Below are positions 1-64,000 of a stretch of DNA of 64,000 nucleotides, piece by piece (the first letter of the stretch is position 1; each line of letters begins with the position of its first letter). The position numbers were made by a program, and so were the translations under genes. The notes under the pieces are model-generated. The model had not been told where the DNA came from. It did no database searches and saw nothing but the letters and a program-made list of their open reading frames with translations. Source of the stretch: Sialis fuliginosa (taxonomy: Eukaryota; Arthropoda; Insecta; Megaloptera; Sialidae); the NCBI GenBank assembly GCA_961205875.1, contig OY540821.1:16430001-16494000 (forward strand), read 5' to 3'.

Positions 1-1071
1 TCGTATTTGACCTGATCTCGCAAATAAATAAAAACATTCTCTGAATTCTGTAAAAAAATCATATCGAAAAATAAGTACAAGCATTATAATAATGTAATTA
101 ATTGTTGATATTATTTACCATCTATATCTTGTTCTCGAAAATAACGGGCCTGTAATAAAATAGAAAATATATTAATTAATGGGGTATACAGTATATCTTT
201 TAATAAATTTATTTTATACATACCATTTTTCAATTTAAAACTTATTAAACCTCTTGATATATCAATTATATCTTTATGAAATACAAGATAAATGTTTGTT
301 TATCTATAAAATAATTTCTATACGTCACCTGTAACACATATTAATTAATTCACCTGAGAAAAAATCTGACCAATCACAGCCGAAGAATTTACTTACACAC
401 ACGCAGTTTCAGTCACACAGACAGTATTTGAAACCGATTAAAGTGAAATAGCTTAATATGATGTCAAACGTAGTAAATAAAAATATAACATCAGTTGATG
501 TTATTGAAAAAGTCGTCATGATTGTGACATGCATGTTGGGGAATAGACATGCATATGAGTACAGCAGGGTATAATTAATTTGTTTGTTTACTTTCTTATA
601 GACGTTTTTATATATATTTTTTAATATTGCCAATGCATATTGCATTCTATTTTTGCTTTTTAGTATTCATATGCATTTAATGCATTTTAGTAGAATGCGA
701 CGTCTTGATTTTAATTTATCTTAACAGTTCGCTAAATAATTTAAAATAGGTAGTGTTTGTAACCTTTGGACTTGTTTATTTTTTATTATATTGCGTGTAT
801 TAAAATATTTATTACCATTTTTTAATGATAATAGTATGTGAAATTTATTTTTAGTAAGTCCTAGTAAAATATGTCTACTCATGCTTTTCATTTTAATTTA
901 CTATTTAACTGTTTTGTTTTATTAATAACATCTATACTATCTATTTACATATGCTTATTTTATATTTATTTATCTTTTAAAAAACTAAAATTTTCCAAAT
1001 GTCTTTACAGCATACTAAAAAACAATTATGTCACTTATAATGAGATAACATAAATATATTAATTTTAAAAT
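1..1071. other. 5' flank of SLC25A42, no firm gene
   Basis: AT-rich sequence upstream of the carrier gene. A short plus-strand open frame starting with ATG ATG at 456-461 runs about 38 codons to a GTATAA at 570, where it could be spliced. A polypyrimidine/CAG acceptor is visible near 1004-1010, just before the SLC25A42 start. An initiator-like TCAGTC lies near 408. A 5' non-coding exon or upstream ORF of SLC25A42 is possible but unproven. The remaining open frames here are low-complexity and do not look coding. Confidence 0.3.
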
Positions 1072-3311
1072 ATGACTCTGACTGAAAATGAGAAACAAAT
1101 AGGGTCAATTAAAATGACTGATCCCAATTGGGAAAAACTATCCAACACAGAATTAGTAATTTCTAGTCTGCTTGCTGGTGCAATCGCTGGAGCCTTAGCC
1201 AAAACGACAATAGCACCATTAGATCGAACTAAAATCAATTTTCAAATAAGGTATACTTAACTTGACCAATTCTCATATTCAGTACACTACAATTTATTTT
1301 CTATTTGCAGTAAAGTGCCTTATTCTGCAAGAAAAGCTCTTTTGTTTATACAAGAAACTTACACAAGGGAAGGGTTTTTTGCCTTATGGAGAGGAAACAC
1401 TGCGACATTAGCTAGAATCGTTCCTTACGCAGCTATTAATTTTGCAGCCCACGAACAATGGAAAAGAATCTTAGGCGTGGAAAAGTCGTAAGTTTATAGA
1501 TATTATATAATTAGTACTGTAACTAATATTTACATATAGCAATCTTTTCAGAAATGACAATCACATTTTAAGATTCGTTGCTGGTTCTTTAGCAGGAGTT
1601 ACTTCTCAGTCTCTGACGTATCCTTTAGATTTAGCTAGAGCGAGAATGGCTGTTACAGCAAAAGATGAATACTCATCACTAAGACAAGTAAAGTATATTA
1701 CTATTCTATTAAATCACAAACATCGCTGAGTGAGCGTTTAAAACAACGCTACATTCTATAAGAATCAACTACTGATTAAAATATCTAGATAGATAAAAAT
1801 GATTTGAAATTTTAATGTGTAAAACAGAACTTCTCAAGTTAGTGTGATTTATATTTTCAGATTTCTATCTCTCCAAACATTTAGATATATTCAGTGTATG
1901 GTATATTTAAAATCATATAGTTTTTTTTATAGGTATTTAAAAAAATATGGGTACAAGAAGGTCCGAGAACATTTTATAAAGGTTATTTGCCGACAGTGTT
2001 AGGAGTGATCCCGTATGCAGGAGTTTCTTTTTTTACATATGACACATTAAAAAACACGTACACTAGTAAGTGTTTGATGTGCGAGTGTTTATTTAATTTA
2101 TTGTACTTATATACGTTTACATTACAGAATATAATCAGTCTCCGCCACAGAATACATTAGTGCTGTTATTATTTGGCGCTATAGCAGGTGTGCTTGGTCA
2201 AACAAGTAGTTATCCATTAGATATTGTTCGTAGACGAATGCAAACTGCCCGTCCTAGAGCTGACAATTCTCAAAGGAGTTTAGTAGAGTACCTTGTTAAA
2301 ATCTACAAGTAAGTATTTATAGTGGAATCTATTTCTGAAATTCCCAAACAGCCATTTGTAAATAAGCAATTCAAATTATTAAAATTGTGACAGTAATTCA
2401 TCCAATAAAACATTAAGTTTTTATCTGTTACAAAAATGCAGCTGTCAAAGAAATATGGGTGAAAAATATAAACTTAACCTCAATTAATTATTAAAATATT
2501 TATGTTTGCTGTGCACACTTTACTCCCAGTGACGTTTTTAATAGTACATTTACATTGAACGGTAAATAATATTAATAATAGAAATCTTAATTTGAATTCA
2601 AATGGCTGTTTGGGAACTTCAGAAGGGTTCAAGTTTTATCTGATAGGTGGCAGAGTGGTCACTGACCATAGCAAATTTGTAAATTCTGTTCATTTGTGTG
2701 AAATCTGTTATTGTTAATGTGAAATTATATTTCATAAGTGTAAAATCATACTGTAATTCGGATTGAGTTCTTGTATCGTGGACATAAACAAGTAGAAGGA
2801 GCAAATTAAACTCCAGTTATTATATTATTATCTATGATTTGTATATCAACTAACTTCACTTACAATTAGAAGTATGTATCGTATGTATCCATATAAACAT
2901 GTTAACCACATGTAAACACACATGTGTAAGATCCTAACTCAAGGCAAATGCCTCAGTTATCTACTCTTAAAACTGCTACTGGTTAACAAGTATATTTTCT
3001 AATTATTAAATGGTATAAAATTAAGAAATCGCAGATATATCAATTACATTTAATTTTTTCATAAATATATAATAATTTTGTAGTGAGGTCAATAAACTGT
3101 AATCTAAAATAGAAGGAAATGATAACTCAAGTTGTAAATAACATTAAATGTAAATATAATTATATTTATTATTTTTAGGGAAGAAGGTATCAAAGGAGGA
3201 TTTTTTAAAGGGTTGTCTATGAATTGGGTCAAAGGCCCCATTGCAGTTGGAATTAGTTTTGTAACGTATGATAGAATTAGAGATTGTTTACGAGAGTTCA
3301 TTTTGAAATAA
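1072..3311 (+). CDS. SLC25A42: Mitochondrial carrier SLC25A42 (CoA/adenine nucleotide transporter)
   Basis: Six exons: 1072-1250, 1311-1487, 1552-1687, 1933-2065, 2128-2308 and 3179-3311. All have GT-AG introns and give 939 nt, 312 aa; the human protein is 318 aa. Three carrier repeats are visible, each with the family signature PLDRTK, PLDLAR or PLDIVR after the first helix of the repeat. Each is followed by an aromatic/glycine-rich matrix segment ([27 protein letters not shown]). SLC25A42 exchanges coenzyme A and adenine nucleotides across the inner mitochondrial membrane. I chose the ATG at 1072 because it leaves a short hydrophilic N-terminus before the first helix. A later in-frame ATG at 1114 is possible. 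AATAAA overlaps the stop region (3307-3312). The gene looks intact. Subfamily assignment rests on remembered similarity; the carrier fold itself is certain. Confidence 0.92.
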
Positions 3312-3703
3312 AATATTGTATATTTGTTAACTATAGTATTCTTATATTGTTTTTTTTTTTTTAGTATATGTGTGATAAAAAAAATATATATACAATGTTA
3401 TGCTTTGTAAAAATTTATGTAATTGAGGCCAAAATTATAAAAAATAAAACATTTCTAAGAATATTTACTGTCTTATGTCCGGTATTATAAAGAAAATTGT
3501 AACACAGTTGGCATCTTTCACCGTACAAAATAATTTTCATATCACCACTGTTTTAATACCGTTGGTATTTACCTACAACGCGTGCGCGAAACTTGTCAAA
3601 GTCATCAACAAACTCCAAAAGAACTGTCATATAAGTTTGATATCTCATTTGAAAGTGCTTGCTAGCTCCTTTATAATACCGGATATTACTGTAGCATTGT
3701 TAT

Positions 3704-3820
3704 GCGGTGTTCACACCAAAGAAAACAAAACAGCAACACGGTGTTTGAAAACACATCGTATTTAAAAATGCATAGGGTTTATTGCACTTGTTGCTGTTTT
3801 GTTTTTTCGGTGTGAACACT
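3704..3820. mobile_element. Small inverted-repeat element (MITE-like)
   Basis: Arms of about 33 bp, beginning GGTGTTCACACC on the left and ending GGTGTGAACAC on the right, match in inverse orientation with only a few differences. They enclose about 50 bp. No coding capacity, and no clear target-site duplication was found. Confidence 0.6.
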
Positions 3821-3826
3821 CCATTA

Positions 3827-3975
3827 GGATTCACAGTGTAAAATGGTTAGTGACCGGCGAGTTTTGATGGCTGATTTATAGAATTAGTGGTACATTGAAC
3901 CAGAAATTCCATAAATCAGCCAATCAAATCTCGCCGGTCACTAACCGATAACTTACCACTTATTGCCGTGAATCC
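3827..3975. mobile_element. Small inverted-repeat element (MITE-like)
   Basis: The ends GGATTCAC and GTGAATCC are inverted. Inner arms of about 34 bp (GGTTAGTGACCGGCGAG... at 3845 and its complement ending at 3946) match almost perfectly. The core (GGTACATT...CCAGAAATTCCAT) resembles part of the element at 60689-60980, so the two belong to related families. Confidence 0.6.
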
Positions 3976-4237
3976 AAACATTTTCTGCTGCCTCACCCAC
4001 TCTATATTATTTTCTTTCTATGGTTCATAGACGGTGATTTATCTGTATTTACTTAACTATGGTATTTACTTATCTATTTTATTATGTTATCTATCAAGTG
4101 TCCAGGTGTGCACACAGTCAGTTCTTAAGTGTTATATATATATTCGGCGTCTATTAGCTGAAATTTCATAATTTATAAACATTTTGTAGTGTATTATTGT
4201 AAAATTGTACTTCAAGAACAACTATTATCTCATTGAA

Positions 4238-5233
4238 ATGTTTCATGTAAAACTGGAAGATATAAAAATAGAAATAGATGAAACTGGTCTACTTCAAGAT
4301 GTCGACACCTATGATGAATTTTTAGTAAACTGCAAGCAGGAATATAAGGTAGGGAAATAAGTTCAATAATATTAAAAATGAATAATTAAATAATAAAAAT
4401 TAAGCTCGAAATCAAGGTATATAATATTTATAATAATATTAATTATGTACATTGGACTAAGGTTGTAAGCTAATTTCGAGTCAAAGTCCTTAGCTCGAAA
4501 TTAGCTTACAAATAAATAATATAGGTTAGGTCGGTTACGTATTTTTATCTTTGAGAAACGCCCATAGAGATAATAAAACATTGAGTAGGTGTACGCATTA
4601 TAGGTTCGAATCCACGATATTTTTCATAGTTTTGATTCATGAAAAAAAGATCGATAACATCAAATATGTTTTGGAATCCTCTCAATAAAACCAAATTATT
4701 GTATATCTTGTGATTTTTCGATATAAAGTACCGTTTGGTTGATATTTTAAAATTTACAAAAAATTATAACAGATCTTGTAAAGTAAGGGTCCCGAGTTCG
4801 AATCCCAATTAATTTTTTGTTTTTTATTTATTATGTAGAGTAAAAAGATAATAAACAATAAATAAAAATAAAATAAAATCGCTGTTTGTCTGTTTATTAC
4901 CTTTTCACGGCTAAACCGCTTAACCGATAATAACGAAATTTGACGGGAGATACTTTGTATCCCTAAAGTTGATTAGATAAAAAAATATACATTCTACGCG
5001 GGCGAAGCGGCGGGTAACAGCTAGTTATATATAATAATAATAAATTACTACCCCCCCACCTCCGCCCCGATATTTGTTCTACAGGTTGCATTATTTTACA
5101 ATGAGATCATTTTTTTCAGGGCGACTTCAAAATTAAACAAGAATGTTTATCCGAAATCAGAAATGAAGAAAACGAAATTGAAGATCTAAAAAATGCCCTT
5201 TCAAATGCGATGTTAAATAGTTGGTATCAGTGA
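4238..5233 (+). CDS. Short orphan protein resembling the N-terminus of a zinc-finger gene
   Basis: Two exons, 4238-4348 and 5120-5233, joined by a GT-AG intron in phase 0, give 74 aa. The first exon (MFHVKLEDIKIEIDE...QDVDTYD) aligns with the first exon of the C2H2 gene at 24072 (MFPVKQEVINIKEEMQE...QDVKTYD). Both are followed by a phase-0 intron. The second exon encodes an acidic stretch (KIKQECLSEIRNEENEIEDL) and then stops, with no zinc fingers. Psi-K-x-E motifs (VKLE, IKIE, IKQE) match the SUMO-attachment consensus. This could be a real small gene, a truncated paralogue that lost its fingers, or a pseudogene. I cannot assign a function. Confidence 0.5.
4463..4511. repeat. Perfect 18-bp inverted repeat (hairpin)
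   Basis: TTGTAAGCTAATTTCGAG at 4463-4480 is matched exactly in inverse orientation at 4494-4511, with a 13-nt loop. It sits inside the intron of the short orphan gene. Confidence 0.6.
4684..4820 (+). repeat. SINE-like repeat, copy 1
   Basis: The stretch from about 4684 to 4820 (containing CTTGTGATTTTTCGATATAA) matches, in reverse orientation, 51831-51955. Near its end is GAGTTCGAATCCC, which fits an RNA polymerase III B box (GWTCRANNC). A similar GGTTCGAATCC lies at 4604. A tRNA-derived SINE is plausible, but two copies do not prove it. Confidence 0.45.
4879..5025 (+). mobile_element. Helitron-like 3' end fragment
   Basis: The sequence runs from a CTGTTTGTCTGTTTATTACC block to GCGGGCGAAGCGGCGGGTAA and ends in CTAGT. 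A short GC-rich hairpin followed by CTAGT is typical of insect Helitron 3' termini. The 5' portion is missing, so this is a fragment. It lies inside the intron of the short orphan gene. Confidence 0.45.
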
Positions 5234-7790
5234 TGAAAGACACTGAATTTGGTACTGTCATTACGTGTACAGTAAAGACTAAATGTTATTAACTTGATAG
5301 TCATTATATGGGTTTAACTCTACCTCCAATCTGTACCCCTGATATCTGTGTGTGAAGGTGTAATTTTGGTACTTCAGATTTTGCTGTAAGTTCGTTTTCT
5401 TTCTTGCTCACTTTTGTATGATCACTGGAACTGACTTAATTGTTTATTTCTGACTCAATATCGGTTCCGCGCGTCCTTCATAAGATGTATATTTGCAACG
5501 TTGCCTGTTGCGCTAGTTTATTAAATACATCAATTAATTGGAGTTATAATAGTTGCTTTTCTTTATCTTTATATTCCTCTTTGCTCAGCATGTTTCAATG
5601 CAAAAATAATGAACAATGATTGAATTATGAACACAAACAACAGCAACGGCTATTTCCAATTACATTTTACGAGACATTTGTCTTGAGTTGCTTTTCTTTA
5701 TCTTTACATTCCTCTTTGCTCAGTTGTTTATGGAACAAAGCATGCTTCAATGCAAAGATAATAGACGATGATTGAGTTATAAATACAAACAACAACGGCC
5801 ATTTCCAATTCCATTTTACGAACCATTTGTGTAACCAACTATCTTTGGTAATATATAATATAAATATAAATTTGTATATCCCTTTCTCCCACATTTTTAC
5901 TTTTTGTTCTTTACTTTTTGTATTGCTTCCTTCATATTTTGAAGCTGAAACAACGTTCACATTATTACTAACGTTGTTTTCGTTGTCACTGATATTTACA
6001 TTTACGTAAATATGATGAGATGCATTTTGCTCTTCAACAATTAACTGGAATCTTAAAAGTTGCTTTTCTTTATCTTTGCATTCCTCTTTGCTCAGTTGTT
6101 TATGGTACAAAGCATGTTTTATTGCAAAGATAATAGACAATGATTGAATTATGAATACAAACAACAACAATGGCCATTTTCAATTACATTTTACGAGCCA
6201 TTTGTTGCAAACAATCACTTGATGTGTAGGTTTGTCCATGCCACGTTCAAGCAACAAATTACAGTGCTACGGTTTTCGAGCTATAACAATACTGTTTATA
6301 ACTTGTATGTGCTGAACAAACTGACGACTTATAATTCACATTTATAATAATGTAAAGTAAATCCACAAACGGTTTTTGATAGTAAATTCTTTAGAATTGT
6401 TTGTTTGTTGTAAACAATCGCTCGATTCATCTGAACATTCTATCAAGTTTCTTTCATTATGGTCTATCTATTTTCTGAATTGTTTTCTTTAATAAGTGCT
6501 TAAATTTTTACATACAAAAATCAGCCACTTTCTCTCAGAGTGTTTCAAGAGTTATTGAGAGTTATGTTGTGTGGTCTATATAGTTATGTATGTTGCAAAT
6601 ATATTCAATGGCATTCTCGATGTAAAATATTTCATCTTCAATATCACTCTGCACTGCTTGTTCTACATCTACATTTATAATTGATTTGCCAGATCCTCGT
6701 AAATACCAAACAGTTATGTTGTGAGCTTACAAAGATCCTAGCTGTTATGAAAATTTAAACATAGCTATTCTGTTATATATCGAGACGAGTATATAACATT
6801 TTTGTTTTTTGTTCTTTACTTTTTGTATTGCTTCCTTCATATTTTGAAGCTGAAACAACGTTCACTTTATTACTAACGTTGTCATTGATATTTACATTTA
6901 CGTTAATATGGTGAGATACGTTTTGATCTTCAACAATTAACTGGAGTCTTAAAAGTTGCTTTTCTTTATCTTTGCATTCCTCTTTGCTCAGTTGTTTATG
7001 TTACAAAGCATGTTTCAATGAAAAGATAATTGACGATGATTGAGTCAACAATGGCCATTTCCAATTATATTTTATGAGCCATTTGTTGTTAACAATCACT
7101 TGATGTGTAGGTTTTTCCATGCCACTATTACAACCCTAATTTTTTTAAAGGTAATTAGTGCGATAAGGGTCTGTTGGTCCCCTTGTGAGAATAAAAAAAT
7201 ACAATAAATATGTATATCAACAATGTTTCAAATATCAATAATATAATTAAACTGTAAGTTATTGTTTTTTTTAAATCACACAAATACGCGTTTTTCTATC
7301 AATGGAATAAAATACTGATGAGGTGTACAAAGAAGTGGGCCTAACTCTACCTCCAATTTGTACCCCTGATGTCTGTGTGAGAAGGTGTAATTTTGGAACT
7401 TCAGGTTTTGCTGTAAGTTCGTTTCCTTTCTTGCTCACTTTTGTATGATCACTGGGACTGACTTAACTGTTTATTTCTAAGTCAATATCGGTTCCGTGCG
7501 TGCTTCATAAGATGTACATTTGCAACGTTGCCTGTGGCGCCGCTTCATTAAAAGTATAATCAATTAACTGGAGTCTTAATAGTTGATTTTCTTTATCTTC
7601 ACATTCTTCTTTGCTTAGTTGTTTAATATACAATGCATGTTTTAATGAAAAGATAATGGACGATGATTGAATTTTTTTTATGAGGTGAAAATTTTCAACA
7701 GCTGGTAGTGTGGGGCTTTAACCAGCTTAACCTATTCTATGTATATTTTATTTTTCTCTTTGAATAATGATCGCAAAGCTTCTTGTATCT
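5234..7790. repeat. Locally duplicated repeat unit of unknown origin
   Basis: A block at about 5306-5570 recurs in direct orientation at about 7335-7600 with roughly 85-90% visual identity. A shorter motif (TTCCTCTTTGCTCAGTTGTT and flanks) recurs near 5565, 5700, 6075, 6975 and 7595. On the minus strand it reads HKQLSKEECKDKEKQL, twice within one open frame (5667-6170). The conserved protein reading hints that the unit derives from a coding sequence. Copies elsewhere are frame-broken and I recognise no domain. Confidence 0.55.
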
Positions 7791-8156
7791 TCTATATGGA
7801 TTTATTTCATTTTTATGTCCTGTTTAATATGTCACTGCTTCGGCCCACAATTACTTACTAGCAGATTTTAATCACACAACATTGTTGTGGAGTATATGAA
7901 ACTGTTCTTTCTGAAGTTTATCCTTGATTAGCTTCATAATTCTGAAATTTCGTGTTACAGTTGCCGTAGTATGTAAGCTTTTCACTCGTATATTCTTTTG
8001 CTTCCGAATTGCATCAAACCTATAGTTGCTATATCCAACATAATAAAATATTTAGCTCCATTGACTGAATCAACGTTTATTAGTCCACATAAGTCACTAT
8101 AAATAACTTCTCCATTCGTCAGATTGACTGGTTAAGATAAACGTATCTGCTTCCCA

Positions 8157-9094
8157 TATATAAAGGGTGGATCATCTTTTGGTTTCTTTTTGAAGTGCGT
8201 GTTATTTCGACTAATGCAGAATCAAACATCCGCTGTAAGAAATGGGGCGTATTACGCTTGAACAACGCTGGAAAATATTGAAAAATGATTTCCAAAGTGA
8301 GAAGAATTTTTGGTCGAGATTAAGCCACGAAAAAATTCATGCTTGTGAATAACAAAAGGTAACCTCGTGCTCGTCTGCACAGTCGAAAGAATTGCTGCTG
8401 TTGCCCAAAGTGTGCATGAAAACTCAAGAACCTCAACACCAGTCGCACTTCTCTGAGGAGAATATTGCATACAAGACATTGAATTATTTGCTTACATGGT
8501 GCAACTTATCCAACAGTTGATTTTGATCGCAAAATCATCTTTTCATCTCTGAGGTTATGTCAGCCACTGCTAAAAGAGTGTGCCCCTACTTTGAAAATTA
8601 AGATGGTAACAACGTTACGGTAAATGGAGTACGCTACAGAGACATGCTAACTGATTTTTTGTGGCCTAATCGATTTGGAATTGGGCGAGCTTTGGTTCCA
8701 GCAAGATGGCCACACCAGGTGTGAAACATTCAATCTTTTGCGCACTAAGAATAACCGTGTTATCAACCGCTTTGGGGACGTAAATTTGCCATCACGCAGC
8801 TACGATTCTTTGAACTATTTTTTATGGAGAAATGTTAAGGGCCGTTGTTACTCCTGCAATCCACAAACAAAGGAAAATATCCAGCGAGATATTCGTGAAA
8901 TAGAGTCACAAACAATGTACTGCGAAATTGGGTTAAGAGAATGGGCTACTGCCGCGGCAATCATTTAACTGAAATTGTTTTCCATAAATAATCGGAAGCT
9001 GTACTCTCTTGAATAAAGCAACGGTGTAATTCAAAGTTTTTAGTTTTAACAGCAATTTCAAAAAGAAACCACCAGATGATTCACCTTACATATA
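8157..9094 (+). mobile_element. Tc1/mariner-superfamily element with 40-bp terminal inverted repeats
   Basis: The left end (TATATAAAGGGTGGATCATC..., 8157-8196) and the inverse of the right end (9055-9094, TATATGTAAGGTGAATCATC...) agree at about 34 of 40 positions, sharing TGGTTTCTTTTTGAA. The element is about 938 bp, starts and ends with TA as expected for mariner-type insertion, and encloses a broken transposase. It interrupts the copia relic. Confidence 0.8.
8250..8990 (+). pseudogene. Mariner/Tc1-type transposase, degenerate
   Basis: Fragments in changing plus-strand frames match the insect transposase family. They include LEQRWKILK (N-terminal helix-turn-helix region, about 8252), VTVNGVRYRDMLTDFLWP (about 8618-8672), WFQQDGHT (catalytic-domain motif, about 8695), INRFGDVNLPSRSYD (about 8763) and the C-terminal GYCRGNHLTEIVFHK (about 8943). 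Intact members run to about 340 residues. Frameshifts and stops make this copy dead. The LWFQQDG...GDVN order corresponds to the second catalytic aspartate region of the DDE domain. Confidence 0.8.
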
Positions 9095-9353
9095 ATGGTG
9101 TTAATGTATTCTTCTGTCGACGCAATGTTATCTAATTTTGTGGTTATTAATGTTCTCATGAGATTTACCTTGCGTGACAATCCAAAATCTTTAAAAGCTG
9201 ATTTTAAATTATTCATTACTTCTCAAGCGTTCATACAATTTGTATATAGACCTAATTGATTGGATCTACTATCAAAATCAATTTTAATTTTGCTTTAATG
9301 CAATTGCTGCGTCTTCTAGCTCCAAGTTACTTTTCACTGCAAAGATTCAAGTG

Positions 9354-10290
9354 CAGTGGCGAAGCGTCTATGGGGTAAATTAATACAAATCTGTGTTTTC
9401 AGTTAATAAATAATTTAAAAATATTATTAGAATATTCATTTTTATGCGCAACTCAAATATTTTAACCAAAAATGGCATTTAATATTAATTTAAATGCTCA
9501 ATTATACAACTATTATACCTTTACGTCTTATTTTCTTGTATTTAAGTTGATATTTGTATGACGAGTTTAAGTTCACTGCAGGAAATTTCACTAAAAAATT
9601 TTGAATTTTTGATTTCGTTAAAAGTATGTTTATTGTATAGAAAATGACGTGAAAAGTTGTTTGTTTCAAACCGCAGGTCTGTATCTCAAACCGTTCTCGA
9701 GATATAGCCTCTCAAAGTTTTAGTTTTTTCAAATTTTTGGAGAAAAAAGGCCATAACTTTTGAACGTGTGGTCGGAATTGATTTTAGTTGACGGATTTGA
9801 AATCAGCGTGTCAAAATCTATATAATGACATGTATAATACCTTAAAACTCGAAAAAAAAAATTTCGCGAAAAATCGAAAAAATTCAAAGGGGTATACCTT
9901 AAAAAAATGTCGATTTTTGACCAAAATTTTTTTTTTGGATTTTAAAGTATTATACATGTCATTATATAGATTTTGACACGCTGATTTTAAATCCGTCAAC
10001 TAAAATCAATTCCGACCACACGTTCAAAAGTTATGGCCTTTTTTCTCCAAAAATTTGAAAAAACTAAAACTTTGAGAGGCTATATCTCGAGAACGGTTTG
10101 AGATACAGACCTGCGGTTTGAAACAAACAACTTTTCACGTCATTTTCTATACAAAAAACATACTTTTAACGAAATCAAAAATTCAAAATTTTTTAGTGAT
10201 ATTTTCAGCAGTGAACTTCAACTCGTCATACAAATATCGATTAAAATACAAGAAAATAAGACGTAGAATCATTTAGTTACTATATATAGA
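9354..10290. mobile_element. Fold-back element family A, copy 1
   Basis: A near-perfect palindrome at 9523-10264 (742 bp, centre about 9893) is flanked on the left by an end starting CAGTGGCGAAGCG, a hAT-like terminus. The symmetry gives mirror open frames on both strands at 9788-9976 and 9811-9999; these are by-products and not genes. A second copy is at 32318-33378 and a half copy at 19920-20178. Confidence 0.75.
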
Positions 10291-11286
10291 ATATAATATA
10301 TACTATATATATTATACTGCATATAAACACTTTCAAGAATAGTACTTATAGTTTCAAAAAATATAAAAACTATCATCTGTTAATTGTTCATAGAAATAAA
10401 TATATTCATTACTTTAATGTCGGTATTATCAACCAATTTAATACTCCTTTAGTGCTAAATGCTCCTTTAAATTAGAATTGGTGTATTACTAACGTGATTT
10501 AAATCAATATTTAGGCTTTCAATGAAAAATTATAAAAAACATATTGCAGAAAATTAAAGATCCCTTTATTTAAATGTATTATGTTCTTCTGATAATACAA
10601 CAGTTAGCTAAATGAACATTTAGTTAAACTTGGTAAGTGTAAACTGTCAAAAACATAAATCTAACATTCATAAACACATGTTATTCTATAGAAAAATCAA
10701 TTAATGCTAAAATATCTTAAAATTTAAATCACACTATTATTAATTTTAATTTATTTGTTATATTTTGTAGTAATAATTTATGTCATATATTTATAAATAT
10801 ACAGATACTTGGCTTCTGCCACTTATTGTTCTCTAATATTGTTACTCTTGTAAATATTATATAAATAAAAATTATGTTTAATATTATTGTCATCAATATT
10901 CTTTAATTCGTGTACATATATTAACATAAATAAGTATTCTAATTAAAAAAATAAAAAATAGAAAAAACATCATCACCTGGTAGGTGCACCCTTTATTTTA
11001 TTTTTTCAAATATCCTTGAAATACACGCTAAAATAACAAATAAATATTACTATTCGATTATCCCCTCACAACCGAACATTTTTTGGTTGACACATTTTTT
11101 TCAAATATGCGATGGTTCTGAGATAAAAATCTATCAGTTTAAATCATTCTTTGAGTATCAGAACTAGATTTAATTTCCTGTTGTTTTCTATAAAATAAAA
11201 TTTAAAATATTGTTTTATTGATACATACTTATAACTTAAAACTATTTTTACAATCCAAAATTAAATGTATATAAATGGAATAATGT
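10291..11286. other. AT-rich 3' flank of the NACHT-ankyrin gene
   Basis: No coding sequence was recognised. A minus-strand polyadenylation signal (TTTATT on the plus strand at 11214-11219) lies about 70 bp beyond the stop codon of the NACHT-ankyrin gene. Confidence 0.5.
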
Positions 11287-14200
11287 TTAATCACTATCAG
11301 AATCGTCATAAACATCCCTCTTATATTTAAATAATACTTGCACTGCCTTATAATTACCCGACCTAAACGCTGCTTGTAAAACCGTACAACCGTTAATATC
11401 TCTAATATTTGCATCGGCACCTCCATTCAACAAAACTCTCAACATATCACAATAACCATGCAAGGCAGCCCAATAGAGCGGCGTTCTATTATGACTATCA
11501 CCTACGTTTACATTACCACTTTTATTTAATAAGTAACTAGCAAAAGTGGCATTACGTCTCCACACTGCATGATGCAAATTACTAGGTAATACATCGTCAA
11601 TATTACTACCACTGTCGCTATCACTGTCTCCATAGTCATACTGATCATTGAAATGTCTCAAAAACAACTTAACTAATTTGTATCTACCAGTTCTATACGC
11701 TAATTTTAAAGCTCTCTCACCGTATCTATTAGCGATGTTAGCATCCACACCACGCTGTAATAATTCACGCACTACATCAGTGTTACCACAACTAGAAGCA
11801 TTATGTAATGCTGTATTGCCATGTACGTTCGTTATATTAATATCTGCACCTTTATCCAATAACATTCGCACTATATCTGTGCGATTTTTACCAGCTGCAA
11901 TATGAAGAGCTGTATAACCATTTGCATTAGCTATATTCACTGCATCTCCTTTGTCTAACAACATCTGCACTAAATCTATACGACCCCAACCAACAGCCCA
12001 ATGTAAAGGAGTATCACCATGTGTATTAACTTTGTTCGTATCTACACCTTTATCTAGCAACACACGAATTATGTCTGCTTGATTTGCACTAACAGCTTCG
12101 TGAAGAACTGTATTTCCATCTTTATTAAGTATGTTTACATCTGCACCTTTGTTTATTAATATATGGACTATGTCTACAAGACCTTTAATAGCGGCGTCAT
12201 GCAAAACCGTATTACCATCTTTGTTAATGTTAACTACGTTCGTATCTGCGCCTTTATCTAATAACATACTGACTATGTCAGTATGGCCCTTCATAACAGC
12301 ATAGTATAAAAGTGTCTCGCTGGATTTATTAATTAAAGACACATCTGCGTTTTTATCTATTAATAAACGGACAATATCTGTGTAACCTTTGCAAACAGCA
12401 AAATGCAAAGGTGTGTCGCCGTATGTATTTATTAAATTCACTTCTAACCCTTTATTTAACAGCTCACGCACTGTGTCCACGTGACCTTTACTGACAGCCC
12501 GATGCAGTATTGTGTTGCCACATAAATTAACTATGTTGATGTCTGCCCCTTTGTCTAATAGCGAACAAACTATATCTGTGTGGCCTTCACTAGCAGCAAC
12601 TTGCAAAGATGTGTGGCCATATGTATCAGTTATGTTAATATTTGCCCCATTCTCTAGTAGTATTTGTACTGTCTTTGTGTGACCCCACATAGTAGCCCAA
12701 TAGAGAGCTGTATACCCATATGTATTAACTTGGTCTATATTGACAGATTTATCCAGTAACTCAAGTACAATGTCTGCGTGACCCCCAATAGCCGCATAGT
12801 GCAAGGCAGTGTTACCTTCATCATCGCCATTGCCGAAGATGAACTGAAATGCTCTAGATTTTTTATTTATCTTATAATCAAAGCAATAATTTATTAGTTG
12901 TTTTGCAATCTCTATGTTTCCATTTTCGATTACTGTTTGAATAGGTGAGTAACATCTGTAACTGTCTGAATCATATGAAAGCATTTGTTTAATTAAATTT
13001 CGGTTATCTGCAAAAGAGTCTAATATAAAACTTACAGTTTCTGAGTTATTTTCAATTGCTGCAGTAAATAGTATACTTAATAAAGGATTGTGATCGTTGA
13101 CAACTTTGAAGAATTTTCTTAGTAAAGGTATTTGATCATATTTACTAGAAAAAAGTTTATTAATGCACAGTCTGTATTTTGCTTTTGTTTCTTTATCATT
13201 ATTAAGTTTTTCTTGGATGTAATTGTTAATGAATTTTCTTAGTACGGTTAAGCCATTTTGAATTAATACATTTTTAAACAATAATATGATAGTATGTTCT
13301 TCATCGAAGTGTCTTTGTATATAAGTTGATACAAAATACTCAGCGAATGTTCTGTGTACAAATTCTGCTTCTTGGAATTTAATTTGGTTAACAATACCTA
13401 TTTTCAGTATTCTATTTTTTGTATTTTCATCGAGTTTTTCTTTTATCTCATTTTCACCAAAAAGTAACTTCAACGCCAAATATTCGTGTTTTTTCTTATA
13501 AATTATTTGCAACTCTTCATCGTCGCCTTTAACAGAAATGTTTGTTTCATCTTGCTTTTTCTTTTCTGTTGAAAAAATTTTGAATTTCTTATCGACAAAT
13601 TTATTGAATAATTCAGATAAATTTAATATTTCATTTATATCTAATTCCTCTCCATTTTGATTATTTAATAATTCAGTGATAATTTTCAATAAAAGAGGAA
13701 CTCCCAGTAATTCTTTTAAATCGGATTTTTTATTAATATTTTTCAAAACTTTTTCCACATTTAACTTTTTTCGTTCCAGTCTATGATTCAAATATGCTAT
13801 TTGTTCTTCTTTAGTAAACGATTTTAAAGACATTGCAAACGTCGATGTTATTTCTTCTAAGCTAACTCTTTGAGCTGGTCTAGTCGTCACAAACAAACCG
13901 ATATATTTAAATTCATTTATTGATTTAATAAATTTAAAAACGATATCTTTATAATCAGGACAGACTTCATCAACACCGTCCAATAACAAATATATTTTAT
14001 TTTTATTTTTTAGTGCAAAATTTAAAATATTTTGTGAAAGTGCAGAAACGTTTGACAGTAATTTATTTTTTAGAAAATGTGTTGCGTCTTCTGAATTATC
14101 CAAAACACGTTTTTCGTTAAATACAAATGTGTGGTCATTCAGATTTAACCGAATGATAATATTAGTTGGGTAAATCGACTGAAGATTTTTAAATAAACTA

Positions 14201-16391
14201 CTCATAAGTAGAGATTTTCCCATTCCAGGATTATCAGATATTACCACTGTATTATTTTGTACATTACACAACTCATGTTCGTGTATTAAAAAATACGTGG
14301 ATTCATCTCCACAAACGGTTTGAAAATCAATATTATTTTTATTAATAAATTTCCTCAGATTAGTTGAATCGCCCTTAGTTTGATTCCATATTAAAATATT
14401 TTTATATTTTTTAAAGTGATGAATATTTTTATTCTGATTTTTTTTACACTGGGTTTTAAAATAATTCAGATTATCGATTATACACCATTCGTTAAAATCT
14501 TTTAGTTTATGTTCGTCTATCGCTACTGAATAATACAACTGTCTTTTTATATAAACGTCTAATTTATTTGTCTCAGAATTGTTGAAACTTATTTTTAGAT
14601 TTCTGCAGTCTTCGTCAAGAAAACATTTCAACACGTCTTCCGTTATTACTTGATTCAATTTCTCTACTTGTTTTTCTGTGGAATTAATTTGAAGAATTTC
14701 ACTAAAACTCGATATTTGTCCATTAAATAAAACACATTTTTTTTCTAAAACATATTGCTTCGAGTCATTACTTAACATATTGATTGTGTTTTCTCTATCT
14801 TCGTGAATTTGATGACAGTTCTGCATTTTAGGAATGATCTGGTCATTTGGAATTATGATAATATATTTTTGATCATTATTTTTCAAAATTTCAAACATAA
14901 GTAACTGGTCAATGTTTTTTATAATAATTATAAGAAGGTTAAATTGAGTTGTCGTTTTTAAATCAGTCACTTCTTTAATACTGTATACATGTTTTAATGT
15001 ATACTTATTTACACTAGGTTTATGTTCCCTCAGTTTTTTTATTTCTTTACATACTTTGTGAAGAGAAAATTCAGAATCGACAGATTTTATAGGTAATATC
15101 ATATTTTCAGATAGAAAGAACTCATACAAAGGTATATTGGTCTGAAATTCTAGGGCACTTTCTTCGTATTTATTTTCGTTATAATATTGAATTTCTTCTT
15201 GTGCAATTGAAATTAATTGACTTATTTCTTCTGAAGTTATTCCTTTTTGATTATATAAACACTCATCGACCTTATCAAGCAATTTACAACGTATTTTTTC
15301 CGTTGATTTTGGTAGAATATTTTCTATTTTCTCTTCGACAACATTTTTGATATCTTCAAGGCCTGGCTGATCAACGACAAACACTAATTTGTCCAAAAAA
15401 AATGTCCACACTTCTTCGGCGATGTCTGTATGTTTCAAAAATATACTTATATTTGTTTCATCGTTAAATTTGTACTGTGATTCTGAATCAAATACAGAAA
15501 TGCAAGAAACTTTTAAAGGCAGTAAAGTAATTTGTTCTTTTGTATCTTTCTTGTACCATTTTCCTAAGCACCCATCCTCTTCGAATTCAAAAGAGGCATT
15601 CGTGTATATAATGAAAAAACAATGTTCACTATTGTTGATGTTTTTAATAGATTTTATATACTTAATTAAATTAAAAGTTCCCTTTTTGTCATCGTAAAGA
15701 AGATTGCTAGTTTTGATCGAATTTTCAGTTTTTATTTTGTTCTTGATTTGTATCAGGAGACGTGTCCATTCGTCCTTTTCATTTTCTCTGTATTCGTAAA
15801 TAATGTCATCGAACATTCCAGCTTTTTCATCTTCTTGTTGTATTTTATATTCGTAATTCGGATTTGATAGTTTTTGTTCCTGGCCTTCCAGGCACAAATA
15901 CATGGCTACATTGATATGATAGTCAATGCCTCTTTTGTTCCCAGTAATACCTCTATCCTTTTCTTCCCATTTCTTTGCATCTATTGAAGAATAAATTATT
16001 ATACAATTTAATTTAAAACTTAAGTTTAGTATGAATATTAAATTATAATTATTTAAATAAAAATATGGATTTAGTCAACGAATTATTTTTAAATAATTTT
16101 TATCGATATCTTTTATAATCCACGTCTGGTGATAGAATTATGTGATATAAGAATATTAGTGGATTTAAGGGTTAGGGGGGGTGGGCTAAAGGGCATATAA
16201 AAAATAAAAAATTTCTACCTTTTCTTGCTTTTGCTTTAGGATATTTCGATGTTTTTGGTATAGTTTCTTCAGTTATTGCATCTGAAACATTAAATTATTA
16301 TTGTATATTTTTTTTCTTTCTTGTAAATCAAATATCATTAAGTATATAAGGGATTTTTATAAATACCTCGTGAATGGGATATTTTCGACAT
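11287..16391 (-). CDS. NACHT-ankyrin STAND protein with a nuclease-like N-terminus
   Basis: Three exons on the minus strand: 16391-16367 (MSKISHSR), 16282-16220 and 15980-11287. The introns are GT-AG and all codons join in frame (4782 nt, about 1593 aa). The first long-frame Met (15903) is internal, residue 56. Visible parts: (1) about residues 45-170, GIDYH, then FDDIIYEY (about 86) and LLIQIKNK (about 105), a D...QxK pattern like PD-(D/E)XK nucleases of the DUF4297/Cap4 type; (2) a NACHT ATPase with P-loop SDNPGMGKS (about 612-620) and Walker B YLLLDGVDE (about 694-702), then a winged-helix-like region ending in FVHRTFAEYFV; (3) about 15 ankyrin repeats from residue about 1080 to the end, with acidic DSDSD stretches near the C-terminus. 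STAND proteins of this plan act as signal-triggered switches. An immune or surveillance role is inference. The gene is open throughout and free of stops. Confidence 0.85.
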
Positions 16392-17301
16392 GTTGGGAAT
16401 TTGTAGATTGTTATGATTATTCAGTTATCTGAAAATCAAACAAATCAAATATTTGGTTGGTACCTATTCATCTGGAATAGGTCGACAGTCGAAAAACGGC
16501 TAAAATCAAAACAATATATTCAAATTTCAGGTGATAAATACACATTTTTATACATTCCTGCCATTTGTTAAGTTTTGAATTCGCTTTAGAATTTTAGAGA
16601 AATGAAAACCAAATTTAAAAAAAAAAAACGAAATTATTTCTCAGTCAAAAAAGTGTACGAAAATCAAATGTGACAAAAACCAACAGCAATGTTATATTAT
16701 TTATTAATAATAATTTATTAGTTATTTTCTTATTTTTTTTTAAGGTAATTTTACTTGAAAAAGTTTGTATATTTTAATAACATTATATTAATATTATAGA
16801 ATTAAAAACTTATATTTATTATCAATAAACAAACTATGTACTTCCTCTCGCCACACCTTAAGCGTAAATATACATAGATAAACTGTACATATCGTACATA
16901 ATATATCATTTATAATTTCTACACATAAGTATACCTACATTTTTTGAAAATAAAATCTCTGATTTTAAACACGAATTTATACAAAAATAATGTTTATATT
17001 TCAATTTATAACTATTATTAAGAAAATAAGTGTGTCATAGAATTAGTTAAAGTAGATGACTTATCTATTAGAAATATAAATATAAGAAAATAATATAAAT
17101 AATTATTATATTATTATTTTTTACAGATATCTGTAAGTAGCTGATAATTTTAAATTGTGTTGTTACTTTCAAACACTAGATGGCACAAATCCCATTAACT
17201 GCAACCTATGCAACACGAATTTTGTTATTGTAATTTGACGTTTGTGTTTAAAATTGCGTTGTTTTGGATTTTTGAAGATAACTGCGTTTATAAAAATTAA
17301 A
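16392..17301. other. Divergent intergenic/promoter interval between the NACHT-ankyrin gene and ANAPC15
   Basis: About 0.9 kb of AT-rich sequence separates the two divergently transcribed genes, so both promoters must lie here or in 5' non-coding exons. A block near 17165-17215 has higher GC and may be close to the ANAPC15 transcription start. No repeats with clear ends were seen. Confidence 0.4.
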
Positions 17302-18360
17302 ATGCCATTCCCCTTATTACCATCATTAAATCCTAAACCAGTTGATTCAATTTGGTTCAGTGTAGATTCACCTTGTGACGAAGAAGCTGAGGTTCAACAA
17401 CTTGAACAAGAACACCAGGCATGGGTGAGTTAAATAATAAATATTATAGAAGAACAATTCTTATGAATTTTATTCTTTTAGCTCGATTCGATTGTTCTAA
17501 AAAATGCAGACTATACACCGATCGGAAAGATCACTTCAGAGGTTAGTGTAAATTGTTTTGATTATTAACCGAATACAAAATAACATTTTTTATATGTTTT
17601 TAGAATGCTGATGACACAGACGATGATGAAGAAGACGATGACAATGATGACGATGATGAAAGTGACAGTCGCGATGAAGAGGACGAAGATGAAATGGATA
17701 TGGAAATTTCATATGAAAGAAATTCACCCGTAGATGTAAGAATAAGAATGGTTCCAGGACATGGAGTGCGATAAATTTATATTAAATAAAAGAACACTTA
17801 TCATATTAGCATCTCAATTAGGTACTTTCATATTATATTTTGGCTAATACGGAGAGTCTGGGGGTCCTCTGTCAGATTTGTGAAAAATCATGTATATATA
17901 TTCAGAATAGAGTTGACGCGCATGCGTGACTAGATCAGGGTTACCAACTTTTATAAATCATCACGTTTAGCTGTGTTTTATTTAATAATTTAATATATAT
18001 TAATATAATTTAGTTTAAGTTAGTGAGGTTAGTTAGTTTCAGGTAGATTAGGTTAGGTTTTTGAATTTCTGTCTATGCACTAAATAATATATTAACATAG
18101 ATACAGCATAATCTACTCTAGTCTAACACATCAACACGTGATTTTCAGAATTTTTGACAGGGGACCCCCTGACTCTCCGTATTTACCTATATTTTTCAAT
18201 AGGTTTTTTTATTATTACATATTCTGTTGTAGTTTTCGAAAAAAGCAACCGTATATGCAATGATAAATATTTAAATTAATAATACACATATCTGCAAATG
18301 TCAAGCACATAATATCTTATTTTTAACTAGGAAATTGAAATAAACGTGGACGAAATTTAA
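17302..18360 (+). CDS. ANAPC15: Anaphase-promoting complex subunit 15
   Basis: Exons are 17302-17424 (41 codons), 17482-17541 (20) and 17604-17735 (44), and probably 18331-18360 (9 codons plus stop), giving 114 aa; vertebrate ANAPC15 is 121 aa. The N-terminus PFPLLPSLNPKPVDSIWFSV, then EEAEVQQLEQEHQAW and YTPIGK, match the family, followed by the typical long Asp/Glu tail. APC15 (Mnd2 family) promotes release of the mitotic checkpoint complex from the APC/C ubiquitin ligase. If exon 3 is not spliced at 17735 it reads on to a stop at 17774, giving an alternative tail. I prefer the fourth exon because NSPVD-EIEINVDEI continues the family's NESPDDGEVNEVDM-like ending. I added the ATG choice by homology: an upstream in-frame ATG at 17242 would prepend 20 unrelated residues. 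Confidence 0.85.
17846..18183. mobile_element. MITE inside the last ANAPC15 intron
   Basis: Inverted ends of about 30 bp: AATACGGAGAGTCTGGGGGT on the left and, inverted, AATACGGAGAGTCAGGGGGT on the right. It has no coding capacity. It lies between ANAPC15 exon 3 and the proposed exon 4. Confidence 0.7.
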
Positions 18361-20465
18361 AAAAACATTTACAAATTTTTTTATCCACTTATTAATAATT
18401 TGAGATGATAAAATGATAAATCATTAGAGTAAAATATCATATTTAAGTTATTTAATTTAACTTTTGTACAGATTTATTTCAATAAAAAGTGTCAATCTTT
18501 CTTTTCATTAAATTTAATTATTAATACAAAATTTTATAGGACATTAAACTGTTTATCCAAAAGTATTATTTCTCTGGAGAACAGTTTGAAAGTTTGAAGT
18601 GTATATTATGCATATTATGTTTTATTCAGATATCCAGTGGCGTAGTAAGAAAAATTTTCGAGGGGGGGTAAATACATAAGAGTTAAATTTTTTGAAGTTT
18701 TTTTGAACTGATGTTTTCTCAAAACATACGTTTTTTTAGAACACTGAATATTTCAGGAGGGGGGGGGGAGTCGTCGTCGTAATAATAATTATATATTATT
18801 CTCAAGAACGACACGTTTCATGAAAATTTTATAGAATCTTTTTTGTAAAGCATTCAATTTTCTATAAAAAAAAGTCCACTACAACTTTTGTAGTTAAATA
18901 TTTATAAAAATGAATGTTCGTTTGTTTGAGGCTTATAGACTCGGGAATTACTGAACCGATTTAAATACGGTTTTCACCAATAGTTAGATAATTTTTCTGT
19001 GCAACTTCGTGGATATTAATATTTTATAGAAACCTAAGATTTAACATCAAAATACTAAAAAAATCTTTATCAAGTCGTGTTTTGTTTCCATGGTGTCACA
19101 GTATATAACTGTCATTTATATAAAAACACAGTAGCCATGGAATAAAAAATTCTGTAATTTACGGTTTCGGTATTTTATTACGTCTCTTTCAAATATTTTA
19201 TCGAACAATTGAATGATTTTTAACACATGCTAACAATTAAATATTTTGAAATATATTATATATAATTGTTGTTAACCTATTATTTATTTTCAAAACCTGG
19301 TGATTCCTGGCACCTTTAAAATATAATTTTACACGATTTTCTCAATAAAGTTTAGTTGTATAATTTTTGTATATTTTGTGTAAATTTCATGAAGTCGGAA
19401 AAAAACAAATCGTGTTTTATGGGCATGTTGGGTGGTCATGTCGAGTGGGTATGATTAATTTATGTTTAATTGAATTAATAACACCGGGGCCAAGTCCTTT
19501 TTTGTCAACAACTACATATTTACTGCAATATAGTTCCGTCAAATTAAACAATAATAATAATGTACTATAATTTTTTTAAAATGTATTGTGTTGCTTTGGC
19601 CTTTAATAAAGCAGATGTCACTAATTCAAGGTTTAAAGTGGATTATTAGAGGTTATCTGTTTACCTTTTTTTGTATAAATCTGTTGATGAATAATGCCAT
19701 TTTTTGTGTTACGGTGAATTAATTTTGCAAATTGAATTGGACAAATGTTTGTTGCGAAAAAATATATATCCCCCCCCCCCTTCCTTCTACAAATTATATG
19801 TTGTTAATCATTGTTTATGCTCTTTATATCCAGTGGTTCTCAAAAAGATAATTTACAAGATATGGGGGTCTTGTAAATTATCTTTTATTTAAATAGTTAT
19901 TAATTTAATTTTTATTTTTTTGGTCTGTTTTTGAAGTGTTATACATGTCATTATATAGATTTTGACACTTTGATTTCAAATCCGTCGATAAAAACCAAAT
20001 CCAACCACCCGTTCAAAAGTTACGGCCATTTTTTTTTCAAAAAATTAAAAAAAATCTTTGAGAGGCTATATCTCGAGAACGGTTTGAGATACAAATCTGC
20101 GGTTTGAACAGTTCAACTTTTCACGTCATTTTCTATACAATAAACATGCTTTTAACGAAATTTGTGAATTTTCCTATAGTTTATGTCCCATCCATATTAT
20201 TCTATATTTTATTAGTTTTTCAGAGATATATTTTAATAAAATAAGAATCACGTACACTGTTCACTGATTACGTATAAGAAAGTCCCGTGGCTCCCATGGC
20301 AGATATTTTTTTATCAATTACCTAAATATTTTTCTTTTAAAATTCAGAAGAACCAAAAATGTATTTCCGAACAAAATAATACGCAAAAAGAACACACTTG
20401 CATTTGTATGACGAGATTAAATTGATGGACTGCTCTACTGTTAGCCTCGATAGGTTTCCTGCTGC
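18361..20465. other. Repeat-rich intergenic region
   Basis: Contains one end of a hAT-like element starting CAGTGGCGTAGTAAG (18635 to about 18783), related to the intact copy at 39116-39406. It also contains a Helitron- or SINE-like block near 18900-19030 (AATGTTCGTTTGTTTGAGGC) and half of fold-back family A (19920-20178). No gene was recognised. The plus-strand frame at 19367-19570 has no coding hallmarks. Confidence 0.5.
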
Positions 20466-20473
20466 TATAAAAG
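20466..20473 (+). promoter_or_regulatory. TATA box of the Kazal inhibitor gene
   Basis: TATAAAAG lies 64 bp upstream of the start codon. Transcription would begin around 20495-20505 with a 5' leader of roughly 35 bases. A strong TATA box fits a tissue-regulated secreted-protein gene. Confidence 0.6.
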
Positions 20474-20536
20474 TAATCCGATATAATTACTGTGTGTTAT
20501 TTGCAATTTGCCACTTGCTCTTATCGGTGCTCCAAA

Positions 20537-23257
20537 ATGAAACTAGTTTTTGTGTTTTTTGTCGTAGGTAAGTAATGTTTTTTTATTTATTTATTGTAGA
20601 AGAGTTACTTTTAGTTAAAATATACATATAGTAGTGTTGTAATATCGTGAATTAAATTCATTGTTATTATTTAATTTAAAAGATTTGACGGTGATCGTGG
20701 CGTATGAGTAGGCTATGAAATATATCAACGCAATTGTTTATTTTTTTTTTAGAAAATGATGATTTAATATAAGTATAATTTTTGTATACGTTTTCTATAC
20801 CAAATTGTAATTGGTCCATATGTCCAAACTTTAACAAATGCAGACGGATATATTGACGTGAATAACCAGGCCAGATACTGGGTGGGAATTTCAGAAACTT
20901 GGTGTAACGCGCTGAGATCAGATTTGCGCGCTAGTGTAAATTTAAAATCAGTATATCTGGACATTCAGAGCAGCTGCCATGTGGGTTTTGGTTTTAAATT
21001 ATAGATTTCGATTAGATTTACGAGGTACTAATACAAATCAACCAGTTTTAATGAGTGATAAATTTAATATTAAGAAAAAAAATTATCTTCAACCATATTT
21101 TTAATTAAAAACTTGTAATCCATTTTTTCGGTTTCATCAGAAATTCCTTTCCTCAGCTGAATTAGTTATTTATTTCGAAGTTCGACTGTACTTATGCAAT
21201 AACAACCCAAAGATAATTCGTAAAAACTTTGCGATTGTTTTTGTTGTATCTGAAACTAGTTTTTTTTTTTAAATTAGTAATTAATTAAATATATATTATG
21301 TTATTTAAGTTGTTTTTTTAATTTGTTCTCGAGCTGAACGAGATTATATACTAGATCTTATGTAATTTATTAAATATAAATTTAACCAAAGGCAGGGCCG
21401 TAACTAGAGGCTCGGGGCCCCGGGCCAAGAGGTGACCGAGGGGCCCCCAGATATGCAAAAAATAAAAATTGAAGACCTGTTTTTTTTGATCATAGCTTAC
21501 AAATTTTACATTTGTTACTAATTTTTATTTGAATGAATTTTTTTTGCTTGCCAGCTAGAATTTTACACTTCTTGGATAATGTGTAAAATTGAAGTTCATA
21601 AGCCGAAAAAAAAGTCATTAAAATCAAAATTAGTAATAAGTAAATCACGTTTTCAAGTTAGCATCAAATACATTTTAAAAAATCTTCAATTTATTTATTT
21701 TTTCTTGCTCACTCCAATTTTTACGCTACTGCGGGGGGCACCGGGGCACTGCCCCGGTGGTAGTTACGGCCCTGACCAAAGGAATATATTCTTAAATATT
21801 TACCCTATAAAAAAATAAATGTTTTCTTAATGGAATTGGATACAAATCATACGTACCTATAAAAATTATACTTTGACTGATTTAAGAATATTATATATTA
21901 GATATTATTTAAAATGAAGTATGACTATGTGTTTAAACAACAGCGGAAGCCTTAAATCTTTTTAAAAACTTAAAAAAAATTAAAGTCAACATAATATAGC
22001 AATCATTTCATTAGCATGTTCTTTAACAAGTTGTAAATAAATATCATCTGCCTGACACTACTTGGATAGCAATTTTCCGTTGTATGACGTCATATTTCTA
22101 TGAAATACTTTCCTACCATTGTTCGTCTATAGAAATTACTACACATAACTCCTTGTTAAATTTATTACAAACTTAATATAAATTATAAACAAAACATTAT
22201 AGTTGACATGTACAAAATGTGTCCATTTATTAGAATATGGTTTTCGTTGTCATATTTTTCTTAAGGGGTCACATCCAACTGAACGCATTTTAGTTTTGTT
22301 TAGGGTGTATAAAGTTAGTAATTAAATTAGGGTCATGTTTTCCTAATTGAGATCTATATTTTGTCACCCCACATGCCTAGATATGAAAAAAATAATCTAT
22401 GACGCCCTACCTATTATTGAATTTAAAATTTGTCTTTGGTAGTCCCACCAAATTCTTTCAGATTTTTTGAGCCAGTAGTTACCGAGTTAAAGTGGGGTAA
22501 ACAAAATAAATTACTGCTTAGAGCCCCCTGGTTAAAAAAATAAAAATAGTGTCAAGTTATACTGATTGAGATCTACATTTTGACACCCCATACATCTTGG
22601 TACACAATTTTTTTATAAAAAAAAAGAAAGTGGGTCAAATTTTTAATATTCTTTTTATACTTTTTTCCAGTTTTTTTTAGTGATGAATATTTTCATTAAT
22701 AATATTTTATATGTATATTTTTCAGTCGCTCTTGTAGCGTTCGAAGTCAATGCTAAAGACCTGAAAGAATTGAAGAAAGCGAAACCAAAAACCTGCCTAA
22801 AAGACTGTGACAAAGTAGACTACAAACCAGTTTGTGCAACAGAGGGTTCAGAAAAACCAAAATCTTTCGGCAACAAATGTGTCCTTGAAAATTACAACTG
22901 CGAGCATGGTTCACGTAAGTACTAAACCAGTATTTTATAATTTTTTGACTATTCTTCCCCTCTTGAATTAAAAAAAAAAAAAAAAAAAAAAACTACAATT
23001 TGAATATACCTATAAGGTACTGGCACCAGTGTTGGCCAAAACCCCAGTGTTGGACATTTGTTTGTGAGTTTTAACATCAGATTACAAAATTTAAATAATT
23101 TAAAAAAAATTTTGCACATCGCTTCAAACCCGCCCTAAAAAACAGGATCAAAATTTTGAAAATGTGTTGTTTTATTTTTATTAATAATTTTTATTTTTTA
23201 GACTTGGTTGAAACAACAGCTGATAAATGTGTTGGAGTTGGAATTCGTCTTTCTTAA
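20537..23257 (+). CDS. Secreted single-domain Kazal-type serine protease inhibitor
   Basis: Exons 20537-20567, 22726-22914 and 23202-23257 give 276 nt, 91 aa. The signal peptide MKLVFVFFVVVALVAFEVNA is encoded across the first splice junction, with predicted cleavage before KDLK. The mature protein has six cysteines spaced C-x3-C-x8-C-x14-C-x6-C-x13-C, with YKPVC and the FGNKC block typical of the Kazal fold. The residue two after the second cysteine, the usual P1 site, is Lys, which suggests trypsin-like targets. Classical Kazal domains have seven residues between cysteines 2 and 3; eight here makes the P1 assignment less sure. Many insect relatives act in saliva, gut or haemolymph. The first intron holds a hAT-like MITE. 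The gene is complete. Confidence 0.82.
21393..21774. mobile_element. hAT-like MITE with perfect 8-bp target-site duplication
   Basis: Starts CAGGGCCGTAACTAGAGG and ends GGTAGTTACGGCCCTG. It is flanked by identical ACCAAAGG at 21385-21392 and 21775-21782. The element is 382 bp and lies inside the first intron of the Kazal gene. Related copies are at 48205-48430 and, one end only, from 29284. Confidence 0.85.
22258..22660. repeat. Dispersed repeat family B, single unit
   Basis: Contains TAATTGAGATCTATATTTTG followed by CACCCCACATGCCTAGAT. This matches the tandem units at 37734-38345 (opposite orientation) and the fragment at 46490-46630. It lies in the first intron of the Kazal gene. Confidence 0.55.
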
Positions 23258-24071
23258 TTTCATTAAAGAAAATTTCAACAATCATGTTTTTAAAAAAGAG
23301 TTAAAAGTTACACGTTTCGAATGATGTTTATTATAAAATAAATATTAAAGTATATATCAACTGTAATGTATAATTAATACATTATTATGAAATAAAAATT
23401 ATAAAATAAAAATATGTTTTTAAAAATATGATTAAATGAAATCATGTTTTACATTTCACATTGTTTCATGTAGGTATAATAAATATATTTTTACTTTTTG
23501 TAGTTTTAATTTATTTCTACGCACAAATTTAACTAGGTTTTTCATTCATTCATATTTATTTTAATTAATCCATATTATGCAAATTTTGTAGCACGTTTTT
23601 CTCTAAACGGTTCGTTGTACATGAAAAATACATTCTACCTTTTTTGTCAGGAATTAAATTATCTTTCATTTTGATAATAACTTCCATTGGCCTCCGAGCC
23701 ATAGGAAAGGAGATATTTTGAAAAAACTATTTTTTGGAACAGAAATCCTAAAATGCCTATTATATATATTTATGTTGTCTATGTTATCAATCCAGTTCTC
23801 AGCGAGATCAGTGACTTGACCACATTTCACACTGAACTGTCACTTGCTTCACATTTTTCTCACGAGTGTCGCCAGCATCACCGACAATGCGAGTAATGGC
23901 GAAAAACACAGAGAATAATACATAGTTTGTATTTTTAATATATTGTGTAATCTGTAGCACATATTACAGAGTTAGTAGTGTTAGTATATCCCGGCTTATT
24001 GTTAGTAACACAATATATAAATACTAAAAAGTTAGTTTGTATTTGTATAGTAAGATTTAAAAAAGCATCAC
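23258..24071. other. Intergenic, no feature beyond simple sequence
   Basis: AT-rich sequence with AATAAA signals near 23336 and 23390 that could end the Kazal transcript. Around 23800-23920 is a block of higher GC that may be the promoter or 5' leader of the zinc-finger gene. No coding frame was recognised. Confidence 0.4.
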
Positions 24072-25148
24072 ATGAAAATGTTTCCTGTAAAACAAGAAGT
24101 AATTAATATTAAAGAAGAAATGCAAGAGACTGATTGCTCTCAAGATGTTAAAACCTATGATGTATCTTCAATATACATCAAACAAGAATATTATTATGAG
24201 GTATGACTACTGGTTACGAGTATTTCTTTATAATTTCTTCACCATTTCTTCAATTATTTCTTGTTGTTTGTCAGTATCATATATATTTTAATGTATAAAG
24301 ATGTAATATAACTTTAATCGGTTAGCATGCGTCTGATAGATTTCAACGTACCAAATGTAAGTAAAAGCACTATCGTTTTTCAGGAAAACTTAGCAGATAA
24401 AGAAGAAAATCTATCTGAAACTGTAAATGACCCATTAAAAAATGAACCCCCTAAAGAAGAACCAAATTACAATGATATAAAAACAAACGACGAATTTAGA
24501 ACAGACAATCAGTGCGAGGAAATAGAAATGAATAATGATGAAAGTAGTGTTGACTTGGGAAAATATAAATGCGACCAATGCAACTTTATCTGTAAATATG
24601 AAAGTAGAATGACAACGCATAAATTGATACATTCTAATGAACGACCAAATAAATGCGATCAGTGTGAATATAGCAGTATATGGAAAAGTGAATTAATAAG
24701 ACATAAATTAACACATGGTAACGAACGACCTTTGAAATGCGACCAGTGTGAATACAGTAGCGTACGGAAATGTAACTTGATAAGACATAAATTAACACAC
24801 AGTAATGAACGGTTAAATAAATGTGATCAGTGTGAATACAGCTCTATATTGAAATATAACTTGATACGACATAAGTTAACGCACAGTAATGAACGATCGA
24901 ATAAATGCGATGAGTGTGAATACAGTTGTACATTGAAAAGTGCATTGATAAGACATAAATTAACACATACTAATGAGCGGCCATTTAAATGTGACCAGTG
25001 TGAACATAGCAGTAAGAATATGAGTTATTTGACAAAACATAAATTAACACATTCTATTGAACGGCCATTTAAATGCAATGAGTGTGAATATAGCAGTGCA
25101 CAGAAACGTAACTTGACATCACATAAATTAATACATAGGTACAAATGA
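24072..25148 (+). CDS. C2H2 zinc-finger protein with seven fingers
   Basis: Two exons, 24072-24200 (43 codons) and 24384-25148, with a phase-0 GT-AG intron, give 297 aa. Seven C-x2-C-x12-H-x3-H fingers run from about residue 125 to the end, joined by HSNERPNK/HGNERPLK linkers (variants of the TGEKP linker), as in DNA-binding finger arrays. The fingers are strikingly alike (CDQCEYSS...LIRHKLTH), suggesting recent tandem expansion. The N-terminus is acidic with VKQE, IKEE and IKQE, fitting SUMO-attachment consensus sites. Likely a nuclear sequence-specific DNA-binding protein of an insect-expanded family; target unknown. A second in-frame ATG at 24078 could also start it. The N-terminal exon resembles that of the short gene at 4238. 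Confidence 0.85.
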
Positions 25149-25517
25149 ATTATATGTCAAAAAATAAAACATTAACAACTAATAAAGTATTGTATTATTA
25201 TGTATATTTAAATTATGTAAAAATAAAAAATTAGTATATGTTTTAGTATAGAAATATATAAGGCACTGGCACCAGTCTTGGATATGACCCCAGTAGTGGC
25301 TATTCTTTAATTAAATGTACTGAATTAGAAATATTTGTTGATATTTGATTGCTACCATTTCTGAATATTAATCTATATACCTACATTTAACTGTCTTACA
25401 GCGTGATTTGATAACAATCGGCCAATAGGTGTCAAAATGGTGGACATTTAAAACATTATTAGTATATTTATTAATTATTATATTATCATAGCTTATATTG
25501 TTTCAATTATAAATTTT

Positions 25518-25767
25518 CAGAGTGTCCACTTTCTGGAAAGTCAGGGAATTTATCAATTTTTTTTGGAAAATCAGGGAAATTATTATAAATTCTGGGAAGT
25601 CAGTGAAGAAAAAAAAGTGTATAAATTTAAGTTGATGAACAAAAAAAAAGTCGCAAATTTTTTTGCACATTCTAGGAGCCTCTCGATCATTTCTTGCCCC
25701 CGAGTTGTCAGGGAATTTTGAATCTGTGGTCAGGGAATTTTATTTTCAAAAAACAGTGGACACCCTG
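25518..25767. mobile_element. hAT-like MITE
   Basis: The left end CAGAGTGTCCACTTTCTGGA and the inverse of the right end CAGGGTGTCCACTGTTT match. The internal phrase GTCAGGGAATTT occurs near both ends. 250 bp. I saw no convincing 8-bp duplication. Confidence 0.65.
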
Positions 25768-27342
25768 ATTTTATTAAAGTAACTTCCTTGTAATCATTTT
25801 GAAATAATCAATCATTACTACTTTGTCTACATACCTTTGTCATATATAATGAATGTCTGGAGACAGAACATTAAATATAAACAAAGAGAACAGGATGAAT
25901 GGACGAGACACTCATTTTCTCAACAATAGCAATATAGAATTCCAAATCATCTGAGTGAAACTGTATTTTGGGGAGAATCATATTCGATATGTTTAAAATA
26001 ATAATAAATAAATAAAATTCTTAAAATAGATTATAAACACCAATATTATATACTCAAAGTCCAGTAGTTTCGCCTTATAATTTAACTAACGAGAATTACA
26101 AGAGTGGGGGGGGGTTAACTTCCACAACCCCCCTTGACGAAGGTCCGGAAATACACAATTTATTTTTTCAAATTATTTGACTACCTACATATCAAATTAT
26201 TTTAAATTTATAAAAAAATGTTTGAAAGCACTGGTTTTATATATTACACGAGAAGAGGAGCCAATCTGATTACTTCTGCAGACTGTTGAATGTAATCGAT
26301 ACGGCCACATATGAGTAGGGAAAGAGTAATGCAAATAATATATTTACCAGTAATACTAACTATACCTTTTGATTTATAAATTATACTAAATGAACACACA
26401 TTACCTAAGAATAATCCCCCCCCCCCCAGAAAGGTTCATAAGATTTTAGTGATCCCCCTCCTTTCCTTACGTAAGGTTTCCTATTTATCATTTAAAGATA
26501 TATCAAAAGCGACTTGAAATTTAAAAAATGTTTCAAATAAATGCTGTAGGATTTAGTATTGCCTATTTAGAAATATTTTTTTAATTTTCATAAATCTCGT
26601 AGTTTTTGAGATATGAGACTAACGTATGTTTTCTTAAATAGAAGCAATATGAAATTTTTACTATGTAATATCTATATTCTATATAATATACACAATAGTA
26701 TAAAACAGTCTCTTGCCGCGTCTATCTGTCTGTGCACTATTTTCTCAGTAACTATACTTAATGAATTTTATTCTGCTTTTCAAAAATGGATGGAGAGTTT
26801 CACTAGGAAGATTTAGGTGTATAATTTGTGGATAAATATTACAGATTAAATTTAAATCCCCGGGTCCAATGGCTAGTAAAGAAAACAATGTTCTAAAACC
26901 AACTCTAGTCTAGTCAAAATGCTCTAAAAAACAAATATATATAAATCTATATTAACATATAATTAACCTGATTTTCTATTTTAAAATGACCACTGTGCTA
27001 TTTAAAATCTGTTTTATTTTCGATACGTTCTTCGACAGGTGTATAATACTTTATAGTTTCATTCAGTTATGCGTGTGACAAGGACTCAGGGGAAAGACAG
27101 ACAGACAGATAGATAAACACACACCTGAAACGGGAAATCAAGTGAAAATTTTGAAATCGAAAAATATTTTTAAACGATCACAAAGCTTCTTGTATCTTCG
27201 ATATGGCGAAGAAGCAAAAATGCATTTTTAAATGAAGGATTTATATGGAAGTATTCACACTACTAAAGCGTACCAACACGTATTTGTATTGTCTAGGAAT
27301 GTACGTACATTAAGTACGAATACAACTAAATTTTAAGAGTCA

Positions 27343-27886
27343 CTGAGTACGTTTACACAGTGCTTTTATTCCGGTTTAACTATAACCGATGTAATAAAAC
27401 CGTTTCAAGTGGTGGTGTTTACACATACGAGAATAAGTGACGTCAGCTGGAATTATAATTCCGATTTGAAATACGCTATAAGTTCGATGGCGTACCTACA
27501 AGAAATCTCAAAAATATTTCGTCTCTTTTATGTCCCACAAATCACGTTTCTTCTATTTTCCATCTCTTCGTCTCAGGTGTTTTAACCATATTTTAACTAA
27601 CGACGCTTTTTCAAATGTTAATGCGAAGTGCATTACGATAAAATCCCTATACTCCGTAGATACTTATATTTTTTGAGATTGGCTAAATAGGTATAACTAT
27701 GTCCGCATTTTTATTCCTGCTCTATTCCGGTTTCCGTATGCTATTCCCGTAGACCAAGAGGAATAGCATAACTAAACCCGATTAGTTATGTCGGGTGTAA
27801 AGTGCCGTTTACACGGACTTTTACACCCGGTTTTATTACATCGGTTATAGTTAAACCGGAATAAAAGCGCTGTGTAAACATACTCA
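27343..27886. mobile_element. Non-autonomous DNA element with about 55-bp inverted ends
   Basis: TGAGTACGTTTACACAGTGC and its inverse (GCGCTGTGTAAACATACTCA) bound the element. The arms continue through TTATTCCGGTTTAACTATAA and ATCGGT with few differences. TTAAGAGTCACTG occurs directly repeated just outside or at the edges (27331 and 27901). Confidence 0.7.
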
Positions 27887-29849
27887 ATGATAAATAATTT
27901 CTTAAGAGTCACTGGTATAAAGTACTATAAGGAGTATAAAACCTAACTCCGAATTCAATTGTACGCCATACAAGGGGGTCTCTACATAAGGGGGAAGTGA
28001 TCACACATGCGCAGTACAGCCCATACTGCATGTGCGGATTTTACACATTCATATTATAACACATGTTCTCGGCCACGAGGTGACAGTTCGAAGCAGGCAT
28101 TCCTAAGAGTAACTGTGGTAGTTTATATTTGAGTTGTTTTTTGATAAAATATAACCGTACCTTTGCATTGTTTTGTGCCTTAAAATGTGACAAGTTGATT
28201 GTAACCTAGAATGATGCAATAGTTGAACTTTTTACCGGTAAATTTTATGGTGCGGTTTTTTAAAAAGTTTTTTCGGTTGGTGATTTTTAACTCATAAATT
28301 TATGGTAAGTAAAAAAAATTTTTTTAACACAAAAATATTGAAAGATGGGACAGAAAATAGAAAAGTAAATTGGATCTCTTTAGGAAAAAAAATATCTTAA
28401 AGTTGGTTGTATATAATATATGTACCTATGTATAGTATAGTAATTTATTTACGCGGTGAATTGGTTCCATGAAAATAAAGCGTAAATGTAGACCGCATAA
28501 GCTTAGAAAATGTTGTTTTTATTAACGAGGGGGGTACATTTTAAGGTTAATATGTAAATTTAAAAAATTGTAGTTACGTATTTTTTGGCTGCGCTCATTT
28601 ATACAGTGATTATTTTTCCAAAACCAAAATATAGGTAATACCTCAAAAATTTAAATTAAATAAATCCTGTGACAACAAAAATATTTTTTTGCCATTTCAG
28701 CCGATTTTATTAATGAAGACAACGTTATTTTATTTACCGTTTTTATTTAATTTAACTTTTATTAATATACTGTAATAAACATCTACATTTTATTATCAAG
28801 GAAATTATTTACATAAATTAAAATGCAACGAGTGTATGCAAATACATAGGTAGATATTCAAGTTACTAATATAACGTGTTCTTTTTTAATAAAAAAAAAA
28901 CATCTGCCAACTGAATACACAGTGCTTCCTTACACTAAATTCACCAGAAGTACCTAATCACATATTACGTGGTTCTTGAGATAGCATTTAGTTTGAAAAA
29001 CAATCGCAAAGCTTCTCGTATTTTCGATTTGACGGGGGAGCAAAATGTAACTAGATACATAAACTCTATAACTGCAATCCCGATCAAAATTTTCAATCCC
29101 GGGATTTCGAGATTGAACAATTTCCCAATCCCGGGATCTCGGGATTAGAATTTATTTTTGTAAAAAAATTATTTAACTTGTAAACTAATTTTAATTAATT
29201 AATAATATTTTTAAATATCCATACAGTGAACTTTCGTGGAAAAATAATAAATTGATTTTATAAATACAATTTAAATGTAGAAGCAGGGCCGTAATTAGAG
29301 GTTCGGGGGCCCTGGAGCAACAAGCGTCCGATGCCCTCCCCCAAGTATATGCAAAATAAAAAAATTGAAGACTCTTTTTTTTCGTTGAATTTTTCACTTA
29401 TTATTAATTTTAATTTTAATGACTTTTTTTTCCCCAAGTTCAATCAATCAATGATTTTTGTGGAACCTTAATTCTTTGTTGAACAATTGCCGCAAAAAGT
29501 GTTTCCACACGGAAAATTCTTGTGCACTATTTAATTTTACATATTTTTTATGATCAAATTAGGTTTGGCCATAATAATTATCGAGTAATAATTAAAAAAA
29601 AAAAAAAAAAACTATCTAATTAATAAACTATTAATAATTAAAAAAAAAAAAAAAAAAACTATCTAAATATGTATGATACGTTAATGTATTTATTACGATA
29701 TTACGACCATATATTATAAATGGTGTCAGATACTACATATATACTATATTAGATATCACTGTGGTGTTGCTATAGTTCTATGTCGATAGCTTTATATACC
29801 TACTTCAGTCGTAAATGGTAAATATATACCTACATTATATCAATCCTTC

Positions 29850-30590
29850 AAAGGACCCCGCAGTTTTTGATAGGAAAATGGCTTTCAGTCAATTTCTTTG
29901 AAACCAACTGGAAAATATTCTCTAAATCATCCCGATTAAAAGTCTCAATGGTCGCAACCGCCTAAGTTCCCCAGGTCCCGCGCAAAGAGCTGTTTTGTAC
30001 CTAATAATGCAATAAAAAATCGATATAGTACAGGACATTTTGAACAAAGAAATTAATTTTTATGTATCGTTTTGTTATTTAATTTCTAGATTTTTATGTT
30101 GTTAAAGTTTGCAAGTTCTAGCAAATTATTTTATGGATTATAATAAAGTTTTTATAAAACATGTTAATATGTAGTGCCGTCAGCGCCAGCTACTAGCGAT
30201 AGTATTAAAAATAATAAATTGTAAAATAAAAACAATAGAAAATTAGTTGTCGTAAAAATAAAACTTTGATTTGTAACACACTTATGGGACACCTTATATA
30301 AATGTAACTATTTTAAAAATATGCTGCTTGTCTAGTCTGACAACTTTTGTATTTAAGGTTTTCTTCTATTTGTTATAATAAATTAAATATTGAACTTGGG
30401 AAATCCTGTACTATGTCGATTTTTGTATTGCAGTATTAGGTACAAAACAGCTTTTTGTGCCAGACCTAGGGAACTTAGGCGGTTGCGACCATTGAGACTT
30501 TTAATTGGGATGATTTAGAGAATATTTTCCAGTTGGTTTCAAAGAAATTGACTGAAAGCCATTTCCCTATCAAAAACTGCGGGGTCCTTT
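29850..30590. mobile_element. Inverted-repeat element with about 187-bp arms
   Basis: AAAGGACCCCGCAGTTTTTG at the left and its inverse at the right end bound arms of about 187 bp (29850-30037 and 30404-30590) that are about 90% alike. They enclose about 365 bp of AT-rich sequence. The right end is about 240 bp upstream of the SLC7 start codon, so it could fall in the promoter or 5' leader. Confidence 0.75.
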
Positions 30591-30832
30591 GTTAAAATGC
30601 GTTTTTTACACGTTCTCGGCAAAGACAATGCAGCCAGTACACCCTTGTTAGTGTAAAGTTTCTTAAGTAATATTCAATAAAAATATTAAACATCATAAGC
30701 TGTCTTTTGTTTATACAATAACTGAAAACATAATTTATTTGCAATAAAAAAAAATTGTAATGTATATCTATTTTGTTTATAAATTTACAGATGGTTTCCT
30801 TCAAGCAGTGATTTCTTTAAATCTTCATCACA

Positions 30833-33800
30833 ATGGGTGAAGGTTCAGTTAAACCTGAAATGGCTACTCCTGTACCTCAACAGGAGCTTAAAGATGTGAC
30901 GGAGATGGGTGACTTGAAACACTCTGAAGATGAGGCTCAGACCACAAGCCCCCCCGATGGGAAGATTGTCCTTAAACGCAAGATCACATTAGTGAATGGG
31001 GTTGCCTTGATCGTGGGGACCATCATTGGGAGTGGGATCTTTATAGCCCCCACTGGGGTATTTGTTACGACTAAATCTATTGGTTAGTACAAGAATATAA
31101 AAATTAGTATGAAATTCGAAATTTATGAAAAAAAAAATCTGCACAATGCTTTCTCGTGCTAAATTCACCAAAGGTAGTTAATTATTGAACAATTTAAATA
31201 AAAACCGATAAAGTATTGGTTAACCATTTCATTTTTATACAATTTTATTTAAAAAATATTGGTTCGAAATTTTTTGAAGATTTAAAAAAACAAAACACGA
31301 TTTTTTAAAGCAAATTAAGAGAAATTTTTGTAAGAGAATATTTGACAACAAACGTTGTAGACCTATATTATAGGAAATTGGATCCTCTACAAAAAAGATT
31401 CTATTCAATCTTGAGATATCTTAAAAAAATAAATATTTTGGGATGTCACTCTTTCCCCTTACACCATCCAACCAATCGGTTGTTATGCGTGTGATAAGGA
31501 TTCAGAGGACAGACAAACAGACACGGTACGAAAAATATTAGTCTTTACCTGAAACGGAAAGATCAATTTTTTTAAATCGGTTTTATTTTTTTCTTAAAAA
31601 GTTTTTTTATTTTTCCCTTTTGAATGATCTATCTTTGAAGTCCATTCTGATAAAATTTATATGGGACCAAAAAAAATTGTCGAATTGTTAAAAATGCTTT
31701 TAACTTTAATTTTAAACATGCTATGTCTAGGCGCATCTTTACTAATTTGGGCCTTATCCGGAGTATTCTCAATGCTAGGGGCTCTCTGCTACGCGGAGCT
31801 GGGTACTTCTATAACCCGCTCCGGGGGGGACTACGCATACATTTACGCCGCGTTCGGTCCCCTGCCCGGATTCCTCCGGATGTGGATAGCTATTCTGATT
31901 ATTCGACCAACAACGCAGGCTATTGTAGCTTTAACTTTCGCCCAATACACGGCTAAACCGTTCTTCCCGGATTGCGACACCCCGGAGTATGCAGTTAGAC
32001 TTCTGGCTGCTGTTTGTTTATGTAAGTATACCTACTGAAAAAAAATTATTTGTCCAGACAGTAGCGTAACCAAAAATATATAAAAAAAACATTTTTTATC
32101 TCTCATCAATTTTGCAAACTTTCAAATTTTTCAATTTTCACAAAATAAAACAAATGGGGGGTTATTTGCATACGAAAGTGTTCGTCCCTACATGTTTTTA
32201 CACAATTCCTATATTACTCCCCCCCCCCTGGTTACGCCACTGAGCCCAGAAGACCCCAAAGTATTTTTACTGTAAAACAATTTAATTAAATAGATAGATG
32301 AAAACATTATTATAGAACAGTGGCGAGGCGTGAAATTTTTAATAAGGGAAGCATATTTTGTCAATCCTCTCCCTCCTATTAACAAAAAAACTAGTTATTA
32401 AACACCTTTTACTTTAAAAAAAATCCTTATATATTTATATAGTAACTAAATGATTCTACGTCTTATTTTCTTGTATTTTAGTCGATATTTGTATGACGAG
32501 TTGAAGTTCACTGCAGGAAATTTCACTAAAAAATTTCGGATTTTTGATTTCGTTTATTGTATAGAAAATGGCGTGAAAAGTTGAATGCTTCAAACCGCAG
32601 GTCTGTATCTCAAACCGTTCACGAGATATAGCCTCTCGAAGTTTTAGTTTTTTCAAATTTTTGGAGAAAAAAGGCCATAACTTTTGAACGCGTGGTCGGA
32701 ATTAATTTTAGTTGACGGATTTGAAATCAGCGTGTCAAAATCTATATAATGACATGTATTATACTTTAAAATCCGACAAAAAAAATTTCATCAAAAATCG
32801 ACATTTTTTTAAGGTATACCCCTTTGAATTTTTTCGATTTTTCGCGAAATTTTTTTTCTCGAGTTTTAAGGTATTATACATTCCATTATATAGATTTTGA
32901 CACGCTGATTCCAAATCCGTCAACTAAAATCAATTCCGACCACACGTTCAAAAGTTATGGCCTTTTTTCTCCAAAAATTTGAAAAAACTAAAACTTTGAG
33001 AGGCTATATCTCGAGAACGGTTTGAGATACAGACCTGCGGTTTGAAGCATTCAATTTTTCACGCCATTTTCTATACAATAAACATACTTTTAACGAAATC
33101 AAAAATTCGAAATTTTTTAGTGAAATTTCCTGCAGTGAACTTCAACTCGTCATACAAATATCGACTAAAATTTAAGAAAATAAGATGTAGAGGTATTATA
33201 GTTTTATAATTGAGCGTGTAAACTAATATTAAATGCTATTTTTGATTAAAATATTTGAGTTGCGCATAAAGAACAATATTCTAATAATATATTTAAATTA
33301 TTTATCAACTGAAAATACAGATTTGTATTAAATTATCCACAAAGTAAGGGAAGCACTGCTTCCCCTGCTTCGCTACTATTATCGACGTATAGTATATTAA
33401 CATTTGCTATGAGGTTTGATAAGATTCCAGTGTTTTTATCAAGCACAAATCAGTTAATAAATAAATAAGTCCTTGAACATGAACTTATTATTGAAATTTG
33501 TTTCGATAAAAATCAAAATAATAAAGGTATATTACAACTTCTTATGTAACATTTGTTTTGATTGTTCTTGGCCTTAAATAATGATATATATTGACAACTT
33601 CAATCATTTGGTTCATTAATGTAGACTATTTGTGTGTGTCTTTATTCAAATAAATAAATATTAAAAAATAAACTGATTTTAATTGAAAGCTATATAAGTT
33701 TTTATTAAGCTATATACATTTTTGTTTCAGTAATTTTATATCATAATAATATCAAATTATAAATAGATATCTCATATTCAGTTTAACATAGGGTTTATTA

Positions 33801-36800
33801 TGTAACTGAGGATTTCAATAGAGCTTTATAGATAAAATCGCTTTAGTAATTCTACCATTTAACTTTGATGTTCTCTATCTTTTACCTAAATACAGTGTAT
33901 TCCAAGTTGATTAAGAAATAGGAAATTTAACATGGGGGCAATTAGAATTGTTGTAGTAGCCTTTGGTCAAATTTAACGAAGTGTGATTGGTGCATTTTGA
34001 AATGCCGCCTCGAAACTAACTGATAAATTTTAAATTAATCAACAGTATTTTGTTCTCAACTTTACTTTCTTTAATTTAAGCATCCTAGATAAAATTATAA
34101 TAATATTTTTTGACAGATACAAATTTGAAAACAATTTTATTAAATTTTGTGGCGGCATTTCAAAATGCACCAATCACACTTCGTTAAATCAACTTGGAAT
34201 ACACTGTATAATATACTCTATATAAGTTAAGATTACTCTGTTAGATTTTTATATAATAAAATGAGGGGGGGGGGCTGACAGGGTTCAAGCCCAAGCCTAG
34301 GGGCGGAGGGTTATTCAGCTTTCTATTAATCCTTGAATTAATTATGAATATTTTTTTTAGATTTCTAATATTTTTTTAGTCTATTATTATGATAGTTATT
34401 TCATATCGGTTTTTGATTTTGTTACAGGTTTACTGACGGCCGTCAATTGTTTAAGTGTCCGTTGGGCCATGAGGATTCAAAGCGTTTTCACTGCGGCTAA
34501 GCTGATAGCATTGATACTCATTATCATAGCAGGCGTGGTGCATGTATCTACTACAGGTAAGATATTTTAATTTATTATTAAAATATTTCTAGTTGAAAAA
34601 ACTCAATTTAATAATTCGTACTGCCCCCCCCCCCTCCCTAGAAAAAATTGGTTCCAGCGCCACTGCCTTTACTTCAGAAACATCAAACATTCCTTTTAAG
34701 AATAATTGTTCACCTTCAAAGAATATTTTTAAATAACTGTATATAGCGGTCAGTTTTTTTTAGCGACGACCCCTTCCCCTCACTAATAATAATAAACGAG
34801 AAATATATTCACACTTATAATATAAATATAATTGTAGGTAGATAACTTATTATTTTAAAACGTATTAAATAAATGGCAGATTTATTTATATTATTACAGA
34901 ATATACGAAAGACGTAGGTAATTCTCTCTCTCTCTCGCACTTTTCCAGACCGGAAGTTCATTAGAGCCAGATTGTTGACACTTGTTTGATCGTGACATAA
35001 AATCAGTGGGCTATTCACTTTCTAATGAATTTACAACTTCAATACCGTATATTGCAATAACATAAGTTTGGTAAAAATAAATTGTAAAAAAGAAGAATTA
35101 TTAGAATTCTCTATTGCCAACCCCAAACAATCACTAATCTTTTTAAAAAATTATTTAATATAAAGTCGAGTCTTTTTTTATACGCTTTTTAAGTTTGCGG
35201 TGTAATATTTTTCCAAATTTAAGGTATTTAATTTTTTTTTTATTTAAAAAAATCGCAGAAATATGTCTGAAAATAATATTAACCCTTTGAGCCCTTAACT
35301 CCTGAGTAACAGGCCGGTATACCGGCCACTCGGATTCAAAGTTTCAAAGGGTTAAAAAAAATCGATCATGATAATTTTCATTTTTTATTTGTGAATATTT
35401 TTTTAGTTTTAAAAAAAATATTTTTATAAGAATACATATTTTTGTTTTAAGGATCCATGAATAAATAAGAAATATTTTTATTCGAAGTATTTTTAATTTT
35501 AACATCCGATGTATGTAATTTTTTTCGTAAAATTTTTAGACACCTGTTTTAATGTAATAGTACCTTTATATTTTTAAGATTAAAAAACTTCTTTAGTTGT
35601 TTTCATACAAATGCACTAAATATTTGTAGAATCCTTAAAAAATACTCGGAAATTGATATTTACAGGTGATTTCATTCAAAACTTAAGAAGTATTACTTAT
35701 TTGTTTTCAATGGAAATAAAATATCTCATTTCATCTGACAATGAAATGTATCCGATTTCAAACTATAGCATTATTATTTTCTCAGTCTTCTTTACTACTT
35801 ATCACTGTTTATAACGGCATATACGTAGAGAACATATACAGGATGTCCCATAAACATACCGATAAAGTTGAGAACATTAAAAACAATAGAGTAATCTGGA
35901 AATTTTTGATATACCTTTTTTATTACTTAATTGCAAAGATTTAGGCTAAAAAAATAATAAAAGCATTGAACATTTATTCAATATAAGACGTAAAAATCAA
36001 CTTGAATTATTTTAACAAGGTACGAAACAATATTTGTAACTAATTCGCACCGTTTCAAAAATAATTCGAAAAATTGGTATCAATAAATATCAATTTTCAA
36101 AAATAGGAGGTTTTTTCCCAGACAAAAAATAATCTTAAATATAAAATTTCACTCTTCTACGGACCGTTGGGGAGGGGGGGAATTAAAACTGTAGGTATTT
36201 TGTTGTTTATATAGATATGCGTGTGAAAACCAAAACCAGTAGTCATTAAAATGTTTGTACCTATCATGTTACGATAAATTATTTGCGGTTTTACAGAGAA
36301 ATTTCAAAAAGCTGTAATATAATATTTCGCGGTATGTATTAAGTGACTTATTCTTGGTATTCTCAAGTACTTGCTCATTAGCAAAAGGAAACTAAAATCT
36401 TTCTTCGAGATATTTCCAGTTATATTGACTATTTGGTACCCTGCAAAATAATTGTATGCAATTTTTTTATAAATCTAACCACTTCTTTGATAACTCATAT
36501 TTTGATCATTTGAGAAATACTTTAAAATAAATATTAATTTAATGATATTTGAAACTTTCAAACCACTTTTCAGCGAGGGATCACATTTTTGCAGTAATCA
36601 TATAGACATCGATAATAATAATTACCCTTAAAGTTAAAAAGAACTGTAATAAATTAAACATATATTGAATGATTTTTCGTATTTTAAATTTAAAACTAAA
36701 TGAATAATTTTTTTGGTTTCTGAATGGACACAAATTAACAATGTTTATTTGTTATTTTTTCCAGACGAAGTATCTAATTTCGAGAACATATTTGAGGGTG

Positions 36801-39800
36801 AATACAAATTAGCAAATATAGCTCTAGCGTTCTATTCTGGCCTTTTTGCTTTTGGGGGCTGGAATTTCTTGAATTTTGTAACAGAAGAATTACAAGATCC
36901 TTACAGGTAAGTCAATTAACACTTAGGTATCTTGTTTTTTATTATTATTATAGTTCGTACGACCGTTATAGATAAAATGAATTTTTAAAAATATAGCTTT
37001 GGGTTCAAAAAATGCATTACCACGGTTTAAAATTATTACAAGTTGAACATCTTCAGGGCTCTTCTAAAAGATGTACACTGCAATGTGTGACGAAACGTTG
37101 GCCGATAAATCGACCAAATTGACGCGGCTTACACCCAGAAGCCAAGATTTATGTATACTAAAATCGTTAAATTTTAGGGTTGTCTTCTTTTTATAAGGGA
37201 AAATATTATTCTATTAAAATATTAGACTCATGTTCGATCCTAATAGGTTTAAAAATTGATCCAGAGTTAATAAGTTATTTTATAACCAATAAATTGTAGT
37301 TTATTAAGACAATTTTATGCTATTATAAAGTTATAAAACTCTATTTTACTTTTAAACGTTTTTTTTTATGTAGGTATTTCTAATTCTAATACAAAAAAAA
37401 ATATAAAAAAACATTTATGTTTTGATTAAAATTAAAAACCAATAAAACTTCTCTATAGATGTAATCTGTATTAAAGAAAAAAAAAGTACGTGCATATTTT
37501 CACGTAGAAATATCATATTTTTTGTCTGTCTAAATACAAGAGAGTGCCCCAAATATAATTTTTCACAGGGGGCGCGAAGGGACTAAAACAAGACTAAAAA
37601 AAATTTTTTACCACGTCAAAATCTATAAACATACCAGTGAAATTTAACCCTTTTTCTTATTTTTTCTTCTAAATCAAAAATGGTGCTTGCAGGGGGCTTT
37701 AAAGCAAATCCAGAAAAAAAAGTGTGTGAGGTATCAAAATGTAGATCTCAGTCAGTATAATTTGATCCTATTTTTTATTTTTTTCTAACTCAAAAATGGC
37801 GCCAGCAGGGGGGTAAAAGTAGTATTTTATTTTGTCCCCCTCTAACTCGGTAACTACTGGCTCAAAAAATCTGAAAAAAAATTGGTAACGAGACTTTGGT
37901 GGGAATAACAACGACAAATACTAAAGTCAACAATATAATTTTAAATTTTGAAGGGGTGTCATATAACTTTTTATTTTTATTTTGACATTTAGGCATGTGG
38001 GGTGTCAAAATGTAGATCTCAATTAGTAGAATATGATCTTATTTTTATATTTTTTCTAACTCAAAAATAGCGCCAGCAGGGGGGTAAAAGTAGTATTTTA
38101 TTTTGTCCCCTCCCCTCTAACTCGGTAACTACTGGCTCAAAAAATCTAAAAAAAAATTGGTAACGAGACTTTGGTGGGACTAATAACGACAAATGTTAAA
38201 GTCAACAATATAATGTTAAATTTTGGAGGGGTGTCAGAACTTTTTATTTTTATTTTGACATCTAGGCATGTGGGGTGTCAAAATGTAGATCTCAATTAGT
38301 AGAATATGATCCTATTTTTTTTTTTTCTAACTCAAAAATGCACCTGTAAGTAGGGCTTCGAACCGTTATTTTTTTCGTTTCGGTTTTTGTTCCGGTTCGA
38401 GTAAAAAAAATATATTTCGGTTCGGTTCCGGTTTTCATTCCGAAACGGTTTTTCCGGTTTTTTCGGTTTTTGGTTCAGCTCCGAGTGATTAATTAAAAAA
38501 AAAATTATTTGTATTAAAAAAATTTTTTCTACCATAATTTAGAACATTTTATGGTACTTGTATGATAATCTGAACGACAATTGAAGTGGGAAATAAGATC
38601 ATGTTAACGCGCGTATTTTAACATGTACTGAACCGTAAAATCCGATATTTTTATTTCGGTTCTGTTCCGGTTTTCGTTCCGGCAAAAAATAACGGTTTTT
38701 CCGGTTTTCAGTTCAGTTCCGGTTCGAATTCCTGCCTGTAAATGGTTCCAAACAGTCCACGTAGTACGTATTTCGGAACCCTTATGTCTTGACTGTTATT
38801 TTTATGATTTAGGGTTAGAGTAATAATTAAATAAATATTGAAATTCCATTCCGACCACAACTGGTATGGTATAAATTGCTATACTCGTAGCTTGGAGGCG
38901 TAAAGTAACAGGTTGTTGTTACAGGTATGTTTAATGATGTCCTTGGTGTAGATACCGTTGAATAGAAAGCTTGTATTTATTCCAAAAAAACGTATCTTCT
39001 TCATATAATCACCCAAACCGGATTTAACAAAATGTATTATAGGTTTCGATTTGCGAGATAAAAAATATTTGACTATTTCATAATGATTTTCTTTTGTTGG
39101 ATTAATTTTTTATATCAGTGGCGTAGTAAGAAAAAAATTCTGTGGGGGATAAATTTATTTTGAACTGATGTGTTCTCAAAACATCCGTTTTTTAGGGTTC
39201 CGAAGAAACCCAATTAATCTCACTTTGTCGTCCGTCCGTCCGTCCTTTTCACTCAAAGCCAAATAGCTCGTAAACTATATAAGCTGGAAACTTGAAATTT
39301 TTACTGAACATATAAAATGACACCCTCTAGTTATTTTATAACACTGAATATTTCAGGGGGAGGGAGGCTTGTTACCAACCCCTCCCCACCCATGACTACG
39401 CCACTGCTTTATATTATGCAGGATTAATCAGGTTTTTTAAATTATATGCATATTTCTAAGTCCAGCTCTGGTTATTAAAAATAGAAATACATGAAGGACA
39501 TATTTATTATTTTTATATTAACGCCACAGTAATTAATTACTGCAAAGAACAATTTGTTTTAATGCGGTGATGACGCAAACATGGCGGGTCTTATCAAATT
39601 CTCAATTGATTGCATTTGGTTACATAATAATCTATTAATTATTTTTTTAATGGTTTAAATGATATATAAACATCTTAAAAACGTTATTTTTAAGATGTTT
39701 TTTTTAGAGCTCACTTTCCAAAGTGTCTCTGAACTAAGATAGTGAAAGTGGTGAAAAATGAATGATAATAAGTATATGGTAATGTAAAGGGAACCGTAAT

Positions 39801-42800
39801 TCGGTCTCGAGCCAAAACACATGCAAATAAGCAACCGAAAACCGTCAAACTGACATAGTCTCGAAAAAAATTCGGAACTAACACAGTTTTCAAACTTTAA
39901 TTTCATTTTTATCGAAACCACGTTTTTAAAAACTGCGGAAAACGTATCTCGGTCATTTTTCATTCGATCGACTTGAAATTTTTAACTGTAACTTCTTAAA
40001 TAGATTTTACATCGATTGGTTAACAATTACGGTTTTTATAAACAATTTAAGGTCGTTATTTTTCGTAAAAAACGCGATTTTTTGTTCAAAGTGATTTTTG
40101 CAAAAATCGATATTTTTTAATAGCTGTGTGTCGGTACTTCGATGGAAAACTCATGTAAATAAAGAAAATTTTGTTTTCCGCATAACAAAAAAGATGTACT
40201 CCACATCTTCGATAAAAGTAGTCGCAGAATATTGAATTTTTCAGACTAAAGATAAGGTAGAGTGATAAAATATTTAGAACTTCTGATTTAAGGATCAATA
40301 CTTTACAATATCCTGGTGATAACAGTGATTCTGTACGTGACCATTCGTCAATGAAACCACTGAACACTTTTCTGTTACGACAATACTTTTATTTACCAAC
40401 TTGCTGAATTTTATTTGTACTCCTTACAAAAATTATTGTTCTTATTCGGGCATATACAGGATGATTTACAACTAGTGTAAAAAATTTAACAGTTATTTTA
40501 AGCGAAAAACTTTGTATGAACATGTATCCGGAAATTTTTCGTGAGGGAGCTACAGCCTTCCAAAAATATTGTCCAAAATTATTATTAATAAGTGTTATCG
40601 ATAATTTAGACTTGGGGTGTTTGAGGCCAGTAGGCCCGCCGATTTTTATCAAGTATTTTTTTGTTCTTTAATTTTTCTTCAGTCAAATCTTCAAAGAACC
40701 AAACTATAATTTTTTTTTAAATATAAACTACATACTTACAGTATTTTTACGCAAAGTAAGAGAAACAAAACTTAAGTAGGTATGTTCTATGTATTTTATA
40801 AATAGATAATAGATTTGTTGATAAAGAGAAAAATGTAGACGAAGTGGAAAAGTATGTACCAATGAAACCAGAGAACGTAGAGTTTCATTAATAAAACATG
40901 CTTTTAACGTAATCTCTAGTGTCTGTTATCAATGGCGTCTTGGGTAGAATTTAAATAGGGTGCTAGTAAGGTGTATTCCAAGTTGATTAAGCCATAGGAA
41001 ATTTAACATGGGGACAATTAGAAATGTTGTAGTAGCCTTTGATCGAATTTAACGATGTGTCATTGGTGCATTTTGAAATGCCGCCACAAAATTTTATAAA
41101 ATAGTCATTAGTATTTTGTTTTCAAATTTATATCTGCCAAAAAATATTATTATTATTTTATCTAGGATGTTTATTTTAATTTCATTAAAGTTGAAAACAA
41201 AATACTATTGATTTATTTATAAATTTATCTATTAGTTTCGAGGCGGCATTTCAAAATGCACCAATCACATACATCGTTAAATTTGACCAAAGGTTACTAC
41301 AACATTTCTAATTGTCTCCATGTTAAATTTCCTATGTCTTAATCAACTTGGAATACACTGTATGTCGTCATATAATTTACCCCTCTAATGGATCTACTAA
41401 GAACGCCTCTGCGTTCCATTCTTTCAGACTAAATAAACGCTTCTACCACAGAATCAATTTCCATTGAAGATTTTCTCGATCTTCTTTGTTTCCTCACATG
41501 TAATATGTTTTATCTACAGATAAAAAATTCCTACAGTTTTATTTTTCTTTGTCAATACAATTGATAAGAAAAACATTTTGTATGATATTATACTTAATTT
41601 AGATTATTATCGTAATAACGTACATTTTATCTCAAACATCGTTTCTTTAGGGAAGAACTTCCAGTTTCTCTTATCAATTATATTTTATTCTTAAAATGTA
41701 GGGAGGGAAGGATATGAAAAATTAAAAAATTGAAATACATTTATTTTCTGAAGATGAATAATATGGTTTTAATTACTTTTATAATTGGTTTTCGTAAAAT
41801 ATTCAGTAATATATTTTACCCCCCCCCCCTGTGTATATTTATACATAATTTTATAAAACTTGTCATTTGTATTGGTCTATTTATTCATAATTATTCGAGT
41901 AACAATGTATTCTTTGTATATTTCCCCGACCACAAAATGAAAAACAAATATTTAACAAACGATTATTTATCATTGGATTAAACCAGTGAATCTAAACATG
42001 TATGAGTCGTCCAGAAACGAATACGACTAACTATAAATAAAAATATATTAATTATTAATGGGGTTATCCATTTTAAAGTTTTCCATATTCGATTTTTTTA
42101 ATTATGGTTCTATACGATTCGAAATTATAAGAAAATCCTATATGTTAAATTTTTTTTTCATATACCTCGTATTAGAAAATAAATAAAATTATAACATTAA
42201 AAAGATATAATTGGAAAATTACGTCAATGGTATTATATTTTCTTCTTATTTAAAAAATATTATAACGTCTGCATTTATATTAGTTTTGTTTAGTACCACT
42301 GGAATAATTTACCTATATCATATTTGTGGACTTATCAAATGTATGTTATAAAAACATCATGACATAAAAGTAGAGCCTTAAAAGGAATATGTTGTAGTAA
42401 TAAGGTGTAGGGGAAGTAGGTACAAATATTATGTTATTGATACGTATATTTATAGATTTATAGGCGATTATTATTTGTTATGAATATGAATATCAGTATA
42501 TTAGTGGACCTGAAAACGCAGGGGTGAATTCCATTTTAATAGATTTAAAAAAGCATTTTATTTAATTAATTCCTACGTGAAAGTTTGCATTTTTTTAAAT
42601 TATTGAAATTAATTTTTTTAATTAATAAATCAATGAACGAATTATTTTTTACCAGATACGGCTTAATATAATAATCAGATTTGATAAAATAGTATTTCAT
42701 TGTAATAAATATGTGTATACAACCAAACCGGAAGTCAAGGCTAGAATTACTCGGTAAACCGGAAGTGTATTCAATTTTATATAAAAGAGTTTATTTTTAA

Positions 42801-44526
42801 ATGTCATAGTTCAGAATAATGATGATATTACAAAGGAAATGGTAATTTTATTAATCTATTTTAAGACATAGTATAATTTTAACATCTTTATTTAAAAATA
42901 AATAAACATTATGAGTCGTATTAGATCTTCTAAATAAAAACACTGCAATTGAATGCGAATTGATTTAGTATTCTCTACGTTTGACAGAAATCCAAAACTA
43001 TTTATTTTTACCGCTTGGTGGCGCTAGGAGTATTGCTATGCTGTTAAACGATACGAGGGAAAATAAACAAACAGCGAGAGGGGAAATCATGTGTGTATGT
43101 TAACTTTATTTTACCTGCCTTAACGGCAACATACACACATGATTTTTTTTTATACACATCTATGACACAGTACCTCTTATAATAAATACTAAAAAAACGT
43201 ACAACAATTTTCGATATTCACGTATTAATTAATATAATATAGGTGTAAATGTTCAAAATCAAATAATTTGTAAAAATTTCCAGAAATCTACCACGTGCTA
43301 TTTGGATAGCTTTGCCCACAGTAACCCTAGTCTATGTTCTTGCAAATGTGGCTTATTTTGCCGTCGTCTCTAAGGAAGAACTTCTAGGATCTGCAGCCGT
43401 AGCTGTGGTAAGTTAAAACATTCATATAATTTTATAGTAAATAATATTTTTTAAATTTGGTATAATTTAATTGTTAAATATATGTTTTCAGACTTTTGGC
43501 AACAAGATGTTCGGTATTTTTACATGGGCAGTACCCGTATTTGTAGCTCTTTCTACGTTTGGTGGAGTAAATGGAATCCTGTTTACTTCAGGACGATTAT
43601 TCCTTACAGGATCACAGGAAGGACACCTTCCTGAACTATTCTCTTTTGTTCACGTGAAAAACTTGACGCCAGTCCCATCTTTACTCTTTACTGTAACTAT
43701 TTTTTGTACAATAGAATTTTAACTCTTGTTAGATAAGAAAAAAAACACTAATTTGTAGGCAACCGCACTTACACACAAGTATAATTATAATCTATTTATA
43801 AAGAAATATTTTGTAGGCAATCCACATACAAATAAGTATAACTAGTAATCTATATATATAATGTAAAAATATTTTTCAGTGCCTAACTTCATGTGCTATG
43901 TTATTAACAAGCAATGTCTTCATCTTGATCAACTACTTCAGCCAGATACTGTGGTTTTCTGTTGCCGCATCAATTGCTGGCATGTTGTGGCTTCGACACA
44001 AGCAGCCAGACCTACCCCGACCAATCAAAGTGAATCTCATACTGCCTATATTGTTTTTAGCTGCTTGCTTGTTCTTAGTCGTTACGCCTGTATTTGAACA
44101 ACCAATAAATACTGTGATGGGGATAGTAATTACTGTTTCGGGTAAGAAAATGTGAATATAAATTTAATATTGAGTGTTAAAATTATTAGTGTTCTATACG
44201 CCATAATGAAATTGGAACAAAAGCTGACAATCTAAGGAATTTAAATATGTAAACATTTTGTTTAATCGTACATTGAGCTATCCAGGTAACGCCAGTCTGG
44301 TAAAACTAGAGGCTCTAGCTAATTAGTTTTTGTTCTTGAGCAGATTCTTTATAATAGGTACTTGCACTTAATAAATTTTTATTTTCTAGGTATCCCTTTT
44401 TATTATTTATGTGTCAAATGGGAGAAAAAACCTACAAAGTACCAAAAATTCTCAGAAATAATCACACGATATACTCAGCTGATATTAAATGTTACGGCTA
44501 CTGATGAACGAGTGAAATTGATTTAA
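30833..44526 (+). CDS. SLC7-family amino-acid transporter light chain (LAT / minidiscs type)
   Basis: Eight exons: 30833-31082, 31731-32021, 34428-34556, 36765-36906, 43284-43407, 43492-43692, 43880-44141 and 44390-44526. All introns are GT-AG, giving 1536 nt, 511 aa. The APC-fold signature GTIIGSGIF is in helix 1 (about 62-70). CYAELGTSI and GGDYAYI follow in helix 3, and [16 protein letters not shown] in helix 6. Cys165 in FFPDCDTP sits where LAT light chains form the disulfide with the CD98-type heavy chain, which implies a heterodimeric plasma-membrane exchanger, probably for neutral amino acids. Insect relatives (minidiscs, JhI-21) feed amino-acid sensing and growth. Introns 2 and 4 are swollen by MITEs. 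The gene appears complete. Its exact orthologue is not decided. Confidence 0.92.
32059..32242. mobile_element. hAT-like MITE in SLC7 intron 2
   Basis: Begins CAGTAGCGTAACCAAAA and ends CTGGTTACGCCACTG. Imperfect flanking 8-mers are TGTCCAGA and AGCCCAGA. 184 bp, with a C-run next to the right end. Confidence 0.65.
32318..33378. mobile_element. Fold-back element family A, copy 2
   Basis: The palindromic core at 32458-33187 is the same sequence as 9523-10264. Outer ends CAGTGGCGAGGCG (32318) and, inverted, TAGTAGCGAAGC (33378) form hAT-like termini. Flanking 8-mers TTATAGAA and TTATCGAC are only partly alike. The left flank here matches the right flank of copy 1, so the two copies are in opposite orientation. 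Located in SLC7 intron 2. Confidence 0.75.
33893..34206. mobile_element. TA-inserting MITE family C, internally deleted copy
   Basis: Begins CAGTGTATTCCAAGTTGATT and ends GGAATACACTG, flanked by TA on both sides. The right arm is shortened relative to the copy at 40969-41360. Both contain the CATTTTGAAATGCCGCC block in inverted pairs. TA flanks fit the Tc1/mariner superfamily. Confidence 0.8.
35283..35351. mobile_element. 69-bp piggyBac-like MITE with TTAA duplication
   Basis: CCCTTTGA and TCAAAGGG form the ends and TTAA flanks both sides (35279-35282 and 35352-35355). The centre holds a perfect 16-bp palindrome, GGCCGGTATACCGGCC (35312-35327). Located in SLC7 intron 3. Confidence 0.8.
37560..38800 (-). 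repeat. Dispersed repeat family B with tandem 271-273-bp units
   Basis: TCAAAATGTAGATCTCA recurs at about 37734, 38005 and 38278, giving units of 271 and 273 bp that share GGCGCCAGCAGGGGGGTAAA and TAACTCGGTAACTACTGGCT. Beyond the units, the outer sequence (near 38750-38800) matches 46440-46490 in inverse orientation and carries AGGGTTCCGAA. A hAT-like MITE is inserted at 38351-38734. Confidence 0.7.
38351..38734. mobile_element. hAT-like MITE inserted into repeat family B
   Basis: The ends TAGGGCTTCGAACCG and, inverted, CAGGAATTCGAACCG match. It is flanked by CCTGTAAG (38343-38350) and CCTGTAAA (38735-38742), an 8-bp duplication with one change. The interior is full of GGTTCCGGTT-like repeats. 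384 bp. Confidence 0.8.
39116..39406. mobile_element. hAT-like MITE with a nested repeat fragment
   Basis: CAGTGGCGTAGTAAG at the left and, inverted, CAGTGGCGTAGTCATG at the right. Flanking 8-mers are TTTTATAT and CTTTATAT. Compared with the partial copy at 18635, about 145 bp beginning GGGTTCCGAAG has been inserted (about 39195-39340). Confidence 0.75.
40969..41360. mobile_element. TA-inserting MITE family C, full copy
   Basis: Arms of about 130 bp with 90% or better visual identity surround an AT-rich core. The right end is GGAATACACTG with TA on each side. The left end has two changed bases. 392 bp, in SLC7 intron 4. Confidence 0.8.
43084..43145. repeat. Perfect 18-bp hairpin in SLC7 intron 4
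   Basis: AAATCATGTGTGTATGTT (43084-43101) is matched exactly in inverse orientation at 43128-43145, with a 26-nt loop. The stem is shorter than a usual animal pre-miRNA, so it is more likely a small MITE remnant. Confidence 0.5.
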
Positions 44527-45070
44527 AATTGTATTTGTTCTTTTGTTTTTTAAATTATAATACACATTCCAGTATTTTTTTATATACAAATGTATGAGAT
44601 TATTAATTATATTGTTAGTATGTAAATAAATGTAAGCAAATTTATATGTTGTATTTTTTAACCTTATTCTTCATTTTATATTAATTAATATTTATAGGTT
44701 AACTTTAAAGTCCCACCCGGAAATTTACAGTTTGAAAGGTTAAAGATAGTCGTAGGTATGACTAATTTTATTTGAGATTTATTATAGTGTATGACGAAAT
44801 AAATAGATGCACGAGCACAAAAATGATATTTAATTTCAAATAAACAACCAGTTAAAAAACAACTTATCAAGTCTATTTATAGTGCAAATTATCTTATGGT
44901 TATGTCATTTTGTAAGTAAACACAAACAAAGATTTCTATTTACTTTGAACGCAAATATGGGTTATTTATTATAAACAAAGAAAACAATTTGCAAAAAATC
45001 ACAATGAATATATAAAATGATGTGGAGGTTAACTGACATCTAGATTTCAATAGGAAAATCATCATTAAAA
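44527..45070. other. Short intergenic gap between SLC7 and the sorting nexin
   Basis: AT-rich, with AATAAA-type signals near 44625 for the SLC7 transcript. The sorting nexin promoter must lie here. No other feature was seen. Confidence 0.4.
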
Positions 45071-46170
45071 ATGAATCAAGATCTCAGCAGGTTAGGATGG
45101 ATGGGGCAAAATGAAAATGTGGAAAGTAAAAGTGATTTTATTGAAAATGGAAAAGCTGGAATAGTACACGACAGTAAGTAATTGTGAAATAGAAGAAATG
45201 AATTTGAGTTGTTTAGTTTAATGAGTCTATATTTTAGAAGTACAGTCTGGGATATCAGAAATACCTGAAAGTTTTACATTTATGTTTGACATTTCATCAA
45301 CAAAGATAATTGAAGATGAAGGGCCAGATAAAAAGTACGTTGTTTATACGATTAGTGTACGACATGGCTCAGCAAGAGCCGATCTCCATGCCACTTCGAT
45401 TGATCGTAGGTATACTGATTTCCTAAAATTATACGAAGAATTAAAAAATGAATTTCCTGAAATTATGTCTTCGATTAACTTTCCCAAAAAGGTATGTACA
45501 TATTTCATCTTTTCTTTTCCTTAGAACAGTGTTAAAATAATTATTAATTTTAGGCAATTATGGGAAATTTTAATGAAAAACTTATAACGGAAAGAAGCGA
45601 GAGGTTTAAAAAATTTCTACAGTTTGTAGGACAAGATACGAAATTAAAAAATACTGATGCTTTAGGTGAATTTTTAAAAGATAAAGAATTAAAACAAGCT
45701 ATGGAATGGTGTAATTGCCAAAGATATGACTTGGCTGAACCTCAACTTAAATCAATATTTAGATTATTAAATAAGGTAAATTCTTGATTGTATTAACATG
45801 TGAAGACAATAACCGACGCCTACTGTATTTTCAGGTTTACACAGACAGAACACCTGTTGTTTTATTAGCTCTTTGTCGGCTCGTAAGTTGTTACGCTGCA
45901 ATGCCAGTACTAGCGAACAGCTCGGCTGAAAGATGGGCGACATTAGCTCTACACAGGTACGAAGGAGTAAGCGATATCGACCTTCTACAGCTATATGGAC
46001 CATTGCTAGAGACGTGTATCGAAATGTGGAAAAGAATGAGTTTAGATAACAGTTTTTTAACTGACAGATTATCCGATATGAAACGTCGAGGGATGAATCT
46101 TAAAAACAAATGTCTTCTTGAAGTTGTCGAAGAAGTAGAAGCAAGAATTAAAAGGGTACCAAAGTCATAA
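45071..46170 (+). CDS. PX-domain sorting nexin of the SNX20/SNX21 type
   Basis: Four exons, 45071-45173, 45238-45491, 45554-45775 and 45835-46170, give 915 nt, 304 aa. The PX domain spans about residues 48-165. It includes RRYTDF (91-96), which lines the phosphoinositide pocket, then INFPKK and the conserved R-x-x-x-F-x-x-FL helix. The C-terminal half (about 165-300; EWCNCQRYDLAEPQLKSIF and VVLLALCRLVSC) is helical and fits the PX-associated (PXB) domain that defines SNX20/21. Such proteins bind PI3P/PI(4,5)P2 on endosomes and sort cargo. The hydrophilic N-terminus of about 45 residues is not conserved in my reading. The gene is complete. SNX20 versus SNX21 cannot be separated here, as insects probably have a single co-orthologue. 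Confidence 0.88.
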
Positions 46171-48675
46171 TATTTAGTTTTAGTTATCGTGATATTAATA
46201 GTTAAAAAGAGCTGATGTTTTTTTTTTATAAATTCCACTGCTAAAACATTTTTTTTTAAAACGATCAAATATCTATAGTATTTTAATCCCCCTAGAGTAA
46301 AAGATGGGTTTTAGATAACTGAGGAAGCTTCAAAGCTTGTGTACTAATTATTTTCCTTTAAACCGGTAATTTATTTATTTATTTAACTTTTTCGAATATG
46401 TATGAATTATTAATTAAATAATTCGGTCAAGACATACACAAGTGTATGTCATAAGGGTTCCGAAGTACGTACTACGTAGACTGTTTGTCATGTTCTACTA
46501 ATTGGGATCTACACCCCACATACCTAGAATAAAATTAAAAAATTCTATGACGCCCCTTTCTATTTGTCCAAAATTTGAAATGTTATTGTTGATTTAAGTA
46601 TTTTTTATTGTTAGTCTCACCAAAACCTTTTTTTTCAACAAATTCGTACATCTTTTAATAGAGGGCATTGTTTTACATGTTCGGTAAAAATTTCAAGTTT
46701 CTAGTTTATATAGTTTACGAGATATTTTGCTTTGACTGACGAATGACGGAACCCTAAAAAGTAAAATAGAATAAATTACTACCAAAATAAAAATATATAA
46801 TATATATAATATCTTCTGTGATGTTTATCAATAATTGCTTTTATTTATCAGATATATATAATACGTATATACTAATTACAAATTTTATATAAAAATGTTT
46901 ATTGTATGTTATTGTAGACTTTCCCGATCTTTTAAAATATATATTATAGTTCAAAAGCCCAGTTGTAATGTTTTGCATATGATTATGAAAATTGGGAATT
47001 TGTAGTTAAAATTTTTTTTATTATACGGGTGAAGAAAAACCCAAAGAAATCGTGTTTTAGAGAAAAATGTTAATTTTATTTGAAATAATTTTTGTCGTAA
47101 CTTCAATTTACAAGACATTTAATAAAATAAAGGGAGATTTTTGGACTTTCAAGATTTTTTTTGAGAACCAACAAAATTTTGAGTAGCTATATATTATGTT
47201 GTTATAATGATTGACTGGGCTATCGTTTTTTTTAATATTTAATATATTTTAATTGTTATTATTGTTCTGTATATATTTTTATTCAAGGCGTTCATTACAA
47301 AAAAAAACGTCTTTGAGAAATGTTACATTGATTAAAATAATGATCAATTTATATAACTGATAATGAATATAGTCAATATATTTTATGTTATTTAATAATA
47401 TTATAATTAATATAATAAGTGTTTATTCACTGAATATCTATTTATGAAGTTAACAGTCCCTGATTTATCTGTAGCCAGAAATTTAGTCAATTATCATATA
47501 AGGCTATTCGATTGTTGCAGCAATGTACAGATAAAAGTTTCAAATTTGAATATGTTATTTATGGATAGCTCATATGTTTTACTAATTTTTGTAAAAAATA
47601 TTGGACGTATGGTTTTTGAGTAATTGGACATTAAAAATATAGTTTTTAATAGACGGTAAATGAGAGAACTCGTCGGAAGTGCTCTATTTATTGAAATTCT
47701 ATACAGAGACATTTTAAACACTGATAATTTGAATTAAATACTATAGTATATATTAAAGATACAGTCTATATACTGTGAGCGCCAAATTATGTCTAATTTT
47801 TTACTTTTAATTATTAACAATTAACAATTAAATTTTTCGAAATCAATTTTTTTTTATTGAAAAAAAAAATGGATAGTTCTCAAGAGGTTCGCAAGGGGCG
47901 CTAGGCCAAAAACCTTAATTCCAAAATATACTATATTTTATATTTATTTCGAATTCTAGTAATCTGAAAATTTAATAAATCAAATACGATTTGGCTTTTA
48001 ATATTTTGAACTACAGATACTGTACCTACTATATATTTTAACTATAGTGTCAAATTATGCAATTTATGTATCAACTATAGATATTATAAAAGTTTTAACT
48101 TAAGAATATTTTGTAATATAAAAAATAAAATATTTTCTAACTTTAGATTTAGATTTATGTATTTAAATTTGAATGGCAAGTATGAAACTTTCTTATTTTC
48201 AAGGCAGTGACTAGTGGCTCGAGGGGCCCGGGGCAAGAGGTGACGCCCTCCCCCCCCCCAGAATATACAAAAAATAAATTAAAATCAAAATTAGTAATAA
48301 GTTTCACGTTTCAAGTTGGCTCCAAATAAATAAAAGAAAATCTTCAATTTACTTTTTTTTCTTGCTCAATTCAATTTTTACACTGCTGCAGGGGCTTCAG
48401 GGTACTGTCCCGGTGGTAGTTATGGCCCTGTTACAGGGGCAAAGCTAATTTGCATAGACAAAAAGCGCTATCGTACAGAAAAGTGACGATTTTGTAAAAA
48501 TGAAATTCGATCTGTTATGAAGTTATTTTAAATTATTTGAGAAACCAATGTTTCGCTTGTGCATTGCATATTTTATTATGAGATACTACCTTTTGCTTCC
48601 TCGCAATATAGAAGATACGAAAAGTTCTCTTTCCGTTTCAGGTTAAGTCTGTGATGTCACCCTCAATGGTAAGTC
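46171..48675. other. Intergenic region with repeat fragments
   Basis: Contains a fragment of repeat family B bounded by AGGGTTCCGAA (46448) and CGGAACCCT (46749-46757). It also contains a hAT-like MITE (48205-48430) and a dispersed repeat piece (48585-48660, with CTCTTTCCGTTTCAGGT). The rest is AT-rich with no recognised gene. Confidence 0.5.
48205..48430. mobile_element. hAT-like MITE, relative of 21393-21774
   Basis: Ends CAGTGACTAGTGGCTCGAGG and GGTGGTAGTTATGGCCCTG correspond to the better-preserved copy in the Kazal intron. Flanks TTTCAAGG and TTACAGGG agree at six of eight positions. Confidence 0.65.
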
Positions 48676-51600
48676 AAAGGTAAGTACAATAATTATCAAT
48701 TGTACAATACTTTATACCTGTGTAAATAAACAGGTAACAAAGAACTAATTAAGAGCATCTATGTAGATAAATAGATGTTATAAATTCAGTCAGTTGACAA
48801 ACATTTGTATTATACCTGTGTAGGTAAACAGGTATATTATAAAATTAAATGGTATAATATATCCGCATAGATATACGCTGATATACATTACACTAAATTT
48901 TAAATTCATTCATTAATACATATGATAACGTCTCTTTAACAAAAAATTGATTTAGTCGGAATGGCATCTGAAAAAAATATTGAAATTTGAAAGGTACATG
49001 TGGCGCCATCCAGCATAAACAGTTTGAACTAACAAGTTTTTGATAGTTCAAGTTTATCCTGCTAGATGGTACTACATGTACTTTTTAAATTTCAATGTAT
49101 TTTTCGGATGCCATTCCGACTAAATCATTTTTTTTACAAGCTAGAGATGCTGTAGTCGTGTGTTAGGGCATCCTGAATCTAAAAATGCCCATAAAAAGAT
49201 TCGCTGGTATTGATAAAACTGTTTTTTATCAACTTTTGTTTAAAAAATTTACTTAAAATATTGAGCAAGTCAAAGAATTTTTAATCTGGTGTAATATATG
49301 TTATCAGCGAGTCTTCTTACATCCGATAGCGTGTCTATTACTTTCAAATTCTAAAAGGGTGTGATTTTTGGTACGATAATTAATACACCCGTAACAGACA
49401 CCCCATCGTATGTAAGAAGACTCGCTGATAACATAAATGATATCAGATTTTAAATACATTCACTGGTTCAAATTTTCACTAAAATTTCTAAGACAAAACT
49501 TGATAAAAAACCGTGTTATCGATCCGAGCGCAACTTTTTATGGGCATATTTGGAATCAGGGTGCCCTAATACATACGATAGCGTCTCTAACTCGCCAGAA
49601 AAAAAAATTCCCAAAAAAGAAGCAAGGCTATAGTATGGCTTAAAAAACACCCGAAAAACACTTTTTTCGATTTTCAAATAATTAGATACGTTATCGCATG
49701 TAAAGGGATATGCTAATTCGACAATTTTTATCTGTTGTGAAATTCATCAAAGGGTTCAAAAGTTACAGCCATTTTACGACGAAAAATTGATAAAAAACAG
49801 TGATAGCGGTCCGAGTGGATTTTTTTATCAATTTTTTAGGAATCACCATGCTGTTATACATACGATAGCGTGCCTAACTCGACAAAAAATTTTTTAATCT
49901 TATGACGGCACCTTCACCATGGTGAAGGTGCCGTCATGTTACGTCATCAGATAAAAAAATTTTTTGTCGAGTTAGGCACACTATCGTATGTATAACAGCA
50001 TGGTGATTCCTAAAAAATTGATAAAAAAATCCGCTCGGACCGCTATCACTGTTTTTTATCAATTTTTCGTCGTAAAATGGCTGTAACTTTTGAACCCTTT
50101 GATGAATTTCACAACAGATAAAAATTGTCGAATTAGCATATCCCTTTACATGCGATAACGTATCTAATTATTTGAAAATCGAAAAAAGTGTTTTTCGGGT
50201 GTTTTTTAAGCCATACTATAGCCTTGCTTCTTTTTTGGGAATTTTTTTTTCTGGCGAGTTAGAGACGCTATCGTATGTATTAGGGCACCCTGATTCCAAA
50301 TATGCCCATAAAAAGTTGCGCTCGGATCGATAACACGGTTTTTTATCAAGTTTTGTCTTAGAAATTTTAGTGAAAATTTGAACCAGTGAATGTATTTAAA
50401 ATCTGATATCATTTATGTTATCAGCGAGTCTTCTTACATACGATAGCGTGTCTATTACTTTCAAATTCAAAAAGAATGTGTTTTTTGGTACTTTAATTGA
50501 TACACCCATTTTGAATTTGAAAATATTATACACGCCATCATATGTAAAAGGACACGCTGGTAACATATATAACACCAGATTAAAATTCTTTTGTTTGTTA
50601 AAAAATTCAAGCAAATTTTTTAGACAAACATTGATAAAAAACAGTTTCATCGGTCCGAGCGAAACTTTTTATATGCATTTTTGGACTCAGGATGCCCTAA
50701 TATATACGATAACGTCTCTAACACGATTAAAAACAATTGACTTAGTCGGAATGGCTTCTGAAAAAATTATTATTATTTTTCAGAAGCCATTCGGTTTAAG
50801 TCAATTTTTTTTAACGTGTTAGAGACGCTATCGTATGTATTAGGGCACCCTGATTCCAAATATGCCCATAAAACGTTGCACTCGGATCGATAACATGGTT
50901 TTTTATCAAGTTTAGTCTTAAAAAATTTCATCAAATTTTGAACCAGTGAATTGATTTAAAAATTATTATCATTTATGTTATCAGCGTGTCATAATACATA
51001 ATTCAATAGGGATGTGTTTTTCAGTACTTTAATTGATACACCCATTTTGAATTTGAAAGTAATAGATACGCTATCGGATGTAAGAAGACTCACTGATAAC
51101 ATATGTATATGTTATCAGATTTTAAATACATTCACTGGTTTATAATTTTAACATTTTTTTTAAACAAAAGTGGATAAAACACGGTTTTATCATTTCGAGT
51201 GCAACTCTTTAAGGGCTTATTTGGAATTAGAACTCCCTAATACATATGATAGCGTCTCTAACATGCAAAAAAAAAATGATTTAGTCGGAATGGCATCTGA
51301 AAAATACATTGAAATTTAAAAAGTACATAGTAGTACCATCTAGCAGGACAAACTCGAACTATCAAAAACTTATTAGTTCAAGCTGTTTATGCTAGATGGC
51401 GCTACATGTACCTTTTAAATTTTAATATTATTTTCAGATGCCATTCCGACTAAATCAATTATTTTGTCAAAGAAGAGACATTATCGTATGTATTAATGAA
51501 TGAATTTAAAATCTGATGTAATGTATGTTATCAGTGTGTACATACGATGACGTGTATACTTTTAAAACTGAAAACCAAGTGAATTTAAAGCATCTATTTA

Positions 51601-51687
51601 TCTACATAGATGCTCTTAATTAGTTATTTGTTACCTGTTTATCTACACAGGTATAAAATATTGTACAATTGAAATTACTTACCTTTT
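48676..51687. mobile_element. Roughly 3-kb fold-back element with internal motif array
   Basis: The outer arms begin AAAGGTAAGTA (48676) and end with its inverse (51687). The core is an almost exact palindrome centred on CACCTTCACCATGGTGAAGGTG (centre about 49925). 49437-49643 and 50206-50412 encode the identical 68-residue frame on opposite strands, which shows the arms are nearly identical. An ATACGATAGCGT-like motif recurs at least 15 times in both orientations. A sub-repeat (TTTAGTCGGAATGGCATCTG, with its own inverse) appears at about 48955-49128, 50748-50803 and 51280-51458. The right arm is about 500 bp longer. No transposase was found. Confidence 0.75.
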
Positions 51688-52275
51688 ATTTATAAATATT
51701 TATTATATACGTACTTATTCCATGGCGTCATTGTTGAGACGTAGATACTATGTATTATTGATTATTTATTGATAAAATCCTTTTTATTGTATATTATTAT
51801 ATATAATAAAAAAAATAAAATAAAACAGAACACCTTGGGATTCAAACACTGAACCCTTGGGTTGTGAGATGTATTCTAATTTTTTGTAAATTTAAAAATT
51901 CCAACCAAACGACACTTTATATCGAAAAATCACAAGACGCATAATATTTTAGCCTTATTCAAAAAATATTTAATAAAATAAAATAGTTACATGTACTTAC
52001 AATTAGTATTAATTACTAAGAAATCCTGTTTTTGACAATCAAACTAACAATTTTTATAATCATCAATTATGTTACATTAAAAAATTTACTATCTGAATTT
52101 TAATTAATAAATTATCAAGCTTTTCCATACTTTTCATAATATAAATATCAGTCACGACTATACTGCCATTATTACTTTTATTAATTCAATAAAAAAAAAA
52201 AATAACATACATGATTTTCATTTAATAAATCCACAATAAAATATAATAGATTCGATTTAAAAAATATTCACTTCA
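51688..52275. other. Intergenic region downstream of thymidylate synthase, with a SINE-like copy
   Basis: The minus strand of 51831-51955 carries the second copy of the SINE-like repeat seen at 4684-4820. The rest is AT-rich and includes an AATAAA-rich stretch that would lie 3' of the minus-strand thymidylate synthase gene. Confidence 0.45.
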
Positions 52276-53475
<1,200 letters not shown>

Positions 53476-55022
53476 GATTAAATGTTATGGAATATCAAAC
53501 AATAACACATTAATAAAAAAATCAATGAATGTAAAAATAGATTAGTATGCATTGTTTTTATTACCGTTCCATCTTGAACAATAGCAAATTAATAATTTTA
53601 ATTATATTTTAATTTTACTTCGTATTTATGTTACAAAAATTAATATTATTAAATATTAGAACATAAATAATAAAAAAACTACAAATACATTTCCGCGCCA
53701 AAAAATGACACTTAAAATAGGGATTTTGTTTATAAATAACAAATATAAAGCAGTCACTAAATTTAAAATATAATTGTTTTTAAATATTTTTTATTGTTGA
53801 TTCTTTTGTTTTAACTTTATTATTTTACCATTATTTTCTATTTTAATTTAATTTTATATACCTAAACTTACTTGGTTTTATATTGTCGAATAAAATTTAC
53901 TATGTAATACTGAGCATTTTTATTAATTATTCTTGAATAGGGCGAATAAATTAATTTTAAATATCTGTATTTTAAAATACTCATTTATGATATTTATCAA
54001 AAAATATATGTGATGAATAATTTACTATACACATATCATTTATAATTGATAATGCCATTTCAATGCATTTACCATATATACCTACACGAAATAGAAAAAC
54101 CTTTTTTGTCAATGCCCCTTTACTTTTCTAATATAACTCTTATTTTTGACCTACAATTAGATCATACATTTTATGTGATAATTTTGTTTATGTATATTTT
54201 AATAGAAATCGCCAATTTTTATAATGATGATCGGGAAACTAACCTCAACTTTCAAAATTGAGATGAGTATACCAGCGGTCTCCAATCTTTTGATTGTGCA
54301 TTTAACAACAGGGAAATCTTTGGTATAATAAATATTTATTTTCTTAGTCGCTAACTGAAACTAAATCCGTAGGCGTAGGGCCTTAAGGTGATGAAAGTCC
54401 CATAATTATTAATTCAGACAAAACTCAATATTAATTAAAACGTTAAACAGGTTAATAAATAATATTTAGGTACTTGGGATATTTATTATTCTGTGACTTA
54501 GGTATGTATCAGTGATATTTGTTTATTTTACGTTGGTTACTCTTCTGTCTTTTCCTAGCTTCATGGACTGGGTAAGTATTTAACCATAGATCAAGATACA
54601 GAGCATGGACCGCGCATCGCTGTAACATTTCTCCAAAATAGTGAGAGATGTGGTAGCGTTTGGGATATATTTATCTCTTTTTCTAATAAGAATGAAATAG
54701 ACACTCCTGTTTATATAAGGACAAGTATATCCCAAACTAGTTTCTATCTCTTTCTTTTGACACGGTTCTATTTTCGAGTCAAATGCGCGGTCCATGCTCT
54801 ATGTCTATATCTATGTCTATGTATTCAGCTGTATTCACGTAGGTTAGAAAAACCTTGTGTACATATTCACAAATTTCTGTAACGACATTTTTGTAATTAT
54901 GTGATTGTTTATTATCACAGTAAATTTATAAGTTATAAATATGTTAGTTATGTAATTATTCAAATATATGCCCGCTTAAACTGGACCATTCAAATTCCAA
55001 CATTGGCAGTTTTAATTTGCAA
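53476..55022. other. Divergent intergenic interval between thymidylate synthase and RNF216
   Basis: Both flanking genes start from this 1.5-kb region. It contains a MITE (54585-54821) and otherwise AT-rich sequence. No coding gene was recognised, although open frames occur at 54046-54261 and 54901-55140. Confidence 0.45.
54585..54821. mobile_element. MITE family D, copy 1
   Basis: Inverted ends of about 40 bp contain AGAGCATGGACCGCGCAT and its inverse. The outer part is a CATAGA/TCTATG run. Internal TATCTCTTTTTC and TTTCTATCTCTTTC blocks are shared with the copy at 62087-62774. Confidence 0.7.
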
Positions 55023-58000
55023 ATGGTATGTACAATATTATTTGATATATTTATGTAGATGTAGTTTTTCTTTTTGCAAAATAAAAATACAAAACAATTG
55101 CGTAAATAAAATGCAAACTGCAAAGGAATATTGTCAATAAATTGTAGGTGAATTGTGGTATAAATCTTGATTTTATTTTAATCATCTCTTTAAACGTTGT
55201 TTTAGGCTTGTGATACAGAAAAAGAAAAGGCGTTTATTATAGAATTGTTCCCAGATTTAGCTGAAGATGTAATATTGTCCATACTGGAGAAATATCAAAA
55301 TTCTGAAGATCGAGTGAACCAAGCCGTATCACACATTCTAGTAACATCAAACAAGAGATGTAGTTCTTCATCTATAGAAGAAGACACATCGTGTAAACGT
55401 CAAAAGAAGACAACTTCCTGTAAGTAATATTTTCCGTCGATAATTACTTTAATTTTTGACTATTAAATTTATTTACAGCTCCTATAGAAGTGATCGAACT
55501 TGATGATAATTCAAATAATTCTGATATATTATTTGATTCAGAATACTTCCCAGAAAAATATAATAATTTAAATAGTTTTGATATATCAGAAGTAGAAAAC
55601 AATTTAGAATTTTGTTCTCACTTAAATTTATTGCAAGTTGATAACACAAATCCAATGGAATCTACTGATGAAATTGAAGATATAAAAATAATAGAAGCAA
55701 TTACATCAATTTTTCCTGATATTTGTAAACAGTACGTCATAAGAGAAATTTTTTCAGCAAGATTAAATTATAAATTTGCAATCGGTTTATTTCATTATTT
55801 ATTAGACAAATTGTTATCAAGTAATGGTAATTACCCAAAAAAGAATGAACCGATTGGTTTTCAACATTCTAAACACAATAGCATCCTAAGTTCCATTTTG
55901 AAAAAACCAAAAATCGAAACTGTAGTCAGAGAATCAGAAATTGATCAATATCCTACCAAACTATTTCCAGAAACAATAACTACGCAACATTGTCAACCTT
56001 CGACATCAACTTTTAATTTAGATGACAACAATCAAAACAATTCATTTGCATTTCTACAACAAGAAACACCCAAGTTATTCAGTTCAGCCGTTAAAGAAGA
56101 ACCTGTAAAGTCAGATGATATCGATAATTGTCCTCTGTCACAGTTGGCAATGACTATCTTACGAGTGTTTCCTGACATAGATCCGATACACTTACGGCGT
56201 GTTTGTGGAAGTAAAATCAACAGTCCGGATATAATAAACGAGATAATAACAGGTCTTTTAGAAAGCGATTACCCACGTAGAAAATTGGAAGAAAGCGAAG
56301 ATAATTTAGATATTGATGAAGATGATCAGTATAATAATATACTTGATATTTTACCAGATATTGATCCAGCGTTTCTCCGTAACAAGTGCGCCGTGCTCTT
56401 TGATAAACCGGTGCTGCTGAAAGAGTTCGTTGAGGAATTAATTGTGTTGAAGAATTATCCGAGGCTGGAAGACTATGAGAGACGGCAGAAATTGTCAGCT
56501 CAGCAGAAACAGTACACAATCAATTTCTCAGCTGAGAAGTTTCTTGAAATTATTCCCAATCCAGAAGAATATTTTATGAAAGAAATTACTACAGATGATA
56601 GACGTGCGGTAGAAAATAGTTTAATTGTATTGGAATTCTTTAAAAATAAATATAATCATTTGCGGGTTAATACAATTAGAACAGTGTATTTTTATGATAG
56701 CAAATATAACATTATTAAAGCTGCAGAGATGTTAGACAAGATACAAGCGAATATGAAAACTCGAAGAGTAAAGCGATCATTGAATATAGAATCAATAACA
56801 AGTATTCCAATTTTGCAAAAGGTAACGTTCTTAATTTTTTTATTGAAGTTTTTTAAATTGAATAAAAAAAATAAAAGTAAATCTCGTATTTCCACAATTT
56901 TGCTTGTGAATATTAATTAATTGTTTTTATGTTTGTACAAATCATAAGAAATAACTATATTATACAATACTAGTTTTATTTAACCCCAAATAAAATTTTT
57001 TTCGTCTTTTCTCTTGCAGTTAACTTACATTCAACACAAAGAAGAAATTCACGATTATTTAAAACAACAAAACAATCTAAAAGTTCAAAAACGCATGGAA
57101 GCCAAAGCACTGGGTCTTTTAGTGATGTGCAGCTGTTGTTACGACGATGAAGTAATGCCGGAAGATTCATCCACTTGTCCAGCGGGCCACCTGTTCTGCA
57201 ACGGCTGCATCGTGCGGTCCATAGAAATAGCATTTGCCGATAATAACGTAGACTGCAAATGTCTGGAAAACTGCAACGAAGCCTTCAGTATTCCTTTATT
57301 ACAAGTAAGTGGTGTAGAAAAAAATCAGACTGTGAATTATATTACAACCTAGAAATTTAAACTAGACATAACGTTTATATTTCTGAATATAAGTTTAACG
57401 TAATCTAACTTAACTCTTGTGCATGCGCAGTAGAGCTGAATGTCCTTCTTAGCTCTAACATTAGGCGCTAATGTCTAATCGCACTTGATAAAATTTAAAT
57501 ACTTTTACACAGAAAATCCTAAAGCCGAAACTGTTCTCGAAAATTGCCCTGCGCAAGCAGGTTGAAGAGGTGAAGTCGGCGGGTATAGAAGAGCTGGAAT
57601 CTTGTCCGTTCTGCGAGTTTGTAACGATCCCCACGCCCGGAGACAAAGTGTTCAGATGTCTGAACGGTGACTGTATGAAAGAATCATGCCGTCAGTGCAG
57701 TCAGCCTTCGCACATTCCTTTCAGGTGTGTAAACGTCTGGGGGGGGGGGGGGGGGGGGGGATTTAATGTGTTGGTACAATTATCTCCAATACATCCTTTT
57801 CTCCTGATCTTGTTTTTAAATTCACTTACATATGTTTTATTATTGTTGCATTAAGGTTTTCAATTGTTTGCGCAGGTGTGACGAAATTGAGCAGCCAGAG
57901 GAACTGAAGGCTCGCGTGTTTATCGAGAACCAAATGACCGAAGCGTTACTGAGAAAGTGCTGGAATTGCGGCACCAAGTTCATGAAGGAGGAGGGCTGCA

Positions 58001-58376
58001 ACAAGATGACGTGCAGGTGCGGCGCATTCATGTGCTACGTCTGCTCGAAGCCCGTAAAGGATTACAGCCATTTCAACGGGCAGGGCGGAACGCGGATGGA
58101 TCTGTGAGTATTTATTTATTTTTCTTCGTATTAACCGTAGATAATTACCGTTTAATTATTTCCAGATGTCCGTTGTACAGCGACACAAAGAAGCTGCACA
58201 TAGAAAACGTGATGCAGAAAGCGGACGAGGCGCTGATGGAGCTGAAGAAGGCGAATCCGGATTTGAAACTCAAGCACGATCCTTTGTTGGGTCTCTTGCC
58301 GCCTCCGAAGGAAGATAAAGTGTACAAGCCGGGAAAACAGTACAGACTTGAAGACGTCCGCAATATGTTCCAGTAA
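55023..58376 (+). CDS. RNF216: RBR-type E3 ubiquitin ligase RNF216 (TRIAD3)
   Basis: Exons: probably ATG alone at 55023-55025 (followed by GTATGT), then 55206-55419, 55479-56821, 57020-57304, 57513-57724, 57876-58103 and 58166-58376, giving about 831 aa; human RNF216 is 866 aa. The RING1-IBR-RING2 module occupies about residues 555-745: MCSCCYDDEV...CPAGHLFCNGC, then CPFCEFVTIP...CRQCSQPSH, then CWNCGTKFMKEEGCNKMTCRCG. Cys727 in EGCNKM is the expected catalytic cysteine that accepts ubiquitin from the E2. The C-terminus KPGKQYRLEDVRNM is also conserved in the family. The N-terminal half has four CUE/UBA-like helical modules (about 11-46, 142-184, 295-335 and 358-398), each with a (F/L)PD motif. 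The splice from the lone ATG is inferred; otherwise the first in-frame ATG is at 55245. Confidence 0.9.
57739..57760 (+). repeat. 22-base poly-G tract in an RNF216 intron
   Basis: An uninterrupted run of 22 Gs starts 14 bases after the donor of the exon ending at 57724. Such a run could form G-quadruplex structure in the pre-mRNA. Its exact length may be unreliable because homopolymers are error-prone in sequencing. Confidence 0.7.
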
Positions 58377-60688
58377 AATTGTTTTTTTTTGTGAATTTTT
58401 AGTGTATTTAGTTCTTGATATTAGTGTTTATATGATGCGATTTTAAAAAGTTCGGCTGTCGGTATTTCCCCGGGCTTTTGTTGTATTTTAGTGCGCATTT
58501 TGTATTTATAACCGATTACTGTGATTTGTATTGCCATAAGAAAGAAATAATCATACGTGCCAACATTGTGTTCAATATTGAAAGGCCGCGGGTGTTTTTT
58601 GAAACCCTGTTTAATGTTTTCATATTCAATTGAATTATTAGAAATTTTTCCTATAGGTGATTATTTAAGCGCCAATCGATGGCAAATGTTGCCCTTAGTA
58701 AAATATAAAAAATGCAAGGCTGCAGGTCTCTAGAAAATACACTAAAAAAAATAAAAACGTGCCGGTTATGTTTAAATTTAACATTTGCTATCGATTTGCG
58801 ATAAAATAATTGAGATGAATATTAATTCCGTTTAAAAATCAAATTTGATTTGTCTATCTAATAATTAATTAGCACGGCCCAGGATTGTATCAATTAATAT
58901 GTTAATTTCAGAGTATTTTCTCTTCTGTTAATTTTTCTACAAACTCGTAAATAAATTTGTTTATTATTAATTAATTCACTTGATCTGTTTGGGTCGGTTT
59001 TTGTAATTAATTTTTCACGAATGTCTTTTTTACAAGGAGAATAAATATTTGCGTTTATCTGATAAAGTTTGTGGTACAAATTGAGAAAATATTACACAGC
59101 TTTTGTAATAATTGCCTTTCTACGAATAATACACATGTTTGGTCGATAGATTTATAGTACAAAATATTTTTACTGTTGTTCTTTATTCATATTATTTATC
59201 TTTTTGATACGAGTATTTTTATAAATAAAAAAATGATTGTTAAATAGTTTTGTATTTATTATTTAACCTTCTATAATAGCGGCAGAAGTTTCCGGTTCAA
59301 GAAAAATTGGGAGTATATATCAAATCTTTTTTTTTAAATGTGTGCAGGAATTAATTTAAAATTTTTATTTTGAATATGGTAAAAAAATCCGCGAAAAAAA
59401 TTTGGAAAAATGACGTATTTTACAAAAAATTTCTTTGTATTTAGAGATTTTTCAAAAATTCAAACGGCGTTTGAATCCTTAAAGATGTCTGTTTCTGGTA
59501 GGTATATTGGTTTTTACATAATTTTCAAAAAGTATGTTTACTTCTTCACGTCTCATTGTTGCAGTGCAATTTCTAGAATATTCCAGATATTTCTATTACT
59601 ACATGAATACTGGTAAATTTAAAGTATATAAAAGAAGATAATATTCAAATAAATATTTTATTAAGAATGGTTAATATGTTAATACTATTTGGGAATTTTA
59701 TTTTAGGTTATAAAATAATAATGAGTATAAAAAATATTTAAGACAATGAAGTTAATGTTCTGTAAGAAATGTTAATAAATTCACTATTCGACAGATATTA
59801 AATCATAAAAGGTTTTAAGTACATGTACCTCCAACAAAGAATACAAAAAAAAATAATTTTAAACGTTTCATTTTTTTTTTTATCCCAATCCATGATCTTC
59901 AAAAAATCCCTGCGGAGTTTCTTCCTAAAAAAGAAAAAGCAAGTAAATAAATGATTTAAATGAAATATATATATAATGTGATGAAATAGGGACTCATTTT
60001 GAAACTAATATAAACAAAGTATTTAAAAACCAACGTACCTTTATTTAAATATCCAAAACGGTCCCCATTTCAACACTAAAATTCACTTTAATTAACATAA
60101 ACAATCACCAGTTCAGTCCACAGTTATTACAGCTAATCAATACAATCAATTATAAGAAATATTCAACAAACTATGCATTACATTTATCATTGTTGTCTTT
60201 TTTTAATTGTTGTCAAATTAGGTTATGTTTGTTAAATTACATAGAAGTTCTTGCATTTTCAATTTTGCTAAATTAAATTCTGTAATTAATGGTATAAAAC
60301 CATCATTTATCATTGTTGTCAAATTAGTTTATGTTTATTAAATTACATATATAGAAGTGGCATAAAACCATTATTTGAATTTCGGTTGTATAAAGTAAAT
60401 ACATAATGCATAAGTTGGATTAAGGTTAAATTACATTAAAAATACATGACTAAAAATAATTTTAAAACTATAACAATAAGATGCAAACAGTATTAAGAAA
60501 TAAGACTGTGTTACTTAAAACAATTTGAAATATTCTGGATTTATTCTCGTAATGCTGCAATTGTAAGAAATTATGTATACATATGTACGATTTTTATATT
60601 GTTACAAATTATGGCAGTTATCCCCCCCCCTCCCTTCGGCTCCAGCACCACTGTTTGTGAGAGTATAATTAACACTTACCAAAATAAC
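58377..60688. other. RNF216 3' flank and intergenic sequence
   Basis: AT-rich sequence with AATAAA-type signals (for example near 59224). GC is a little higher up to about 58800, which would fit a 3' UTR. A possible minus-strand terminal exon is listed separately at 59890-59930. A C-run lies at about 60622-60630. Confidence 0.4.
59888..59930 (-). CDS. Possible terminal exon of an unidentified minus-strand gene
   Basis: The minus strand shows a strong acceptor (TTCTTTTTTAG) followed by an open stretch encoding EETPQGFFEDHGLG and a stop. The composition looks coding against AT-rich surroundings. I could not join it in frame to a convincing upstream exon: the nearest donor candidate, near 60039, leads into stops. 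I therefore list it only as a candidate. The rest of the gene could lie to the right, possibly beyond the window. Confidence 0.25.
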
Positions 60689-60980
60689 AACGAGCTTTGA
60701 TTAATTGATTCATGGAATTTCTGGTGGAATGTACCAAAAATTAAAAGAATGTCATTTTTAAGCGAGTAAGGAAGTGAGAAAGAAAGAGATAGAAACTAGA
60801 GGTTCTGGCAGAAACGCTCAACATGAAATGAACATAAAAGTACTTTGGTTAGCCTGGTTAATAGTTTCTATCTCTTTCTGGTTACTTCTTTCTCACTTCC
60901 TTACACGCTTAAAAAATGATTCTTTTAATTTTTGGTACATTCCTCCAGAAATTCCATGAATCAACCAATCAAAGCTCGTT
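60689..60980. mobile_element. MITE related to 3827-3975
   Basis: Arms of about 95 bp beginning AACGAGCTTTGATTAATTGA and ending in the inverse. They contain ATTCATGGAATTTCTGG and AATGTACCAAAAATTAAAAG with their inverses. The middle holds inverted AGAAAGAGATAGAAACTA. Confidence 0.75.
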
Positions 60981-62086
60981 TTTTTTATAAATTGTTTGTT
61001 CATAATACAGTCTTTATATAATAATATTTTATTATCCGAGGACTATATGAAACAAGAAATGTTCAAAATACAAATATATATTAAGTTTTGTTACTGGTAC
61101 ATGTTTTTAAACAACAATAATAATAATTACATGCGATCCATCACCAAGCAAAAATCTTTTACAGTCATTTTTTCAATTAACGAAATTTCAACAACAGAAA
61201 TAAGTACATATATAAAAATGCAGATTGTAAAATTACGTATATTGTATATATTTTTATATAAATATACAGTTCAATCTGTACATACAATTTTAAATATAAA
61301 ATATAAATTCGATAACAGTTATACAAAATGATATGTTTTTTTTTATATTATTAATAAGTCGATTTTAGGAATGTTAGATTTTACTTTAAAATTAAATTAG
61401 AAATATCAGAAGAAAACATTCGTATTTATTTAAATTATCTCATATTTCAGGTCACGTTTCAAGGCAAATTCTTTAATTGCTTATTAAACATTTAAAAACA
61501 AATTACTTAATTATACTTTACTTAGTAATTACAGTAAATAAGTCACGTTGGTACAGCAGCAGTTTTAGGATATGTATGAGAAGTTTTACAAACGAGCTAG
61601 CAAAATTTGCTAGCTTGCAAGCACTTCCAAATGAGGTTTCAAACGTATCTGACAGTTCTCTTTAAGTTTCATGAAATTTTTGACAATTTTCGCGCACGCG
61701 TGGTATTAAAACACTGGTGAAGTATCACTGCTCTAAATTCTATAGCTAATTCATAGATACTAGTACAGAATTAATACCCCATTTGAGAGTGCTTGCAAGC
61801 TAGAAAATTTTGCTAGTTTGCAAGCACTTATAATTAATTTTGTTAAATTATTTGTATAGCATACGTTCTTTTCGATCGAATGTAATTACATTTATAGTGT
61901 CAATAATAATATAATAGTAGTGACGTTAAAATATTCACTTTAAATCTACATCGTGAGTTCCGACCGGAAATCCGGTACACTTCTAATTTTGTGTAACAGC
62001 CTATAACTGCTACTGCTTTTGTATCTGAGTTATTAACTCATATAAGGCAAATAAGAATATAATAAAACATATGTACCATAGACATA
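60981..62086. other. AT-rich region with one inverted repeat pair
   Basis: An inverted pair lies at 61595-61635 and 61780-61829 (containing GCTAGCTTGCAAGCACTT-like arms with an extra internal GCTAGCAAAATTTGCTAGC). It is related to the fragment at 3648-3668. No gene was recognised. Confidence 0.4.
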
Positions 62087-62774
62087 GAGAATGGACAGTG
62101 CATTCTGTATTAACACAATGGTGTAACATCTGTTCAAAAAGTCAGAGAGAGATGCAGTGTAGTTTGGAATATATCTATCTCTTTTTCGAAGAATCTGATT
62201 GGTAGCTTACTATAGTTCAGGGTAGTATTTCTATCCGATATATTTTTGTATATCTATCTTGTGATTTTTGTGCAATAAGTTTTTTATTAGAAAAGTAAAT
62301 AATATAAACAATAAACACACTATAATCGTTCATATTTCATCGATAGAAATTTGCAAAATTATGAACGGATATTCCGGGAAAATAACATTTTTGCTACCAA
62401 AATATATATTAATAAAAAATAGTTTTAAATCAATTCCCATGTGGTTGGCCAAAATGATGAGGTGGATTGCATTTACAAAAAGCACATTACAAGATTTACT
62501 TAAGAAATTTTTTTTTGATATTAAGTTACATTACTAAGCTACGAAAAAGGAAGAACAAGATATTAAAATTGGGTCAAAAAATTCGAAACTTATATTATTT
62601 AGAAATCAATAATTATTTTTTTTAACCTCTTTATATGAATATTTTTAATGTTCGGGGCCAAGAATGAAATAGTTACACTCCTGTTTAAAAAAAGGACAAG
62701 TATATTCCAAACCTGTTTCTATATCTTTCTTTTGACACTCGACTCAGATGCGTGGTCCATTCTCTATGTCTATG
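62087..62774. mobile_element. MITE family D, long copy
   Basis: Begins CATAGACATAGAGAATGGAC and ends in the inverse TCCATTCTCTATGTCTATG. It shares internal blocks with 54585-54821 but carries about 440 bp of extra AT-rich sequence in the middle, either an insertion or the ancestral core lost from the short copy. Confidence 0.65.
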
Positions 62775-62851
62775 ATATGTACAATTTCCTCCTGGTATTT
62801 CTAAAAAGAACATTGCAAATGAACAAACAAAAATGCAGTACGCTGAAAACT

Positions 62852-62947
62852 TGTGAGTTAATATGGAGAAGAACCAAGAACCAACCAACCCCGTTCTACA
62901 GCAACCCTATGTCTCGAAGTGCGCCCTCCACCGCTTCATCCTTGTAA
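62852..62947 (+). CDS. Possible terminal exon of an unidentified plus-strand gene
   Basis: An open stretch ending at TAA 62945-62947 encodes TKNQPTPFYSNPMSRSAPST followed by ASSL. Its balanced codon use and higher GC contrast with the flanks. Acceptor-like AG dinucleotides precede it (for example after ATGCAG at 62838 or TTGTGAG at 62854). No upstream exon was found within the window, and a MITE ends about 80 bp upstream. I do not recognise the protein. Confidence 0.3.
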   Translation, partial: CELIWRRTKNQPTPFYSNPMSRSAPSTASSL

Positions 62948-63053
62948 CAATCACACATCTAATTACACATAAATCTACACAGAGCGTTACTTCATTACTA
63001 TAGACCTTAGATTTTTAATTCAATCAAATATCTTTATGAAAAGTTACAATTCT

Positions 63054-63916
63054 AAAGGTCTCTATACACCTGCAGATTGGGTAGTTTAGTACCTACTACC
63101 TATGCACCTACTTACACAATATAAAAAGATTCTTGTGTGCACAAAAAGGAGATGTGATAATTTTTAACAAACAAAATATAGACGCAACAATAAGAAAATA
63201 TTTGAATTTCGGAAATTTCATTGTTATATTTAATATAAAAAGTTACGTAACAATGGAAGGGAGGGGCGCCGATGAGGTGCTTGCCTAGGGCGCTCTCCAA
63301 GGTTAGTAAAGTAATAGGTTGCCTCATAACTCTGGCGGGGAGTGGCATGAGAGGGGAGAACGCGTCATCATGAGGAACTCTTTGACATTATAAATGGCTG
63401 TCAAACTATATTTACTCTTTATTTTAGTTAAGCTGATTTATTGTAAGTTGTTTTTAAATATTTTCATTTGATATTGATAGTGTACTAAGTTTTAAATCTA
63501 AATTTTTATTATTTTATTATTATAAATTATAGTTTTAAACAAGTGTTTTTTTATGTGTAACCAAGAAATGTATTTTCTTTAAGCATTGATTTCTGACATC
63601 ATTTTAAAGTTTTTATGAAGAAATATTATATGTAATAATTTGTGCTTCTGTAATAAACAATAATATTTACTTTTTTTATATACAAATATCCAAAAATTCG
63701 AAATAATTTGAAAAAAAACTTAATATGTGAAACAACGTTTAAAGGTTCCTCAGGGTGACGTCATCACACGCAGCCGCTGATTGGTCAAAAAGTTATGAGG
63801 CAACCTATACATATACTAACCTTGGGCGCTCTCGACATTTAATCCGCCTCTGAGTACCCCCACTCTTCCTCCCGACAAATCGACCCTGCAGATTGGGTGG
63901 TGTATAGAGGCCTTTA
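63054..63916. mobile_element. Outer element with inverted ends, hosting a nested MITE
   Basis: AAAGGTCTCTATACACC at the left and its near-inverse GGTGTATAGAGGCCTTT at the right. Just inside, TGCAGATTGGGT occurs in the same orientation at both ends, which is unusual for a simple inverted-repeat element. The interior is interrupted by the nested element at 63297-63824. Confidence 0.6.
63297..63824. mobile_element. Nested hAT-like MITE with perfect 8-bp target duplication
   Basis: The left CCAAGGTTAGTAAAGTAATA...TTGCCTCATAACT and the inverse of the right end agree at about 32 of 35 positions. GGCGCTCT flanks both sides exactly (63289-63296 and 63825-63832). 528 bp, with GACGTCATCA-type sequence inside the arms. 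Confidence 0.85.
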
Positions 63917-64000
63917 TAGGTCGTAACCATCATACATTTCAAATTTGAGTTTTTTAATTGAAATAGAATTATTTACATCTAATTTTACATTTGTTTTGTT

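Follow-up and report, generated by a model that had tools for sequence, protein, structure and literature searches.

A multi-copy NACHT-ankyrin gene family of Sialis fuliginosa with an N-terminal domain probably related to the Cap4 nuclease

The window, by which we mean the whole 64,000-nucleotide stretch of the Sialis fuliginosa genome (genome size 392 Mb) that was analysed, carries on its minus strand a three-exon gene at 16391-11287 with a product of about 1593 amino acids, in which an N-terminal domain (N-domain) is followed by a NACHT ATPase and ankyrin repeats. Both introns are of the GT..AG type and in phase 1. The joined exons, whose joins were predicted by eye from the sequence alone, begin MSKISHSRDAITEETIPKTSKYPKAKARKDAKKWEEKDRGITGNKRGIDYH, and the features of the gene are as follows.

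16391-16367, minus strand: exon 1, with the start codon, coding for MSKISHSR with one base left over; the donor is GT, in phase 1, and the frame joins
16281-16219, minus strand: exon 2, a lysine/threonine-rich leader of 63 bases; acceptor TTTCAG and donor GTAGAA, in phase 1
15980-11287, minus strand: exon 3, the main coding exon, with 1563 full codons and stop; open frame, found again in the assembly
15364..15954, minus strand: N-domain, relative of Cap4_nuclease (PF14130); core G47, E79, D87, D88, Q107 and K109; from alignments A1 and A5 (below), hhalign against Cap4 and a PDB profile search
15742..15813, minus strand: FDD ... QIK, presumed metal-binding core; invariant in 24/24 rows in both A1 and A5; aligns with FDD ... 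QIK of Cap4
13774..14250, minus strand: NACHT (STAND) ATPase with P-loop GMGKS and LLLDGVDE; Pfam PF05729, 33.1 bits
11314..12831 (limits approximate), minus strand: array of ankyrin repeats, the presumed sensor; up to 361 bits with Pfam ankyrin models

On the 1593-residue product, GIDYH occupies residues 47-51, the core residues are E79, F86-D87-D88, Q107 and K109, and the P-loop GMGKS starts at residue 615. The Pfam NACHT score of 33.1 bits compares with a cut-off of 26.7, and in the ankyrin region PF00023 matches 12 stretches and PF13637 matches 14, with ankyrin models reaching 361 bits. An earlier, sequence-only reading of this DNA was confirmed on the minus strand in its coordinates and motifs, and its count of about 15 ankyrin repeats was roughly right; the acidic motif that it had numbered D86-D88 is present, but position 86 is F. 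A bacterial contaminant was rejected because the gene lies on a 17.9-Mb contig and the neighbouring genes appear, by eye, to bear introns, and a lone pseudogene because the genome holds 21 strong copies, none of which has a stop within its matched stretch.

The sequence-only reading had treated the protein as a single oddity, but it is really one member of a family. All 31 candidates in the insect's own genome were scored, and 27 matched the N-domain, namely 21 strong copies including the window gene, three distant copies and three fragments. The strong copies are mostly found in NACHT-ankyrin proteins and the three distant ones in proteins with NB-ARC and TPR; the N-domain is accompanied by either NACHT or NB-ARC as the STAND ATPase and by either ankyrin or TPR repeats, which fits an interchangeable effector. 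Of 20 NACHT-type paralogue frames, 19 retain the P-loop; the one that does not (L134) is the N-terminal part of a copy that is split. Stops or frame breaks occur downstream of the N-domain in some copies (pieces at C14:166613, C11:177987, C14:5825969 and C10:1628727-1634742). Among 32 copy pairs with more than 75% identity over the N-domain, none of which includes the window gene, dN/dS was 0.12-0.59 in 29, about 1 in two and undefined in one. The family is under selection against amino-acid change.

The same order of domains was found in Candidatus Mesenet longicola, whose protein L186 (1076 aa) consists of N-domain, NACHT and ankyrins, is encoded without introns, and has two PF00023 ankyrin stretches and a NACHT below the Pfam cut-off. 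With a search space of one protein, the window gene matched L186 at E 1.2e-9 in the N-domain (24% identity) and 6e-20 in the NACHT (26% identity). The N-domain is carried by 34 of the 343 genomes of the bacterium's order, in some cases in very long open frames, and in their best segment the insect OTU-type copies show about 60% identity to the Mesenet domain. A tree of 33 rows, each trimmed to its initial 150 or 135 residues, sets the insect NACHT-ankyrin copies apart as a separate group (98/100) with a long branch, and the insect OTU-type copies fall among Rickettsiales rows in an unresolved part. A scan of genome contigs yielded 46 candidate stretches, with a single relative.

Searches of mobile elements gave little beyond the NACHT and the ankyrins. 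The Mesenet N-domain had no match in phages and plasmids; tblastn with the window gene product found no match at E 10 in the phage collection and, among plasmids, nine E. coli records (E 0.01-0.2) in the NACHT region only. Scans of viral contigs revealed no relative, and a single locus covering 28 residues (L002) was taken as a chance match. Phage WO gwv_1093 aligns to the window gene through ankyrins, among the matches listed, and the first 1000 residues of the exon-3 product had no match below E 3 in 50 kb of phage WO.

Conservation of the core was read from alignment A1, which comprises 24 own-genome rows (three short C7 fragments were left out) located by the pattern G..[YF][HQ]...[KM]FDD, matched by all 23 open frames that were sought. 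E, FDD and QxK are invariant in 24/24 copies, down to 26% identity to the window gene, and so is the G of G-x-x-Y; since G and FDD are part of the locating pattern, their conservation in A1 is not independent, and E and QxK are absent from it. In most insect copies H takes the place of Q in the G-x-x-Y-Q motif (Y-H or F-H). Among 21 extracted Rickettsiales N-domains, found by BLAST without the pattern, Q-x-K is present in 21 and FDD in 20, L199 having FDY instead. E, FDD and QxK are also invariant in the 24 rows of alignment A5, 11 of which are Rickettsiales N-domains, and in nine of nine bacterial Cap4 domains. The bare FDD...QxK DNA pattern is cheap, with at least 120 stretches in viral contigs, and G..[YF][QH] was absent within 70 residues upstream of the in-frame FDD...QxK stretches listed there. 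Conservation of the N-domain motif exceeds chance.

Taken alone, the window gene product gave no match to PF14130 up to E 10 in Pfam, its N-terminus matched no Pfam or PADLOC model of the Cap4 or nuclease kind, and phmmer of the single protein against the PDB returned nothing usable. When the A1 profile was run against 177,635 PDB sequences, the top match was Cap4 7yib (E 0.027, weak) and the second was 7yia (E 0.36), the 7yib chain with A at the aligned lysine; the PDB profile matches (E 0.027 and 0.033) are not significant by themselves. Nine Cap4 domains, fetched from nine of 27 plasmid records with a Cap4 match, were then compared by hhalign, Cap4 being the sole PD-(D/E)XK family covered. 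A1 aligned with them at probability 73 and P 3e-5 over 157 columns, with the G-x-x-Y helix outside the alignment; a separate scripted run gave probability 36 and score 32.3, against 21.7 for the best of 200 column shuffles and 11.3 for the reversed control, and just the 20 NACHT-ankyrin rows scored 31.2 in that run. With Rickettsiales rows added, A5 reached probability 93.6 and P 2.1e-7 over 186 columns, covering the helix, and in the scripted run probability 91.9 and score 49.0 (best of 150 shuffles, 25.9; reversed, 15.8). The Rickettsiales rows left out of A5 (L187, L188, L189, L194, L195, L197, L199, L201, L204 and L206) are mostly copies, near-copies or partial.

PF14130 was matched by 2/24 rows of A1 (best 0.063), in which several unrelated Pfam families had lower E-values (best 0.00053), and by 2/24 rows of A5 (best 8.5e-6); the Rickettsiales relative L203 lies narrowly above the PF14130 cut-off (26.5 versus 26.2 bits), the sole one to pass among ten members scanned singly. 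Death and Atypical_Card appeared in single A1 rows at E 0.045 or worse, with no clear death-fold N-terminus, and NCBIfam against A5 gave stray matches only. Through its relatives, the N-domain is homologous to Cap4, to whose domains they align over nearly the full length; this bears out the Cap4-like N-terminus of the sequence-only reading, although the window gene alone misses the PF14130 cut-off. The similarity to Cap4/DUF4297, which that reading cautioned could be coincidental, does not look so, and the hhalign scores exceed every shuffled and reversed control.

On these sequence comparisons, we think it somewhat probable that the gene product is an intracellular NLR-like receptor with a Cap4-type PD-(D/E)XK nuclease domain as its effector. 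For this receptor family we infer a fold, catalysis, oligomerisation, a ligand and an immune role. The ankyrin array would keep the protein shut or bind a ligand, and the NACHT ATPase would bind ATP and oligomerise once the array is engaged. Clustering would gather the N-domains, in which D87/D88 (with E79) and Q107-x-K109 may form metal-dependent DNA-cutting sites, and DNA cutting could destroy DNA of foreign origin, or else kill an infected cell or put it out of action.

The N-domain might instead be a relative of the Cap4 fold that has lost cutting and provides a NACHT-ankyrin signalling protein with a module for DNA/RNA binding or dimerisation. There are known cases of PD-(D/E)XK folds reused in non-catalytic roles, and Y-Q has turned into Y-H or F-H in most insect copies; however, E79, D87, D88, Q107 and K109 remain invariant in 24/24 rows, including copies at 26% identity, and the nine bacterial Cap4 domains share E, FDD and QxK. 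We regard loss of cutting as unlikely. An unrelated fold with a chance likeness of motifs, to which we give very little credence, would agree with the lack of a profile match for the window gene alone, with a single-sequence AlphaFold model too poor to show any fold (pLDDT 32) and with the unrelated Pfam families that outscore PF14130 in single A1 rows, but not with hhalign scores above all controls or with L203 passing the PF14130 cut-off.

We also consider a symbiont origin of the family distinctly improbable. On that view, genes with which Rickettsiales manipulate their hosts would have supplied the N-domain, together with NACHT and ankyrins or with OTU and TPR, and the copies in insects would be either domesticated genes that handle such symbionts or remnants of transfer. 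The intronless three-part Mesenet gene, the spread of the domain through that order, at times in very long open frames, and the OTU-type copies with their identity to the Mesenet domain and their place among Rickettsiales rows would suit such an origin, as would the NACHT transfer between arthropods and phage WO described in the text of Bordenstein and Bordenstein (2016; PMC5062602). Against it, the insect NACHT-ankyrin copies form a group of their own (98/100) on a long branch, in a 33-row tree with no resolved direction, and the phage NACHT is nested in a more diverse arthropod set according to the same text.

Returning to the nuclease-bearing receptor, a wider proposition is held more tentatively: insects may possess a large, expanding set of intracellular Avs-like receptors, in which a STAND ATPase and a variable repeat sensor would set off a Cap4-type DNase. 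The effector module would be shuffled between NACHT-ankyrin and NB-ARC-TPR proteins and would also be exchanged between insects and Rickettsiales symbionts, leaving both partners with a shared weapon. The usual view is that insects have no NLR immunity. If the receptor reading is true, this family of about 21 receptor-like genes, in which a bacterial-type nuclease takes the position of a death-fold adaptor, would represent a second kind of animal NLR, one that cuts directly, and would offer a testable bridge from bacterial Avs/CBASS defence to animal immunity. The layout common to a Rickettsiales symbiont ties the gene family to insect-symbiont conflict.

Among known systems, the arthropod NACHT-ankyrin class is already in print (Bordenstein and Bordenstein 2016): as that text describes it, the phage WO protein likewise has NACHT then ankyrins, with NACHT homologues across arthropods, whereas the word 'nuclease' is absent from its main text. 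A lacewing-venom paper that might seem to bear on NACHT was discarded, the match being to an author named Nachtigall. Mesenet L186 differs from the insect gene in its lack of introns, its two PF00023 stretches and its NACHT under the Pfam cut-off. Animal NLRs, which have a NACHT-LRR layout, similarly carry the NACHT switch mid-chain, but the insect protein has ankyrins instead of an LRR in its Pfam list and no clear death-fold N-terminus. Cap4, the CBASS effector (PF14130, which we take to be linked to DUF4297), shares an N-domain of about 200 residues and the same order of G-x-x-Y-Q/H, E, FDD and Q-x-K; most of the nine bacterial proteins carry a SAVED-domain annotation, whereas in the insect protein NACHT and ankyrins follow the N-domain, and SAVED had no match among the 11 families in the Pfam scan of the window gene product. 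Avs proteins, which recognise conserved phage proteins, combine an effector nuclease, a STAND ATPase and C-terminal repeats, and the insect protein likewise has a nuclease-like N-domain, a STAND ATPase and C-terminal repeats, but with an ankyrin array and in an animal host. No Avs profile matched, the PADLOC scan giving three models, all in the ankyrin region. The Avs-like layout proposed from the sequence thus holds as a domain order, which recurs in a multi-copy family and in an insect-dwelling bacterium, and not as a profile match to Avs or SAVED; by membership the insect protein is neither Avs nor CBASS, but it is laid out like Avs.

The sequence-only reading had described a gene with an N-terminal domain (hereafter the N-domain) followed by a NACHT ATPase and ankyrin repeats, and this gene was confirmed by its exons, its Pfam NACHT match and its ankyrin array. 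The exons are as follows.

16391-16367, minus strand: exon, followed by a GT..AG intron in phase 1
16281-16219, minus strand: exon, flanked on both sides by GT..AG introns, both in phase 1
15980-11287, minus strand: exon, preceded by a GT..AG intron in phase 1

The joined product is approximately 1593 amino acids long. Besides the NACHT domain (33.1 bits), Pfam recognized a long array of ankyrins; for the N-terminal part it gave nothing convincing, the best match there being an unrelated model (E 0.033); a single-sequence AlphaFold model had a pLDDT of 32. By eye, the neighbouring open frames resemble what we take to be an amino-acid transporter, a PX-domain protein, thymidylate synthase, and an RNF216-like ligase. 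An apparent gene start on the plus strand (17303 onward, by eye) stands head to head with the window gene, about 0.9 kb from the latter's start codon, and the short intergenic stretch of this pair may be a shared promoter. Elsewhere in the window, a 271-bp unit is repeated 2.3 times at 37725-38339 (91% matches), a plus-strand gene at 24327-25148 carries a zinc-finger-like array with an 84-base repeat inside, and a minus-strand open frame at 5667-6179 contains an internally duplicated segment, both halves of which end KHAL-HKQLSKEECKDKEKQL.

The gene belongs to a family in its own assembly (392,097,322 bases, 20 contigs), in which the window is C13:16430001-16494000 and to which nothing in the prokaryote collection is related. 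A whole-protein search gave at least 64 matching pieces, with 30 of 326 candidates scored, and an N-domain search gave 27 matches: 21 strong ones including the window (E 3.3e-39 or better), three fragments, all on contig C7, and three distant copies, two on C5 and one on C8. Among the 20 strong paralogue frames, the P-loop is kept in 19 and ankyrins were found in 17 by a crude repeat pattern; three frames are short or split, and some copies in the assembly have stops further downstream. One broken-looking copy (C10, 1626200-1635500) lies in two frames and retains FDD...QxK. In 32 copy pairs with more than 75% identity across the N-domain, none including the window, dN/dS was 0.12-0.59 in 29, about 1 in two, and undefined in one.

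The distant copies L173 and L174 (C5) and L175 (C8) are open frames of 1635, 1629, and 2604 amino acids. Pfam found OTU, NB-ARC, and TPR in L173 and NB-ARC and TPR in L175, the latter with an OTU-like start read from sequence; L174 was read in the same way as an OTU-like start, a Cap4-like domain, NB-ARC, and a TPR array. Taken together with the NACHT-ankyrin copies, they show the N-domain joined to two kinds of STAND ATPase and two kinds of repeat in one genome.

We compared the N-domain with bacterial Cap4. Across 24 aligned copies, with identity to the window down to 26%, G47, E79, F86, D87, D88, Q107, and K109 are invariant among others. To find the rows we used a pattern with G..[YF][HQ] and FDD, to which all 23 open frames sought conformed; the E and Q-x-K lie outside this pattern. 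G, E, FDD, and Q-x-K are likewise invariant in nine bacterial Cap4 N-domains. Pfam Cap4_nuclease matched two of the 24 rows taken singly (best E 0.063), and several unrelated models outscored it in single rows (best E 0.00053). Searched against 177,635 PDB sequences, the 24-row profile gave three matches below E 10: Cap4 7yib (E 0.027), Cap4 7yia (E 0.36), which is the 7yib chain with A in place of the aligned lysine, and an unrelated chain from a plant (E 1.3). Taken alone, these profile matches are weak evidence; Cap4 had been named as the family in the sequence-only reading, before this search. Profile-profile alignment of the 24 rows with the nine Cap4 domains by hhalign gave a probability of 73 (P 3e-5) over 157 columns that do not cover the N-terminal helix. 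Our own run with other match columns gave a probability of 36 and a score of 32.3, against 21.7 for the best of 200 column shuffles and 11.3 for the reversed control, and the 20 NACHT-ankyrin rows alone scored 31.2.

The A2 scan of 84,980 species genomes yielded 46 candidate stretches and one relative, in Candidatus Mesenet longicola (Rickettsiales, Anaplasmataceae; contig BNGT01000060.1). Its gene (2824-6051) is an intronless frame of 1076 amino acids with N-domain, NACHT (23.0 bits, under Pfam's 26.7), and ankyrins; the 6.5-kb contig has a transposase-like end by eye. In BLASTP with this single protein as search space, the window protein matched it in the NACHT (E 6e-20), the N-domain (E 1.2e-9), and the ankyrins. 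Over its best segment, the domain of L173-L175 shares about 60% identity with the Mesenet domain. With the first 520 residues of the Mesenet protein, N-domain onward, as query, 34 of 343 genomes of its order gave matches, some short or outside the N-domain. A match at 92% identity, in a frame as long as the Mesenet one, lies in genome G023. In G023, G040, G034, and others of the order, the domain also lies inside very long open frames (2621-4506 amino acids), and one Rickettsiales relative has FDY where the others have FDD and may have lost its metal site.

When 11 of 21 extracted Rickettsiales domains were taken into the alignment, hhalign against Cap4 reached a probability of 93.6 (P 2.1e-7, 186 columns); our own run gave 91.9 and a score of 49.0, against 25.9 for the best of 150 shuffles and 15.8 for the reversed control. 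Of ten members scanned singly, one from the Rickettsiales (L203; 26.5 bits, E 8.5e-6) exceeded the Pfam Cap4_nuclease cut-off of 26.2 bits and nine fell below it; the PDB match was no better than before (E 0.033). In a tree of 33 rows, the insect NACHT-ankyrin copies form one group (98/100) and Cap4 a separate one (100/100); OTU-type insect copies and Rickettsiales rows are intermixed, and their branching order lacks support.

In the literature, a NACHT-ankyrin-latrotoxin protein of phage WO is described together with homologues of NACHT from across the arthropods, and the authors interpret this as horizontal transfer (PMC5062602, whose main text lacks the word 'nuclease'). STAND systems and REase effectors of bacteria, and the repeated gain of STAND NTPases by eukaryotes, are treated in PMC8195603. 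Rickettsiales cif genes with PD-(D/E)XK nucleases, OTU, and ankyrins are treated in PMC12445526, where Mesenet is named as capable of inducing incompatibility in an insect host. In a library with few subscription journals, no title or abstract opening pointed to an arthropod NACHT protein with a nuclease of the Cap4 type.

At the level of sequence, homology to Cap4, the Avs-like layout, the core residues, and selection are supported; we infer everything from the fold through to an immune role. By our analysis, the window protein is most likely an Avs-like switch: the sensor would become engaged, the NACHT would then oligomerise, nuclease sites would assemble, and the assembled sites would cut DNA. 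From the earlier proposal of a nuclease-armed switch with an Avs-like layout, the Cap4 homology and the layout stood; the window protein falls outside both Avs and CBASS Cap4 by membership, although its layout matches that of Avs.
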